From: Pseudomonadota bacterium
GTDB lineage: Bacteria; Pseudomonadota; Gammaproteobacteria; Acidiferrobacterales; Acidiferrobacteraceae
Direction: 5' to 3'
Assembly: GCA_021816625.1 (NCBI GenBank)
Contig: JAKAXM010000003.1
Location: 1 to 64,000, forward strand
Length of the DNA: 64,000 nucleotides
A program made the translations under genes and the position numbers. Shown here piece after piece: positions 1-64,000 of this stretch. The notes beneath the pieces were generated by a model. It did not search any database. It had not been told where the DNA came from and worked only from the letters and a program-made list of their open reading frames with translations. Numbering within the stretch: position 1 is the first letter of the stretch; every line of letters starts with the position of its first letter.

Positions 1-58
1 TCTCAACCAGAAGCAGCTGGCCACCCGCTGGGGCATCAGCGAGGCCATGCTGGAGTGA
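1..58 (+). CDS. C-terminal fragment of a helix-turn-helix protein (5' end outside window)
   Basis: An open frame enters from the left edge and stops at a TGA at 56-58. The visible residues LNQKQLATRWGISEAMLE look like the start of a MerR/excisionase-type helix-turn-helix (QKQLA-x-RWGIS). Proteins of this kind, common on mobile elements, usually continue after this helix with an Arg/Trp-rich wing, so the stop comes unusually early. It may be a truncated or decayed gene. It converges on the tmRNA gene, a frequent integration site for genomic islands. Function cannot be assigned from 18 residues; a DNA-binding role is a motif-based guess. Confidence 0.4.
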   Translation, partial: LNQKQLATRWGISEAMLE

Positions 59-74
59 ACACGTGGGAGCGCGC

Positions 75-106
75 AAGAAAAAGGCCAACCGAGAACGGTT
101 GACCTT
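75..106 (-). terminator. Intrinsic terminator of ssrA
   Basis: Just beyond the tmRNA 3' end, an 11-bp stem (81-91 with 96-106, one C/A mismatch) closes an AGAA/TTCT loop. On the minus strand it is followed by a T-rich run at 82-75. Position and polarity fit termination of the tmRNA transcript. The + strand side has a weaker TATATTTT tail, so it may also stop transcription from the left-edge gene. Confidence 0.7.
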
Positions 107-113
107 TATATTT

Positions 114-466
114 TGGTGGAGACGGCGGGAATCGAACCCGCGTCCGCAAACCCTCGGCCAGTCAGTTCTACATGCGTAGTCTGTCTATCATTTCACCTAC
201 CCCCTTCCGACAGACAGGACGAAGGACAGGTTGAGCCTGCTTGCGTTTAATGTCGCGCTAACAGGCACAGCACGACACGATCCTGCGTATATGACCGTTT
301 CATCCAAGCCCACAGGAAGAACCCGGGAAACGGTTAGCGGGGATTAAGCCGCTAAGGCGTAGTTGTCGTCGTTGGCAACTATAGTTTTGCAGTTGGATTT
401 ACGAGGAGCTCTGCACCTCGGCATGCCCTGAAGGCGTCGCAATCCACGTCGAAGCCGATCGTCCCC
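114..466 (-). ncRNA. ssrA: Transfer-messenger RNA (tmRNA)
   Basis: The 353-nt gene has a tRNA-like 5' end (GGGGACGATCGGCTTCGACG) pairing with a 3' end that carries a T-arm (GGTTCGATTCC) and an encoded CCA at 114-116. The internal reading frame at 376-344 encodes ANDDNYALAA followed by TAA, clearly homologous to the E. coli tag ANDENYALAA. tmRNA rescues stalled ribosomes and tags the nascent chain for proteolysis by ClpXP and related proteases. Its protein partner smpB lies 92 bp upstream on the same strand. The ends were set by acceptor-stem pairing. Confidence 0.95.
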
Positions 467-481
467 AGAAGCGGAAATCCT

Positions 482-510
482 ATCATAAGAGGGGTGGCCC
501 GGCAATTCAG
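482..510 (-). promoter_or_regulatory. Possible ssrA promoter
   Basis: Reading the minus strand, a good -10 (TATGAT, 487-482) lies 17 nt after a weak -35 (CTGAAT, 510-505). It would start transcription a few bases upstream of the mature tmRNA end, as expected for a precursor trimmed by RNase P. The -35 matches consensus at only three positions. Confidence 0.4.
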
Positions 511-558
511 CGAACATTCGTAAGGGCCTGCAACAGCCGGACTCAGTGAGAAAGCGCT

Positions 559-1029
559 TTAGTGCTGCTTTATGGCCCGCTCCTGCTCGCGTTCCGATTC
601 GCGCTCCTTCAAAGCGGCCCGTTTGTCGTGCTGTTTCTTGCCTTTAGCAAGTGCGATCTCGATCTTGGCGCGCCCGAATTTCCAGTACAAAGACAAGGGT
701 ACGAGTGTATAGCCGCGACGTTCGACAGCGCCGATGAGACGGCTAATCTCGAGCTTATGGAGTAAGAGCTTGCGGGTCCGAGTGGGGTCAGCCTTGACAT
801 GGGTTGAGGTCGTTTTTAGGGGCGAGAAGTGGGCCCCGAACAAAAAGATCTCGCCATTCTGAACGATCACGTAGCTTTCCTTCAGTTGCGCGCGGCCGTC
901 CCGCAGGCTTTTCGTCTCCCAGCCTTGCAATACGAGGCCCGCCTCGAACCGCTGTTCGATGAAATAGTCATGCCAGGCCTTCTTGTTCTGGGCTATGACG
1001 CGAGGTTCGGTGTCTTTGGGGCGGGGCAT
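559..1029 (-). CDS. smpB: SsrA-binding protein SmpB
   Basis: This 156-residue protein matches SmpB over its whole length. It binds the tRNA-like domain of tmRNA, delivers it to stalled ribosomes and mimics the missing anticodon arm. Family hallmarks visible are the OB-fold start ([17 protein letters not shown]), the [19 protein letters not shown] segment, the RTRKLLLHK loop, and a basic C-terminal tail (KGKKQHDKR...ERAIKQH) that enters the empty mRNA channel. Length is typical. It sits directly upstream of ssrA on the same strand, the classic arrangement, and is divergent from the SNF transporter. Confidence 0.97.
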
Positions 1030-1106
1030 GGTCGGGCATGGTGCCCAAGGAGGGGCGGCGGCGCAAGCCCTATTCGCCGTGCCGGGGAATCGTTTAGAGT
1101 GCGGTT

Positions 1107-2453
1107 ATGTCCCGTCCGCCAGCACACCCCCTCGCCCTGTGGTCGTCCCCATCGCGGTTTTTTCTGGCCGCCTTGGGGGCCTTAGGCGGCATGGATACGT
1201 TCTCGGAATTTCCCTATCTCATGACCCATTACGGCGGCCTTGCGTTTGTCGCGGTCTATATGGGGGCTCTGCTGGCCGTGGCCTGGCCGCTGCTTGCCGC
1301 GGAGCTTGCCTTTGGCCGGCGCCAGCGTCTGACCGACGCCACCGCGGGGCTTGCGCAGGCCGTGTCAGGCCGCCTCGGGCGCTGGGCCCTGGGCGCTGCG
1401 GTGCTGGGCGGTTTCTTGATGTTTTGCTATGTCGCCGTGGTAACGGGCTGGATACTGTCGTATTTGCCGATGGTGCTCGGGGATGGCTTCCGCGCCGCCA
1501 CCCCCTCGTTCCTGGGCGCCTATTTCGATCACATGGTGGCCGCCCCCGGCACCCCGCTGGCCTGGGAGGCCTTCTTTCTGCTGCTCGTTTTCCTGGTACT
1601 CGGCGGCGGCGTTCGCGCCATCGAGGATCTGGCCTATGTCTTGATGCCGGGCCTGCTCGCGCTCTTCGTGGTGCTTATCCTGTTTGCAGCCAGTTCCGGC
1701 AGCTTTTTTGTCAGCGCCCCCTTCTTTATTGATCAGGGCGCGGCGCCGCTGCCGGTCCTGCTCATTGCCTTGTCGCAGGCGTTCTTTGGTCCCGGGCTGG
1801 GGACGGCCTCGTTTTTGGCCTACGGCACCTTTTTACCGGGTCGCGTTTCCCCCGGGAAAATCACCCTCGCCTTGCTCGTCGCCCAGACGCTCGCGGCCAC
1901 GCTCGGGGGCTTTGCGCTCGCGTCCCTGGTTTTTTCAGCCGGGCTGCGACCGCTTGCCGGCGGCGCCTTTCTTTTCGAGACACTACCGCTTGTGAGTGCA
2001 CGATTGACGCATGGGGTGCTGGTGGTCGCCCTTTGCTATGGGGGCCTCGTGGCGGCGGCCTGGCTATCGGCAGTCGCGTGGCTCGAGCCCGCCATGCAGA
2101 TCTTCGCGGGACGCGGGATCTCCCGTTTGCGGGCCGCTTGGGGGCTTGGGCTCACGGCATTTGTGATCGGCGTGGTGCTCACGCTTTCTTTGAAGTCCTG
2201 GGCCTTCTCGTTTACCTTCTTTGGGCGCCTAAAGACCTTCGGTTTGCTTGATGTCCTTATGATCCTCGCGGTAAATGTCCTGTTGCCGGTTGGCGCCGGC
2301 GGGCTGAGTGCGCGCATGGGGTGGGACGATGCGGGATTTTTGGGAATGGGACGCCGTTTCGGTGTCGGGCGCTTGTGGCCTTGGCTCTTGCGTATCCTGG
2401 TGCCGACGCTAGTCCTGGTCGTGATTGTCAGTGCACCGAGACTCATATTGTGA
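1107..2453 (+). CDS. SNF/NSS-family sodium-dependent transporter, divergent
   Basis: This 448-residue polytopic membrane protein has the length and hydrophobic pattern of neurotransmitter:sodium symporters (LeuT/MhsT type, 11-12 helices), which import amino acids or similar solutes with Na+. The N-terminal WSSPSRFFLAALGALGG...EFPYL aligns with LeuT TM1. Where LeuT has G26-N27-x-x-R30-F-P, this protein has D30-T31-F-S-E34-F-P: the Na1-ligand Asn and the extracellular-gate Arg are both replaced. Ion coupling may therefore differ, and substrate is unknown. It is divergent from smpB and overlaps ratA by 4 nt (GTGA), suggesting translational coupling. Confidence 0.8.
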   Translation: MSRPPAHPLALWSSPSRFFLAALGALGGMDTFSEFPYLMTHYGGLAFVAVYMGALLAVAWPLLAAELAFGRRQRLTDATAGLAQAVSGRLGRWALGAAVLGGFLMFCYVAVVTGWILSYLPMVLGDGFRAATPSFLGAYFDHMVAAPGTPLAWEAFFLLLVFLVLGGGVRAIEDLAYVLMPGLLALFVVLILFAASSGSFFVSAPFFIDQGAAPLPVLLIALSQAFFGPGLGTASFLAYGTFLPGRVSPGKITLALLVAQTLAATLGGFALASLVFSAGLRPLAGGAFLFETLPLVSARLTHGVLVVALCYGGLVAAAWLSAVAWLEPAMQIFAGRGISRLRAAWGLGLTAFVIGVVLTLSLKSWAFSFTFFGRLKTFGLLDVLMILAVNVLLPVGAGGLSARMGWDDAGFLGMGRRFGVGRLWPWLLRILVPTLVLVVIVSAPRLIL

Positions 2454-2884
2454 CGACGATTAGCAAAAGCGCGCTGGTGGCCTACAGCGCTGAGGAGATG
2501 TACGAGCTCGTGGCCGATGTCGAACGTTACCCGCAGTTCCTGCCCTGGTGTGCTGGCGCGCGGGTCCTCGAGCGCGATGCAGGCGGGCTCGTCGCGGAGA
2601 TCGACATGGCCTTTGGCGGGGTCCGCAAGACCTTCACCACCCGTAACGTCCATGCCCCCGGACGCATGGACATCCGCCTCGTGCGCGGGCCTTTCAGCCG
2701 TCTCGAGGGCTCCTGGCGATTTTCCCAGGTAGCCGACCTTGGCAGCCGCATCAGCCTGGATCTCGAATTCGATTTTGCGAGCCGTTTGCTTGCGCTGGCC
2801 GTGGGACCGGTATTTGGTACCATAGCCAACAGTCTGGTCGACAGCTTCAAGAAGCGGGCCCGCGAGGTTTATGGGCCCCGCTAA
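2450..2884 (+). CDS. ratA: START-domain ribosome-association protein RatA (COG2867)
   Basis: This 144-residue protein is of the RatA/Coq10-like START family. Characteristic stretches are AYSAEEMYELVADVERYPQFLPWC near the N-terminus and VDSFKKRAREVYG at the C-terminus. E. coli RatA was described as a toxin blocking 70S assembly; related Coq10 proteins bind ubiquinone, so the cellular role is not settled. I chose the GTG at 2450, which overlaps the upstream transporter stop, because homology begins at the next residues; an earlier in-frame ATG adds only non-homologous sequence. The ratA-rnfH pair is conserved. Confidence 0.92.
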   Translation: MTTISKSALVAYSAEEMYELVADVERYPQFLPWCAGARVLERDAGGLVAEIDMAFGGVRKTFTTRNVHAPGRMDIRLVRGPFSRLEGSWRFSQVADLGSRISLDLEFDFASRLLALAVGPVFGTIANSLVDSFKKRAREVYGPR

Positions 2885-3224
2885 GTTATGCGTCGAGGTC
2901 GTCTACGCGCTTGCCGAGCCCGACGTGCGCATCGTGCACCTGAAAGCCGGCAGTATCGTCTTGGACGCTATTCGCGAGTCAGGGCTTCTCCAGGATTACC
3001 CGGCGATCAATATGCGGGTCCAGCGTGTCGGTATTTTTGGCCGTTTTGTTGGGCTCACCGACCCGGTCAAGGCCCGTGACCGGGTCGAGATCTACGCGCC
3101 ATTGCCAGAGGATCCAAAGACTGCGCGCCGCAAGCGGGCCCGCCTTAAGAGTGGTCGTGCCCGTAAATATGGCGCGGTGTCGGCCGTGGGGTACCCACGA
3201 TACGCACGAGCCTGCCGTGTTTGA
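2871..3224 (+). CDS. rnfH: RnfH family protein (ubiquitin-like fold, UPF0125)
   Basis: This small protein contains the RnfH signatures VEVVYALAEP near the N-terminus and DRVEIYAPLPEDPKTARRKRA in the second half. The family has a beta-grasp fold and was named from an Rnf-electron-transport context, but its molecular function is unknown. It overlaps the end of ratA by 14 nt. At 117 residues it is about 20 longer than E. coli RnfH (96). The extra C-terminal tail lies in DNA that also encodes the C-terminus of convergent bamE. Confidence 0.9.
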   Translation: MGPAKLCVEVVYALAEPDVRIVHLKAGSIVLDAIRESGLLQDYPAINMRVQRVGIFGRFVGLTDPVKARDRVEIYAPLPEDPKTARRKRARLKSGRARKYGAVSAVGYPRYARACRV

Positions 3225-3492
3225 AAAATAGCGTGAAGTGCTCGGCTATCAGTGGCCGGTAGTTGCGCTTGAGCGAGTAATAGTAATCCCAGCGATTGCG
3301 GTGGAAGGGGTCGCGGATCGCCGGCGCCCCCAAATCATACGACACCTCGTTCTTCGTCATGCCAAGGTGTAGTCGCGCGATCATCCGCGTCGTAATGACA
3401 TTGCCTTGTTGAATGGTCGGGCGGTAGAGCAAATGGCATCCGCTCAGTGTCGCCGCGGCGAACACAAGGACGGGAACGGTCAGTTTGGGCAT
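3145..3492 (-). CDS. bamE: Outer membrane assembly lipoprotein BamE
   Basis: This 115-residue lipoprotein has a signal peptide ending in the lipobox LSGC (Cys19). It then shows the SmpA/OmlA-domain core: IQQGNVIT...RLHLGMTKNEVSYDLGAP, followed by a WDYYYSLKR segment. BamE is the small lipoprotein of the BAM complex that folds beta-barrels such as the TonB receptor encoded later in this window. Length is typical. Its 3' end overlaps rnfH by 80 bp in convergent orientation, and it is divergent from fur, the usual neighbour. Confidence 0.93.
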   Translation of the reverse strand: MPKLTVPVLVFAAATLSGCHLLYRPTIQQGNVITTRMIARLHLGMTKNEVSYDLGAPAIRDPFHRNRWDYYYSLKRNYRPLIAEHFTLFFKHGRLVRIVGTPRPTPRHIYGHDHS

Positions 3493-3585
3493 GGGGTTCT
3501 TTCTAGTTTACACTGGCTTTGAGTGGGCCGAAGGCGACAAAGTTACACTATCGACACCGGCAAGGCAAAACACGGGACGGACCTC

Positions 3586-4053
3586 ATGACCGACAGCGCG
3601 GATCTGAAGAAGGCAGGACTCAAGGCGACGCTGCCGCGTCTCAAGATATTGAGCATCCTAGATGAGACCCGGGTGCGGCATATGACCGCCGAGGACGTGT
3701 ATAAGGCCTTGTTGGATATGGGCGAAGAAGTAGGGCTCGCCACCGTCTACCGTGTCCTGACCCAGTTCGAAAGCGCGGGTCTTGTGATCCGCCACAATTT
3801 CGAGGGCGGACGCTCTGTGTTTGAGATGAACCAGGGCGGTCATCACGACCACATCGTATGCGTCGAGTGTGGCGAGGTGTTTGAGTTTTATGATCCGGCC
3901 ATAGAGGAGCGCCAGCGCCGAGTAGCCGAAACGCTAGGCTTTCATGTCGACAGCCACTCCCTTTATATGTACGGGGTCTGCGCGGGCATGAAGCGCGAAG
4001 GAAAGTGTTCCAAAAAGTCGACCGGGGCGCCAAGTAAGAGCGAACGGACTTAA
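3586..4053 (+). CDS. fur: Ferric uptake regulator Fur
   Basis: This 155-residue protein has the Fur layout: an N-terminal winged helix (LKATLPRLKIL...EVGLATVYRVLTQFESAGLV) and a metal-binding dimerisation domain with HHDH at 86-89, C92-x2-C95, H124 and C132. Fur represses iron-uptake genes when loaded with Fe(II). The His-rich C-terminal tail of E. coli Fur is replaced by a short Lys/Ser tail with an extra Cys141. The start at 3586 (MTDSADLKKAGLKAT) fits the family; an upstream in-frame start would add 21 unrelated residues. The stop overlaps that of the convergent GNAT gene. Confidence 0.95.
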   Translation: MTDSADLKKAGLKATLPRLKILSILDETRVRHMTAEDVYKALLDMGEEVGLATVYRVLTQFESAGLVIRHNFEGGRSVFEMNQGGHHDHIVCVECGEVFEFYDPAIEERQRRVAETLGFHVDSHSLYMYGVCAGMKREGKCSKKSTGAPSKSERT

Positions 4054-4523
4054 GGGGATGGCCGGTTAAGGTTGAGAAGTACCGCAACCTCGTCGCATTG
4101 GTTGTATTTGTAGCACTTTACGCAGACGTTCCAGACCTTCTCCGGGAGGGTGTCCATAGGGACGGTCACGAAGCCCAGTTTATGGAAGAAGGCCGGCACA
4201 TAGGTAAGGGCCATGAGGCGACGCAGCCCGAGTTGGCGGGCCTCGGCGATAATCCTTTGGACCATGAGGCGACCCAAGCCGTGTCGCTCGAATTCCTCGG
4301 CCACTACGAGACTGCGGACTTCGCCTAGATCCTCCGTAAAGATCTCGAGGGCGCCGACGGCGGCGACCTGCTCGCCGATGTCGATGACAAAGAAGTCACG
4401 CAGATGGCGATAGATCTCGTTCATGGTGCGCGGCAGGAGGTTGCCCTTGGCCGCGTAGATATCGAGGAAGTGGTGGATGAAGGGCACGTCGGAGATCCGG
4501 GCGGGCCGCACATTGGGAGTCAT
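4050..4523 (-). CDS. ArgA-type GNAT N-acetyltransferase, probable short N-acetylglutamate synthase
   Basis: This 157-residue single-domain GNAT protein carries the acetyl-CoA loop R80-H-G-L-G84. It closely resembles the acetyltransferase half of ArgA (COG1246): LLPRTMNEIYRHLRDF, then EDLGEVRSLVV, then ALTYVPAFFHKLGF. The C-terminal LPEKVWNVCVKCYKYNQCDE block with C134, C137 and C143 is typical of short, kinase-domain-less N-acetylglutamate synthases. The predicted reaction is acetyl-CoA plus glutamate to N-acetylglutamate, the first step of arginine synthesis, though another amino acid is possible. ATG 4523 follows a GGATAGGA ribosome site, 7 nt after the recN stop, so it is likely co-transcribed with recN. 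Confidence 0.8.
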   Translation of the reverse strand: MTPNVRPARISDVPFIHHFLDIYAAKGNLLPRTMNEIYRHLRDFFVIDIGEQVAAVGALEIFTEDLGEVRSLVVAEEFERHGLGRLMVQRIIAEARQLGLRRLMALTYVPAFFHKLGFVTVPMDTLPEKVWNVCVKCYKYNQCDEVAVLLNLNRPSP

Positions 4524-4530
4524 AGTTTTC

Positions 4531-6183
4531 CTATCCACGGAGCATATCGCGGGCAAGCGCCCGGGTCCGTGCGTTGATGGCAACGCCGCCCAGCATGCGC
4601 GCGATCTCCTCGATACGGCGCGCCTGCGTGAGAACCTCTACCGAGCTCAGGGTCCGGCCATCCGTTTCGGCCTTCGCGACGAGCAGGTGGTTGTCGCCTT
4701 GAGCGGCGACTTGCGGGAGATGGGTGATGCACAGGACTTGCCGGGTCTTGGCGAGCTCGTGGAGACGCAGCCCCACGATTTCGGCCACCGCACCTCCGAT
4801 ACCGACATCGACTTCATCGAAAACGAGGGTGGGTCCCGCGGCGACATCGGCGAGCACCACCTGTAACGCGAGACTGATGCGTGACAGTTCCCCACCGGAG
4901 GCTATCTTGGTGATGGGCTTTAGCGGGGCATCGTCGGCGGGGCTGACCAGAAACTCCACGGTCTCGCACCCGCCGGCAGAGAGCTCGATGGGCTCAAGCG
5001 CCACCCCAAAGCGCGCCCGCCCAAGACCCAGGCGCTGCATCTCTTCGCTCACGGCCGCGCTCAGGCGAGGTTGGGCGCGGCGGCGTTTTTCGGTCAGGAC
5101 CTGCGCGTAATGTTCGGCCTCCTTAGCGCGCCGCTCGACCTCGGCGGCGAGCGCTGCAAGCTGATCGTCATCGTCCTGTAACGTATCGTGTTCGGCGCGC
5201 AAGGTCAGCCATAGTGCGGAGAGCTCTTCGGGAGGGACCCGGTGTTTACGCGCCAGTTCGTGCCAGCGGCTCACGCGGGCGGTGAGCGCCGGTAGGTCCG
5301 TAGGTTCGGACTCGAGACTCGCCCCGACGCGGTTTAGGGCCGCCGCCGCCTCATTGATTTCCACGGCCGCGCTCGCGAGTAGGCCTTCCACTTCGGCCAG
5401 TCGCGGCTCATGGCGGATAAGCGCGCGGACCTGGGCGATGGCGGCCTCGAGGTTCGGGCCCAGGGCCTGATCGCCCTCGGCCAGCAGCCCCACGAGGTCT
5501 GTGATACCGGTTGCCAGTTCCTGGGCATGGGCCCAGCGTTTTTCGGTAGCGTTTAGTGTCTCCCATTCCCCCGCGTGGGGCTCGAGGGATTCGAGCTCCT
5601 CGAGCTGGTAATGCAGGAGTGAGGCGCGGGCCTTGCGCTGCTGCGCGTCCTCGATAAAGCGGCGTTGGTGCGCGCGCGCCGCCTGGAGCGCGGTCATCGT
5701 CTCGGCGAGCGCTTGCGCCTCGGGCTTGGCCTGCGCATAGGCATCGAGGAGCGCACGCTGGGCGTCTTTGCGCATCAAGGCGTGGTGTTCGTGTTGACCA
5801 TGGAGGTCAATCAGAAATTCCCCGAGTTCCCGGAGCTGCTGAACGGGTACGGGTGTGCCATTGATGAAGGCGCGCGATCGATCCTGACCGACGATCCGGC
5901 GAATGATACAGTCCCCCTGGTCACCCCCCAGATCGTGCGCCTGCAGCCAGGCCTGTGCGCTGTGCTCGGGTTCGAGATGGAAGGTGGCGACGATCTCGGC
6001 TGCGTCCGCCCCAGTTCGGATGACGCTTGCGTCGGCCCGATTCCCAAGTGCAAGGCCCAGCGCGTCTACGAGCAAGGATTTGCCGGCCCCGGTCTCGCCG
6101 GTCACGACCGACAGTCCGGCGCCCAGGGGTATCCGTAGCTCGTCTATGACGGCAAACGAGCGGATGAGGAGCTCCGAGAGCAT
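4531..6183 (-). CDS. recN: DNA repair ATPase RecN
   Basis: This 550-residue SMC-like protein acts in double-strand break repair. The N-terminal ATPase half carries Walker A (GETGAGKSLLVDALG) and a LHGQHEHHALM segment. A central coiled-coil region rich in Glu/Ala/Leu follows, and the C-terminal half has the ABC signature (ASGGELSRISLALQ) and Walker B (TLVFDEVDVGIGG). Length matches E. coli RecN (553). The start ATG at 6183 overlaps the nadK stop by one base (TAATG); a longer in-frame extension upstream lies inside nadK and has no homology. Order nadK-recN is conserved in gammaproteobacteria. Confidence 0.96.
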   Translation of the reverse strand: MLSELLIRSFAVIDELRIPLGAGLSVVTGETGAGKSLLVDALGLALGNRADASVIRTGADAAEIVATFHLEPEHSAQAWLQAHDLGGDQGDCIIRRIVGQDRSRAFINGTPVPVQQLRELGEFLIDLHGQHEHHALMRKDAQRALLDAYAQAKPEAQALAETMTALQAARAHQRRFIEDAQQRKARASLLHYQLEELESLEPHAGEWETLNATEKRWAHAQELATGITDLVGLLAEGDQALGPNLEAAIAQVRALIRHEPRLAEVEGLLASAAVEINEAAAALNRVGASLESEPTDLPALTARVSRWHELARKHRVPPEELSALWLTLRAEHDTLQDDDDQLAALAAEVERRAKEAEHYAQVLTEKRRRAQPRLSAAVSEEMQRLGLGRARFGVALEPIELSAGGCETVEFLVSPADDAPLKPITKIASGGELSRISLALQVVLADVAAGPTLVFDEVDVGIGGAVAEIVGLRLHELAKTRQVLCITHLPQVAAQGDNHLLVAKAETDGRTLSSVEVLTQARRIEEIARMLGGVAINARTRALARDMLRG

Positions 6184-7052
6184 TAAACCCTCCGCCCCCA
6201 GTTTAGCTTTTGGCGCAGCACCTCGTAGTGGTTGCGGCCCTCCGGATGTAGCAGGGTAACGGGCGTCTCCGCTCGACACACATGCAAGCGGTCACCGTTT
6301 TGCAAACGGAAATTCGATTGGCCGTCGAAGGTCACATGCGCACTTTGGTCGCTTACGAGGACGATCTCGACGCGGGATCCGCTGTGGACCACGATGGGTC
6401 TGTTGCTGAGCGTCTGTGGGCAGATCGGTACGAGAACGATGGCCGCTAACGTTGGGTGCAGGATCGGTCCCCCGGCTGACATCGCGTAGGCGGTCGATCC
6501 GGTCGGGGTAGCCACGATCATGCCATCGGCGCGCGAGCCGCTCACGAGCTGGCCATCGATACGGGTCTCGAACTCGATCAATCGCGCAAGCTCACCCTTG
6601 TTTACCACCACGTCATTCAAGGCAAGCCGCGTCAGTACCGGTACGCCGTCACGGATGATGGCCGCAGACAGCAGGAAGCGTTCCTCGGTCTGGTAGTGGC
6701 CGTCCAAGATATGGTCGATCATGCCAATGTTGTCGGTCGAGACGTCGGCCAAGAAGCCGAGCCGCCCGGCGTTGATCCCGATCAGGGGGACGTGGTGGAG
6801 GGCGAGGGTGCGCGCTACACCCAGCAAGGTCCCGTCCCCCCCGAGCACAATGGCAAGGTCGATCTCTGTGCCGATGCGTTCCAGGGCGCAGGTAGGGACG
6901 TCTCGCATACCGAGGGCTGCGGCGGTTTCGGCCTCGACCACGATCCCGAGCGCCCGAGCCTTAAGTAAACCGTAGAGCCGCTCCAGGAGTTCCCGGCCAC
7001 CCCGGTCACCATATTTACCGAATAAACCGACGCGCCCGATCGACGCCTTCAT
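6183..7052 (-). CDS. nadK: NAD kinase
   Basis: This 289-residue enzyme phosphorylates NAD to NADP. The GGDGT motif (VLGGDGTLLGVAR) with its catalytic Asp, the GRLGFLAD segment, LNDVVV, and ADGMIVATPTGSTAYAMSAGGPI are all present and in order. Two starts compete: GTG 7058 and ATG 7052. I prefer ATG 7052, which sits 5-6 nt after GAGGGAG and begins MKASIGRVGLFGKYG as in homologues. recN follows with one-base overlap. Divergent hrcA begins 159 bp away across the CIRCE-bearing intergenic region. Confidence 0.95.
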   Translation of the reverse strand: MKASIGRVGLFGKYGDRGGRELLERLYGLLKARALGIVVEAETAAALGMRDVPTCALERIGTEIDLAIVLGGDGTLLGVARTLALHHVPLIGINAGRLGFLADVSTDNIGMIDHILDGHYQTEERFLLSAAIIRDGVPVLTRLALNDVVVNKGELARLIEFETRIDGQLVSGSRADGMIVATPTGSTAYAMSAGGPILHPTLAAIVLVPICPQTLSNRPIVVHSGSRVEIVLVSDQSAHVTFDGQSNFRLQNGDRLHVCRAETPVTLLHPEGRNHYEVLRQKLNWGRRV

Positions 7053-7137
7053 GGCCACTCCCTCATGACAGCAACACTAACATGGGCGCAAGTGGGCGAC
7101 CAGAGCGACGGCGCCGCCCTGCCACCCCCGTTACGAG

Positions 7138-7166
7138 TTGACACCAAAAGCCGCTGTTGGTAGCGT
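7138..7166 (+). promoter_or_regulatory. Predicted sigma-70 promoter of hrcA-grpE
   Basis: A perfect -35 (TTGACA, 7138-7143) is separated by 17 nt from a weaker -10 (TAGCGT, 7161-7166). Transcription would begin about 7173, inside the CIRCE operator, the usual geometry for HrcA repression. Confidence 0.65.
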
Positions 7167-7170
7167 GCCC

Positions 7171-7197
7171 CTGGCACTCTCACTGTGTGAGTGCTAA
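7171..7197 (+). promoter_or_regulatory. CIRCE operator for HrcA
   Basis: The inverted repeat CTGGCACTC-N9-GAGTGCTAA matches the CIRCE consensus TTAGCACTC-N9-GAGTGCTAA: 7 of 9 in the left arm, 9 of 9 in the right, with the exact spacer. It lies between the predicted promoter and the hrcA start at 7212, so HrcA should repress its own operon and release it on heat stress. Confidence 0.9.
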
Positions 7198-7211
7198 GAG
7201 GAGGAGTAACC

Positions 7212-8276
7212 ATGGTGTCGTTAACGCCTCGCGCCGAACGGCTCCTAAAGGCCCTTATCGAACAATATATCGCAGACGGCCAACCCGTTGGGTCGCGCAC
7301 ACTCGTCAAGCAAGCGGGTCTTGAATTTAGCCCGGCGACGGTCCGCAACATCATGTCCGACCTCGAAGAGCTCGGTCTCATACGCTCGCCACACACCTCA
7401 GCCGGGCGCGTCCCGACCGAGCGGGGCTACCGCTTTTTTGTCAATACGTTGCTCGCCGCAAAGCCTCTCCACAGTATCGATCTGGCCCACATCGAGGATC
7501 GTTTCCAGAGCGAACAGGATCCACAGCAGCTCCTGGAGTCGGCCTCCGGCCTGCTCTCGCAGATCACCAAGCTTGCGGGGATCGTGCGGGTGCCCCGCCG
7601 TACCTACGCTGAGTTCCGCCAACTCGATTTTCTCGGTTTCTCGGCCGACCGGGTGCTTGTGATCCTCGTGACGCACGACGGCCAGGTATTAAACAAGGTC
7701 ATACATCCCAAGCGCCCGTATTCGCCGGCCGAACTCCAGGAGGCCGCTAACGTCTTTAACAGCGCCTATGCCGGCCGTACGCTCGAAGAGGTTCGGCAGA
7801 GTCTGCTCGTGGCGCTGGAACGTGACAGCGAGGACATGCAGAAGATGTTGCGCTCGGCGGTCGAAATGGCCCATCAGGTATTTACCGGGGATCAGGCCCA
7901 AGAGCCCCCGCTTTTCGTCACCGGGGAGTCCAACCTGTTTGCCTTCCCGGAGCTCAGCAATACCGACAGGCTCAAGCGCTTGTTCGACGCCTTTACCGCC
8001 AAGCAGGATCTGCTGCATTTGCTGGATCAGAGCATGGCGTCGCAGGGGGTGCAAATCTTTATTGGGGCCGAATCCGGTTACGATGCCCTGGAGGCATGTA
8101 GTGTCGTGACCGCGCCCTACGAGGTCGACGGCCATATCGTGGGCACGGTGGGGGTCGTTGGGCCCACCCGCATGTCCTATGACCGCGTGATCTCGATCGT
8201 GGATGTCACCGCCCGCCTCTTAAGCGGCGCGCTTAGTCATGGTGGCAGCGGCAGCCGCGATCCGGCGCCGGCTTGA
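7212..8276 (+). CDS. hrcA: Heat-inducible transcription repressor HrcA
   Basis: This 354-residue protein matches HrcA: an N-terminal winged helix (RAERLLKALIEQYIADGQPVGSRTL...SPATVRNIMSDLEELGLIRSPHTSAGRVPTERGYRFFV) and a GAF-like dimer domain ending in ...VVGPTRMSYDRVISIVDVTARLLS. It binds CIRCE in a GroEL-dependent manner. ATG 7212 follows a strong GAGGAG ribosome site; the right CIRCE arm runs almost into it. HrcA in a gammaproteobacterium is a minority arrangement, since enteric bacteria rely on sigma-32 alone. It is followed by grpE, 54 bp downstream. Confidence 0.96.
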   Translation: MVSLTPRAERLLKALIEQYIADGQPVGSRTLVKQAGLEFSPATVRNIMSDLEELGLIRSPHTSAGRVPTERGYRFFVNTLLAAKPLHSIDLAHIEDRFQSEQDPQQLLESASGLLSQITKLAGIVRVPRRTYAEFRQLDFLGFSADRVLVILVTHDGQVLNKVIHPKRPYSPAELQEAANVFNSAYAGRTLEEVRQSLLVALERDSEDMQKMLRSAVEMAHQVFTGDQAQEPPLFVTGESNLFAFPELSNTDRLKRLFDAFTAKQDLLHLLDQSMASQGVQIFIGAESGYDALEACSVVTAPYEVDGHIVGTVGVVGPTRMSYDRVISIVDVTARLLSGALSHGGSGSRDPAPA

Positions 8277-8330
8277 TAAGCGTGGCGCGGATCCCCATAT
8301 GCGGGCGGGCAACGTCGAGAGGGAGTGTTG

Positions 8331-8906
8331 ATGGCGGACAATGAACGAGTGACAGACGAGAAGGCGGTAATAGACGAGCAAGGCAGCGAAGCCGCGGCGC
8401 CCGGGGCCGCGGATGGGGCCGTGGAGGCCGGGCCGGATCTACAGGCCGAACTCGAGAAGGTGCGTACCGAGCTCGCCGATGCCCGCGAGCGCCTGCTGCG
8501 GGTGGCCGCGGAGGCGGAAAACAGTCGCAGGCGCGCGGAGCAGGATGCGGCGGCGGCGCGGAAGTTCGCCCTTGAGCGGTTCGCGGGCGAATTACTGCCG
8601 GTACGCGACAGCCTCGACCGTGCCCGACTCGTCGATCGGGCGGCCGCGGCGGCCGATCCACAGGCCCTGTTTACGGGCGTCGAACTCACGCTCCAGCTGA
8701 TGGATTCGGTCCTTGAAAAATTTGCGATCACCATGATCGATCCGGCCGGCGCGCGGTTCAATCCCGAGCAGCATCAGGCCATGGCGATGGTCGAGAGCGC
8801 GGAGGTCCCCCCCAATCATGTCGTCGAGGTTGTCCAGAAGGGGTTTTTATTGAATGACCGGCTCTTGCGCCCGGCCCTGGTAGTTGTGGCCAAGGCCAAG
8901 TCCTGA
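8331..8906 (+). CDS. grpE: Nucleotide exchange factor GrpE
   Basis: This 191-residue co-chaperone releases ADP from DnaK. An acidic, disordered N-terminus (about residues 1-35) precedes the long coiled coil ([37 protein letters not shown]) and the C-terminal beta domain with [14 protein letters not shown] and [22 protein letters not shown], standard for GrpE. The ATG at 8331 lies 6 nt after a GAGGGAG site; the ATG two codons earlier is too close to it. It is co-transcribed with hrcA and so under CIRCE control, while dnaK has an additional promoter immediately after the grpE stop. Confidence 0.95.
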
Positions 8907-8907
8907 C

Positions 8908-8935
8908 CTTGAAAAATGCCGCCTGACCCCCATCT
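8908..8935 (+). promoter_or_regulatory. Sigma-32 (RpoH) heat-shock promoter of dnaK
   Basis: CTTGAAA at 8908-8914 and CCCCATCT at 8928-8935 are separated by 13 nt. This is a consensus match to the E. coli sigma-32 promoter (CTTGAAA-N13/14-CCCCATnT). It begins 2 nt after the grpE stop and would give a leader of about 50 nt before the dnaK start at 8995. Confidence 0.88.
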
Positions 8936-8994
8936 GGGGAAACAGTGACCCTAAACGAAAGCTTCCCGGAATCGGGACTAAGAGGACGAGAGCG

Positions 8995-10926
8995 ATGGCA
9001 AAGATTATCGGGATTGACCTAGGAACCACGAATTCGTGCGTGGCGGTCATAGAAAATGGCAAGCCGCGCGTCATCGAAAACAGCGAGGGCGATCGTACCA
9101 CGCCTTCTATTGTCGCCTACGCGAACGATGGCGAGGTCTTGGTCGGTCAATCCGCGAAGCGGCAGGCGGTTACCAATCCGCAGAACACGTTGTACGCCGT
9201 GAAGCGCCTGGTGGGGCGGAAGTTCGAAGACGAGATCGTCCAGCGCGACATCAAGATGGTGGCCTACAAGATCGTGCGCGCGAAGAACGGTGACGCGTGG
9301 GTCGAGGCCAACGGCAAACAGATGGCGCCCCCCGAGGTCTCGGCGCGCGTGCTTCAGAAGATGAAGAAAACGGCCGAGGACTATCTGGGAGAGGAAGTAA
9401 CCGAGGCTGTGATCACGGTCCCGGCCTACTTCAACGACGCCCAGCGCCAGGCGACCAAGGACGCGGGTCGTATCGCCGGACTCAATGTGAAGCGCATCAT
9501 CAACGAGCCGACCGCTGCGGCCTTGGCCTTTGGTCTCGATAAGAAAGAAGGGGACCGCAAGATCGCGGTCTACGACCTCGGTGGCGGTACCTTCGATATC
9601 TCCATCATCGAGATCGCGGAGGTCGACGGCGAGCACCAATTCGAGGTCTTGTCGACGAACGGCGACACTTTCCTCGGTGGCGAGGACTTCGACCTGCGGC
9701 TGATCGATTATTTGGCTGAAGAGTTCAAGAAGGACTCCGGGATCGATCTGCACAAGGATCCCCTGGCGCTCCAGCGTCTGAAGGATGCCGCGGAAAAGGC
9801 CAAGATCGAGCTTTCGTCGCGGACCCAGACGGACGTCAATCTGCCTTATATCACGGCCGATGCCAGCGGACCTAAGCACCTGAACGTGAAGATCACGCGC
9901 GCCAAGCTCGAGAGCCTGGTGGAGGACCTGATCCGGCGCACGATCGAGCCTTGCAAGATCGCCTTGAAGGATGCGGGCCTCAAGGTGACCGAGGTCGATG
10001 ACGTCATCCTGGTGGGCGGCCAGACGCGCATGCCCAAGGTGCAGGAGGCTGTGCGCGATTTCTTCGGCAAGGAGCCGCGTAAGGACGTAAACCCTGACGA
10101 GGCGGTTGCGATTGGGGCGGCGGTCCAGGGCGGCGTGCTGGCTGGCGATGTCAAGGACGTGTTGCTGTTGGATGTGACGCCGCTGTCTCTCGGCATCGAG
10201 ACCATGGGCGGGGTCATGACCAAGCTGATTCAAAAGAACACGACCATACCGACCAAGGCGGCGCAGGTGTTTTCGACGGCCGACGACAACCAGACTGCGG
10301 TTACTGTGCATGTGTTGCAGGGCGAGCGTGAGATGGCGGCCGGAAACAAGTCGCTGGGCCGCTTCGATCTCACGGATATCCCGCCAGCACCCCGCGGCGT
10401 CCCGCAGATCGAGGTCACCTTCGATATCGACGCCAACGGCATACTGCACGTGTCGGCACGCGACAAGGCGACCGGCAAGGAGAATAGGATCGTCATCAAG
10501 TCGAGCTCGGGTTTGAGCGAGAGCGAGATCCAGCGCATGGTGCAAGACGCCGAGGCGCATGCCGAGGAAGACCGCCTCGCTCACGAGTTGGTCGATGCCC
10601 GCAATCAGGCCGAGGCCTTGTTGCACAGCGCCCGCAAGTCTCTCGCGGACTTGGGCGATAAGGTCAGTGCGGCGGATAAGACGGCCGTGGAGACCGCGGT
10701 GCGTGAGCTGGAGGCCGTGGTGAAGGGCAATGACAAGGCCGAAATCGTCGCGAAGACCGAGGCCTTGAGCCAGGCCAACCACAAGCTCACGGAACAGCTG
10801 TATGCCCAGGCCCAAGGCGCTGCGGCACCCGGGGGCGAGGCGCAGTCCGGCACTCGGCAGGGCAACGCCGACAATGTCGTGGATGCGGAATTCGAGGAAG
10901 TGAACGAGAACCGCCGCGACAAGTAG
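8995..10926 (+). CDS. dnaK: Molecular chaperone DnaK (Hsp70)
   Basis: This 643-residue Hsp70 has all family signatures: [15 protein letters not shown] at the N-terminus, the phosphate loop [15 protein letters not shown], the [13 protein letters not shown] segment, the linker [16 protein letters not shown], and a substrate-binding domain followed by a lid. The C-terminus ends [16 protein letters not shown], close to the EEVKDKK-type tail of proteobacterial DnaK. It folds proteins with DnaJ and GrpE using ATP. The start at 8995 ([13 protein letters not shown]) follows AGAGGA; a longer open frame runs upstream across the promoter and is not coding. Confidence 0.98.
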
Positions 10927-10945
10927 GGCGTGTTTTTCTGACCGG

Positions 10946-10984
10946 AGGCACGGGCCCGTTGTTGACGCCCGTGCCTTTTTTCTT
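10946..10984 (+). terminator. Intrinsic terminator between dnaK and dnaJ
   Basis: A perfect 10-bp stem (10946-10955 with 10967-10976) with an 11-nt loop is followed by six T and TCTTC. It lies 20 bp after the dnaK stop and 30 bp before dnaJ, so it should limit read-through and make dnaJ less abundant than dnaK. Confidence 0.88.
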
Positions 10985-11013
10985 CTAAGGTCCGGGTTTT
11001 GTAGTTAAGGCCT

Positions 11014-12153
11014 ATGACGACGAAACGCGATTATTACGAGGTTCTCGGCGTAAGCCGAGGGGCCGACGAGGCCGAGATCAAGAAGGCCTATCGCCGCATG
11101 GCGATGAAATATCACCCGGATCGCAATCCGGATGATCGGAACGCGGAAGCGACCTTCAAGGAGTGTCAGGAGGCCTACGAGGTCCTGTGCGATCCTCAGA
11201 AGCGGGCCGCCTACGACCAGTTTGGTCACGCTGAACCCGGTGCGGGGCCTTTTGGGGGCGGACGCGGCGGGGACGTGTTCAATGACATCTTCGATAATGT
11301 CTTCGGCGACATCTTCGGCGGTGGCGCGCGCCGCGGGAACCATGTTTACCGGGGCTCCGACGTTCGTTTTACGCTTGATCTATCGCTCGAGGACGCCGTA
11401 TTCGGCACGGAGGCGCGGATCAGGGTGCCAACGCTTGCCGTCTGCGAGCTGTGTAAGGGCACGGGGGCTCGGGCTGGCAGCGTCGCGGCCGCCTGCCCGA
11501 CGTGCGGCGGCCACGGCCAGGTGCGGCTCCAGCAAGGCTTCTTTTCCATCCAGCAGACCTGCCCGAATTGCCGGGGCAGTGGGCGGGTGGTGACCCAGCC
11601 CTGCGTTGAGTGCCGGGGCGAAGGGCGGGCGCGGCGTGCGAAGACCCTGTCGGTAACGATCCCGGCCGGGGTCGACGAGGGCGATCAGATCCGGGTGAGC
11701 GGGCAGGGCGATGTCGGCGAGAACGGCGGGCCGCCCGGTGATCTCTATGTACAGGTGAAACTGAAACCTCACCCCTTGTTCCGGCGTGAGCAGGATGATC
11801 TGTACTGCAAGGTCCCGGTGCGATTCGGTACCGTGGTATTGGGCGGCGAGATCGAGATTCCAAGCCTCGACGGCCGCATGACCCTGAAAATTCCTCCGGA
11901 AACGCAAAGCGACAAGGTCTTTCGGATCCGGGGAAAGGGGGTCAAGAACGTGCGCACGGGCCATGTGGGCGACCTCTTCTGCCAGATCAGCGTAGAGACC
12001 CCCGTCAAACTCACGCGCGCCCAGCGTGAGTTGCTCGAGGCCTTCGACGCCTCGTTGCGTGAGGGCGGTGAGCGTCATAACCCCGTCGAGCATTCCTGGC
12101 TCGACAAGCTGCGCGGGTTTTTTGAGCCCAAGACCCGCAGCCCGGGGGAATAA
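11014..12153 (+). CDS. dnaJ: Co-chaperone DnaJ (Hsp40)
   Basis: This 379-residue class A J-protein has a J domain with the HPD motif ([11 protein letters not shown]), a Gly/Phe-rich linker (residues about 75-110), four zinc-binding CxxCxGxG repeats ([32 protein letters not shown]), and the C-terminal substrate-binding domains. It stimulates DnaK ATPase and presents substrates. Length is typical. It lies downstream of dnaK, but a strong terminator intervenes, so expression depends on read-through or a local promoter that I could not identify. Confidence 0.97.
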
Positions 12154-12154
12154 A

Positions 12155-12175
12155 AAGGGACGGACCTCGTCCTTT
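12155..12175 (+). terminator. Weak terminator-like hairpin after dnaJ
   Basis: An 8-bp stem with one G-T pair (12155-12162 with 12168-12175) and a 5-nt loop starts just after the dnaJ stop. Only three T follow, within the stem end, so termination would be inefficient. Confidence 0.3.
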
Positions 12176-12204
12176 GTAAGACGACAGCTAAGGAGGGGCC
12201 CGTT

Positions 12205-12702
12205 ATGAGTGGTGGACGTAAATTCGATCCAGTTCGCCGGCGCGTAATCGTGGCGGCAGGCGGGGTGGTAGCGGCCGCGGGCTCGGGCGCGGCGTTCGCG
12301 GATTCGGCAGATAGCCTGAATCTCACTTTCCCGGGACAGAAGGCCAAGCATCACATCGTCTATCAATTGAACCAGTCGGGGCACGATTATCAGCAGCATA
12401 TCCTGTCGTCGGTGCAGGCCTTGCTGCGGCGTTACGGGGACAGCATCCACATCGTCGTGACCTGCTTCGGTCCCGGCATCAGTGTCGTGCTGAAAAAGCC
12501 GGTGCGCCCCGTAGCCCGGGATATTCGCGCAGGGGTCGCAAGCCTGCATGATTATGGCGTCGATTTCCATGGCTGTGGCAATACCTTGCGCACCTTAAAG
12601 CTCACGCGGCAGGCGCTCCTGCCGCTCGCCACATACGTGCCCATGGGAGCTGCGGATTTGATGGAGTTGCAACACAAGGGCTACGCTTATATCGCCTGGT
12701 AG
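12205..12702 (+). CDS. Exported DsrE/DsrF-like sulfur-relay family protein (paralogue 1)
   Basis: This 165-residue protein begins with a basic, Arg-rich signal sequence (PVRRRVIVAAGG..., predicted cut after FA at about 32) that resembles a Tat signal. The mature part has a DsrE-like fold pattern: HHIVYQLNQSG, then IHIVVTCFGPGISVV, then GVDFHGCGNTLRT with Cys124, ending in MELQHKGYAYI. Cys124 is in the position used by DsrE-type proteins to carry sulfur. DsrE proteins are normally cytoplasmic, so export is notable. A paralogue with the same Cys context lies at 55686-56174. It follows dnaJ with a strong AAGGAGGGG site and precedes dapB. The substrate is unknown. Confidence 0.75.
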   Translation: MSGGRKFDPVRRRVIVAAGGVVAAAGSGAAFADSADSLNLTFPGQKAKHHIVYQLNQSGHDYQQHILSSVQALLRRYGDSIHIVVTCFGPGISVVLKKPVRPVARDIRAGVASLHDYGVDFHGCGNTLRTLKLTRQALLPLATYVPMGAADLMELQHKGYAYIAW

Positions 12703-12791
12703 GATAGCGATGGGGGTGGCCGAGCCGCGCCGGATGGATATCCTCGCCTGTGTTGCCGGGTTCTTTAGGGATAGTGTCGTATGAGGTGTCT

Positions 12792-13589
12792 ATGAAGATC
12801 GCCGTAACCGGCGCCAGCGGCCGTATGGGCCGCGCGGTGCTGGCCGCCGTCCAGGCCCACCCGGCGTTGGAGCTCGCGGGGGCAGTCGTGCGTCCGGGCG
12901 ATCGCGCCTGCGGGCAGGATGCCGCCGTTCTCGTCGGGGGGGAGCCTACGGGTGTGTCGGTCTCCGCGCAGGCGGAGGAGGTGATCGCTCGGTGCGATAT
13001 CCTGGTCGATTTTACCCGTCCCGCCGCGAGTAGAGAGTATGCCGAGATCTGTGCGCGCCTCGGGAAGGGTGCGGTGATCGGCACCACGGGTTTCGATTCT
13101 AGAGATCACGCCCGACTCCAGACGCTCGCCCGGCAGACGCGTTTTGTGGTCGCGGCCAATATGAGCGTGGGGGTGACCTTGGCCCTGCATCTGTTGGGGA
13201 TCGCAGCCCGGGTCTTAAGCGACGCCGATATCGAGATCCTGGAGACCCATCACCGCCACAAGGTGGATGCGCCCTCGGGCACGGCCTTGCGCCTGGGCGA
13301 AGTGGCCGCGCAAGCGCGCGGCCAGGCATTATCGGACGTCGCCGTATACGACCGGGCCGGCCAGACAGGTCCCCGGGTAGCCGGTACCATAGGTTTTGCG
13401 ACCATCCGGGCCGGTGAGGTGGTAGGGGAGCATCGCGTCTATCTCGCTTTACCCTCCGAGCGGCTCGAGATCGCCCACGTGGCCGACAACCGGCAGGTTT
13501 TCGCGGAGGGCGCCTTGCGGGCGGCCCAGTTCCTAAGGAGCGCAGCTCCCGGTCTGTACGACATGCAGGACGTCCTCGGGCTTCGTTGA
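12792..13589 (+). CDS. dapB: 4-hydroxy-tetrahydrodipicolinate reductase
   Basis: This 265-residue enzyme reduces hydroxy-tetrahydrodipicolinate with NAD(P)H in the lysine/diaminopimelate pathway. It has the Rossmann motif IAVTGASGRMGRAV, VIGTTGF, and the active-site block ILETHHRHKVDAPSGTALRLGE with the catalytic His pair and Lys. The start at 12792 follows GAGGTG and matches homologues. The carA promoter -35 begins in its last codons. Order dapB-carA-carB-greA is the one known from Pseudomonas. Confidence 0.96.
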   Translation: MKIAVTGASGRMGRAVLAAVQAHPALELAGAVVRPGDRACGQDAAVLVGGEPTGVSVSAQAEEVIARCDILVDFTRPAASREYAEICARLGKGAVIGTTGFDSRDHARLQTLARQTRFVVAANMSVGVTLALHLLGIAARVLSDADIEILETHHRHKVDAPSGTALRLGEVAAQARGQALSDVAVYDRAGQTGPRVAGTIGFATIRAGEVVGEHRVYLALPSERLEIAHVADNRQVFAEGALRAAQFLRSAAPGLYDMQDVLGLR

Positions 13590-13614
13590 TTTCAGGCCCG
13601 CATCTCGCTAGAAT
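13586..13614 (+). promoter_or_regulatory. Predicted carA promoter overlapping the dapB stop
   Basis: TTGATT (13586-13591) and TAGAAT (13609-13614) are separated by exactly 17 nt. Predicted transcription start is about 13621, leaving a leader of about 90 nt before the carA GTG. The -35 includes the dapB stop codon. Confidence 0.7.
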
Positions 13615-13651
13615 CGGCGCCATAAATCCCAGCAAATTGATTTGTTCTCGG

Positions 13652-13683
13652 GGCGGGGGCTGCGCGGAGCGGCCCCCGCCTTT
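13652..13683 (+). promoter_or_regulatory. Attenuator-like hairpin in the carA leader
   Basis: A perfect 9-bp G/C stem (GGCGGGGGC, 13652-13660, with GCCCCCGCC, 13672-13680) and an 11-nt loop is followed by TTTGCATG. It lies between the predicted carA promoter and the ribosome site at 13701. Upstream, CAAATTGATTTG (13632-13643) could form a short alternative hairpin. Such structures often mediate attenuation of pyrimidine or arginine genes, but the T-run is short, so it may instead be a partial dapB terminator. Confidence 0.5.
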
Positions 13684-13710
13684 GCATGTCAACCCTAAGG
13701 CGGAGGTACC

Positions 13711-14835
13711 GTGGCGCATCCGGCATTGCTCGCTCTCGCCGACGGCACAGTGTTCGTCGGGGAATCAATCGGGGCCGCGGGTGCGGTGCCGGGCGAGCTC
13801 GTGTTCAATACGGCGCTCACCGGGTATCAAGAGATACTCTCCGATCCCTCCTATGCAAGCCAGATCGTTACGCTGACCTACCCTCATATCGGCAATACCG
13901 GCGCCAATGCCGAGGATATGGAGGCGGCACGGGTCTACGCGAGCGGGTTGGTCGTGCGCGACGCCCCGCATCGTTACAGCAACTTTCGGGGCACCGAGGA
14001 TCTGCGGCATTTTCTGGCGCGCCAGGGGGTCGTTGCGATCGCGGGGGTTGATACCCGGGCGCTTACCCGGTGTCTTCGCGAAAAAGGCGCCCAGAGTGCT
14101 GCCATAGTGGCGGGCGCGGCGGCTACGGATCACGCCGCGGCGGTGGCGTTGGCCCGCGGTTTCGCCGGCCTAGACGGACTCGATCTCGCGCGGGTAGTCT
14201 CGACCCCGCGGGCCTACACCTGGCAGGAGGGCCTATGGGAGACCGCCCCCTGCGAACCTCGGTTTCACGTCGTTGCTTATGATTATGGGGTTAAGCGCAA
14301 TATTTTGCGCAGTTTGGCGCAGGTCGGCTGCCGCCTAAGCGTAGTACCCGCGCAGACCCCCGCGCGCGATGTCCTCGCGATGGCCCCCGATGGGATTTTT
14401 CTCTCAAACGGGCCGGGCGATCCGAAGGCGTGCGATTACGCCATTGCGGCCGTGCGCGAGCTCGTCGAGTCGGCCATCCCGGTTTTCGGGATCTGTCTTG
14501 GGCACCAGCTTTTGGGTCTCGCCCTCGGCGCGCAGACCGTGAAGATGAAATTTGGGCACCATGGGGCCAACCACCCCGTCCTCGAGGTGGCCACGGGGCG
14601 CGTATTCATTACGAGCCAGAACCACGGGTTTGCCGTCGATGAAGGGAGTCTACCGGCGTCTTTGCGGGTGACCCACCGCTCGCTCTTCGATGGGTCAGTG
14701 CAAGGTCTTGCCCATGTCGAGCGGCCGGTATTCTCCTTCCAAGGGCATCCCGAAGCGAGCCCAGGGCCGCACGATGTATCCCCTTTGTTTTCGCGCTTTG
14801 CGTCGCTCATGGCCGACGCGCGCGCCGGCGCCTAG
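13711..14835 (+). CDS. carA: Carbamoyl-phosphate synthase small subunit
   Basis: This 374-residue glutaminase subunit releases ammonia from glutamine for CarB in carbamoyl phosphate synthesis (arginine and pyrimidine pathways). The N-terminal CarA domain ([34 protein letters not shown]) is followed by a class I amidotransferase domain with the nucleophile Cys in [15 protein letters not shown] and the His/Glu pair in [13 protein letters not shown]. The GTG start at 13711 follows GGAGGT. carB begins 8 bp downstream. Confidence 0.97.
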
Positions 14836-14843
14836 AGACCAGT

Positions 14844-17800
14844 ATGCCCAAGCGAACCGACATTCAGAGCGTCCTGCTGATCGGGGCAGGCCCGATCATC
14901 ATTGGCCAAGGGTGCGAGTTTGATTACTCGGGTACCCAGGCGTGCCGCGCCCTGAAGGAAGAAGGGTTGCGCGTCATCCTGGTGAATTCGAATCCGGCGA
15001 CCATCATGACCGACCCGGACCTTGCCGACGCCACTTATATCGAGCCGATCAACTGGCGCGTCTTAGAGCGGATCATCGCCAAGGAACGCCCCGATGCCCT
15101 GTTGCCCACCATGGGCGGTCAGACGGCCTTGAATTGCGCGTTGGATCTCGACCGCGAAGGGGTATTGGAACGGTATGGCGTGCGCATGATCGGGGCCTCT
15201 AAGGCCGCGATCGACAAGGCCGAGGATCGCGAACTGTTCAAGAAGGCGATGGAGTCGATCGGTCTGGGTGTCGCCAAAGGGGCCATCGCGCATAGCCTCG
15301 AGGAGGCCCTGCAGGTGCACGCGCTGGTCGGTTTTCCAGCGATCATTCGCCCGTCGTTTACGCTTGGGGGTAGCGGTGGCGGGATCGCCTACAACCGCGA
15401 GGAATTCGTACAGCTATGTGAGCGCGGTCTGGACGCCTCGCCGACCCATGAGCTTCTGATCGAGGAGTCGATCATCGGGTGGAAGGAATTCGAGATGGAG
15501 GTCGTACGCGACCGCCTCGATAACTGCGTCATCGTCTGCGCGATCGAAAACGTCGACCCCATGGGCGTACACACCGGGGATTCGATCACCGTGGCTCCGG
15601 CCCAGACCCTGACCGATAAAGAATACCAGCGCATGCGCGATGCCAGCATTGCGGTCTTGCGCGAGATCGGCGTGGAGACGGGTGGTTCAAACGTGCAGTT
15701 TGCGATCAACCCAAAGACCGGGCAGATGATCGTCATCGAGATGAACCCTCGGGTCTCACGCTCCTCGGCCCTGGCCTCGAAGGCGACGGGGTTCCCTATC
15801 GCCAAGATTGCGGCCAAGCTTGCCATTGGCTACACGCTCGATGAGCTCCGCAACGAGATAACGGGTAAGGCCACGCCGGCATCGTTCGAGCCCAGCATCG
15901 ACTACGTCGTCACGAAGATACCGCGCTTTACCTTCGAGAAGTTCCCCAAGGCGGACGCCGTCTTGACGACCCAGATGAAGTCGGTCGGAGAGGCGATGGC
16001 AATCGGCCGGACCTTTCAGGAGTCGCTGCAAAAGGCGATCCGCAGCCTTGAGATCGGTAGCTATGGTTTCGAGCCGCGCGTGGATCGCACGAGCGAGCCC
16101 AAGGCGCTGCGTGACCGCCTGATTCAAGAGCTCAAGATCCCGGGCGCGGAGCGCTTATGGTATATCGCCGATGCGCTGCGCGCGGGTTTTTCCGTAGAGG
16201 AGGTCTGCGACCTTACCCACATCGACCCCTGGTTCATAGCGCAGATCGCAGAGATCGTTGCGACGGAGGCTGTGATCGCAGCCGATCCCGCCAAACCGGG
16301 GCTGGACGCCCATGATGCGCTAACCGTGCGCAGCTGGAAACGCCGCGGGTTTTCGGATCGCCGGATCGCGACACTTAGAGCCATGACCGAGGACGCGGTC
16401 CGCGGGTTCCGGCACGCGCACGGCATTCGGCCGGTATACAAGAGGGTGGATTCGTGCGCGGCCGAATTCGCGTCGGCAACGGCCTATATGTACTCGACTT
16501 ATGAGCAGGAGTGCGAGGCTGCGCCCGAGAATCGCGCCAAGGTCATAGTGCTTGGTAGCGGACCCAACCGTATTGGCCAGGGGATAGAGTTTGACTATTG
16601 CTGCGTGCATGCCTCGCTCGCTTTGCGCGCCAATGGGTATCAAACGATCATGGTGAACTGTAATCCGGAAACCGTTTCTACCGATTACGACGTCTCGGAC
16701 CGGTTGTATTTCGAACCCCTGACGCTCGAGGATGTGCTGGAGATCACGGATCTGGAGAGGCCGCAGGGCGTGATCGTCCAGTATGGCGGACAGACGCCGC
16801 TCAAACTCGCGGAGGGGCTCGCCAAAAACGGCGCGCCCATTGTCGGCACCAGCCCCACGTCGATCGATCTGGCGGAGGATCGTGAGCGTTTTCAGAGATT
16901 GATCGAGGATCTCGGGCTCCTACAGCCACCCAATCGCATTGCACGCAATGCCACGGAAGCGGTGGCGCTGGCCGAGGAGACGGGCTACCCGCTTGTCGTG
17001 CGTCCGTCCTATGTGCTGGGCGGTCGGGCCATGGAGATCTGCCATAATCGGGACGATCTCGAGATCTATATGCGCGTGGCGGTCCGGGTCTCCGAGGATG
17101 CGCCGATTCTCCTCGACCGGTTCTTGAGCGACGCCATAGAAGTCGATGTGGACGCGGTGGCGGATGGTCAGGACGTCGTGATCGGCGGGATCATGGAACA
17201 TATCGAGGAAGCCGGTGTCCATTCCGGGGACTCCGCTTGCTCATTGCCCCCGTTTGGTTTGTCAGGGGCCTTGCAAGACGAGCTGCGTCGCCAGACGGTG
17301 GCGCTCGCCCAGGCGCTCAATGTGATTGGGCTCATGAACGTGCAGTTCGCGATAAAAGATAACGCCATCTATGTCCTTGAGGTCAATCCGCGTGCGTCAC
17401 GCACGGTGCCTTATGTTTCGAAGGCGACGGCGCGTCCGCTCGCCAAGATCGCGGCGCGAGCCATGATGGGACTATCTTTGGCCGGACAAGGGGTGCGGCA
17501 CGAGATCCGGCCGACATACTGTTCCGTAAAGGAGGCGGTCTTTCCGTTCATCAAGTTCCCCGGCGTCGACACAGTGCTAGGCCCGGAAATGAAGTCGACG
17601 GGTGAGGTGATGGGCATAGGGCGGAGCTTTGGTGAGGCCTTTGCCAAGTCCCAGGTGGCGGCTGGGGCTGCGATACCGCGCGGCGGGCGGCTCTTTATCA
17701 GCGTGCGCGACCGTGACCGGCCGGCCGCGGTCGCCATCGCCCGTTATTTTGCGGATCATGGTTTCGAGTTGTTGGCGACGCGCGGTACGGCCCAGGCTCT

Positions 17801-18086
17801 GGGTCAGGCTGGTTTGCAGGTGCGGGCGGTCAATAAGGTGTCGGAAGGCCGGCCGCACGTCGTGGACATGATCAAGAACGATGAGATCGATATCATCGTC
17901 AATACCGTGGCCGACAAACAGAGCCTGGCGGATTCTTACTTGATCCGCCGCGAGGCCCTTCAGCACAAAGTGACCAATTATACGACCCTCGCCGCCGCCC
18001 GCGCGGCCTGTGAGGCGCACGCCAACACCCAGGAATTCGAGGTCCGCTGTTTACAGGATTTGCATAAGGAGATTTTGCATGACTAA
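14844..18086 (+). CDS. carB: Carbamoyl-phosphate synthase large subunit
   Basis: This 1080-residue synthetase is made of two homologous ATP-grasp halves, starting [19 protein letters not shown] and, around residue 565, [21 protein letters not shown]-terminal MGS-like allosteric domain ([27 protein letters not shown]) normally binds UMP, IMP or ornithine. It makes carbamoyl phosphate from bicarbonate, ammonia supplied by CarA, and two ATP. Length is standard. Its last 8 bases overlap the greA start, indicating translational coupling. Confidence 0.98.
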
Positions 18087-18555
18087 AGTCCCTCTCACGG
18101 TAAGTGGCGCCGAAAAGCTAAAGCAGGAGCTTCATCGCCTAAAGACCGTCGAGCGGCCGCGGATCATCCAGGCTATCGCCGAGGCCCGCGCGCACGGCGA
18201 TCTGTCGGAGAATGCGGAATATCATGCGGCCAAGGAGCAGCAGAGCTTCATCGAGGGGCGGATCAGCGACGTCGAGATGAAGCTTGGCAATGCGCAGGTC
18301 ATAGACCCCCTCACCGTCAACGCCGGTGGCCGCGTTGTATTCGGGGCGACCGTGGATCTGTTCGAGGAGGATGGGCAGCGCGAGGTCAGTTACCAGATCG
18401 TAGGGGATGACGAGGCCGACATCCAGGACGGTAAAATATCGATAAGCTCTCCGATCGCCCGGGCCCTAATCGGCAAGCAAAGCGGTGACGCAGTCGAGGT
18501 ACGGGTGCCGGACGGCACGCGCCAGTATGAGATCCTCGACGTCCGTTACGTCTAA
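18079..18555 (+). CDS. greA: Transcription elongation factor GreA
   Basis: This 158-residue factor rescues backtracked RNA polymerase by stimulating transcript cleavage. The N-terminal coiled coil has the acidic tip with [23 protein letters not shown], and the C-terminal FKBP-like domain includes [32 protein letters not shown] 18079 follows AAGGAG within the end of carB and matches the family start ([14 protein letters not shown]); the longer open frame is not used. Confidence 0.97.
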
Positions 18556-18964
18556 ACCGCGGGCCACGGCCTGGGCGCGGCTTGCGGCGACTCTCTGGAT
18601 GGGCAGTCTTTGGACCATCGCGGCGGTGGTCCCCTTGCTGTTTTGGCGTCTGCCCCGGCCCGTGGCCGGGGCCTTGGCCGGCGATCTTTTTGTGGGAGGG
18701 CAAGGCCTGGGGCTCATCTTCGGAGCCATCGTCGTTCGGGCGGTGAGCGGCCCCCCCTGGCGCCGGGTCGCTCAGGCGGCCTGGGCCGTGGATGCGGTGT
18801 TTGTGCTCGCCATTCTGCCGGTTATGGCCTATCTGCGCGCCGCGCCGCAGTTCGGTCCCCACAGCCCGACGTGGGGCCTATTCATGGCCCTGCATGCGGT
18901 TTCGACCGTGTTATACTTAGTGGAAGGCGTCCTCGGTCTGGTGATCGTGGCCCGCGCCCTGTAG
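18527..18964 (+). CDS. DUF4149-like integral membrane protein
   Basis: This protein of about 145 residues is mostly hydrophobic with four predicted membrane helices: [13 protein letters not shown]; a Gly-rich segment near [35 protein letters not shown]; and the C-terminal [18 protein letters not shown]. It resembles the conserved DUF4149 protein found after greA in Pseudomonas and relatives. Function is unknown. The start is uncertain: ATG 18527 lies inside greA and lacks a clear ribosome site, and ATG 18599 would remove part of the first conserved helix. Confidence 0.7.
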
Positions 18965-18981
18965 CGGCTTGAGGAGGGGCT

Positions 18982-19608
18982 ATGGCGCGCAATCGCTGGA
19001 TGGCCGAGCACTTCTCCGATCCCTATGTGAAGCGTGCGCAGGCCGAGGGTTACCGTTCGCGCGCGGCCTTCAAGTTGCAAGAGATCGACGCTCAGGACCG
19101 TCTCATCCGTCCCGATAGCACGATCGTCGATCTGGGGAGCGCGCCCGGCGGGTTTTCCCAGTATGCGGCCAAGCGGATCGGGCCTGGCGGGCGCATCGTC
19201 GCCGTCGATCTCCTGCCGATGGACCCGCTCCCCGGGGTGACCTTCATCCAGGGCGACTTTAGCGAATCGGATTGCTACGCGGAGGTTCGGGCCGCCCTGG
19301 GGGGCCACGCGGACCTTGTAATTTCCGATATGGCCCCCAATATAAGTGGCGTGGCCCCTGCCGACCAGGCGCGTTCGGTCGGGCTCGCCGAAATGGCGCT
19401 CGATTTCGCGGCCTCGTGCTTGACGCGGGAGGGCAGCTGCCTTATTAAGGTTTTTCAGGGTGCCGGATTTACGGAGTTGTTGGCCGACATGCGGCGCCGC
19501 TTCCAACGGGTGGCTACGCGCAAACCGCCGGCGTCGCGCCCCCGCAGCCCCGAGGTTTACCTCCTCGGTACCGGATTACGGCCTGTTGTGTCGGGACCGG
19601 AGTCGTAG
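18982..19608 (+). CDS. rlmE: 23S rRNA 2'-O-ribose U2552 methyltransferase
   Basis: This 208-residue SAM-dependent enzyme (RlmE/FtsJ) methylates U2552 in the ribosomal A loop during late 50S assembly. It shows SDPYVKRAQAEGYRSRAAFKLQEID with the catalytic Lys, the SAM site VDLGSAPGGFSQYA, catalytic Asp in VISDMAPNISG, and the third catalytic Lys in SCLIKVFQG. Order rlmE-ftsH is conserved; ftsH starts 45 bp later. The yhbY gene often found between greA and rlmE in Pseudomonas is absent here. Confidence 0.96.
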   Translation: MARNRWMAEHFSDPYVKRAQAEGYRSRAAFKLQEIDAQDRLIRPDSTIVDLGSAPGGFSQYAAKRIGPGGRIVAVDLLPMDPLPGVTFIQGDFSESDCYAEVRAALGGHADLVISDMAPNISGVAPADQARSVGLAEMALDFAASCLTREGSCLIKVFQGAGFTELLADMRRRFQRVATRKPPASRPRSPEVYLLGTGLRPVVSGPES

Positions 19609-19653
19609 GAGAATGGCGGCAGGCGCGTCTTTTGGGGCGCACGAGGTCACACC

Positions 19654-21567
19654 TTGAATAATCTCGCAAAAAATCTCTTGCTATGGCTCATCATCGCCAT
19701 AGTCCTCATGTCTGTCTTCAATAGTTTCGGTAATCATCACCCGGCCGTCCGCTCCATCGATTTCTCGCGTTTCATAAACCATGTGAAGCAGGGGCAGGTG
19801 GGTAGCGTCGTCATCAAGGGTCACGAGATCACGGGCGTGAGCAAGACCGGACAACGCTTTCAGACCTACGCGCCTACGGATTCGGGCTTGATCGACCAGC
19901 TCTTGAATAACGGGGTGAGGGTCAACGCCAAGCCCCCGGCGCAGCAGTCCTTGCTGCTCCAGATCTTCATCAACTGGTTCCCCCTACTTCTGTTCGTCGG
20001 GGTCTGGATATTCTTTATGCGCCAGATGCAGGGCGGCGGGGGCGGCCGCAGCGCCATGAGTTTCGGGAAAAGCAAGGCGCGCATGCTCACCGAGGACACG
20101 AATAAGGTGACCTTCGAGGATGTCGCTGGGGTGGAAGAGGCCAAGGAGGAGGTCAAGGAACTCGTCGAGTTTCTGCGTGACCCCACGAAGTTCCAGAAGC
20201 TCGGTGGCCGCATCCCCCGTGGTGTCTTGATGACCGGCAGCCCCGGCACGGGCAAGACCTTGCTCGCCAAGGCGATCGCCGGTGAGGCCAAGGTGCCGTT
20301 TTTCTCGATCTCGGGGTCGGATTTCGTCGAGATGTTCGTGGGCGTTGGCGCCTCCCGGGTACGCGATATGTTTGATCAGGCCAAAAAACACGCGCCTTGC
20401 ATCATCTTTATCGATGAGATCGATGCCGTCGGCCGGCAGCGTGGCGCCGGTCTCGGGGGCGGTCACGATGAGCGTGAACAGACCTTAAACCAGCTGCTCG
20501 TTGAGATGGACGGTTTCGAGGGCAGCGAGGGTGTCATCGTGATCGCGGCCACGAACCGGCCCGACGTCCTCGATCCGGCGCTCCTGCGCCCGGGACGTTT
20601 CGATCGCCAGGTGTTTGTGCCCTTACCGGATATCCGCGGGCGGGAACAGATCATCCGTATCCATATGCGTAAGGTACCGGTTTCCGATGACGTGGTGCCG
20701 AGTATCCTCGCGCGCGGTACGCCCGGTTTCTCGGGCGCCGATCTTGCCAACCTCGTAAACGAGGCGGCTCTCTTTGCCGCACGCGCCAACAAGCGCCTCG
20801 TGGAGATGCAGGATTTTGAGCTTGCCAAGGACAAGATCGTGATGGGTGCCGAGCGTCGCTCGATCGTCATGCCGGAGCGGGAGCGCATCAACACGGCCTA
20901 TCATGAGTCGGGACACGCGGTAGTGGCCCGTATGTTGCCCAATACCGACCCCGTTCACAAAGTGACCATCATACCGCGCGGGCGCGCCCTGGGTGTCACT
21001 ATGCAATTGCCGACCGAGGATCGCTACAGCCATGATCGCGAGTATTTGCTATCGACGATCGCGGTCCTGATGGCGGGGCGTATCGCCGAGGAGGTCTTCA
21101 TGCACCAAATGACGACCGGCGCTGCCAATGACTTCGAGCGCGCCACTGAGCTTGCGCGAAACATGGTCAGCCGGTGGGGTATGAGCGATCGGCTCGGGAC
21201 GCGCGTCTATGGCGAGAATCAAAGCGAGGTCTTTTTGGGGCGCGATGTAACGACCCACAAAAACCTGAGTGACGCGACGGCGCAACTTGTCGATGCCGAG
21301 ATTCGGCGGATCGTCGATGAGCAATATAGCCGTGCCCGTCGTATCATCGAGACCAACAAGGACAAGGTCGAGATGATGGCGGGGATGTTGCTCGAGTGGG
21401 AGACCCTCGATACCGACCAGATCAACGACATTATGGAAGGGCGTAAGCCCCGGCCCCCGTATGGGTTTACCGACACCACGACCGGCGGAGAGGGCGGCGA
21501 TGTCAAGGCCGCCGACCGGACCCGGGTGAAGCCGCGCATGGATACGCCGGCCGGAGAGTCGCGGTAA
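19654..21567 (+). CDS. ftsH: ATP-dependent zinc metalloprotease FtsH
   Basis: This 637-residue inner-membrane AAA+ protease has two N-terminal membrane helices flanking a periplasmic domain (residues about 5-125). The AAA module follows with Walker A ([13 protein letters not shown]), Walker B (IIFIDEID) and SRH ([22 protein letters not shown]), then a zinc protease domain with HESGH. It degrades membrane proteins and, in E. coli, sigma-32 and LpxC; the sigma-32 promoter before dnaK makes that link relevant. The start is a TTG at 19654 after GAGG; no ATG fits the family start. Confidence 0.97.
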
Positions 21568-21571
21568 CAGC

Positions 21572-22423
21572 GTGGCGTCGCCGGTGCAAGAGAGGCGCGC
21601 GTCCTGGTTACGCCCGGACGGGGCCGTGACGATCTTGGGCATCCTGAATGTAACCCCCGATTCGTTCTCGGACGGGGGTCTTTTTTTGCGCCCGGAAAAG
21701 GCGCTCGCGCATGCCGAGGCCCTGATCGAGGCGGGTGCGGATATCATCGACATCGGTGGCGAGTCGACCCGTCCCGGGGCGCAGGCAGTGGGCCGCGATG
21801 AGGAATGTGACCGGGTCATCCCGGTGGTGGAGGCCCTTCATCGCCGCTTTGCGACCCCGATATCGGTCGACACCTCGGACCCGGTCGTCATGGAGCAGGC
21901 CGTCGGTGCCGGGGCCGCCTTCATAAACGATGTCCGTGCCCTCACGCGTCCGGGAGCCTTGGCGACGGTGGCGCGCCTCGGGGTGCCGGTTTGTCTGATG
22001 CACGCCCGGGCGGAGTCGACCATGATAGGAAGACCGGTAGCCGGGCAGGACGTGGTCGCCGAGGTGCGTACCTACCTCGAAGGGCGCAGGGACGCGGCGC
22101 GTGCCGCCGGGATAGCGCAGGACGCGATCGTGATCGATCCGGGTTTCGGTTTTGGTAAGGACGTTCAGGAAAACCGGGCGCTGCTGCGCGGCTTGCCGCA
22201 GCTTACGGGGCTTGCCCCGGTGTTGATCGGCCTGTCCCGCAAGCGGATGACCGGGGAGCCATGGGATTTGCCCGTGGATGCGCGCCTGCACACGAGCGTG
22301 GCTTTAGCGCTCGCGGGGATTAAGGGAGGCGCGCGGATAGTGCGTGTTCACGATGTGCGCGCAACGCGGGAGGCGGTGCGCGCCTGGGAATGGGTATTCG
22401 AGCCCAAGGAGTGGGTAGCGTGA
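21572..22423 (+). CDS. folP: Dihydropteroate synthase
   Basis: This 283-residue TIM-barrel enzyme condenses 4-aminobenzoate with hydroxymethyl-dihydropterin pyrophosphate in folate synthesis. Signatures are [56 protein letters not shown] and [11 protein letters not shown]. The start is GTG 21572, 4 bp after ftsH. The stop overlaps the glmM GTG start (GTGA). Order ftsH-folP-glmM is conserved in proteobacteria. Confidence 0.96.
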
Positions 22424-23787
22424 GACGGCAATACTTTGGTACCGACGGGATTCGCGGCCGTATGGGCGATGAACCCATTACGCCGGAGACGGTTTTGAAA
22501 TTGGGCTGGGCGGCGGGCAAGATATTGCTGGCCGCAGGGGACGAGCGCGGCAGCGTTCTGATCGGCAAGGATACCCGGATCTCCGGCTATCTCCTTGAGT
22601 CCGCGCTCGAGGCGGGCTTGTCGGCCGCCGGGGCCGATATACGACTCATAGGCCCGATGCCAACCCCAGGAATCGCCTACCTTACCCGCACGGCCCGCGC
22701 CCAAGCGGGCATAGTCATCAGCGCCTCCCATAATCCCTATGAAGACAACGGGATCAAATTTTTCTCGTCCCAGGGCGCGAAGTTGCCGGACGATATCGAG
22801 TGTGCGATAGAGGCCATGATGCGCAAGCCCATGCGCACCGTTCCCTCCGCCGAGCTCGGCAAGGTACGCCGTTTCGCCGACGCCGCCGGGCGCTACATCG
22901 AGTTTTGCAAGAGCACCTTCCCCTACCGTCTCGATCTGGAGGGCCTAAAGATCGTAGTCGACTGCGCCCACGGGGCGGCCTACCAGATCGCCCCGCACGT
23001 CTTCGAGGAACTCGGGGCGGCGGTCATAGCTATCGGCAATGCGCCCGACGGCTTCAATATCAATCGGGATTGCGGCTCCACATGCCCAGCCACCCTGCAG
23101 GCGGCCGTCTTACAGCATGGCGCTGACCTCGGGATCGCCCTCGATGGGGACGGCGACCGGGTGATCATGGTGGACCATAAAGGCGAGATCATCGACGGCG
23201 ACCGCATCCTTTATATCATCGCCGCGCACCGCAAAGAGAGCGGCCTGCCGGTCCCGGGCGTGGCCGGGACCTTGATGAGCAATGTCGGTCTGGAGCAGGC
23301 CCTAAAGCGTCTCGGTATCCCGTTTGGACGGGCTGCGGTCGGCGACCGCCATGTCATGGCGCTACTCGGACAACAGGGATGGGATCTGGGCGGTGAGGCC
23401 TCCGGCCATGTGATTTGTCTCGACAAGAGCACAACCGGGGATGGTGTCATTGCCGCCCTCCAGGTATTGGCGGCACTGCGCGCCTCGGAGCGCACTCTAC
23501 GTGAGTGGGCCCAGGGCATGCCGCTCTATCCCCAGACTATCGTCAATGTCGCTCTCGAGCGCGGGGTGTCGGCGCGCGCTGTCGTGCGCGCCCCCAAGGT
23601 GCTTGCCATCTTGCATGAGGTCGAAAGCGCGCTGGGCGGCGAGGGGCGCGTGGTTCTGCGACCCTCCGGCACCGAGCCTGTCGTGCGTGTCATGGTAGAG
23701 GCCGCGGACCCTGCGACCGTCAGTCAGTTGAGCGCCTATCTCGCAGCGGCCGTGGCCAAGACGGCCTCCGGCCTTGCCGTGGCATGA
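22420..23787 (+). CDS. glmM: Phosphoglucosamine mutase
   Basis: This 455-residue enzyme converts glucosamine-6-phosphate to glucosamine-1-phosphate for peptidoglycan and LPS precursors. The phosphoserine loop [16 protein letters not shown], metal loop DGDGDRV, sugar-binding GEASGH and phosphate-binding [14 protein letters not shown] are all present. The GTG at 22420 overlaps the folP stop and begins the canonical [12 protein letters not shown]; an upstream in-frame ATG lies inside folP. Confidence 0.96.
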
Positions 23788-23792
23788 GTGGT

Positions 23793-23822
23793 CCCCGAAA
23801 CCATGGCCGGTTTCTCCCGGGG
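23793..23822 (+). other. Hairpin between glmM and tpiA
   Basis: GAAACC (23797-23802) pairs perfectly with GGTTTC (23809-23814), and the flanking CCCC and GGGG (23793-23796, 23819-23822) can extend the stem across a small bulge. No T-run follows, so it is more likely an mRNA-stability or Rho-related element than an intrinsic terminator. A possible weak promoter (TTGCAT-N17-TAACAT, 23831-23859) follows it, before tpiA. Confidence 0.35.
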
Positions 23823-23894
23823 TCTTGAAATTGCATTCGGCGCCCGAGGCCGGTAACATCTGCGGCCGTTTACGGAGAAGCGGGGGAAGGGACG

Positions 23895-24656
23895 ATGCGG
23901 CAGCCCTTGGTGATAGGGAACTGGAAGATGAATGGCCGCCGTCACGAGGCCGAGGATTTGCTCGCGGCCGTGGTTCGTGGCACGGCCGACCTTGTCTCCG
24001 TCGGTATCGCCGTCTGCCCCCCTTATCTCTATCTACCGACGGCACTCGGCGTCCTTGGGGCGACTGGTGCCATCGCTTGTGGCGCCCAGGATGTGTCGGC
24101 CTATACCGACGGGGCGTTTACAGGTGAGGTGTCGGCGGAAATGATACGCGACATCGGCTGTCGATTTGCTATCATAGGCCACTCGGAGCGGCGGACCCTC
24201 TTTGGCGAGACGGACGCCGTTGTCGCGAAGAAGTTTGCGCGGGCCCAAGAGGCCGGGTTGACGCCTGTCTTATGCGTGGGCGAGACCGCCGCGGAGCGTG
24301 ACCAAGGCCAGACCGAGCTCGTGGTCTCACGGCAGATCGAGGCGATCGTCGCCGAATGCGGCGCGGCGTCCTTGGCAGCCGCCGTGCTTGCGTACGAGCC
24401 GGTGTGGGCGATCGGGACCGGGCGGGCCGCGGCGCCCGCGGAGGCGCAGCGAGTCCACGCGTTTATCCGCCGGGTCGTAGCGCGCCATAGCACGTCGGCG
24501 GCTCAGGCCCTGCGGGTTCTGTATGGGGGCAGCGTCAAGGCGCAGAATGCGCGGGATTTATTTATTCAGGATGATATCGACGGCGGTTTGATCGGCGGGG
24601 CCTCGCTCTTGGCCGCGGAATTCGTCGGTATCTGCCGGGCTGCCCATCTCGGGTAA
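23895..24656 (+). CDS. tpiA: Triosephosphate isomerase
   Basis: This 253-residue TIM-barrel enzyme interconverts dihydroxyacetone phosphate and glyceraldehyde-3-phosphate (glycolysis, gluconeogenesis, Calvin cycle). Catalytic Lys is in GNWKMNG, His in IIGHSERR, Glu in AYEPVWAIGTG, and the phosphate loop is LYGGSVKAQNA. ATG 23895 follows GGGGAAGGG. secG starts 9 bp downstream. Confidence 0.97.
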   Translation: MRQPLVIGNWKMNGRRHEAEDLLAAVVRGTADLVSVGIAVCPPYLYLPTALGVLGATGAIACGAQDVSAYTDGAFTGEVSAEMIRDIGCRFAIIGHSERRTLFGETDAVVAKKFARAQEAGLTPVLCVGETAAERDQGQTELVVSRQIEAIVAECGAASLAAAVLAYEPVWAIGTGRAAAPAEAQRVHAFIRRVVARHSTSAAQALRVLYGGSVKAQNARDLFIQDDIDGGLIGGASLLAAEFVGICRAAHLG

Positions 24657-24665
24657 AAGGGTCGC

Positions 24666-25025
24666 ATGACAGTCTTTTTGGTAATTGTGCAGGTTGTGGT
24701 CGCGCTCGCCCTAATCGGCATCGTGCTCGTACAGCATGGCAAGGGCGCGGACATGGGGGCATCTTTTGGGGGCGGATCCTCGCAGACCCTGTTTGGGGCG
24801 CGCGGCTCGGCGACGTTTTTGAGTCGGGTCACCGCGGTCCTGGCAACCTTGTTTTTTGCAACGAGCCTTGGGCTTGCCTACCTATCGGCGCACCCGCGCC
24901 GGGTCGCGAGCGTGACGAGTCTTGTAGCCCCGGTGGCGCCGCGCAAGCCGGCTGCGCCCCAGTCCCTTCCTACCGTCCCCGAGGTGCCGGCGCAGAAGAC
25001 GCCGCCCGTTACGGGGACCAAGTAA
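24666..25025 (+). CDS. secG: Preprotein translocase subunit SecG
   Basis: This 119-residue protein has two membrane helices ([21 protein letters not shown] and [23 protein letters not shown]) joined by the conserved loop [28 protein letters not shown]. SecG is the accessory subunit of the SecYEG channel. The C-terminal 40 residues are a Pro/Ala/Val-rich tail of low complexity, common in SecG. It lies between tpiA and tRNA-Leu, the conserved order. Confidence 0.95.
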
Positions 25026-25042
25026 GGAAGATCATCGAGTTC

Positions 25043-25127
25043 GCCGAAGTGGTGGAATTGGTAGACACGCCGTCTTGAGGGGGCGGTGGCGAAAGCTGTG
25101 CGGGTTCGAGTCCCGCCTTCGGCACCA
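25043..25127 (+). tRNA. tRNA-Leu (anticodon GAG)
   Basis: This 85-nt class II tRNA has acceptor GCCGAAG pairing with CTTCGGC, discriminator A, and encoded CCA at 25125-25127. The anticodon stem CCGTC/GGCGG encloses loop TTGAGGG with GAG at 25077-25079. A short variable arm and the T-arm GGGTTCGAGTCCC follow. It reads CUC/CUU codons. The secG-tRNA-Leu-nuoA order is shared with many proteobacteria. Confidence 0.96.
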
Positions 25128-25339
25128 TGTTTCATAAAACGGGCCCCGCAGCCGATTGTACGCGAGGCCCACGGCTGGGTCCGATTTCCGCGCCGGACGC
25201 GACTTGCCTCGCGCATCCCCGCTCCGTCGCCCGTACCGTACACCCTTCTCGCCCCACCCTTGCACTGGATATCGTAACCCTCCTTGCTTTCGTGGCTAAC
25301 TGCTTGAAATAACGCCAATCTGCCCGAAAGAGTGGTCGC

Positions 25340-25369
25340 TTGACTTGCGCGCAAGGGGGTGTCTAGACT
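25340..25369 (+). promoter_or_regulatory. Predicted nuo operon promoter
   Basis: The stretch 25128-25422 has no gene. In it, TTGACT (25340-25345) and TAGACT (25364-25369) are spaced 18 nt apart. A 6-bp hairpin (GACCCG, 25374-25379, with CGGGTC, 25388-25393) follows in the leader, and nuoA starts at 25423. I saw no convincing terminator after tRNA-Leu, so read-through is also possible. Confidence 0.6.
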
Positions 25370-25422
25370 AACCGACCCGGTGGCTTTCGGGTCTTAGGCG
25401 AGCCCTACCTTGAGGAACGCGG

Positions 25423-25779
25423 ATGCTAGAGAATTACTTGCCTATTCTGATCTTTATTGGCGTCGGCACCTTGGTTGGCGTCCTACCGATGGTCCTGGGC
25501 CGTCTGCTTGCGCCTTATCGTCCTGACGCGGCCAAGCTGTCTCCCTACGAATGCGGTTTTGAGGCCTTCGAGGATTCGCGTATGAAGTTCGACGTGCGCT
25601 ATTACCTCGTTGCTATCCTTTTCATCGTGTTTGATCTCGAGATCGCGTTTTTGTTCCCGTGGGCTGTCGCCTTGCGCCAAATCGGCCGTGCTGGGTTTAT
25701 GGCCATGGTCCTTTTTCTGGGAATTTTAGTCGTAGGATTTGTCTACGAGTGGATGAAAGGGGCGCTCGAGTGGGAGTAG
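25423..25779 (+). CDS. nuoA: NADH-quinone oxidoreductase subunit A
   Basis: This 118-residue membrane subunit of complex I has three helices. The first cytoplasmic loop carries the conserved [41 protein letters not shown] block near the quinone site. It anchors the hydrophilic arm with NuoH and NuoJ. It is the first gene of the 14-gene operon; the nuoB start lies inside its last codons. Confidence 0.97.
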
Positions 25780-26246
25780 AGGGGATTCTTGATAAAGGGT
25801 GGATGGTGACCTCGGCGGACAAGGTCATCAACTGGACCCGAACCGGATCGCTATGGCCCATGACCTTCGGGCTCGCGTGCTGCGCAGTCGAGATGATGCA
25901 TGCAGGTGCTGCGCGCTACGATCTTGACCGCTTCGGCGTCGTCTTTCGCCCGAGCCCCCGGCAGTCCGACGTCATGATCGTGGCGGGAACTCTGGTCAAT
26001 AAGATGGCGCCAGCCTTGCGTCGCGTCTATGACCAGATGGCCGAGCCCCGCTGGGTAATTTCCATGGGTTCCTGCGCGAATGGAGGCGGTTATTACCATT
26101 ATTCGTATTCCGTCGTGCGCGGATGCGACCGCATCGTGCCCGTCGATGTCTATGTGCCGGGTTGCCCGCCCACGGCGGAGGCGCTGCTCTACGGCATCAT
26201 TCAGCTGCAAAACAAAATTCGGCGCACAAATACGATCGCGCGCTGA
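25770..26246 (+). CDS. nuoB: NADH-quinone oxidoreductase subunit B
   Basis: This 158-residue subunit carries the terminal [4Fe-4S] cluster N2 that passes electrons to quinone. Ligands are the tandem Cys pair in [10 protein letters not shown], Cys in [11 protein letters not shown] and Cys in [15 protein letters not shown] place the start at GTG 25770 ([22 protein letters not shown]), after AAGGGG within nuoA. The longer frame upstream is antihomologous. It overlaps nuoA by 10 bp. Confidence 0.95.
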
Positions 26247-26271
26247 ACCGGACTCGGGACCATTTTAAGAT

Positions 26272-26874
26272 ATGAGCACGCCAGAGGCCTTCCTCGACTA
26301 CGCCCAAAAAACACTGGGGCAGGGCCTAGTGTCCACAACCATCGAGCGCAACGAAACGACGCTTGTGGTCGCACGCGATCGCTGGCAGGACAGCTGCTTT
26401 CTGTTGCGTGACAACCCGCAACTGTGTTTCGAGCAGCTTATCGATCTTTGCGGCGTTGATTATCTGACCTACGGGGAACGCGTGCATGAAGGCCCCCGCC
26501 CCCGATTCGCGGTCGTCGTGCACCTGCTGTCGTTAAAGCACAACAGACGCGTACGGCTGCGGACGTTTCTGGATGAGGAGCAACCGACCCTCGCCTCGCT
26601 GACGCCGGTATGGAATTCCGCCGATTGGTATGAGCGCGAGGCCTTTGATCTCTTTGGGTTCGTGTTCGAGGGGCACAAAGATTTGCGCCGCCTGCTTACA
26701 GACTACGGTTTCATAGGCCACCCATTTCGTAAAGATTTTCCGATATCGGGCCGGGTCGAGGTCCGCTATGACCCAGATAAAAAGCGTGTTGTGTACGAAC
26801 CGGTGAGCATAGAGCCCCGGGTTCTTGTGCCACGCGTTATCCGCGAGGAGGGCTACGGTGGCAGAGATTCGTAA
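26272..26874 (+). CDS. nuoC: NADH-quinone oxidoreductase subunit C
   Basis: This 200-residue '30 kDa' subunit forms the connecting module with NuoB and NuoD. The family signature is [43 protein letters not shown] and D are separate genes here, unlike the fused nuoCD of E. coli. Its 3' end overlaps nuoD by 17 bp. Confidence 0.96.
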
Positions 26875-28111
26875 TTACACGATGAATTTCGGGCCTCAGC
26901 ACCCCGCGGCACACGGGGTGCTGAGGTTGGTGTTGGAGCTCGATGGCGAGGTGATCGAGCGCGCCGACCCCCATATCGGCCTTTTGCACCGCGCCACCGA
27001 GAAATTGGCCGAGACCAAGCCCTACAATCAGTCGATTCCTTATATGGACCGGCTTGACTACGTGTCCATGATGTCGAACGAGCACGCTTATGTGCTCGCC
27101 CTGGAAAAGCTTCTGGGCATCGATGTGCCGGTGCGCGCCCAGTACATTCGGGTCATGTTCGATGAGCTTACGCGGATCTTGAACCATCTTCTCTGGCTCG
27201 GCGCGCACGCACTCGACATAGGCGCCATGACGGTTTTCCTGTACGCCTTCCGGGAGCGCGAGGACCTGATGGACGTCTACGAAGCCGTGTCGGGCGCGCG
27301 CATGCACGCCGCCTATTACCGCGTAGGAGGCGTTTACCGGGACCTGCCGGACAGTATGCCGCGTTACAGCGTGTCGCGCTGGCATGACGCGCAGGATGTG
27401 GCGCGCATGAACGCTAACCGCGAAGGCAGCGTGCTGGATTTTCTGAGCGACTTTTGTGCGCGCTTCCCGGGCTATATCGACGACTATGAAACGCTTTTGA
27501 CAGACAACCGTATCTGGAAACAACGCACCGTGGGTATCGGTGTGGTCAGTCCGGAGCGGGCCTTGCAGCTCGGTTTCACGGGCCCGATGTTGCGTGGATC
27601 GGGAGTCGAGTGGGATTTGCGCAAAAAGCAGCCCTACGAGGTCTACGACAAGCTCGACTTCGATATCCCGGTCGGCGTCCATGGCGATTGTTATGACCGC
27701 TATCTCGTGCGCGTCGAGGAGATGCGCCAGGCCAACCGAATCGTGCTCCAGTGCATAGATTGGCTGCGTAAGAATCCAGGCGACGTCATCGCGAAGAATC
27801 ACAAGATCGTGCCGCCCTCGCGTACGGAAATGAAGGCGGACATGGAGGCCTTGATCCATCACTTCAAGCTCTTTACCGAAGGGTATTGCGTACCGGAGGG
27901 AGAGGCGTATGCGGCCGTGGAGCATCCCAAGGGCGAGTTCGGGATTTATGTGATATCGGATGGCGCCAACAAGCCGTTCCGCTTGAAGATTCGCGCCCCC
28001 GGCTTTCCCCATCTGGCGGGCCTAGATGAAATGGCGCGTGGCCATATGATTGCCGACGTGGTGGCCATCATAGGGACGCAGGACATCGTGTTCGGTGAGA
28101 TCGATAGGTAG
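26858..28111 (+). CDS. nuoD: NADH-quinone oxidoreductase subunit D
   Basis: This 417-residue '49 kDa' subunit forms most of the quinone-binding pocket. Signatures include [37 protein letters not shown] (quinone-site His), YTMN, and the C-terminal [39 protein letters not shown]. The GTG start at 26858 follows GAGGAGG and begins [14 protein letters not shown] as in homologues. Confidence 0.97.
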
Positions 28112-28114
28112 CCC

Positions 28115-28585
28115 ATGCTGAGCCCTGAATCCCTTGCCAAGATCGATCAGGAGATTGCCAAGTATCCGCCGGAGCATAAGCAATCGGCCGTGATGGCGGC
28201 GCTTCATATTGCGCAGGATGAGCACGGCTGGCTTAGCGTGACGTTGATGGATTTTATCGCCGGACTCCTCGGGATGCGGCCCATTCAGGTCTACGAGGTG
28301 GCAAGCTTTTATTCTATGTATGATCTCGAGCCCGTGGGCCGGCACAAGATTGCCGTATGCACGAACATCTCGTGTCTTTTGCGGGGCAGCGATGACGTCG
28401 TGGCACACCTTAGAGCGCGGCTGGGCGTGGGGCTTGGGGAGACGACAGCCGACGGGCGATTTACGCTAAAAGAAGTCGAGTGTCTTGCGGCCTGCGGCGG
28501 TGCGCCCATGTTCCAGATCGACAAGACCTACTACGAGAACCTGACGCCTGACCGGATTGATGAAATCCTGGCGGGCCTGGAGTAA
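28115..28585 (+). CDS. nuoE: NADH-quinone oxidoreductase subunit E
   Basis: This 156-residue '24 kDa' thioredoxin-like subunit binds the [2Fe-2S] cluster N1a through CTNISC and [10 protein letters not shown], a standard C-x4-C...C-x3-C pattern. It sits beside FMN in the NADH-dehydrogenase module with NuoF and NuoG. nuoF starts 2 bp later. Confidence 0.96.
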
Positions 28586-28587
28586 AC

Positions 28588-29865
28588 ATGGCGAACGAGG
28601 TGTGTTTTCGGAACCTTCATCGCGACCGTCCGTGGGCCCTCGATGTCTACGAGAGCGATGGCGGTTATAAGGCGTGGCGCCGCATTCTGAGCGAAAAGAC
28701 GCCGGCTGATGAGATCATAAACGAGGTCAAGAAATCGGTGCTGCGGGGGCGCGGCGGGGCAGGTTTTCCGACCGGCCTCAAGTGGAGCTTCATGCCGAGA
28801 AACGCCCCCGGACAGAAGTACATCGTTTGCAATTCCGACGAAGGCGAGCCCGGCACCTTCAAGGATCGCGACATACTGCGCTACAACCCCCATGCCCTCA
28901 TAGAAGGCATGGCGATCGCCGGCTATACCATTGGCGCAACCGTGGGTTATAACTATATTCGGGGTGAATTCCACGAACCCATAGAGCGCTTCGAGGCCGC
29001 CCTTGCGGAGGCCCGCGCCGCGGGTTATCTCGGTAAGAACATCTTGGGATCGGGCATCGATTTCGAGCTTCACACGCACCGGGGCGGCGGGGCTTACATC
29101 TGCGGGGAGGAGACGGCCCTGCTCGAGTCTTTGGAAGGCAAGAAGGGGCAGCCCCGTTTCAAGCCACCTTTTCCGGCGAGCTATGGGCTTTATGGACGCC
29201 CGACCACGATCAATAACACCGAGACCCTAGCGTCCATACCCGCCATCTTGCGCAACGGCGGCCAGTGGTTCCTTGGGCTTGGCAAGCCCAACAATGGCGG
29301 CACGAAGATCTTTTCGGTGTCCGGACACGTCAATCGGCCGGGCAATTACGAGGTTGCGCTGGGGACCCCTTTCGCCGAACTGCTGGCCATGGCCGGTGGG
29401 GTGTGGCGGGGGCGCAAATTGAAGGCGGTGATCCCAGGTGGCTCGTCTGTGCCGGTGGTCCGCGGGGAGGTCATGATGGATCTCACGATGGACTATGATG
29501 CCCTCTCCAAGGCCGGAAGTATGCTCGGCGCGGGGTCGGTGATCGTCATGGACGACTCGACCTGCATGGTCCGCGCGCTCGAACGGATCTCGCACTTTTA
29601 TTACGAGGAGTCCTGTGGCCAGTGCACGCCGTGCCGTGAGGGCACGGGCTGGCTTGCGCGAGTCCTGCATCGCATAGAGCATGGAGAAGGGCGCATGGAG
29701 GACTTGGATCTGCTGGTTGATATGGCCAAGAAGATCGAGGGTCGGACAATCTGTGCCCTGGGCGATGCCGCGGCCCTTCCCGTCGTCAGCTTCATCAAGA
29801 ATTTCCGGGAAGAGTTTGAGCACCACATTCGCCATCACAGCTGCCAAGTGGCTGTTGCGGCGTGA
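28588..29865 (+). CDS. nuoF: NADH-quinone oxidoreductase subunit F
   Basis: This 425-residue '51 kDa' subunit binds NADH, FMN and [4Fe-4S] cluster N3. The nucleotide site appears as [18 protein letters not shown] contacts as [14 protein letters not shown] and [17 protein letters not shown], and the cluster site as [15 protein letters not shown] plus a downstream Cys. It oxidises NADH and starts electron transfer. nuoG follows after 17 bp. Confidence 0.97.
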
Positions 29866-29882
29866 TGGTGCAGGAGAGGCCT

Positions 29883-32237
29883 ATGCTCCATATCGAGATT
29901 GACGGCAAACAGTTGGCCGTGGAAGAAGGCGCCATGGTCATAGAGGCTGCCGAAGCGGCCGGGATTTATATACCGCGCTTCTGCTATCACAAGAAGCTGT
30001 CGGTGGCCGCCAACTGCCGCATGTGCCTCGTCGATGTCGAGCGAGTGGCAAAACCTGTCCCAGCCTGTGCCACGCCCGTCACCGAAGGCATGAAGGTGTT
30101 CACGCGTTCGGAAAAAACCCGGACCGCTCAAAAGGGCGTGATGGAGTTCCTTTTGATCAACCATCCCCTCGATTGCCCTATCTGCGATCAAGGCGGCGAG
30201 TGCGAGTTGCAGGATCTGGCTGTCGGTTACGGGCGCGACATCTCCCGCTATACCGAGGCCAAGCGCATCGTGAAAGACCAGGACATCGGGCCGCTCATAG
30301 CGACAGAGATGACGCGCTGCATCCACTGTACGCGCTGCGTCCGCTTCGGTCAGGAGATCGGCGGGGTGATGGAGCTTGGCGCCACGGGCCGCGGCGAGCA
30401 CATGCGGATCGGAACCTATGTGGAGGCCACGGTCGATTCCGAACTGTCGGGAAACATGATCGACCTCTGTCCGGTGGGCGCCCTTACGTCCAAGCCTTTT
30501 CGTTATCAGGCGAGACCCTGGGAGTTGCAGGACAGATTGTCGGTGAGTCCGCATGACTGCGTGGGCGCGAACCTAGTCGTAGAGACCCGCCGCAACAAGG
30601 TCATGCGTGTCCTCCCGCGCGAAAACGAGGCCGTAAACGAGGTCTGGATCTCGGATCGCGACCGGTTCAGCTATACCGCACTAGACGGCGCCGATCGCCT
30701 GGATGTCCCGCTTTTGCGTGACGGCGGCGTGTGGCGCGAGGTCGATTGGGATGTGGCCCTCGATGCGGCGGCGGCGGGCCTGCGCCGTGTCATAGACGAG
30801 CATGGACCGGGGGCCTTGGCCGCCCTGGCCTCCCCTCAGGTCACGGTGGAGGAGGGTTTTCTCCTACAGGCCTTGGTGCGGGGGCTTGGTTGCGAGAATG
30901 TCGATCACAGGTTGCGTGAGGTGGATTTCCGCGGCGATGCAGCCGCCCCTGTCTACCCCTCGCTCGGCCAGAGCATCGCGGATCTAGAGCGGGTCGATGC
31001 CGCGCTCTTGATCGGCAGTAATATCCGTAAAGAGCAGCCCTTGCTCGGCCACAGGCTACGCAAGGCATTTCTGGAAGGCGCGACGATTGCGGTTGTAAAC
31101 CCCCTCGATTTCGCCTTTACCTTCGATCCGGCACATAAGCTCATTGCGCCGCCCAGCCGGCTGCCCGCCTTGGTCGCCGGCGTGGTGGTGGCCGCCGCAC
31201 GCCGCAAAGGGGCCGTCCTCGAGCCCGCGATCGCGGCCCTTACGGCCGGTATCGAGCCTGCGCCGGCCCAATGCACCATCGCCGACATGCTAGACCAAGG
31301 GCAGTCCTCGACCGTACTTTTGGGGGCGCTGGCCGCCTCTCATCCCGAGGCGGCGGTGTTGCGCGCGCTCGCGCGCGCCCTTGGGACCTTGACGGGGGCC
31401 GCGGTGGGCGAGCTTCCCGCGAGCAATGGGGCCGGGCTCTGGCTCGCCGGACTCGTTCCGCACCGCGGCCCGCTCGGTCAGGCGCGATCCCGCGCCGGAC
31501 GTCCCGCCTATGATCTGCTTGATGGACAGCAGCGGGGTTTTATCCTTATGGATGCCGAGCCTGTGACGGATAGCGCTGATGGCGGCCGCGCCCTCCAGGC
31601 CCTCACGTCGGCCCAGTTTGTGCTCGCCTTGTCCGCCTTCCGGTCTGAGGCCCTCGATTATGCCCATCTCGTGCTTCCCATGGCGCCTTTTACAGAGACC
31701 GATGGGACCTATGTGAACGTCGAGGGGCGCTGGCAGTCCTTTGAAGCCGCGGTGGCGCCGCGCGCGGAGACGCGGCCGGCGTGGAAGATATTGCGGATGT
31801 TGGCCGAGCGGCTCGCCGTCACAGGCCTCGCGTACGCGTCGATCGGCGATATTCGCGCCGAGCTTACCGATGCCGTCGTGACCCCGCCCTCCGCGGCGCC
31901 GGTGTTGGCGGCGATTAAGAACCCGGGGCGCCATGACGGGCTTGAGCGGGTGGCCGAGGTCCTTCTCTATGATTCCGACAGCATCGTCCGACGTTCCGGT
32001 CCTTTGCAGCAGACTAAGGACCGTGGCTTGGCCCGGCTGTATATGAACGAGGCCGAGGCCCTGCGATTAGGCCTTTCGGTGGGCGAGCGGGTCCGGGTAA
32101 CGGTGGGTTCCGAGCAGGCCGGTCTCGAACTTGCCGTTGATGGCCGTGTCCCTGATGGGGCCGCCTATATCCCTGCAGCCATCGAGGCCACGGCCCGGCT
32201 CCCCTGGTCCGGGGTCGTTACTGTGACGCGGGTTTAG
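29883..32237 (+). CDS. nuoG: NADH-quinone oxidoreductase subunit G
   Basis: This 784-residue subunit carries N1b (Cys residues in FCYHKKLSVAANCRMCLV plus CATPV), N5 with its His ligand (HPLDCPICDQGGECELQD) and N4 (CIHCTRCVRFGQE...CPVG), then a degenerate molybdopterin-oxidoreductase domain. The segment after N4 has a single Cys (SPHDCVGANLV), so the extra N7 cluster of E. coli is absent. I chose ATG 29883, 6 nt after AGGAG, over the GTG at 29862 that overlaps nuoF. Confidence 0.95.
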   Translation: MLHIEIDGKQLAVEEGAMVIEAAEAAGIYIPRFCYHKKLSVAANCRMCLVDVERVAKPVPACATPVTEGMKVFTRSEKTRTAQKGVMEFLLINHPLDCPICDQGGECELQDLAVGYGRDISRYTEAKRIVKDQDIGPLIATEMTRCIHCTRCVRFGQEIGGVMELGATGRGEHMRIGTYVEATVDSELSGNMIDLCPVGALTSKPFRYQARPWELQDRLSVSPHDCVGANLVVETRRNKVMRVLPRENEAVNEVWISDRDRFSYTALDGADRLDVPLLRDGGVWREVDWDVALDAAAAGLRRVIDEHGPGALAALASPQVTVEEGFLLQALVRGLGCENVDHRLREVDFRGDAAAPVYPSLGQSIADLERVDAALLIGSNIRKEQPLLGHRLRKAFLEGATIAVVNPLDFAFTFDPAHKLIAPPSRLPALVAGVVVAAARRKGAVLEPAIAALTAGIEPAPAQCTIADMLDQGQSSTVLLGALAASHPEAAVLRALARALGTLTGAAVGELPASNGAGLWLAGLVPHRGPLGQARSRAGRPAYDLLDGQQRGFILMDAEPVTDSADGGRALQALTSAQFVLALSAFRSEALDYAHLVLPMAPFTETDGTYVNVEGRWQSFEAAVAPRAETRPAWKILRMLAERLAVTGLAYASIGDIRAELTDAVVTPPSAAPVLAAIKNPGRHDGLERVAEVLLYDSDSIVRRSGPLQQTKDRGLARLYMNEAEALRLGLSVGERVRVTVGSEQAGLELAVDGRVPDGAAYIPAAIEATARLPWSGVVTVTRV

Positions 32238-32240
32238 ACG

Positions 32241-33287
32241 ATGGCGCATCTGATTGCATTGTGGGGCGCGTTTCCGGGGTGGTCGCGCATCTTTCTGTGG
32301 GATCTCGTGAAAATCGTGGCCATCATCGTTCCGCTGATGCTGAGCGTAGCCTACCTCACGTTCATCGAACGTAAGGTTATTGGCTATATGCAGGTCCGTA
32401 TCGGCCCCAATAGGGTGGGTCCGCGCGGCTGGCTGCAGCCCATCGCCGATGGTCTTAAGCTGCTCTTAAAGGAGATCATCGTTCCTTCGGGAGCCAATAA
32501 GACGCTGTTTGTGTTAGCTCCGGTGCTTGCCCTTTTGCCGGCCCTCGTGGCCTGGGCCGTGATACCGTTCACCAATACCCTCGTGCTCGCGAATGTGAAT
32601 GCGGGGCTCCTGTTTGTACTCGCGGCTACATCCATGGGTGTCTATGGGGTGGTGGTTGCTGGCTGGGCCTCCAACTCCAAGTACGCCTTTCTCGGCTGTC
32701 TGCGCTCCGCGGCGCAGATTGTGGCCTACGAGATCGCCATGGGTTTTGCGCTGGTTGGCGTCCTTATGGCCGCCGGGACTTTGAACCTGCGCCGTATCGC
32801 TCTAGAGCAGGCCGGCGGCTTCTGGCATTGGCTATTTTTGCCGCTTTTCCCCTTGTTTCTTGTGTACTTCATATCCGGGGTGGCAGAGACCAACCGGGCC
32901 CCATTCGACGTTGCCGAAGGCGAGTCGGAGATTGTGGCGGGTTTTCATGTGGAATATTCCGGCATGACCTTCGCCCTGTTTTTCCTGGCCGAGTACGCCA
33001 ACATGATCTTGCTGTCGGCCCTGACTGCCATCTTGTTCCTGGGAGGCTGGCTTCCCCCGTTCGATTTCGCACCCTTTACCTGGGTACCGCCTCTTGCCTG
33101 GTTCCTTATAAAGGTTGCGGCGATCCTGTTTCTGTATCTGTGGTTGCGGGCCACCTTCCCGCGTTACCGTTACGACCAGATCATGCGCCTTGGGTGGAAG
33201 GTCTTGATCCCTGTGACCTTGGTATGGATCGGGGTCATGGGCTTTGTGATCTTTTTTACGCCGTGGGCTTTCTTGTTTTACCGATAG
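32241..33287 (+). CDS. nuoH: NADH-quinone oxidoreductase subunit H
   Basis: This 348-residue membrane subunit has about eight helices and joins the hydrophilic arm to the proton-pumping arm, forming part of the quinone channel. Hallmarks are [39 protein letters not shown] and the acidic loop [27 protein letters not shown]. It begins 3 bp after nuoG. Confidence 0.97.
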
Positions 33288-33299
33288 CGGGGTGTCCCT

Positions 33300-33788
33300 A
33301 TGAAAGCGATACGGAAGTATTTTGAGAGCTTCCTGCTCCTTGAGCTCCTGCGTGGACTGGCGCTCACGGGGCGGCACTTTTTCGCGCGCAAGATCACGGT
33401 CCAGTATCCCGACGAACGCACGCCCCAGTCGCCGCGTTTCCGCGGGCTGCATGCCTTGCGGCGTTACCCCAACGGCGAGGAGCGGTGCATAGCCTGCAAG
33501 TTATGCGAAGCCGTCTGTCCGGCATTGGCGATTACCATCGAATCTGCCCAACGGGATGACGGCACACGGCGCACGACGCGCTACGATATCGATCTCACGA
33601 AATGCATATTTTGCGGGTTCTGTGAGGAGTCTTGTCCCGTGGATTCGATCGTAGAGACCCGGATATTCGATTATCACGGGGAAAAGCGGGGCGACCTGCT
33701 CTACACAAAACCCATGCTGCTTGCGATCGGCGATAAACATGAGCAGCAGATAGCCGCCGACCGCGCGGCCGACGCGCGTTATCGCTAA
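33300..33788 (+). CDS. nuoI: NADH-quinone oxidoreductase subunit I
   Basis: This 162-residue ferredoxin-like subunit carries clusters N6a and N6b in two C-x2-C-x2-C-x3-CP motifs: [12 protein letters not shown] and [12 protein letters not shown]. It bridges NuoG and NuoB in the electron chain. The N-terminal amphipathic part precedes [18 protein letters not shown]-type sequence typical of the family. Confidence 0.97.
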
Positions 33789-33800
33789 GGGGACGCGTCC

Positions 33801-34406
33801 ATGACCTTTCAGGCGGGGGTGTTTTATTTTTTTTCGGCCGTATTGTTGTGGTCGGCGGCCATGGTCGTCACCATCCGCAATCCCGTAAAGGCAGCGCTTT
33901 TTCTTGTCTTGGCATTCGTGAGCGCGGCGTCTTTATGGATGCTTGCGGAGGCGGAGTTTCTCGCGATCGTCCTTGTGCTCGTCTATGTTGGCGCGGTAAT
34001 GGTGTTGTTTTTGTTCGTCGTCATGATGATCGACGTGAATCTCGCTGTCTTGCGTCAGGGCTTCGGCGAATATCTGCCGATCGGCGGTCTTGTCGCGGTG
34101 CTCATGGTGATCGAGATCGCGCTCGCCGTCGGACCGCGCCAGTTCCCCGCGATGCGCGCGGGGGTATCGCCCGCCATCGTTCATCACTTAAGTAATACCC
34201 GCGAGCTCGGGACGCTGCTCTATACGACTTATGTGTACCCGTTTGAGGTCGCAGCGGTTATCCTATTGGTTGCCATTATCGCCGCGATCGCGCTTACTAT
34301 GCGGCGACGGCCGGACACCAAATATCAGGATCCGGCCCGGCAGGTCGAGGTCCGTGCCCAGGACCGAATGCGGCTCGTAAAAATGCCAGCGGAACCGAAG
34401 GCCTGA
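33801..34406 (+). CDS. nuoJ: NADH-quinone oxidoreductase subunit J
   Basis: This 201-residue membrane subunit has five helices. Family features are [58 protein letters not shown], where the third helix holds the conserved bulge linked to conformational coupling. The C-terminal 30 residues are charged and cytoplasmic. It precedes nuoK by 37 bp. Confidence 0.95.
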
Positions 34407-34443
34407 CGCTGGAGATAATGAGATGTGGGGGGGAGGGTCTGTG

Positions 34444-34746
34444 GTGTCGTTGTCGGAATATCTGATTTTGGCCGCCGCGCTTTTTGCGATCGGCATCGTC
34501 GGGGTCTTTCTGAACCGCAAGAACCTCGTTGTGTTGTTGATGGCCATAGAACTCATTTTGTTGGCCGTCAATCTGAACTTCGTGGCGTTCTCCCACTTCC
34601 TGTGGGGGATATCCGGTCAGATCTTCGTGTTCTTCGTGCTCACCGTGGCGGCGGCCGAATCCGCCATTGGCCTTGCCATACTCATAGTCCTATTCCGTAA
34701 CCGGCGAACCATCAATGTCGATGATTTCGACACGCTAAAGGGTTAG
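34444..34746 (+). CDS. nuoK: NADH-quinone oxidoreductase subunit K
   Basis: This MrpC-like membrane subunit has three helices with two conserved buried Glu residues ([16 protein letters not shown] and [13 protein letters not shown]) that relay protons. I use GTG 34444 ([13 protein letters not shown]; 100 residues, the family length), which sits 6 nt after GGAGGG. GTG 34441 and ATG 34423, after a separate GGAG, are alternatives that would only add 1 or 7 residues. Confidence 0.9.
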
Positions 34747-34749
34747 GTC

Positions 34750-36711
34750 ATGGGCGCCTCGCTTGGAGTCTATCTTGCCATCCCATTGGTGTGTCTCGCC
34801 GGTTCGCTGGTCGCCGGGTTCTTCGGCCGCGCCCTGGGCACCGTCTGGTCGCATCGGGTCACCATCCTGGGGGTGGCGATCGCCTTTGCCTTATCCGTGG
34901 GTTATGTCCTGCCGCAAGTCCTCCATGGCCACGATCTCGATCAAACGGTCTATGTCTGGGGCCGTGCAGGGGGCCTGCCCATAACGGTCGGATTTCTGAT
35001 CGATCCGCTGACTGCGCTCATGATGGTCGTCGTGACCTTCGTATCGCTTATGGTGCACATCTATACCATAGGTTATATGCGCGGTGATCCCGGCTATCAG
35101 CGTTTCTTTAGTTACATTTCGCTCTTTACCTTCGCCATGCTCATGCTTGTCATGGCCAACAATTTCATGCAGCTCTTCTTTGGTTGGGAGGGGGTTGGTC
35201 TCGTCTCCTACCTCTTGATCGGTTTTTGGTATACGCGCGAGACGGCCATCTTCGCCAACCTGAAGGCATTCCTCGTAAACCGTCTCGGGGATTTTGGTTT
35301 CATTCTCGGCATTGCCGCCATCTATAGTGTTTTCCACAGCCTCGATTACGCGACGGTATTCTCGCGCGCGCCGGCTGCCGAACATGTCTTGATCGCCATC
35401 ACCGCCCATACCTCATGGCGCCTGATTACGGTGATTTGCATCCTGCTTTTTGTCGGCGCGATGGGCAAGTCAGCACAGATGCCGCTCCATGTCTGGTTGC
35501 CGGATTCCATGGAAGGCCCAACGCCTATATCCGCGCTCATCCACGCGGCGACCATGGTTACCGCGGGCATCTTCATGGTTGCGCGCATGTCGCCTCTCTT
35601 TGAAATGTCGCCAGTCGCGCGCAGTGTCATGCTCGTCGTAGGGGCATCGACCGCCTTCTTCATGGCGCTCCTTGGTATGGTGCAAACCGATATCAAGCGA
35701 GTGATCGCCTATTCGACCCTTTCGCAGCTCGGTTACATGACGGTGGCGCTCGGCGCCTCGGCCTATGCCGCGGCGATCTTCCATCTTGTGACGCATGCCT
35801 TCTTCAAGGCCCTGCTGTTCTTGGCCGCGGGCTCGGTGATCATTGCGCTGCACCATGAGCAGGACCTGCGTAAGATGGGTGGGCTGCGCAAATACTTGCC
35901 GTTCACCTTCGCGGCCACCTGGGTCGGTTCCCTGGCACTGGCCGGCATCCCGCCCTTTGCCGGCTTCTTCTCCAAGGACGCGATTATCGACTCGGTGGCT
36001 CGTTCCCATCTGCCGGGGGCGGATTACGCCTTCGCCGCGGTTCTAGCCGGGGTGTTCGTCACCGCCTTCTATACCTTCCGCATGCTCTTTCTTGCCTTTT
36101 ACGGAGAGCCGCGGATGGATGCCCACACCCGTCACCACCTTCATGAGTCGCCGTGGGTTGTCACCTTGCCGCTCGGTCTGCTCGCGATTCCCGCGATCGG
36201 GGCTGGCATGTGGCTCATGAAGCCCTTGTTGTTCGGACATTTCTTCCATGGCGCGATCTACGTGCGCCCGGCAGACAATCCGCTGCTGCGCATGGCCCCG
36301 CATTATCATGGGATCCTGGCCTTCATCGCCGCGGCATTTGTCTCGCCACCCCTGTATCTTGCCCTCGCCGGGATGGCGACGGCCTGGTATCTGTACATCC
36401 AGCGCCCCGAGTTGCCCGCGATCATCGCCCGGCGCCTGGGACTCCTGACCGTCATCTTGAAGGCGCGTTATGGCTTCGATGAGGTCTATATCGACGGGTT
36501 TGCGCGTGGGGCGCGGGCCGCGGCCCGGTTTCTGTGGCGCATCGGCGACGTCGCGATCATCGATGGCGCCGTCGTGAACGGGACGGCGCGGCTCATTGGG
36601 CGAATCGCGGCCTGGGCCCGGCGTTTGCAGTCAGGCTACATCTACCACTACGCCTTCGCCGTGATCCTCGGGCTCTTTGTGCTGATGACCTTTTTCCTGC
36701 ACCACGCATAA
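34750..36711 (+). CDS. nuoL: NADH-quinone oxidoreductase subunit L
   Basis: This 653-residue antiporter-like subunit pumps protons at the distal end of the membrane arm. It has FLIDPLTALMMVVVTFVSLMVHIYTIGYM, the WEGVGLVSYLLIGFWY motif with conserved Glu, and MGKSAQMPLHVWLPDSMEGPTPISALIHAATMVTAGIFM. The long C-terminal region ends in the lateral helix and last membrane helix of the family. Order L-M-N is standard. Confidence 0.97.
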   Translation: MGASLGVYLAIPLVCLAGSLVAGFFGRALGTVWSHRVTILGVAIAFALSVGYVLPQVLHGHDLDQTVYVWGRAGGLPITVGFLIDPLTALMMVVVTFVSLMVHIYTIGYMRGDPGYQRFFSYISLFTFAMLMLVMANNFMQLFFGWEGVGLVSYLLIGFWYTRETAIFANLKAFLVNRLGDFGFILGIAAIYSVFHSLDYATVFSRAPAAEHVLIAITAHTSWRLITVICILLFVGAMGKSAQMPLHVWLPDSMEGPTPISALIHAATMVTAGIFMVARMSPLFEMSPVARSVMLVVGASTAFFMALLGMVQTDIKRVIAYSTLSQLGYMTVALGASAYAAAIFHLVTHAFFKALLFLAAGSVIIALHHEQDLRKMGGLRKYLPFTFAATWVGSLALAGIPPFAGFFSKDAIIDSVARSHLPGADYAFAAVLAGVFVTAFYTFRMLFLAFYGEPRMDAHTRHHLHESPWVVTLPLGLLAIPAIGAGMWLMKPLLFGHFFHGAIYVRPADNPLLRMAPHYHGILAFIAAAFVSPPLYLALAGMATAWYLYIQRPELPAIIARRLGLLTVILKARYGFDEVYIDGFARGARAAARFLWRIGDVAIIDGAVVNGTARLIGRIAAWARRLQSGYIYHYAFAVILGLFVLMTFFLHHA

Positions 36712-36721
36712 GGGCGAATCG

Positions 36722-38218
36722 ATGGACCTTTACCGACATATAGCCCTTAGCCTTGCCATCTGGATACCCATCGCCTTCGGGCTCGGGATCCTTTTTGTCG
36801 GACCGCGCTTCGTGCGCATGGTGCGCCCCTTGGCGGCCCTGGGGTCCGGCCTTACCCTGCTTGTCACCGTGCCGCTCTGGCCGCTCTTCCGGGCCGGGTC
36901 TTTTGCGATGCAGTTTCGCGAGAAGGTGGCATGGATTCCCGCGTTTCATGTGAATTACGCCTTGGGTATCGATGGCATATCGTTGCCGCTCGTGCTTTTG
37001 ACGGCGATCATAGGCGTCATTGTCGTTATGGCCGGCGGATCGAGCATCAAGGAACGCGTAAGCGAGTATTTCGCGGCGTTTCTATTGATGGAAGGTCTCA
37101 TGATCGGCGTGTTCTGCGCGCTCGATGCCATGCTTTTTTATGTGTTGTGGGAGGCCATGCTGATCCCGATGTTTCTGATAATCGGGATATGGGGCGGACC
37201 TAATCGTGTCTATGCAACCATCAAGTTCTTCCTGTACACCTTTTTGGGGTCCGTCTTGATGTTGGTTGCGCTGCTCTATCTCTATTTCCGGGCGGGCGAG
37301 AGTTTCGACATACTGTCTTACTATCATCTCCCGCTGGCGCAGACCCCGCAAATACTCATCTTCCTCGCCTTTCTCATTGCCTTCGCCGTGAAGATTCCGA
37401 TGTGGCCGGTCCACACCTGGCTTCCGGATGCCCATGTCGAGGCCCCAACCGGTGGCTCAGTGGTTCTTGCGGCCATCATGTTAAAGATGGGCGCCTACGG
37501 TTTCGTGCGCTTTAGCCTACCGATCACGCCGCTTGCGAGCCACGAGCTCGCAGGCTTCATGATCACGCTGTCTTTGATCGCGGTGGTTTATATCGGCTTG
37601 GTGGCCCTCGCGCAGGAGGATATGAAGAAACTGATTGCCTATTCGTCGATCGCCCATATGGGCTTCGTGACGCTCGGCATCTTTCTGTTTAGCCGCATAG
37701 CCATGGATGGGGCGCTCGTCCAAATGATTTCCCATGGCTTCGTATCCGCGGCCCTCTTCCTCTGTGTTGGCGTTCTGTACGACCGACTGCATTCGCGGGC
37801 GATCCACGATTACGGTGGAGTCGTTAACAGTATGCCCATCTTCGCCGCGTTCATGATGCTATTTGCCATGGCTAATTCCGGGTTGCCGGGAACATCCGGT
37901 TTTGTGGGCGAGTTCCTGGTCATATTGGGTGCGTTCAAGGTAAATCTATGGTACGCGGTACTCGCGGCCACGACGCTTGTGTCGGGCGCGGCCTACACGC
38001 TATGGATGTACAAACGGGTCATCTTTGGGCCGATCACCAAACCCGCGGTGGCGACCCTGTCTGACGTCACGGGCCGCGAACTGTCCTTTCTGGCGGTGCT
38101 TGGGGTGGCGGTTCTCGCGCTCGGCGTATGGCCGGAACCGCTCCTTCATGTCATGACGGCCTCCGTTCATCATCTCTTGTGGCGCCCGGGCCTAAGGCTC
38201 GCCGGCCCGCAGCCCTAG
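36722..38218 (+). CDS. nuoM: NADH-quinone oxidoreductase subunit M
   Basis: This 498-residue antiporter-like pump subunit shows the conserved Glu in LWEAMLIPMFLIIGIWGG, the Lys-bearing KIPMWPVHTWLPDAHVEAPTGGSVVLAAIMLKMGAYGFVRF, and EDMKKLIAYSSIAHMGFVTLG. It lies 10 bp after nuoL and 9 bp before nuoN. Confidence 0.97.
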   Translation: MDLYRHIALSLAIWIPIAFGLGILFVGPRFVRMVRPLAALGSGLTLLVTVPLWPLFRAGSFAMQFREKVAWIPAFHVNYALGIDGISLPLVLLTAIIGVIVVMAGGSSIKERVSEYFAAFLLMEGLMIGVFCALDAMLFYVLWEAMLIPMFLIIGIWGGPNRVYATIKFFLYTFLGSVLMLVALLYLYFRAGESFDILSYYHLPLAQTPQILIFLAFLIAFAVKIPMWPVHTWLPDAHVEAPTGGSVVLAAIMLKMGAYGFVRFSLPITPLASHELAGFMITLSLIAVVYIGLVALAQEDMKKLIAYSSIAHMGFVTLGIFLFSRIAMDGALVQMISHGFVSAALFLCVGVLYDRLHSRAIHDYGGVVNSMPIFAAFMMLFAMANSGLPGTSGFVGEFLVILGAFKVNLWYAVLAATTLVSGAAYTLWMYKRVIFGPITKPAVATLSDVTGRELSFLAVLGVAVLALGVWPEPLLHVMTASVHHLLWRPGLRLAGPQP

Positions 38219-38227
38219 GAAGAATCC

Positions 38228-39661
38228 ATGGCCGATATGCTGCCCTTATTACCGGAGAGCCTCGTCGCGGGCATGGCCTGCGTCATCTTGCTCGCTGATC
38301 TTTTCTGGAAACGGCGTTTCCGGCCGCTGCTCTACTGGGCTGCACAGGGAACGCTGGTGGCCGCGGCGGTGGCCGCCTATGAGGTGCGGGGTCCGGCCGC
38401 GCGCCCCCTATTGCACGGCATGGTCGCGGTAGACGATCTGAGCACTGTGCTGCAGATAACGATCTTCCTGTTGACGATTGTGGTCTTCGCTTATGCGCGC
38501 ACTTATGTCGCCGAGCGCGGCATCTTTAAGAGCGAGTTCTTCGTGCTGGCGCTCATGGGTGTAGCGGGGATGTGTGTGATGGTGAGCGCGGCGCATTTCC
38601 TGTCTTTATATTTGGGTCTGGAGCTTTTGTCGTTGAGCCTTTATGCGCTGATCGCCCTGCAGCGCGACTCCATAGCCGCTACTGAGGCGGCCATGAAATA
38701 TTTCGTATTGGGTGCCCTCTCGTCGGGCCTCCTGCTCTACGGGCTCTCGATGCTTTACGGGGCCACAGGCAGCCTCCAGATCGGCGTAGTGGCAAGCCGA
38801 CTGGCAGCGCTACCGGCGCACGATCTCGTCGCTACCCTGGGGCTCGTCTTCGTCCTGTCGGGACTCGCCTTCAAGCTTGGCGTCGTGCCGTTTCACATGT
38901 GGATCCCCGACGTCTACGAGGGGGCGCCCACGGCTCTTACCTTATATGTGGGCGCGGCGCCCAAAGTGGCGGCTTTTGCGCTCTTCCTGCGGCTTTTGGT
39001 CGAGGGCCTGCATGGGCTATCGGGGTCCTGGCAGGAGATGCTCGTGCTCCTTTCGGTTTTGTCGATGGCCGTCGGCAACGTGGTTGCGATCGCCCAAACC
39101 AACATGAAGCGCATGCTCGGGTACTCGGCGATCTCGCATATGGGTTTCCTGCTTCTCGGTCTCTTGAGCGCACGTGCAAGCGGCTATGCCGACGCCATGT
39201 TCTACGCGATCGTCTATGCGTTTATGACGCTTGGCGCCTTCGGTATCGTGATATTGTTGTCCCGTAAAGGGTTCGAAGCCGATCGCCTCGAGGATCTGCG
39301 GGGACTTTATCAGCGCAGCCCGTGGTATGCATGGATGATGTTGCTTATCATGTTCTCGATGGCCGGGGTGCCGCCGACTATTGGTTTCTATGCGAAGCTT
39401 GCCGTCATCCAGGCCGCCGTGGGCGCGGGTTTCTATAGTGTCGCTGTCGCTGCCGTCTTGTTCTCGGTGATCGGTGCCTTTTATTATCTACGCGTCATCA
39501 AGCTCATGTTTTTTGATGCCCCAATCGATGTAGCGCCTTTGCGCGGCGGCTGGGATCTGCGCTGGATTTTAAGTCTAAACGCGGCGGCCATGCTCGCGCT
39601 CGCCCCGTGGACGGGAACCTTGATCGCAGTCTGTCGCACGGCTGTCCACGGCCTGCCTTAA
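38228..39661 (+). CDS. nuoN: NADH-quinone oxidoreductase subunit N
   Basis: This 477-residue antiporter-like subunit is the last gene of the operon. Features are LGLELLSLSLYALIALQRDSIAATEAAMKYFVLGALSSGLLLYG, KLGVVPFHMWIPDVYEGAPT and TNMKRMLGYSAISHMGFLLLGL. With it the full set A-N is present, intact and in canonical order, giving a proton-pumping complex I. In a lithotroph it may run in reverse to make NADH, which is an inference. Confidence 0.97.
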   Translation: MADMLPLLPESLVAGMACVILLADLFWKRRFRPLLYWAAQGTLVAAAVAAYEVRGPAARPLLHGMVAVDDLSTVLQITIFLLTIVVFAYARTYVAERGIFKSEFFVLALMGVAGMCVMVSAAHFLSLYLGLELLSLSLYALIALQRDSIAATEAAMKYFVLGALSSGLLLYGLSMLYGATGSLQIGVVASRLAALPAHDLVATLGLVFVLSGLAFKLGVVPFHMWIPDVYEGAPTALTLYVGAAPKVAAFALFLRLLVEGLHGLSGSWQEMLVLLSVLSMAVGNVVAIAQTNMKRMLGYSAISHMGFLLLGLLSARASGYADAMFYAIVYAFMTLGAFGIVILLSRKGFEADRLEDLRGLYQRSPWYAWMMLLIMFSMAGVPPTIGFYAKLAVIQAAVGAGFYSVAVAAVLFSVIGAFYYLRVIKLMFFDAPIDVAPLRGGWDLRWILSLNAAAMLALAPWTGTLIAVCRTAVHGLP

Positions 39662-39728
39662 GGAAGGCGCCCATACGAATGCTCGGCCCCGCCGGGCCGC
39701 CGTCTCTGCCCCTAACGAGGATCTTTTT

Positions 39729-40280
39729 CTGTCGCGGTTTACGGTCCGCAAGGCGAGGCTCCATATAGCCGATATCGATCGCGGTTACTACGCCGATCAC
39801 GCCCTGACGCTCGCGCAACACCCCTCGGAGACCGATGAACGGGTCATGGTGCGTTTGCTCGCGTTCATCCGCCACGCAGATCCGGGGCTGGTTTTGGGTG
39901 CCGGTGTAGGCGATACCGGCGAACCGGATCTCGCCATCAAGGATCTGACCGGCGCCATGCGGCTTTCCATTGACGTCGGCTTGCCCGATTGGCGGCGCGT
40001 CAAGAAGAGTGTGCTGCGGACCCGCGAGCATGTCGTCTATACCTACGGCGGGCGCGCCGCCACATCTTGGTGGAAACTCGCGGCCGAGCCCCTTGCGGCC
40101 TGCCCGAATCTCACCGTCATGGCCGTGCCCGATGCGACGCTCGCCGCGATGGCTGCCCTCATCGAGCGCAGCATGGAGTTCGACTGCATGGTCCAGGATG
40201 GTGAGCTACGGCTTACGGCAGGGACAAGATCCGTTTCGGCCGATATCGTTTCCTGGCAGACTGTCACGAACCTGCCATAA
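39729..40280 (+). CDS. yaeQ: YaeQ family protein, probable CTG start
   Basis: The frame encodes YaeQ from its very N-terminus: (L)SRFTVRKARLHIADIDR, YYADHALTLAQHPSETDERVMVRLLAFIRHA, and the PD-(D/E)XK-like core with IKDLTGAMRLSIDVGLPDWRRVKKS. No ATG, GTG or TTG exists in frame before ATG 39846, which would delete about 39 conserved residues. CTG 39729 lies 7 nt after GAGGA and gives 183 residues, against 181 for E. coli YaeQ. An ATG at 39679 is in another frame and would need a -1 shift at the T5 run (39724-39728). YaeQ function is unsettled; a nuclease-like fold is reported. Confidence 0.82.
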   Translation: MSRFTVRKARLHIADIDRGYYADHALTLAQHPSETDERVMVRLLAFIRHADPGLVLGAGVGDTGEPDLAIKDLTGAMRLSIDVGLPDWRRVKKSVLRTREHVVYTYGGRAATSWWKLAAEPLAACPNLTVMAVPDATLAAMAALIERSMEFDCMVQDGELRLTAGTRSVSADIVSWQTVTNLP

Positions 40281-40351
40281 GGCACGGGTACTCTGCTGCT
40301 CGGCCCTTAGGCGGCCGCAAACCCCGTGCCCATGCTGTAGTAAGGAGAGTA

Positions 40352-40810
40352 ATGAGATTCACCCATTTTATGACCGCCGTCCTCGTCTCCCTTCCCCTCG
40401 TGGCCGCTGTTGCTCCGCGCGCCTTAGCGGAGACACGCATTCAGTCAGACATCGCTTATCGAAAAGATTTGATGTTTGCCATGGACTGGAATCTTGTGCG
40501 CATTGCCCAAATGGTACGTCACCAGCGGCCCCTTGACCGTAACCGATTGGCCTACGAAGGTCGTGCCCTGGCCGCGCTAGGGGTTCTGCCGTGGACGGCC
40601 TTCGTTCCGGGCTCGGATTATGGCCAGACCAAGGCCAAGCCGCTTATTTGGCAACAAGGCCAGGCCTTTCAGAAGGCGGTTCTGTCTTTTGAAGCAGCGA
40701 CCCGCGCTCTCCAGGCCGCAACCGCTCAAGGCCGCCTTAGCGCGGTGGCTCATCCGCTCGAAGAGGTCGCGCGCGGCTGTCATTCCTGCCATCACCGTTT
40801 CATGAAGTAG
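40352..40810 (+). CDS. Cytochrome c' family protein
   Basis: This 152-residue periplasmic haem protein has an N-terminal signal peptide ending ALA (cut at about residue 26). A four-helix-bundle-type body follows, with the haem site C143-H-S-C146-H147 five residues from the C-terminus, the classic cytochrome c' placement. Cytochromes c' bind NO and CO, and some take part in electron transfer. The conserved region around residues 35-60 starts with DIAYRKDLMFAMDWNL. A strong AAGGAGAG site precedes the ATG. It converges with a cytochrome b561 gene, a frequent functional partner. Confidence 0.88.
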   Translation: MRFTHFMTAVLVSLPLVAAVAPRALAETRIQSDIAYRKDLMFAMDWNLVRIAQMVRHQRPLDRNRLAYEGRALAALGVLPWTAFVPGSDYGQTKAKPLIWQQGQAFQKAVLSFEAATRALQAATAQGRLSAVAHPLEEVARGCHSCHHRFMK

Positions 40811-40987
40811 GGCGCGCAGGTCCGACGGCGCCGTTTTCTCTGCTCGCAAGCGCGCCCCCCTCAGGGTGCGGGCCCATTTGTCGCGCCTACCCGATACCGT
40901 CGATGACGGCCAGATCCGCCCCGCATTTCCGCCAGTAGGCGTAGGCCGGCCCATGCGCACATCCTAGTCGCCACCGCATCCAGGCGT

Positions 40988-41683
40988 TTAGGCGGTCACT
41001 ACGAGCCAGGTTGCCAGCACAGAGGCGAGCGCCACGAGCCCTGCGAGCCAGAGACGCGCAAAAAACGGCGCGGGTCTTGGCGCGGGCGCCGGCAGATCCG
41101 CGTGGCCGGTGAGCATGGGCTTTACGAGATCGTGTTTCCCTATGACCCGGTGCGCGATGATAGCCAATATATGGATGCCGACAAGTCCGAGGATGAGATC
41201 AAAATTGAGTTTATGGATGTGCGTCAGGAGGTCCCCTGTCCGATTGCGTACGAATCGATTCAAGGGACCTGCGGTCAATATGTCGTCGGTCGCAAATAAG
41301 CCGGTCCCCACCTGCACGGACAACACGAGCAGAAAAGCCATCACCGACCAGCCTCCCAAGGGATTGTGTCCCAAGCGCCAGCGTGTGTCCTTGCCCGCCG
41401 ACCGCAGGTATTGCCATACGCGGCGCGGCGAAGCGACAAAGGATGAGAAGCGTGCCGTCTCGCTACCTATGAGCCCCCATAGCAAACGAAATACGAGCAG
41501 GGCCAACACCGCGTAACCGCCCCACATGTGGTAGACGAGAAAGCGCTGGCCCAAATGACTCGATGCCCATTCCCATCCGATAAGGAGCACGAGTAGCCAA
41601 TGAAACAAGCGCGTCGGGAGATCCCAGACGCGGACGGTTTCTGTGATTAGGCCCTGGTTTTTCCCGCACGCATCATCGCCCAT
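40988..41683 (-). CDS. Bacterial cytochrome b561 / Ni,Fe-hydrogenase-type cytochrome b
   Basis: This 231-residue membrane protein has four main helices and His residues placed for two haems b: PTRLFHWLLVLLIGWEW, VYHMWGGYAVLALLVFRLLWGLIGSETARF, and THIHKLNFDLILGLVGIHILAIIAHRVIGK. The GSETARFSSFV loop is typical of B561_bact proteins that pass electrons between quinone and periplasmic c-type cytochromes. A fifth hydrophobic C-terminal segment is present. The start at 41683 follows GAGAGGG; the longer frame (to 41743) has no homology. Its natural partner would be the convergent cytochrome c'. Confidence 0.88.
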   Translation of the reverse strand: MGDDACGKNQGLITETVRVWDLPTRLFHWLLVLLIGWEWASSHLGQRFLVYHMWGGYAVLALLVFRLLWGLIGSETARFSSFVASPRRVWQYLRSAGKDTRWRLGHNPLGGWSVMAFLLVLSVQVGTGLFATDDILTAGPLNRFVRNRTGDLLTHIHKLNFDLILGLVGIHILAIIAHRVIGKHDLVKPMLTGHADLPAPAPRPAPFFARLWLAGLVALASVLATWLVVTA

Positions 41684-41808
41684 CCCAACCCTCTCAATCG
41701 CAACAAATTGTTGACACGGATGCCCCGAAAACCCGCCGATCATACGGCATATGTCGTAACCATGTAAGTTCTCTTAAACCCTTCATAAACGCATATTCTA
41801 CCGCCCCC

Positions 41809-41826
41809 ATGTCACAAATCTGTCAT
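41809..41826 (+). promoter_or_regulatory. Pho-box-like PhoB site upstream of the TonB receptor
   Basis: Two 7-bp direct repeats, ATGTCAC (41809-41815) and CTGTCAT (41820-41826), are separated by AAAT and offset by exactly 11 bp. This is the architecture of the PhoB consensus CTGTCAT-N4-CTGTCAT (5/7 and 7/7 matches). It lies 92 bp before the receptor start. A candidate -10 (TCATAT, 41845-41850) is about 8 bp further away than in E. coli phoA, so activity is uncertain. Confidence 0.55.
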
Positions 41827-41917
41827 CAGGACACACCTTTGGCGTCATATGTCTCAGGCAGAGTCCGCTTCGCAAAAGTTCCTGATTCGATAAAAAATAG
41901 CGGAGGTAATATACGTC

Positions 41918-44287
41918 ATGTCCCGTAACGTTCAGATCCCCATGCCCGCGCTTAGGCCGGCGGTGCTCGTGGCATCCTGCGTCATGTGCGCCATTGCCAG
42001 CATGTCGGTGGCACGCGCGGCGGTGAATGTCGGTACTGTAAGTGCACAAAGCGCCAAGAAGAACCGGGAGCTGCTGAAAGCGACCAATAGCAAACTTACG
42101 AAAAAGCAGATTCTAAAGGCCACACAGACAGAGCGCGTCATAAGCCGTCGGGAGATTAATGCCAATGGTCCGGCCGCCGGTGCTGCGCAGGCGCTTGCTC
42201 TGGCCCCGGGCATCGCGGTCCGCGGTTACGGCGGCATCAGTGGGTCGGCGCGTTACGAGATTGCCGTTCGCGGGGTAAAGGTGGGGTGGTCCAGCGTCAA
42301 CGGCGACGTCGAGCGCAACGGGATAACGGTACTGTTCGATGGCGTCCCGATGAATAACCTCATATCGCATAACGGCGGCTGGGATTCGAACGAGATCCCG
42401 ATCATGCAGCTCATCTCGGGCGTGAACGTGATCTACGGACCCGGCAACCCCGATACCCGGTGGTTCGATAGTGTCGGCGGGACCGTGAACTTCGTGCCCG
42501 TGCAGCCGACCGAAAAAGCCAACGCAGACATTGGTCTTACGTATGGCAGTGACCAGACCGAGGGCGCCAATCTCATCGTAAATACCGGGACCCACGGCGG
42601 CTGGTCCACGGTCGTGGCGGGCGGCTTTAGCCGCAACAATACCTTCCGTACGGGTTCGTTTTCTGCGCCCAGCCGTTCCTCGGCCCTGTTCGCCAAGACG
42701 GTAAAAACCTTTTCGGCAGGTTCTTTGAGCATCGGCGGCTATGCCGACGATACGACTGAGTTCCGTCCGAACTTTATTCCGGTAAACCCCATCCCGGCGG
42801 GACCCAACGGCAGCGCCATTACGGTGGACGGGACCGCCAACACCCCTTTGTATAGTCAGTCTACGACCGGCTACTACTCTTCCTTGCCGGAGGATGTGTG
42901 GTTCAAGCAGATCGTGGTGCGCGATCGCATGCTTTACTCGAAATTGAACCTGGACATCGCCCCCGACCTCACCATGCACGATATGGTCTGGTACCGGCAT
43001 GGGCATCGCGTGCATTGGCGCGTGGATAATTATAATTACAACGGCGCCCCGCCCGGCACGGTCAATTCCGAGTACTACAATCCGCGTTCTGATACCTACG
43101 GAAACCGCGTGAGTTTTGACTGGGCCTTGCCTATGGACCTCGTCAAGGCGGGCGCGTCGTGGATCAACCAGACCTACTCGACCCCGTATACGGGCTACAA
43201 CGAGACCTACGGGACGAGCCCGGCCAATCCCGTTCAGTACAACAACGATACGCTGACCAACACCTATCTCACGGGCTTCGTGCAAGACGCGATATCGCCT
43301 ATCAAGTCCTTTACGATTACGCCCGGTATAGCCGCCGTTGATTTTCAGACGCAGTTTTTCAATAACGGCGCAAGCTATACGCCGCCTGGTGCTACCAATC
43401 AGACGGTCGCCCCGAGCGATAGCAAGGTGTTTACGAGGCTCGAGCCGTCGGTCGGTGCGGTCTTTAGGGTAACGCCGCATTGGTCGCTCTACGGCAATGG
43501 CGCCGAGACCTACCAGAACCCGGGGGACAACGCCTTTGGGGCCTACAGCGGCAGCAACGCCATAAACCTGGGGAGCCTAAAGCCCGTCAAGAGCGTGGAC
43601 TATGAACTCGGAACGCGCTTCCTTCTTCGTCATGCCGGTCTTTTGCGGCATTTCGTGATGAACGCGGATGTGTACCGGGACCGTCTCAGCAATGAAACCT
43701 TGGCGACCTACATATCGACCGGGGGCAATTTCGCGACCACCGAGTTTGCCTCGGCTAGCGCCACCTATCAGGGGCTCAATGTCAGTGCCCAGGATAGTCC
43801 CAGCTGGCACTGGCATGTGTTTGGCAACGTGGCCGTGACACGGGCGCATTTCGATTCGTATGTGCCAAGCGGCAGCACGCAAAACTACGCCGGCTACCCG
43901 GTCTCCTACAGCCCGGACTTGACGGCGGCCTTGGGGCTCAATTATCGGGTGGCATTCGGCAGCTACCTGGTATCCCCGGGGGTATCCGACCAATACACGG
44001 GGTCGCAGTACCTCTTTAGCAACGTCGCCAATGCGCCGACCAATAACGTTCAGATGCCGTCTTATAACATCGTGAACACCCAGGTCGCTGTAAAGGCGGG
44101 CACCGACGTCTTCGGGCTGTCGTCTGTCACGGTGACCGTGGGTATCACCAACCTTCTGAATAAGCGCTATGACCCCATCGAGTACCTAACGAGCGGGGGT
44201 TACTTTGGCGGGAACAGCGCCGGGGCCGTGCTCGCCGACCCAGGCGCGCCGCGTCAATACTTCATCAACCTAAACGCGCGCTTCTAA
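41918..44287 (+). CDS. TonB-dependent outer membrane receptor
   Basis: This 789-residue protein has a signal peptide (cut at about residue 34), a possible TonB box (VNVGTVSAQ, about 37-45), a Lys-rich linker (about 46-75), a plug domain (about 75-195; ERVISRREINANG, FDGVPMNN, VIYGPGNPDTRWFDSVGGTVNF) and a 22-strand-type barrel ending ...APRQYFINLNARF with terminal Phe. The LNKRYDP block near the C-terminus is standard. No Fur box was seen upstream; the Pho-box-like repeat suggests phosphate-starvation control and an organophosphate or metal-phosphate ligand. Substrate is unproven. No TonB/ExbBD or ABC genes are adjacent. Confidence 0.9.
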   Translation: MSRNVQIPMPALRPAVLVASCVMCAIASMSVARAAVNVGTVSAQSAKKNRELLKATNSKLTKKQILKATQTERVISRREINANGPAAGAAQALALAPGIAVRGYGGISGSARYEIAVRGVKVGWSSVNGDVERNGITVLFDGVPMNNLISHNGGWDSNEIPIMQLISGVNVIYGPGNPDTRWFDSVGGTVNFVPVQPTEKANADIGLTYGSDQTEGANLIVNTGTHGGWSTVVAGGFSRNNTFRTGSFSAPSRSSALFAKTVKTFSAGSLSIGGYADDTTEFRPNFIPVNPIPAGPNGSAITVDGTANTPLYSQSTTGYYSSLPEDVWFKQIVVRDRMLYSKLNLDIAPDLTMHDMVWYRHGHRVHWRVDNYNYNGAPPGTVNSEYYNPRSDTYGNRVSFDWALPMDLVKAGASWINQTYSTPYTGYNETYGTSPANPVQYNNDTLTNTYLTGFVQDAISPIKSFTITPGIAAVDFQTQFFNNGASYTPPGATNQTVAPSDSKVFTRLEPSVGAVFRVTPHWSLYGNGAETYQNPGDNAFGAYSGSNAINLGSLKPVKSVDYELGTRFLLRHAGLLRHFVMNADVYRDRLSNETLATYISTGGNFATTEFASASATYQGLNVSAQDSPSWHWHVFGNVAVTRAHFDSYVPSGSTQNYAGYPVSYSPDLTAALGLNYRVAFGSYLVSPGVSDQYTGSQYLFSNVANAPTNNVQMPSYNIVNTQVAVKAGTDVFGLSSVTVTVGITNLLNKRYDPIEYLTSGGYFGGNSAGAVLADPGAPRQYFINLNARF

Positions 44288-44311
44288 CTGTAAGTCCTTC
44301 TTCTCCTCATT

Positions 44312-44348
44312 GAGGGTCCAGGCCACGTCGGCCCGGACCCTCTTTTTT
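44312..44348 (+). terminator. Intrinsic terminator of the TonB receptor gene
   Basis: GAGGGTCC (44312-44319) pairs with GGACCCTC (44335-44342), with an inner GGCC/GGCC stem (44321-44324, 44330-44333) and six T at 44343-44348. The convergent HiPIP gene stops at 44350, but the minus strand lacks a T-run after this hairpin. Confidence 0.88.
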
Positions 44349-44349
44349 A

Positions 44350-44670
44350 TTACTTATCCAATCTGGGCGTAAAGAGTACGCAGTACCCCATCGGGCTTAT
44401 GCGGCCAGCCACCTTAACGCAATGCCCCATGGCCATCGTGCCGGTGGGTTTCAGGCCCTGCATCATCATACCGTTGGAGTGGCCGACGGCCGGCAGAAAG
44501 AAGCGGCACATCCCGCACATGTCGTGCCCTTTGGGGTGGTCCTGGTAGTGCACGATCACCTTGGCAAGCCGCAAAGTGGCGGCTCGCGCTACCGTGACGC
44601 CAGGTAGCGCACAGCCTGCGGTGGTTAGCATAGTCCTCAGGAAACGACGCCGAGAAAGCGGATTTTTCAT
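44350..44670 (-). CDS. Tat-exported high-potential iron-sulfur protein (HiPIP)
   Basis: This 106-residue protein starts with a twin-arginine signal (SRRRFLRTML, cut at about ARA, residue 30). Four Cys bind one [4Fe-4S] cluster: C52-G-M-C55-RFF, C84, and C97-VLFTP, matching the HiPIP pattern C-x2-C...C...C. Classical HiPIPs have about 14 residues between Cys2 and Cys3; here there are 28, including a Met-rich stretch (NGMMMQGL...TMAMGH). HiPIPs carry electrons in the periplasm, and the iron oxidase Iro of acidithiobacilli belongs to the family. AGGAG precedes the ATG. The EEP gene lies 62 bp upstream on the same strand. Confidence 0.87.
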   Translation of the reverse strand: MKNPLSRRRFLRTMLTTAGCALPGVTVARAATLRLAKVIVHYQDHPKGHDMCGMCRFFLPAVGHSNGMMMQGLKPTGTMAMGHCVKVAGRISPMGYCVLFTPRLDK

Positions 44671-44732
44671 AGCCTGATCTCCTGTGATCGAACGGTACGG
44701 TCCGATGTCGGTCGGAGGGACCCCTGCATCTA

Positions 44733-45458
44733 TCAAGACGCCGCGCGAACACCTAAGGTCAACAGGTAGGCCTTGTGGTCAGACAGCGGCGGCCCGTCGT
44801 TGGGTGCCGGGCGGGCATCGAGGATGCGCTGGGGCGCGACCCCGTTTACAAAGATATAATCGATCCGGGTCTGAGGATTATCGGCAGGAAAGGTGGGGCC
44901 GGGGGGCCTCGGGCTTGCGGCATGGCTGTCGAGCCACGCCGACTGAGTGAGGACGCGGATGCCGGCGGCATCCGGGGGGGCGTTGAAATCGCCGGCCAGG
45001 CATTGGGGGCCCGGAAAGACGCTTAACGCCCGGGCAAGCGCTGCTGTCTGCGCGTGGTTCTGGTTAGGAACCCAGGAGCAGTGGACGTTTGTGAATTGCC
45101 AGACCTCGCCCTGCCAGGCGAAGGTCGCGCCCATGGCTCGCCGGAAGGAGGGGTCTTCGTCACTGTCTGTGCGGGGCAGTGCGTAGGACCAGGGGGCGCT
45201 CAAGGGTATGCGCGATAGGATGGCGCAGCCGCGCTCCGGTTCGGACTCACGCGCCGCCATGAAAAGCTTGTGGGGGTAATCCAGCCTCTCCGCCAATTCC
45301 CGGGCCTGGTCGCAATCGGGCCGGGCGCACACCGCTTGCAAGGCGACGAGTTGGGGATGTTCGTCTCGTAACAGTGCCACGATGCGCTCGCGGCGCAGGT
45401 CCCATGACCCAAAGCCATCCTGGTCGTAATTGAGATTGAGCGTGAGGATCTTCAACAT
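44733..45458 (-). CDS. Endonuclease/exonuclease/phosphatase (EEP) family protein with altered active site
   Basis: This 241-residue protein has the EEP (DNase I-like) fold motifs: TLNLNYDQDG at the start (Asn10), TNVHCSW (about 126), AGDFNAPPDA (156-159), TRIDYIFVNG (about 197-205) and LSDHKAYL (226-228). The usual metal-binding Glu of the LQEV motif is Ala42 here (ALQAVCARPDC), so catalysis may be lost or altered. ATG 45458 fits the fold start; the longer frame to 45785 adds low-complexity, non-homologous residues. No signal peptide is visible. HiPIP lies downstream. Confidence 0.8.
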   Translation of the reverse strand: MLKILTLNLNYDQDGFGSWDLRRERIVALLRDEHPQLVALQAVCARPDCDQARELAERLDYPHKLFMAARESEPERGCAILSRIPLSAPWSYALPRTDSDEDPSFRRAMGATFAWQGEVWQFTNVHCSWVPNQNHAQTAALARALSVFPGPQCLAGDFNAPPDAAGIRVLTQSAWLDSHAASPRPPGPTFPADNPQTRIDYIFVNGVAPQRILDARPAPNDGPPLSDHKAYLLTLGVRAAS

Positions 45459-45855
45459 ACACGGAGTGTAGGGAGGGAGCGTCGCGCCTGCTATCCGACC
45501 CCGGTATGGGTCCTGCGCTTGGTGCGCGGCTGGCGATGGCCTCTCGCCCGAGGCCCGCTGGGCGGCGGCACATCTCCTGGGGGTCGATGTGGCACGGCTG
45601 TGCGGGGATGCCGGGCGCGCGTGACCGGGCCTAAGCGCAGGTCTTGACTTTTTTGGTCGGGCACACACCGAGATCCGGCGCGTGCAGTCCAGGTACGCCC
45701 TTTGGTATTCGACGCAATGGTTGCGGTCTGCCCTGCCGCGAATCAGGATTGAGTGGCAGTCGTCCCGTGTCGTGATGTCCGGCAAAAGGGAGGCCGCGAG
45801 GTGCGGGACTCAAGCCAACGGCAGAGGGGGGTTGGCCGCTTGCCTAGTGAGATGA
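45459..45855. other. Gene-poor stretch between the EEP gene and initiator tRNA
   Basis: About 400 bp without a supported gene. Minus-strand frames of 60 and about 110 codons cross it; one is Cys-containing but lacks a ribosome site, a recognisable motif and a usual start. No repeat, terminator or operator stood out. It should contain the 3' processing/termination region of the tRNA and the promoter of the EEP-HiPIP pair. Confidence 0.5.
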
Positions 45856-45932
<77 letters not shown>

Positions 45933-46126
45933 TCAAAGGACGCGAAGTCTATCACGTTCCGGGGTGATGGCAAGCCCTTTGCCGCAAATCGCGCGGGCCG
46001 GGGCATGTACAGCCGGGTTCGGTCGTCGAGACCAGTCGCGTGTTAGGCGGGCGGGGCATGGGCCCTGCCCGGTGCGGTATCGGGGTCGACGTAAGGGGGG
46101 GGCGTGGCCCCTGCCGGGCCCGCGCA

Positions 46127-46154
46127 TTGAAGTTTCCGGAGGAAAGCTTATAAT
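46127..46154 (+). promoter_or_regulatory. Predicted promoter of the rimP-nusA-infB operon
   Basis: TTGAAG (46127-46132) lies 16 nt before a perfect TATAAT (46149-46154). Transcription would begin about 46161, leaving a leader of about 58 nt. The GC-rich stretch 45933-46126 between the divergent tRNA and this promoter holds no gene. Confidence 0.75.
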
Positions 46155-46190
46155 TCGCCTTTATCTCTCAGCATGAAGGTCGTACGGCGG

Positions 46191-46210
46191 AAGTGGGCAT
46201 ATGCCCACTT
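46191..46210 (+). promoter_or_regulatory. rimP leader hairpin
   Basis: A perfect palindrome (AAGTGGGC-ATAT-GCCCACTT) followed by TT ends just before the rimP start. A stem-loop of this GTGGGC/GCCCAC type is a conserved rimP leader element in gammaproteobacteria, likely acting as an attenuator or in autoregulation by NusA. An ATG at 46201 lies in its centre and would be occluded when folded. Confidence 0.75.
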
Positions 46211-46218
46211 TTGCGTTT

Positions 46219-46680
46219 ATGGTCATGGAGAAGCGAATTCAGGCAGAACGGCTGCGTGCCTTGGTGGAGCCTGCGGTGGCGCGACTCGGTTTCGAGGTCG
46301 TCGATATCGAGTTTATAAGCGGTCAAAAGACCCTGCGGATCTACATAGATGGGCCGGCCGGCATCGATGTCGATGACTGTGCGCGGGTGAGCCGCCAGGT
46401 GAGCGCGCTGTTTGATGTCGAAGATCCGATCCCGGGGCATTATACGTTGGAGATCTCCTCGCCGGGGCTCGATAGGCCCCTGGCGCGGCCCGCCGATTTT
46501 ACGCGGTTTACGGGTTCAATGGTCAAGATCAAGACCGCGTTGCCCGTGGACGGGCGGCGCAATTTTCAAGGCCGACTTCTGGGCTGGGACGGTGAGCGCG
46601 TGAGCCTGGAGATTGACGAGACGCGGTATGATCTCGCGTTCGAGAATATTGAGAAAGCGAGGCTCGTGCCCGAAATATAA
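46219..46680 (+). CDS. rimP: Ribosome maturation factor RimP
   Basis: This protein of about 153 residues is needed for 30S assembly. It shows RLRALVEPAVARLGFEVVDIEFISG, LRIYIDGPAGIDVDDCARVSRQVSALFDVEDPIPGHYTLEISSPGLDRPL, and a C-terminal SH3-like domain. The start is ambiguous: ATG 46201 lies inside the leader hairpin, and ATG 46219 or 46225 (MEKRIQAERL) fit homologue length better. No clear ribosome site precedes any of them. nusA follows after 25 bp. Confidence 0.92.
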   Translation: MVMEKRIQAERLRALVEPAVARLGFEVVDIEFISGQKTLRIYIDGPAGIDVDDCARVSRQVSALFDVEDPIPGHYTLEISSPGLDRPLARPADFTRFTGSMVKIKTALPVDGRRNFQGRLLGWDGERVSLEIDETRYDLAFENIEKARLVPEI

Positions 46681-46705
46681 AGGGTAAGGGTAGCTGGAGG
46701 CAGTG

Positions 46706-48208
46706 ATGGCAAACGAAATTCTATTGGTAGTCGAGGCGGTTTCTCGGGAAAAGAGCGTGGATCGCGAGATCATTTTTGGCGCTCTTGAGGCGGCCTTGGC
46801 GACGGCTACCCGCAAGCGCCACAAGGAAGACATCGATGCCCGCGTGGAGATTCACCGCAAGACCGGCGAATATGACACGTTCCGGCGGTGGCTCGTGGTG
46901 CCTGATGAGCAGGAGGTCCTAGAGTTTCCGGGCCGCGAGATGCGGCTTACCGAGGCGCGCGCTCGTAATCCGGAGATTCAGGTGGGGGAGTATATCGAGG
47001 AGCCCATAGAGGCTGCGGATTTTGGCCGGATTGCGGCGCAAGCGGCCAAGCAGGTGATCGTGCAAAAGGTTCGGGAGGCCGAGCGTGAGCAGATCGTCAA
47101 CCAGTTCAAGGGTCGCCAGGGCGAGCTCGTGACGGGGGTCGTCAAGCGCTTGGAGCGGGGCGACGCCATCATCGATCTTGGGGCCGCCGAGGCCTTGCTG
47201 CCCAAGTCGGCCATGATCCCGCGCGAGGGCCTGCGGCCGGGCGATAGGGTGCGGGCCTATCTCGAGGACGTCCATTCGGCGCCCCGGGGCCCCCAGCTAT
47301 TCCTGAGCCGGACGAGCCCGCAATTGCTGGTCGAGCTTTTCAAGCTCGAGGTGCCGGAGGCGGGTGAGGGCCTGATCGAGATCCACGGCGCGGCGCGTGA
47401 CCCGGGCCTGCGCGCCAAGATCGCCGTCAATTCCAAGGATCCGCGCATAGACCCGATCGGGGCCTGTGTTGGCATGAGAGGGTCGCGAGTCCAGAGCGTC
47501 TCCAACGAGCTGGGAGGCGAGCGCGTCGACATCATTCAGTGGTCGCCGGACCCCGCTCAATTCGTCATCAATGGTCTGGCCCCCGCGGAGGTCCTCTCGA
47601 TCGTGGTTGACGAGGAACTGCACAGCATGGACGTGATCGTTGATGAGTCGCAGCTGTCGCAAGTGATCGGCCGGGGCGGCCAAAACGTGCGGCTCGCATC
47701 CGAACTGACGGGCTGGGAACTCAACGTCATGACGGAGGAAGCTGCGTCGGCGCGTGGCGAGAGCGAAGCGGCCAACGCCATCCAGATGTTCGTAGACCAG
47801 CTCCACATGGAACCTGCAACCGCCGAGTTACTGGTGCGCGAAGGGTTCATGACGCTCGATGAGGTGGCCTACGTGCCCAAACAGGAGATCATGGCGGTCG
47901 AGGGTCTTACGGAGGCGCAGGTTGATGAGATCCGGAATCGCGCGCGAGACATCCTGCTGACCCGCGCCATTACCTTGGAAGAAAAGATCGACATGGCGGA
48001 ACCGGCAGAGGACCTCTTGGCAATGGCCGAAATGGATGAGCACACCGCGCGGCTACTTGCAAGCCATGGCATCAAGACCATGGAAGAGCTCGCCGACCAG
48101 TCACTCGACGACTTGGCCGCCATAGAAGGACTGAATGAGGAGCGCGCACGAACCCTCATCATGGCGGCGCGCGCACCTTGGTTTGCGGATCAAGGTCAGG
48201 GGGCCTGA
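46706..48208 (+). CDS. nusA: Transcription termination/antitermination factor NusA
   Basis: This 500-residue factor binds RNA polymerase and nascent RNA to control pausing and termination. Domains in order are the N-terminal RNAP-binding domain (MANEILLVVEAVSREKSVDREIIFGALEAALATATRK), S1 (RQGELVTGVVKRLERGDAIIDLG), KH1/KH2 (IGACVGMRGSRVQSVSNELGGERVDIIQW, VIGRGGQNVRLASELTGW), and two C-terminal acidic repeats (AELLVREGF..., ARLLASHGI...). Length equals E. coli NusA plus five. ATG 46706 follows GGAGG. Confidence 0.97.
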   Translation: MANEILLVVEAVSREKSVDREIIFGALEAALATATRKRHKEDIDARVEIHRKTGEYDTFRRWLVVPDEQEVLEFPGREMRLTEARARNPEIQVGEYIEEPIEAADFGRIAAQAAKQVIVQKVREAEREQIVNQFKGRQGELVTGVVKRLERGDAIIDLGAAEALLPKSAMIPREGLRPGDRVRAYLEDVHSAPRGPQLFLSRTSPQLLVELFKLEVPEAGEGLIEIHGAARDPGLRAKIAVNSKDPRIDPIGACVGMRGSRVQSVSNELGGERVDIIQWSPDPAQFVINGLAPAEVLSIVVDEELHSMDVIVDESQLSQVIGRGGQNVRLASELTGWELNVMTEEAASARGESEAANAIQMFVDQLHMEPATAELLVREGFMTLDEVAYVPKQEIMAVEGLTEAQVDEIRNRARDILLTRAITLEEKIDMAEPAEDLLAMAEMDEHTARLLASHGIKTMEELADQSLDDLAAIEGLNEERARTLIMAARAPWFADQGQGA

Positions 48209-48220
48209 CGGACTCATACG

Positions 48221-50704
48221 ATGCCTGAGACGACTGTCAAAAGCTTTGCTGAGCAAATAGGGGTAGCGCCGGATAAGTTGCTACGGCAACTCGTCGCTGC
48301 CGGGATTGCCGGGAAGAAAACGGGCGATCCTTTGAGCGACGACGAAAAGATGGCGCTGCTGAGCTTTCTGCGCACCAATCACGGGGCGGGAGAGCCGGAG
48401 GCAAAGCGCATCACGCTCACGCAAAAGTCGACGAGCAAGATCGTGCAGAACTCGCGCTTCGGTCAGGCGCGCGCGGTCCAGGTCGAGGTGCGCAAGAAGC
48501 GCACCTTCGTGAAGCGGACTGTGCCCGGGGAACCCGAGCCGGCGAGCGCCGAACTGGAAGTGAAAGAGCCGGTGCAGGAACCGGTTTTGGCGCCCGAGAC
48601 TGTGATGGCGCCGAGCGCGGCCGTCCCCGAACCGCCCGTAAGAGAGCCCGATATCGCGCCTGAGGTCGCGTCGGTGCCGGTTGAGGCCCCGCCCGTGGTC
48701 GCAGAGCCCCCGCCACCCCCGCCACCCGCCCCTAAGGAAGCGCCACGGCCCGTGCGTAAAGAAGTCCGGCCTGAACGAGGAGGCCGTAATGACCGACGCG
48801 AGCGCCCGGCACCCCGGGCGCCCGGAGCGGATCGCAAGCAGCAGCGGTCCGGCCGTTCGCCCGGAGGGTCTCCTGGCCCCCGGGGCGCGGGGGGCAAGCG
48901 CGTGGTGACGAGCATGAGCGGGCAGCACGCCTTCGAGATGCCCACCGAACGGGTCGTGCGGGATGTCTTTTTACCGGAGGCCATAACGGTCGCCGAACTC
49001 GCGCAGCAGATGTCGATCAAGGCCGCCGAGGTCATAAAGGTCTTGATGCAGCTTGGCATGATGGTGACGATCAACCAAGTTCTGGACCGGGAAACGGCAA
49101 CGCTCGTGGTCGAGGAACTCGGTCATGTTGCTCACGAGGCCCGCAGCCACGACCCGGAGGCCTTATTGAAGAGTGGGGGACAGGAGGGCGCGCGCGAGCC
49201 GCGGCCTCCGGTTGTGACCGTCATGGGTCATGTCGATCATGGCAAGACCTCGCTGCTTGATTACATCCGCAAAACCAAGGTCGCAAGCGGTGAAGCGGGC
49301 GGCATTACGCAGCATATCGGCGCCTATCACGTCGAGATGCCCAAAGGCATGCTGACATTCCTCGATACGCCCGGTCATGAGGCCTTTACAGCCATGCGGG
49401 CCCGTGGTGCCAAGGTAACCGATATCGTGATCCTCGTCGTTGCGGCTGACGACGGCGTGATGCCGCAGACGGTCGAGGCCATACACCATGCCCGCGAGGC
49501 GGGCGTACCGATCGTGGTCGCAGTCAACAAGATCGACAAGCCCCAAGGGGACATGGAGCGTGTGAAGCAAGAGCTTGTGACTCACGAGGTGGTGCCCGAG
49601 GAGTGGGGCGGTTCGGATATCTTTGTCCCGGTGTCGGCTAAGACCGGGCAAGGCATAGAGGAGCTTCTGGACGCCGTGCTTTTGCAGGCCGAGCTCCTGG
49701 AATTAAAGGCGATCCGTAATACCATGGCGAGCGGTATCGTTATCGAGGCGCGGCTCGACAAGGGCCGCGGGCCGGTTGCCACGATCCTGGTTCAGGAAGG
49801 GACCCTGCGCAAGGGTGACGTCATTTTGGCGGGCCGCGAGTCCGGCCGCGTGCGTGCCATGACGGATGAGAACGGCCGGGCCATCAAGGAGGCGGGACCC
49901 TCGATTCCGGTCGAGGTGCAGGGTCTTTCGGGGGTACCCAACGCGGGCGATGAGGTCACGGGTGTCGAGAACGAACGCAAGGCACGTGAAATCGCGCTCT
50001 TCCGGCAGGGCAAATACAAAGACGTCAAGCTCCAGCGTCAGCAGGCATCGAAGCTGTCGAACATGTTCCAGCAGATGCAAGATGGCGATGTCAAGACCTT
50101 GACCCTGATCGTGAAGGCTGATGTTCAGGGCTCGGTCGAGGCGTTGACGGATGCCTTGGAGAAACTCTCGACCGATGAGGTCAAGGTGCGCGTCGTCCAT
50201 GGCATGGTAGGCGGGATCAGCGAGTCGGATGTGAATCTGGCCGTTGCCTCGAACGCCATCATAATCGGCTTCAATGTGCGCGCCGATGCCACGGCACGCC
50301 GCCTGATCGATTCCGAAGGCGTCGACATCCATTACTACAATGTCATCTATGACGCCGTAAACGAGGTCAAGGCCGCCATGGCCGGCATGCTGAAGCCGCA
50401 ATTCCGCGAAGAAGTGGTCGGCATTGCCGAGGTGCGCGAGGTGTTCCGGACCTCGAAGACCGGGGTCATCGCTGGCTGTCAGGTCACGGAGGGCGCGATT
50501 CGGCGGGGCCGGCAGGCACGGATACTGCGCGACAACGTGGTAGTGTTCGACAGCGAGATCGAGTCCTTGCGGCGGTTTCGGGATGACGTGTCAGAGGTCA
50601 AGGCCGGGATGGAATGCGGTTTGACCATCAAGAATTATGCGGATATCCAGGTGGGCGATCAGATCGAGGTGTACGAGCGGGTCGAGGTCGCGCGATCGCT
50701 TTGA
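48221..50704 (+). CDS. infB: Translation initiation factor IF-2
   Basis: This 827-residue GTPase places fMet-tRNA on the 30S subunit. An N-terminal domain ([22 protein letters not shown]) is followed by a long Pro/Glu/Val-rich, probably disordered linker (about 95-225). The G domain has G1 [10 protein letters not shown]3 DTPGHEAF and G4 NKID, followed by the C1 and C2 domains that bind the formylated Met. The organisation is typical. Its TGA overlaps the rbfA TTG start. Confidence 0.97.
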
Positions 50705-51084
50705 GGCAGCGTGGACACAGGCCGGCATCGCGGGCCACCCGGGTTGGCGCCTTGATCTTGCGGGAGGCAGCGGCCTGGGCCCTCGCCGAGATCGATGATC
50801 CCCGCGTGCGGGGCGCGGCGCTGCCGGAAGCGGACGTGAGTCCGGATCTCAAGCAGGCCCGGATCTTTGTGACCCATTATCAAGGCGAGCAGGCGGCGCG
50901 CGCGGCGGTGCAGGCCTTGAATAGAGCAGCGCCGCGGCTGCGCCGGGAGTTGGGGGCACGCTTGAGTCTACGCGTCGTCCCGCAGGTCGTTTTCGCCTAC
51001 GACCCGTCGGTTGATCAGGGTTTCCGGATCGATGCCTTACTGGATCGGGCTCGGCGCGAAGATCGGGGCGGGGGCGAAGGATGA
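50701..51084 (+). CDS. rbfA: 30S ribosome-binding factor RbfA
   Basis: This 127-residue KH-like protein helps mature the 5' end of 16S rRNA. Recognisable are the N-terminal [20 protein letters not shown], the [15 protein letters not shown] strand and the C-terminal [29 protein letters not shown]. The start is TTG 50701 (TTGA overlap with infB), since no ATG or GTG fits and homology starts at once. Its TGA overlaps the truB ATG (ATGA). Confidence 0.92.
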
Positions 51085-51995
51085 GCCGGATGCTTGGCCT
51101 GCGGCGCGATGGTTTGCTGGTTTTGGATAAGCCCATAGGTCTTAGTTCCACCCAGGCCTTGGGTCAGGCGCGGCGGCGTCTCGGGGCCTGCAAGGGCGGC
51201 CATACGGGGACGCTGGATCCGCTCGCAACGGGTGTGCTCGTCTTGTGTTTTGGCGAGGCTACCAAGGTTGCCCCCTTCCTTGTCGAGACGGACAAGTCTT
51301 ACCGCGTCACGATAGGGCTCGGTGTGACGACGACGACCTATGACAGCGAGGGCGAGGTGGTGGCGCGGGCGAGCGTTTCTGTATCGGACGCGGCCATCGC
51401 GACGGCCTTGGCGAGTTTTGTCGGGACCATCGATCAGGTGCCGCCGCGATTCTCGGCCATCAAGCAGCACGGCGAGCGCTTTTATGACCGGGCGCGGCGG
51501 GGCGATGAGACGCTGCCGCCCGCGCGGGCGGTGACCATACACGCCCTGAGCCTGATCGATCGCCGGGGCGACGATGTCATTGTGGATGTCGTGTGCGGCA
51601 AAGGTACCTATGTGCGTAGCCTCGCCCACGATCTGGGTCAACGGCTGGGCTGCGGGGGCCATGTGAAGGCGCTACGGCGTCTCGCGGTGGGCGGGTTTAC
51701 GGAACAGCAGGCCGTGAGCCTCGATGCAGTGGGACCGGAAACGCCCCTGTTGGCCAGCGATCAGGCCCTCGCGGGGCTCCCGGCCGTTGTTTTGCCGATG
51801 TTTTTGGCGCGCGTCGCCCGCCAGGGCCAGCGGGTCTATGTCGGCGGCCGGGCCCACGAAGGCCTGGTCCGCCTCTATGACGACGCAGGGCTCTTTTTTG
51901 GGATCGGCTCATCGGCATTGGGCGGGGAGATCCGTCCCAAGCGTCTATGGGCCCCCCAGTCCGTGCATGTTGAGCCCACAGGCGCAGACGGCTAG
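51081..51995 (+). CDS. truB: tRNA pseudouridine(55) synthase TruB
   Basis: This 304-residue enzyme makes pseudouridine 55 in the T loop of tRNAs. The catalytic Asp46 lies in GGHTGTLDPLATGVL; GLLVLDKPIGLSST and YVRSLAHDLGQRLGCGGHVKALRRLAVGGF are also typical. The C-terminal PUA-like region includes QGQRVYVGG. The -10 element of the rpsO promoter includes the truB stop codon. Confidence 0.95.
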   Translation: MSRMLGLRRDGLLVLDKPIGLSSTQALGQARRRLGACKGGHTGTLDPLATGVLVLCFGEATKVAPFLVETDKSYRVTIGLGVTTTTYDSEGEVVARASVSVSDAAIATALASFVGTIDQVPPRFSAIKQHGERFYDRARRGDETLPPARAVTIHALSLIDRRGDDVIVDVVCGKGTYVRSLAHDLGQRLGCGGHVKALRRLAVGGFTEQQAVSLDAVGPETPLLASDQALAGLPAVVLPMFLARVARQGQRVYVGGRAHEGLVRLYDDAGLFFGIGSSALGGEIRPKRLWAPQSVHVEPTGADG

Positions 51996-51998
51996 AAT
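51970..51998 (+). promoter_or_regulatory. Predicted rpsO-pnp promoter overlapping the truB stop
   Basis: TTGAGC (51970-51975) lies 17 nt before TAGAAT (51993-51998); the TAG is the truB stop codon. It would give rpsO its own promoter, as in E. coli, in addition to read-through from the nusA operon. Confidence 0.6.
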
Positions 51999-52043
51999 AC
52001 GGCTTTTCGTTTTTTAACAGCATTTCGGGCGAGTGAGGGTGGT

Positions 52044-52313
52044 ATGGCGTTTACGGTCGATAAGAAGATGCAGGTAATCAAGGAGTACCAGAGGGGCGAG
52101 TCGGACACCGGTTCGCCCGAGGTACAGGTCGCGTTGATCTCGGCTCACATCGATGATCTGTCGCAGCATTTCGCGGTGCACAAAAAGGACAATCATTCCC
52201 GTCAAGGCCTTTTGCGGATGGTCGGGAAGCGCCGCAAGCTTTTGGACTACCTAAAACGCGTCGATGCCGCTCGCTACCGGGACTTGGTTGCGCGGCTTGG
52301 CCTACGCAGGTAA
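52044..52313 (+). CDS. rpsO: 30S ribosomal protein S15
   Basis: This 89-residue protein matches bacterial S15 throughout, with the 16S-binding blocks [21 protein letters not shown] and [24 protein letters not shown]. It binds the central domain of 16S rRNA early in 30S assembly. rpsO-pnp is a conserved pair. Confidence 0.97.
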
Positions 52314-52356
52314 GCAGGCGAGACCCGAAAGAGCATCGCAGTGGAGGAGAGACGAG

Positions 52357-54441
52357 TTGGGTAAAATCACGAAGACGTTCTCGTATGGTAGCCATACGAT
52401 AAAGATTGAAACCGGGGAGATCGCCCGCCAGGCCAGCGGAGCGGTCATGGCAAGCATGGGTGACACTGTGGTGCAGGTGACGGTTGTGGGTCTGCGCCAA
52501 TCGGCCCCGGACCGTGATTTCTTCCCGCTCACCGTCGACTACCAGGAACGCTCTTATGCCGCCGGTCGCATCCCGGGTGGATTTTTCAAGCGCGAGGGGC
52601 GACCGTCCGAGAAGGAAATCCTCACCTCTCGCCTAATCGACCGCCCCATTCGTCCGCTGTTCCCGAAGTCCTTCACCAATGAAGTCCAGATCATCGCGAC
52701 GGTCATGTCGCTGGACCCGGACATCGATCCCGACATCATTGCCATGATCGGGGCATCGGCGGCCCTGGGGCTGTCGGGTATGCCCTTTAGGGGACCCCTG
52801 GGGGCCGCGCGCGTCGGCTATCGGGATGGTCAGTACCTCCTGAACCCGGGCATGAAGGATCTTACGACCTCCGCCCTTGATTTGGTCGTAGCGGGGACCC
52901 GGAACGCGGTCTTGATGGTGGAGTCGGAGGCCAAGATGCTGCCCGAGGACGTCATGCTGGGCGCGGTCTTGTTTGGCCATGAACAGATGCAGACCGTCAT
53001 CAAGGCCATTGATGAGCTCGTCCACGAGGCGCAGGTGAAGCCCTGGGACTGGGCGCCGGTCGAGAAGGATGCCGAACTCATGACGGCGGTGGCGGGACTT
53101 GTAGGCGCGGATCTCACCGCAGCCTATCAGATTCGCGAAAAACTGCCCCGGCAGGATCGCGTAGCGCAGTTGCGGGACCAGGCCGTGGCCGCATTGGCGG
53201 GCGAAGCACCAAAACCCCATGCCGATCAGGTGCTCGCGACCTTTGGTGAGCTCGAGAAGCGTATCGTGCGTGGCCGGATCCTGAGCGGCGAGCCGCGCAT
53301 CGATGGCCGCGACACGAAGACGGTGCGGCCGATTACGGTGCGGACCGGAGTCTTGCCGCGAACCCATGGGTCGGCGTTGTTCACGCGTGGCGAGACACAG
53401 GCGCTCGTGGTCACGACCCTCGGGACCGGGCGGGACGCTCAGATGATCGATGCCTTGGAGGGTGAACGCAAGGATCCCTTCATGCTGCACTATAATTTCC
53501 CCCCATCCTCCGTGGGCGAGACGGGCCGCGTCGGTAGCCCCAAGCGTCGTGAAATCGGGCACGGGCGGCTTGCCAAGCGCGCCATCGCCGCCGTATTGCC
53601 GGATCTCGCGGAGTTCCCTTATGTCTTGCGCGTGGTCTCCGAAATCACCGAATCGAATGGCTCGAGTTCTATGGCCACGGTGTGCGGTACGAGCCTCTCG
53701 CTCATGGATGCGGGCGTCAAGACGAAGGCCCCGGTCGCGGGCATTGCCATGGGTCTCATTAAGGAAGGTGACCGATTTGCCGTCCTGACCGATATCCTGG
53801 GCGACGAAGATCATCTCGGCGACATGGATTTCAAGGTCGCGGGGACGCGCGAAGGTGTCACGGCCTTGCAGATGGACATCAAGATCGAAGGCATCAATCG
53901 CGAGATCATGGATACTGCTTTGAAGCAGGCCCGCGAGGGGCGTTTGCACATACTTGAGATCATGAATCGCGCCGTACCGCAGGCCCGTCAGGAGATGTCG
54001 GAATACGCGCCGCGCATCATTACCTTCAAGATCAATCCCGAGAAGATCCGCGACGTCATTGGTAAGGGTGGCGCCACTATTCGCGCCCTATGTGAGGAAA
54101 CGGGGGCTACCATCGATATCGACGATGATGGGGTGGTGAAGATCGCCTCCGTCGATAACGCCGCCGGCCAGGAGGCGCGTCACCGGATCGAGCAGATCAC
54201 CGCGGAAGTCCAGGTGGGGATGATTTACGAAGGCAAGGTCGCGAAGCTCATGGATTTCGGGGCATTCGTCACGATCCTGCCTGGCAAGGACGGACTCGTC
54301 CATATCTCGCAGATATCGAACGAACGGGTCGAAAACGTGAGCGAGAAGCTCACAGAAGGCCAAATGGTGCGGGTGAAGGTTCTAGAGGTCGATAAACAGG
54401 GCCGTATCCGTCTCAGCATGAAGGCGGTCGACGCCGGCTAA
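52357..54441 (+). CDS. pnp: Polynucleotide phosphorylase
   Basis: This 694-residue 3'-5' exoribonuclease degrades RNA by phosphorolysis and scaffolds the degradosome. Two RNase PH domains flank an alpha-helical linker. The second holds the active-site [18 protein letters not shown] and [15 protein letters not shown] motifs. KH ([20 protein letters not shown]) and S1 ([33 protein letters not shown]) domains follow. The start is TTG 52357, 8 nt after GGAGGA, giving the canonical KITKTFSYG; the longer frame lies in rpsO. Confidence 0.97.
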
Positions 54442-54472
54442 GCAACCGGGGTCTGCAAAGACCTCGGACAGG

Positions 54473-54505
54473 AAGGGCGGCGGGCCATGTCCGCCGCCCT
54501 TTTTT
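54473..54505 (+). terminator. Intrinsic terminator after pnp
   Basis: A perfect 11-bp stem (54473-54483 with 54491-54501) with a 7-nt loop ends in six T at 54500-54505. It lies 31 bp after pnp and closes the rimP-to-pnp transcription unit. Confidence 0.92.
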
Positions 54506-54545
54506 ATCGTCCAGCCCGTTAGGGTCGGGCCAGCCAGGAGGGATG

Positions 54546-55574
54546 ATGGGGAAGACAGCGGAGACGGATCTGCGTGAGACCGTCATGAAGGACATTCAAG
54601 GGGCGGTGCGGCTATCGGTCGCCTATATCGGTTTGAGCGGCGGCCTCTTGCAGGGACTTGCGCGCCTGATGGCAGGGACCGCGGCCCAGATCGCGGCCGC
54701 TGCGGGCCAGGATGCGGGCTATGTGGTGCGCTGGTGCGATGCGGCGTTTGCGTTCGGGCTTCTGGACGAAGAGCCCAGGGGCTTCGTTCTGACGCCGCTT
54801 GGCCGTGCATTTTTGCCAGAAACCCCCGGTACGCTCATGCCCTTTGCCGTACAGGGGGTCCTGAGTGCGCATATGGCCGAGCGGGCCGCCGGGCTTATGG
54901 CCACAGGCGAGCGTCCGGGCGAATCCGTCCTCGCGGAGCGGGCGACGATCCTGCCCTGGTTTGGACCCATGCTCGAGGCCCAATTTGGCCCGGTTTTCGA
55001 GAAAACCATCATGCCAGCCCTTACAATCTACGATGAGGCGGCGGGCCGCCAGGGCTTTGCCATCGATCTGGGCTGTGGCAACGGCTGGTACCTCATGCGG
55101 CTCGCGCACGCCTATCCGGGGCTGCGTTGTCTAGGTGTCGACGGTTTTGAGGAGAACGTGCGCCAGGCGCAGGCGCGCGCCCAGGCGGCCGGGTTTGGCG
55201 ACCGCGTGCGTTTTGTCCAGGGGGACATCTACCGTTTCGAGGCCCCCGAGCCTGCTGACATCATCGCCCTAAACCGTGCCTTGCACCACGTCTGGGATGA
55301 ACAGGAGACGGTATTTCGGATCCTGCACGACCACCTAAAGCCCCAAGGCGCCGCCGTCATATGGGAGCCCCGCTGGCCTCATGAGCGGATCGCCTTGCGG
55401 GAGCCTTCGCGGCGCATGATGGCCTTTCAGAACCTCACCGAGCATGTCCAAGGGAATCACTTTCTGCGCCCCGAGGAGATTGCCGCGGCCATGACCGCCG
55501 CTCAATTGCGCCCCGAGATATTCTCGTTTCTGGATGACCGCGAGGCGGTCGTGGTGGGCACCCGGGCGGGTTAG
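54546..55574 (+). CDS. Class I SAM-dependent methyltransferase with N-terminal winged-helix domain
   Basis: This 342-residue protein has an N-terminal helix-rich domain resembling the dimerising winged helix of O-/N-methyltransferases (TAAQIAAAAGQDAGYVVRWCDAAFAFGLLDEEPRGFVLTPLG). The SAM-binding core follows, with motif I IDLGCGNGWYLMRLA, an acidic residue after GLRCLGVDGFEE, VRFVQGDIYRF, and NRALHHV. Substrate is not predictable; small molecules such as quinone-like or natural-product acceptors are usual for this architecture. I prefer ATG 54546 (4 nt after AGGAGG) over the adjacent ATG 54543. It stands alone between the pnp terminator and the DsrE-like gene. Confidence 0.8.
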   Translation: MGKTAETDLRETVMKDIQGAVRLSVAYIGLSGGLLQGLARLMAGTAAQIAAAAGQDAGYVVRWCDAAFAFGLLDEEPRGFVLTPLGRAFLPETPGTLMPFAVQGVLSAHMAERAAGLMATGERPGESVLAERATILPWFGPMLEAQFGPVFEKTIMPALTIYDEAAGRQGFAIDLGCGNGWYLMRLAHAYPGLRCLGVDGFEENVRQAQARAQAAGFGDRVRFVQGDIYRFEAPEPADIIALNRALHHVWDEQETVFRILHDHLKPQGAAVIWEPRWPHERIALREPSRRMMAFQNLTEHVQGNHFLRPEEIAAAMTAAQLRPEIFSFLDDREAVVVGTRAG

Positions 55575-55685
55575 ACGCTTTTATCGGAAGCCCCTTAGGG
55601 CTTAGACTGGCGTTCCCGAGCGCCGGCCTTACGTCGCGGGGGGCTGTGCCTTCGGACATGCTGAACTGCGAAATACAGAGGCCCT

Positions 55686-56174
55686 ATGAGAAACGTTTTT
55701 AAGCTTTTCATGGCCGGACTCGTGTCTGGTCTGCTGATGACCCCGGCGCTGGCCGAGAACTGGACCGTCTACAAGCACTACGATTTCAATAAGCCCCAGT
55801 TCCTCCATAGCCAACCCTTTGCCAAAGAGCATCTGGTCGTGCAGGTGGATCAGGGCCGCCGGAGTCGCTGGGGGCTGGTGCTCTCAAACGTCGCTAATGT
55901 CTTGAACTACTTCGGTTCCGACAAGATTCAGGTCGTGGTCGTCGCGTACGGGCCGGGTCTTAAGCTGCTGTATGCCAATAGCCCCTACAAGCTGCGTATC
56001 CAGGGCCTGAACGCCCAGGGGGTTGAGTTCGATGCCTGCCATCAAACTATGCTCGGGGTTAAGGCCAAGACCGGCCACTTCCCCAAGCTCTTGCCTCAGG
56101 CCGTGGTCGTCCCAGGGGGTGTGGTGCGGATCATGCAACTTGAACAGCACGGCTTCGATCTCCTGAAGCCCTAG
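55686..56174 (+). CDS. Exported DsrE-like sulfur-relay family protein (paralogue 2)
   Basis: This 162-residue protein has a Sec-type signal peptide (FKLFMAGLVSGLLMTPALA, cut after residue 23). A DsrE-like body follows: HLVVQVDQGRRSRWGLVLSNVANVLNYFG, IQVVVVAYGPGLKLL, and GVEFDACHQTMLG with Cys118. The Cys context (GV-D/E-F-x-x-C-x-x-T) and the C-terminal motif (VRIMQLEQHGFDLL) mirror paralogue 1 at 12205-12702, so the two share ancestry but use different export signals. A periplasmic sulfur-carrier or sensor role is inferred. It converges with yheT, with overlapping stops. Confidence 0.75.
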   Translation: MRNVFKLFMAGLVSGLLMTPALAENWTVYKHYDFNKPQFLHSQPFAKEHLVVQVDQGRRSRWGLVLSNVANVLNYFGSDKIQVVVVAYGPGLKLLYANSPYKLRIQGLNAQGVEFDACHQTMLGVKAKTGHFPKLLPQAVVVPGGVVRIMQLEQHGFDLLKP

Positions 56175-57178
56175 CGGTCCCCCGCCTCGCGCCGCACCCC
56201 GTCCTTCTGACCCCCGGTGCCCGAAGCCTCCATATAAGGCGCGAAAAAATCGCGGAGGCGGTCGTTTAGCCAGAAATACGGGCTCCAAGGTGTGCCTCCG
56301 CTGATAAAACCGACGTGTCCGCCATAGGGACACAGCGTGAGGTCGATGGCGGGGCTCAAGGCGGTCGCGTCCGGCACCGTGCCCGGCATAAGGAAGGGGT
56401 CGTCTTCGGCCTGTACGAGCAGAGTGGGTACGGTGATGGCCCGCAAATAGGGCAGGCAGCTCGCGCGGCGATAGTAGTCATCGGCATCGGCAAAGCCGTG
56501 GCGCGGGGCGGTCACGGCGTTGTCGAAGGCGCGAAAGCTCGTCAGGCGCCCGAGACCCTCGAGTCCGCCATAGCCTAGGCGGCGGCCCTTGCGCTTGAGG
56601 GAGCGTTTGAGCCAACGCAACAGTACCCATTGGTAGAGCCGCGAGAGGCCACGGTCGAGCCGGCAGGCGGCGCTTGCGAGATCGAATGGTACGGAGACGG
56701 CGGCGGCCGCGACCACGTCCGCCCGAGCCCCCCGTTCGCCCAGCCATTTCAAGAGTACCGAGCCCCCGAGCGAATAACCCACGGCGCACAAGGCGGGGCC
56801 GTAGCGGGCCGTGAGGAGATCTACGACCTGCTGTAGATCGCCGGTCTCACCGCCATGATAGCTGCGCTCTCGCCTATTGGGTTCGCCGCTGCAACCGCGG
56901 AAATGGACGACTACCGCCGGCCATCCGGCTTCGGCACACGCCCGCAGCAGCCGTTTGATGTACGGGGAGCGTGAGGATCCCTCGAGGCCGTGCAGGATGA
57001 GCAGGATGGGCCCTTCGCGGGGGATGCCGGAGAGCCAGTCGAGATCGAGAAAATCACCATCAGCCAAACTCATCCGTTCCCGGATCAACGGGAGGTCGCC
57101 CCGGCGATCGACGACCGCCCCGAGAAGCGTCTGGATGTGCGGATTACGGGCCCATGGCGGCGGCTCAAACGCCGTCAT
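56171..57178 (-). CDS. YheT family alpha/beta hydrolase
   Basis: This 335-residue hydrolase of the UPF0017/YheT family has [18 protein letters not shown] at the N-terminus, oxyanion-site [16 protein letters not shown], nucleophile Ser136 in GYSLGGS, acid Asp in QAEDDPF, and His in YGGHVGFI. E. coli YheT is poorly characterised; relatives act on lipids or short esters. The ATG overlaps the acs stop (ATGA), so it is translationally coupled to acs. Confidence 0.88.
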
Positions 57179-59148
57179 TCCGGGGGGGCCTTGAGCTCGC
57201 GGACGATGTCGGGATTCTCGAGGGTCGATACGTCCTCATCGATGGTCTCGTGGCGTGCGATGGCACGCAGCAGGCGCCGCATGATCTTTCCTGATCGCGT
57301 TTTGGGCAGATTGCTGGCAAATCGTATCTCCGCAGGCCGGGCGATCGGGCCGATCTTGTCGGCCACCCAGCGCCGCAAGTCGCTGCCGAGGACAGACCGG
57401 GCCGCGCTGTCCGCAAGGGCCGCCCGCGGCACGATGAAGGCGCAAATTGCCTCGCCCGTCACATCATCCGGGCGGCCGACCACGGCGGCCTCAGCCACCT
57501 GAGGGTGGGCGCCCAGGACGGACTCGATCTCCATCGTCCCCAGCCTGTGTCCGGACACCTTGAGCACGTCGTCGACCCGGCCCATTACCCAGAAGTAGCC
57601 GTCGGCATCGCGCCGCGCGCTGTCGCCACTCACGTAGTAACGGTTCTCAAAGCGGGCCCAATAGGTCTCACGGTAGCGTTCGGCGTCGCCCCATATGGTG
57701 CGCAGCATCGCGGGCCACGGCCGCTTGATGACCAGAAAGCCGCCCTCGTCAGGCGCCTTTACCGGTTCCCCGGCGGCGTCTACGACGTCGGCTGCGATGC
57801 CCGGCAGGGGCCGGGTGCAGGAGCCGGGTTTCGTGGCTGTGAGACCCGGAATAGGGGCAATCATATGGACGCCCGTCTCAGTCTGCCACCAGGTATCGAC
57901 GATAGGACACCGTTCTTGTCCTATGACACGGTAAAACCACATCCATGCCTCGGGGTTGATGGGCTCCCCGACGCTCCCCAGGAGCCGCAGCTTGTCGAGG
58001 TTGTAGGCGCGCGGGTAGTCATCACCATGCTTTTTGAGGGCCCGGATCGCCGTGGGGGCCGTGTAAAAGATCGTTACGCCATGGCGCTCGCACAGCCGCC
58101 AGAAACGGCCCGGATCCGGGATCATGGGCGCCCCCTCATACATCAGGATGGTCGCTCCGCAGGCAAGCGGCCCGTAGGCGACGTAGCTATGGCCGGTCAC
58201 CCAGCCGATATCGGCCGTGCACCAATAGACGTCATCTTCGCGGATGTCGAAGACCCAGCGCATCGTAAGGATGGTACCGAGCAGATAGCCGGCGCTGCTG
58301 TGCTGTATCCCCTTGGGGCGTCCGGTCGACCCCGATGTGTAGAGCAGATAGAGCGGGTGCTCGGCGCCGACGGCGACCGGCGGGCAGGAGTCGCTCAGAC
58401 CCGCTACGGCGTCGTGCCACCAGACGTCGCGCCCCTCCTGCCAGCTGATCTCGTTACCGGCGCGGCGTAGTACAAATACCGTCCGGACGCTCGGGCAGTC
58501 ACCGAGGACCTTGTCGCAGATTGCCTTGAGGCCTATGACACGGCCCCCCCGGTGGCCTCCATCAGCGGTTATGACAGCGACGGCCTGGGCGTCAGTGATG
58601 CGATCCTTGAGCGAATCACTCGAAAACCCCCCAAAGACGACCGAATGGATGGCGCCGATGCGGGCGCAGGCCTGCATCGCGATCACGGCCTCGGGCACCA
58701 TGGGCATATAGATGATGACGCGGTCACCCATCTTTACGCCGTGCGCCCGTAAGGCGTTGGCGAACCGGCTCACTTCCGCCAGGAGTTCCCGGTATGTAAG
58801 GACTCGCACATCACCCGGCTCGCCCTCAAAGATGATGGCCGGTTTCGCCCCCCGCTCGGCGATATGCCGGTCCAGGCAGTTGGCCGACACATTGAGGGTG
58901 CCGTCGTCAAACCAGCGGTAATGAGGTGCCCCCGACGCGTCTAGGGTCCGCGTAAAAGGGGTGAGCCATTCGAGTTCGGCGCGCGCAAGGCGGGCCCAGA
59001 AGCCCTCGTAGTCGCTCTCGGCCTCCGCGAGAAGCGCGCGATAGAGTTCGGGCGTCATGCGGCTGCCCCGACCAAAATCCTGAGGGGGCGCAAACAGACG
59101 GTTTTCCTGAAACAGGGATTCTATGGCGTCACGGGACTCGTGGGTCAT
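57175..59148 (-). CDS. acs: Acetyl-coenzyme A synthetase
   Basis: This 657-residue AMP-forming synthetase converts acetate, ATP and CoA to acetyl-CoA. Motifs are [22 protein letters not shown] (P-loop), [52 protein letters not shown], and the acetylation-regulated Lys in [18 protein letters not shown]. The acetyl-pocket Trp is expected in the TWWQTE block. Length matches the family (652 in E. coli). ATG 59148 follows AGGTGG; the TTG eight codons earlier is less likely. yheT is coupled downstream and dedA lies upstream. Confidence 0.96.
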
Positions 59149-59225
59149 GGCTGCACCACCTTTTGTTGACAAATAAAGGCCGGACCCGGGTTCTTCAGGT
59201 GCGGCCAGCTAATCGTTCCGCATTC

Positions 59226-59894
59226 CTAGCGAGGTCCGCGCGGATCTTTGGCGGGCGCTTGCCCCGTGAGCCGGCGGTCGCGGGCGCGCTCTGCGACATG
59301 GCGGCGTATGGCCACGACCGCAAGCACCGCGCCCACCACGACGATGGCCTGATCGATACGGTGCATATAGGGTCCCAGGGCCTGCCAGGCGCGGCCAAGC
59401 CGTAGACCGAGCCAGCCGAGCGCTCCGCACCAGAGGATCGAACCCGCGGTGGAGTAGGCGGCGAAGGCGGGCAGCGGCATGCGCGCGACACCGGCCGGCA
59501 GAGAGATGAAGGTGCGCAGGACGGGTAACAAGCGGCCCAGGAACACCGCAATCGGTCCATGCCGAAGAAACCACCCATGCGCGCGCTCGAGATCGCGGTG
59601 CGAGATCAAGATCCGGTTGCCATAACGGACCAGAAACGGGAGTCCCCCGTAGGCCCCGAGGGCATAGGCCGCCAAGGAGCCTGCGAGACTGCCCGCCGTT
59701 CCCGCGGCTATGATCCCAGCGAGGGTCATCGCCTTCACGGAGACAAGGTAGCCGGAGAAGGTCATGATGATCTCGGAGGGGATGGGGATACAGGCGCTTT
59801 CCGCAGCCATGAGGGCGGCGATGCCTAGATAGCCGGAATGGCGGATCGTGGCGAGGATCGCCGCGGCCAGCGCATGGATAAGGGTGTCTATCAA
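59226..59894 (-). CDS. DedA family membrane protein
   Basis: This 222-residue membrane protein has the DedA/VTT signature: SACIPIPSEIIMTFSGYLV, GTAGSLAGSLAAYALGAYGG, and the re-entrant motif FLGRLLPVLRTFISLPAGVARMPLPAFAAYSTAGSILWCGALGWLGLRLG. DedA proteins flip polyprenyl-phosphate or phospholipids and support envelope and pH homeostasis. The start is TTG 59894, 7 nt after GAGGAG. A parallel open frame at 59209-60015 is a shadow. It is probably co-transcribed with acs 77 bp downstream. Confidence 0.88.
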   Translation of the reverse strand: MIDTLIHALAAAILATIRHSGYLGIAALMAAESACIPIPSEIIMTFSGYLVSVKAMTLAGIIAAGTAGSLAGSLAAYALGAYGGLPFLVRYGNRILISHRDLERAHGWFLRHGPIAVFLGRLLPVLRTFISLPAGVARMPLPAFAAYSTAGSILWCGALGWLGLRLGRAWQALGPYMHRIDQAIVVVGAVLAVVAIRRHVAERARDRRLTGQAPAKDPRGPR

Positions 59895-60060
59895 GGCGCG
59901 CTCCTCGCGAAGGTACGGGGTCGCGGCGGGCCCACACGGGGCGCTGTCCTGCCCCCCCGGTCTGCCGTGCTCGGGGCGGTTTGGGTCCGGCGGCCCCCGC
60001 ATCGATCCCTGTCACCCGGGCGTCATTTCCACCGGGCGAGCCGCGCGGTATGGCGGCCCG

Positions 60061-60501
60061 CTAGGCCATTTGTTTTTCGCGTATCTCGTCTAAGGTCTTG
60101 CAGTCTATGCAAAGTGTCGCCGTCGGGCGCGCCTCGAGGCGCTGCACGCCGATCTCGACCCCGCAGTTTTCACAGTAGCCGTAAGCGTCCGCATCGATCT
60201 TGGCTACCGCCTCGTCGATTTTTTTTATAAGCTTGCGTTCGCGTTCACGGTTGCGTAACTCAAGCGACATGTCCGTTTCCTGGCTGGCACGGTCGTTCGG
60301 ATCCGGGTGATTGGCGGTTTCATCCTGCATGGCATGCATGGTGCGAGAGACTTCCTGTATGAGCTCCCCCTTCCAGGCCAGCAAGACCTTCCGAAAGTGT
60401 TCCCGCTGCCGGTTGTTCATGTATTCTTCGCCCTCGGCTACGGCATAGGGTTTGATCCCGTGTAGTAGAGGCTGAACTTCCTTTTTTTTGGTGACCGCCA
60501 T
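60061..60501 (-). CDS. dksA: RNA polymerase-binding transcription factor DksA
   Basis: This 146-residue factor enters the RNA polymerase secondary channel and cooperates with ppGpp. A coiled coil has Asp70 at its tip (DPNDRASQETD), followed by LELRNRERERKLIKKI and a C4 zinc finger: C110-E-N-C113...C131-I-D-C134. The C-terminus LDEIREKQMA is nearly identical to E. coli. ATG 60501 follows AGGAG; the long upstream frame is non-coding. It is divergent from the CbbY-like gene. Confidence 0.96.
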   Translation of the reverse strand: MAVTKKKEVQPLLHGIKPYAVAEGEEYMNNRQREHFRKVLLAWKGELIQEVSRTMHAMQDETANHPDPNDRASQETDMSLELRNRERERKLIKKIDEAVAKIDADAYGYCENCGVEIGVQRLEARPTATLCIDCKTLDEIREKQMA

Positions 60502-60635
60502 CACGTACTCCTGCGCTCGAGACAATGTAGGGCTTGCGAGCAAGCGCGAATCTATACCAGAAAGCGCCGGGCCATGCAAGAAAGGGTCCGACGAGCGGGT
60601 CGCGGCCGGTTGTAAACGATGAATAAGGGCGAAAA

Positions 60636-61400
60636 ATGCTGAAAGCATTGATTTTTGACGTAGATGGGACGCTTGCAGACACGGAGCGGGATGGTCACCG
60701 CGTGGCATTCAACCGGGCCTTTGCCGCCGAAGGGTTGGCCATCGCCTGGGGCGAGGCCCTGTACGGGCGCCTGTTGTCGGTGACGGGCGGTAAGGAGCGC
60801 CTCAGCTATTTTTTTACGCAGGTGCGCCCCGATCTGCGCCCGCCCGGGGATCTAGAGGCCGTCGTGCGGCGCCTGCATGCGCGCAAGACGGCCTTGTATA
60901 CGGACTTACTGAAAAGCGAGGGCGTGCCGCTACGTCCCGGCATTCGCCGCCTGCTCGTCGAGGCCCGCGCCCGTGGTCTCTTACTGGCCGTTGCCACCAC
61001 CACGACCGAAGACAATCTCCTGCCGATCTGGGAGGCCCTGGGCCCTGGGGCCCGCGCATGGTTTTCGGTGGTCGGTGCCGGTGACGTGGTGGCCGCCAAG
61101 AAGCCGGCGCCGGACATCTATGACTATGTGCTCGCGCGGCTTGGGTTGCCGGCACAGGATTGCCTGGCCTTCGAAGATTCCGAAAACGGACTACGCGCGG
61201 CGACCGGCGCCGGTCTTTGCACGATCGTGACCGTAACCGACTACACCAAAGACCAGAATTTCGATGAGGCCTTGCTGGTAGTCGATCATCTGGGTGATCC
61301 GGGTAAGCCGCTTGCGCACGTCCGCGGTGTACCGTTTACAAGACCCCAGCTGGACGTCGATGGCCTCATGCAGCTTACCCAACACTGCGGGGATCGTTAA
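60636..61400 (+). CDS. CbbY-like HAD phosphatase
   Basis: This 254-residue HAD hydrolase has motif [29 protein letters not shown], which closely resembles CbbY, motif [11 protein letters not shown], Lys and motif [16 protein letters not shown], and motif [13 protein letters not shown]. CbbY dephosphorylates xylulose-1,5-bisphosphate, an inhibitory by-product of Rubisco, so its presence suggests a Calvin cycle. No cbb genes are adjacent, and a beta-phosphoglucomutase-like role is an alternative. queD starts 5 bp downstream. Confidence 0.82.
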
Positions 61401-61405
61401 TCCCC

Positions 61406-61801
61406 ATGGAGATCTTCAAGTGTTTTCGGATCGAGGCGGCGCACAGGCTGCCCTTGCTGCCCGACGGTCACAAGTGCCGGCGCCTGCATGGTCATTCCTT
61501 TCAGATCGATGTCTATGTGCGCGGACCGGTAGACGAATCGCGGGGCTTTGTCGTCGATTTTGCGGATGTGAGTGCCGCCTTCAAGCCCGTATTCGACGAC
61601 CTCGATCATCACTATTTAAATGACATCCCTGGGCTTGAGAACCCCACCAGCGAACACCTCGCCCGCTATGTCTGGGGCCGTCTGTGCGGGGTCGTACCGG
61701 GTCTATGCCGGGTCATCATCCATGAGACCTGCACGGCGGGATGCGTGTACGAGGGGCCGGCGTCAGAGCACGAAGGGCAAGAGGTCGGCCGGGGTCCTTA
61801 A
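61406..61801 (+). CDS. queD: 6-carboxytetrahydropterin synthase family protein (QueD)
   Basis: This 131-residue protein has the zinc ligands His13 (AAHRL), His28 and His30 (LHGHSF), and catalytic Cys24 ([11 protein letters not shown]). The pterin-anchoring Glu is in [10 protein letters not shown] and a second Glu in [13 protein letters not shown]. It converts dihydroneopterin triphosphate to 6-carboxytetrahydropterin for queuosine synthesis; the related PTPS reaction is possible. Its end overlaps the convergent gph by 39 bp. Confidence 0.9.
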
Positions 61802-62410
61802 AAGCCCCTCCGCCCCCCAGCTGCGCGCCTCGCTTTCCGTGGTGTAGCCAAAGGCCGCGGCCAGTGCCGGCATGCCGGCGGCGTGCGCGGCCTGCACATC
61901 GCCTAAGTCATCGCCCACGTAGAGGGCCCGCCCCGGCGCCGTATCGAGAAGTTCGCACGCGCGTAGCAGGGGATCGGGATGAGGCTTGCACCGCGCCACA
62001 CTGTCCCCACCGACGATGCACCGGGCGCGATCGGCGAGCCCAAGCATGGTGAGAACGCGGTGCGCCAGACGTTCGGGTTTATTCGTGACTACGCCCCAGC
62101 AAAGCCCTGCCTGCGCGAGGCGGTCGAGGACGGCGACCATGCCCGGGGTCAGTTCCGTCGCCTGACCTATGATGCGCTCGTAATGGGCGAGAAACGCAAG
62201 ACGAGCGGCTTCGTAGCCGGGCATGCCCGCCTCCATGCCAAGGCCCGTGCGCAAAAGCGCCGCGGTTCCGAGCGCAGTCGCAGCACGGACTTGTATGCGG
62301 TCGACCGGTGGTTGTCCGGCCGGCCGCAGTGCGTCCAGGGCGAGGGCCAGGTCCGGCGCGGTATCGGCGAGCGTACCGTCGAGGTCGAATAGGATCAAGT
62401 CGACCGTCAC
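61763..62410 (-). CDS. gph: Phosphoglycolate phosphatase
   Basis: This 215-residue HAD phosphatase has motif [25 protein letters not shown], motif II VVTNKP, and [14 protein letters not shown] with motif [19 protein letters not shown]. It hydrolyses 2-phosphoglycolate from DNA repair or from Rubisco oxygenase activity. The start is GTG 62410 overlapping the ubiG stop (GTGA). mtaD-ubiG-gph is a conserved operon. Confidence 0.93.
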
Positions 62411-63117
62411 GCGATCGGGCGCCGCGTGTAGGCCAGGTAGTTGACGTCCACATCCGACGCCAGGGTGTAGGACTCGATAATCGGCAAATACCGGACCCCG
62501 CGCACGGAAAACCCGTCAAGCCCCGCTTGGCGACTCCAGGCCGCCAACTCTGAGGGACGAATGAAGCGTGCATACTCGTGTGTTCCCCGGGGCAGGAGTC
62601 TAAGGACGTATTCGGCGCCCACTACTGCCATAAGCCAAGCCTTGGCGGTCCGGTTTATGGTCGAAAAGAAGACATGACCGCCCGGTTTCACAAGTTGTGC
62701 ACATGCCTTTACGATGGACAGAGGGTCGGGTACGTGCTCGAGCATTTCGAGGCAGGTGATAATATCAAAGCTCTCCGGAGCGGATCTGGCTAAGTCCTCT
62801 ACGGAGGTCTCGCGGTAGTCGATGGACAGGCCGTTTTCCGCCGCATGCAGGCGTGCGACGAGTAGGGCTTCATGGGCCAGGTCGATACCTGTGACATGTG
62901 CGCCTGCCGTGGTCATGCCCTCGGAGAGCAAGCCACCGCCGCAGCCGACGTCCAGGACCACGGCCCCGGTGAGGTTCGCGCGTTCCTGAATGAACTTGAG
63001 GCGTAGCGGATTCATGCCATGGAGCGTCTTTAAGGGGCCGCTCGGATCCCACCACTGGGCCGCGATCGCCTCGAATCGCTCCAGTTCCTTGGGATCGGCA
63101 TTGGGCGTGGCCGTCAT
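62407..63117 (-). CDS. ubiG: Ubiquinone biosynthesis O-methyltransferase UbiG
   Basis: This 236-residue SAM-dependent enzyme performs both O-methylations in ubiquinone synthesis. It begins NADPKELERFEAIAAQWWDPSGPLKTLHGMNPLRL, typical of UbiG. The SAM site is VVLDVGCGGGLLSEGM, followed by VTGIDLAHEALLVAR and DIITCLEMLEHVPDPLSIV; the C-terminus has ADVDVNYLAYTRR. ATG 63117 follows GGAGGG and overlaps the mtaD stop (ATGA). Ubiquinone is the electron acceptor for the complex I encoded here. Confidence 0.95.
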   Translation of the reverse strand: MTATPNADPKELERFEAIAAQWWDPSGPLKTLHGMNPLRLKFIQERANLTGAVVLDVGCGGGLLSEGMTTAGAHVTGIDLAHEALLVARLHAAENGLSIDYRETSVEDLARSAPESFDIITCLEMLEHVPDPLSIVKACAQLVKPGGHVFFSTINRTAKAWLMAVVGAEYVLRLLPRGTHEYARFIRPSELAAWSRQAGLDGFSVRGVRYLPIIESYTLASDVDVNYLAYTRRPIA

Positions 63118-64000
63118 GATGTCCCTCCGTGGTCGCATGACCGGATCTTATCACGCCACAGGACCGCTCGTTGGAGGATAGCCCTTTCGTCCAGGGTCAG
63201 CGGTTTTCGATTTTGCATGAGTAGCTGTCCGGCGACCCACACATGACTGACTTGGTCGCGGCTGGCCGCGTAGACGATCTGCGACAAAGGATCGTAGACG
63301 GGCTGGGTGGCGGGCTTGTTCAAGTCGACTGCGATCACGTCGGCGCATTTGCCTGTGACTAGCGATCCGATGCTATCGGCAAGCCCCAGGGCGCGGGCGC
63401 CATTCAACGTCGCCATCTCGAGTGCCACCGGCGCCGGGACCGAAGTGGGGTCGCCGCTTAGGCCTTTGGCAAGCAGGGCGGCCGTGCGCATTTCCCCGAA
63501 CATGTCGAGATCGTTGTTGCTGGCCGCACCATCGGTGCCAAGCGCGACATTGACCCCTGCTTGGAGCAAGGCCGTTACGGGACAGATGCCGGCGGCGATC
63601 TTCAGATTCGACTCAGGGCAGTGGACCACGCTTACGCCACGCTCAGCGCACAGTCCGATCTCTTCGGTCGTAAGTTGGGTCATGTGCACGGCCATGAGGT
63701 TTGAGTGCATGATCCCGAGCCGATCAAGACGGGCGATAGGTCGTATCCCGTATTGTTGCTCCGAATGCGCAATCTCGCCCGGGGTTTCGTGGATATGCAT
63801 GTGAAGCCCGATATCGAGCTCGTCAGCATGGATCCGGATGCGGGCCAATGTCTCATCCGACACGGAGTAGGGCGCGTGCGGGGCGAGCAGCGGCCGGATC
63901 AGCGGGTTATGGCGCCACTTGTCACACAGGGCTACCCCCCGGCTCAAGTATTCTTCGGGGCTTTTCGCCCAGGCCGTCGGCACATCGATCACGACCAGTC
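63114..64000 (-). CDS. mtaD: 5-methylthioadenosine/S-adenosylhomocysteine deaminase, partial (5' end outside window)
   Basis: The C-terminal two-thirds (294 residues) of an amidohydrolase with LAPHAPYSVSDETL (metal His), MHIHETPGEI, VHMTQLTTEEI, VVHCPESNLKIAAGICPV, and ALGTDGAASNNDLDMFGEM (metal Asp). This is the MtaD/TrzF type that deaminates adenosine derivatives in methylthioadenosine and SAH salvage. Full-length proteins have about 440 residues, so the missing part lies beyond the right edge. Linkage to SAM-using ubiG makes sense, since UbiG releases SAH. Confidence 0.92.
   Translation of the reverse strand, partial: LVVIDVPTAWAKSPEEYLSRGVALCDKWRHNPLIRPLLAPHAPYSVSDETLARIRIHADELDIGLHMHIHETPGEIAHSEQQYGIRPIARLDRLGIMHSNLMAVHMTQLTTEEIGLCAERGVSVVHCPESNLKIAAGICPVTALLQAGVNVALGTDGAASNNDLDMFGEMRTAALLAKGLSGDPTSVPAPVALEMATLNGARALGLADSIGSLVTGKCADVIAVDLNKPATQPVYDPLSQIVYAASRDQVSHVWVAGQLLMQNRKPLTLDERAILQRAVLWRDKIRSCDHGGTS

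Follow-up and report, generated by a model that had tools for sequence, protein, structure and literature searches.

A predicted four-repeat Pho promoter before a TonB-dependent receptor gene and the exbB-exbD-tonB operon of an Acidiferrobacteraceae bacterium

In iron-oxidising acidophiles, TonB receptors are commonly taken for iron importers, and the Acidiferrobacteraceae live where ferric iron can scavenge phosphate. The locus described here raises the question of whether such a receptor gene might answer to phosphate, and what its product might carry. The window, meaning the whole stretch of DNA analysed (64,000 nt), belongs to a 2.19-Mb assembly of 52 contigs that is 99% complete and labelled G000. 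The features around the receptor gene are as follows.

40261..40294, forward strand: second predicted Pho promoter, CTGTCAC GAAC CTGCCAT N10 TACTCT, before the cytochrome c′ gene
40352..40810, forward strand: cytochrome c′ (PF01322, by Pfam)
40988..41743, reverse strand: cytochrome b561-type protein (PF01292), encoded divergently from the receptor gene
41809..41815, forward strand: Pho repeat R1, ATGTCAC
41820..41826, forward strand: Pho repeat R2, CTGTCAT, which with R1 makes a perfect distal Pho box
41831..41837, forward strand: degenerate in-phase repeat R3, ACACACC, with 1/6 matches
41842..41848, forward strand: Pho repeat R4, GCGTCAT, in the −35 position and kept in orthologues
41859..41864, forward strand: −10-like hexamer CAGAGT, 10 nt 3′ of R4, a spacing as at pstS in 8 genomes
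41918..44287, forward strand: TonB-dependent receptor of 789 aa, plug and barrel (PF07715 and PF00593 over cut-off)
44733-45785, other strand from the receptor: endonuclease/exonuclease/phosphatase-family ORF

A Pho box stands in place of the −35 element, about 10 nt before the −10. The conventions for the box and the −10 were partly taken from excerpts of two papers (PMC4971064, PMC11208175). The repeat ATGTCAC-AAAT-CTGTCAT, which the original prediction had placed upstream of a TonB receptor with an 11-bp period, was found at 41809-41826 on the forward strand, 91 nt 5′ of the receptor ATG (41918), and the receptor upstream carries 7-4-7 direct repeats with an 11-bp period that are near CTGTCAY. 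The R1 and R2 pair forms the distal half of a four-repeat array in 11-bp phase, in which R4 takes the place of the −35 element, with a gap of exactly 10 nt to CAGAGT, a weak −10 hexamer lying 53 nt 5′ of the receptor ATG. The −10 spacing had earlier been called non-canonical because the gap had been measured from R2; measured from R4 it is canonical, since pstS has 10 nt too, being preceded in 8/8 genomes by the same box, 10 nt and TAGNCT.

The motif is short, and together with the supposedly non-canonical spacing this might favour a chance match in an intergenic region, a reading that we regard as barely credible. The box at 41809-41826 is the only match without mismatches to NTGTCAYNNNNCTGTCAY (TGTCAY-N5-TGTCAY-type) in the 2.19-Mb genome, and at up to two mismatches the genome holds 83 matches, against 30 for the reversed pattern. 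Among the 38 window ORFs that span 200 aa or more and have 300 bp upstream, the receptor upstream scored 12/12 and was the sole one above 9/12, with the others ranging from 7 to 9. Dinucleotide shuffles of 12 orthologous upstreams never reached 12 (0/3600), and roughly 3.5% of the 300-bp upstreams scored at least 10 once shuffled. The training set of a 17-position matrix comprised 13 distinct promoters of pstS, MFS phosphate-symporter-like and porin genes, with no receptor, exbB or cytochrome promoter among them; this matrix placed the receptor box 1st of 127,968 window positions, with a score of 17.9 (training range 17.5-24.8). Counting against the box, a 33-position two-repeat matrix ranked the receptor sites only 106th and 740th in the window, which is to be expected if the receptor array has four repeats.

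The four-repeat layout (joint score ≥17/20) was present in 10/13 orthologous receptor upstreams, with the remaining three scoring 16, 15 and 14 of 20, and before exbB-exbD-tonB in 18/18 orthologues (≥64% identity), counts that overstate independence because the species are related. Paralogous exbB genes and shuffles served as controls: the layout occurred in 0/7 paralogous exbB (54-57% identity, scores ≤12), and the best of 6500 shuffles reached 15 in the joint score out of 20. Left out of the receptor count were L087/L049, whose upstream is cut by the contig end, L090/L059, a partial gene without upstream, L112, a partial gene with a best score of 7/12, and the Acidithiobacillus relatives L088, L089 and L101 (53-57% identity), in whose upstreams no clear box was seen. 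In two more distant species, L055 and L056 (the same contigs as L083 and L084), further in-phase repeats were read by eye in the upstreams. The receptor paralogue at C42 of G000 also has an in-phase array, with its best pair with a −10 at 12/14, and its relatives reach 13/14 (L066, L073, L180 and L181) or 12/14 (L182); paralogue B of G000 has only weaker sites, the one ahead of the receptor scoring 9 and the one ahead of the regulator gene upstream of it 12. In G009 (L060, G009:C2:994136-996470) the orthologous receptor gene is split into three frames, and its promoter array is intact. As the perfect box is unique in the genome, the phase and spacing of the array are kept across species and the layout is missing before all seven paralogous exbB genes, the chance occurrence that the original prediction had allowed for is rejected, and on these sequence comparisons the box at 41809-41826 is not due to chance.

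The operon behind the second array contains ExbB and TonB, recognised by MotA_ExbB and TonB_C, and an ExbD frame read by eye. The remaining ExbB-like genes of G000 belong to two clusters, one Lol/MsbA-like and one Tol-like (ORFs read by eye), and a further TonB_C gene has pyrB/pyrR- and PilG/PilH-like genes nearby (by eye), so that the Pho-boxed operon is the only exbB-exbD-tonB operon seen in G000. Three TonB plug domains were detected in G000, all of the window receptor's family. Among six other genomes, plug domains number 2-3 per genome in G004, G008, G010, G014 and G016, each at a place that the receptor query found too, and 8 in G005.

The original prediction would not stand in a genome devoid of phoB; here, the profile search detected PhoB above its curated cut-off, and beside phoB lie PhoR (PF11808), so that both partners occur in one genome, PhoU, a PstB-like ATPase (ABC_tran by Pfam) and an OprD-type porin. 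Elsewhere in G000 are pstS and two PstC/PstA-like permease ORFs, the permeases being read by eye, and the core pst genes share the motif. A transposase-like ORF (IS110-like by eye; L039 7186-8175) was observed between the porin-pstB-phoU and phoR-phoB sides of the pho cluster. A genome scan for other Pho boxes, with the grammar TGTCAY N5 TGTCAY N11 A N3 T and at most one mismatch, gave six matches in G000 and none when reversed. Five of these precede OprD-pstB-phoU, exbB, an MFS symporter-like gene, pstS and the cytochrome c′ gene, and the sixth, which faces a long ORF encoded on the complementary strand, is probably due to chance. At this threshold the two-repeat grammar does not list the receptor, whose array has four repeats. 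The MFS gene encodes 483 aa, its start resembles a phosphate-symporter-like protein of A. ferrianus (L101; best match TIGR00887, below cut-off), and its box recurs in G005, G002 and G013.

Another OmpR-family regulator, such as the orphan Trans_reg_C protein beside receptor paralogue B, might use the array in place of PhoB. Such an orphan precedes paralogue B in G000 and has a relative in G010, a 117-aa Trans_reg_C protein precedes the Acidithiobacillus relative in L088, and a second response regulator scored 185.5 bits against the PhoB model. However, the repeats and their spacing recur before pstS and OprD-pstB-phoU, no PhoB other than that of the pho cluster passes the cut-off, and the comparison of DNA-binding domains with solved PhoB gave 4.9e-43 for PhoB and 3.3e-8 for the orphan, leaving this alternative very improbable. 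Receptor paralogues are also adjoined by a protein of 271-276 aa (L169 4543-5358, reverse strand; L171 7379-8209) that has an OmpR-type DNA-binding domain but lacks any recognised receiver domain, and in G000 it lies directly before paralogue B. The motif, its spacing, its conservation and its occurrence at the pst genes can be read from the DNA itself. With PhoB, PhoR, PhoU and Pst present, the same box at pstS and the array conserved, the proposed phosphate-starvation control of outer membrane uptake is supported; we infer that PhoB would bind the array and induce from it, and consider PhoB control of the array highly probable.

The receptor might instead be an iron receptor of the siderophore or ferric-citrate type, on which phosphate control would be at most an overlay, with phosphate as an iron chelator as in Osorio et al. 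2008. TIGR01783, the TonB-dependent siderophore receptor family, was its only NCBIfam match, but its 102.4 bits are below the cut-off of 223.5, and the protein is not assigned to that family. The receptor model (pLDDT 84.6) has a TonB-receptor fold, and Foldseek gave query TM values of up to 0.70 to solved receptors, the nearest being Fiu, PqqU, FecA and FhuA. Though FecA, FhuA and Fiu among these would suit iron, PqqU and also YncD were matched, so the fold does not fix the ligand, and a ligand call from this mixed set was dropped. Osorio et al. further linked acidophile TonB receptors having ExbBD-TonB and phosphatases with phosphate-chelation iron uptake, in the excerpted text (PMC2631029).

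The original prediction had also reported no visible Fur box, and this held in the window receptor upstream, where the best Fur-like match was 9/19 against a shuffle mean of 10.5 in a scan that used a consensus and no positive-control promoter. Fur control was rejected after the 19-bp consensus was scanned over 13 receptor and 18 exbB upstreams, with nothing above the shuffles apart from L085, which equals its shuffle maximum (14/19); L147 and L150 equal theirs (11). As the receptor control elements also match those of the pst genes, an iron receptor is judged unlikely, and the phosphate-controlled reading suggests that the importer gathers phosphorus, not iron as its family name implies.

Several neighbours touch on the ligand, which is likely to contain phosphorus. 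A PF04185 phosphoesterase lies beside related receptors in G010 and G015, a related receptor in L102 adjoins a phosphocholine-PLC-like gene, paralogue C of G000 has an exopolyphosphatase-like gene nearby (both genes below the full-length cut-off), and the Acidithiobacillus YTS05 relative precedes phnG-H-I-J C-P lyase genes. For G000 a phosphonate ligand used through C-P lyase was rejected, as PhnJ was absent in 14/14 Acidiferrobacteraceae genomes with the E. coli control detected. In G000 the genes directly beside the receptor include no recognised phosphatase gene, and a Pho-boxed secreted phosphatase was dismissed in the same genome: for the propeller-phosphoesterase-like gene (C23) no good box was found, the best site, at 11/14, having imperfections in both repeats. 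In L106 (7399-10332), with propeller matches, and in L258 (2439-5312), long proteins carry a PF04185 phosphoesterase region at the C-terminus; the one in L106 adjoins a related receptor, and both may be counterparts of what Osorio et al. 2008 called 'surface layer proteins'.

The receptor gene is also flanked by genes for redox proteins. Ten species have a b561 gene flanking it, 8 of them in divergent orientation and 2 on the downstream side, with minus-strand Pho scores of 9-11 of 14 for the divergent gene (3 upstreams), and cytochrome c′ lies beyond b561 in 7 species. The cytochrome c′ box scored 12-13/14 in 5/5 species having the gene and a usable upstream; phosphate control of a cytochrome is unexpected. 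A HiPIP-like protein (44350-44736, reverse strand), resembling the Iro iron oxidase with 47.5 bits against a cut-off of 100, is encoded 3′ of the receptor, and a HiPIP-like gene occurs near the receptor in 7/16 compared loci. Because b561 and the Pho-boxed cytochrome c′ flank the receptor, one may speculate that it imports Fe(III)-phosphate as a phosphorus source, with the only exbB-exbD-tonB operon turned over to phosphorus and with cytochrome c′ and b561 reducing the iron and so freeing phosphate in the periplasm; we hold this version to be improbable.

Our preferred reading, in which a PhoB-activated promoter drives a TonB module (the receptor and exbB-exbD-tonB) for a phosphorus-containing ligand, is probable with good confidence. 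Once phosphorylated by PhoR under phosphate starvation, PhoB would occupy the four-repeat array as dimers, R4, the last repeat, replacing the −35 element, and would recruit sigma-70 RNA polymerase to CAGAGT and turn on the TonB receptor. PhoB would simultaneously activate exbB-exbD-tonB, the pstS-pstC-pstA-like genes, the OprD-like porin with pstB-phoU and the MFS phosphate-symporter-like gene, and because it would turn on both, the receptor and its energy source would rise together. The receptor's ligand, to be carried into the periplasm, would be an organophosphate, condensed phosphate or ferric phosphate. Should phosphate control hold for both the receptors and the complex that energises them, part of the iron-importer annotation would need revision. 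The analysis also offers a concrete predicted Pho regulon for the Acidiferrobacteraceae. Were the reading true, the iron-phosphate crosstalk proposed for acidophiles in 2008 (PMC2631029) would become directly testable.

In those excerpts, Osorio et al. 2008 described FecA3/FecA9 clusters of Acidithiobacillus and Leptospirillum with ExbBD-TonB, PhoD/AcpA, SLP and PhoB-like regulators and proposed phosphate-chelation iron uptake in acidithiobacilli and leptospirilla (PMC2631029). The present locus is like these clusters in linking acidophile TonB receptors and ExbBD-TonB with phosphate-metabolism genes; however, those clusters were read as iron uptake with phosphate as the chelator, whereas the promoter here points to phosphate control. 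The term 'pho box' has 0 occurrences in the main text of that paper, and in the literature searched no paper combined Acidithiobacillus with 'Pho box'.

A second comparison comes from an alphaproteobacterium, Caulobacter crescentus. According to the excerpted account, its PhoB controls various TonB receptors thought to import phosphate-containing compounds (PMC11208175), and the present receptor resembles them in its predicted PhoB control but differs in having ExbB-ExbD-TonB and a four-repeat array, neither of which is mentioned in those excerpts. In the PUMA3 system of Pseudomonas aeruginosa (vreAIR; phdA-pdtB-exbB2D2-tonB4), PhoB and sigma-VreI drive an operon containing exbB2D2-tonB4, as described in excerpts of PMC4971064. 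Both systems have an exbB-exbD-tonB set with a pho box, and that of PUMA3 is driven in low phosphate with PhoB. However, the PUMA3 promoter additionally depends on the ECF factor sigma-VreI and on a −35 of its own, whereas here the last Pho repeat is in the −35 position, and VreA has no barrel, whereas here a full receptor lies under the array. PhoB-controlled TonB parts are thus already known in other bacteria, and what appears new is an acidophile whose TonB receptor and only exbB-exbD-tonB operon both have a conserved, predicted four-repeat Pho promoter.
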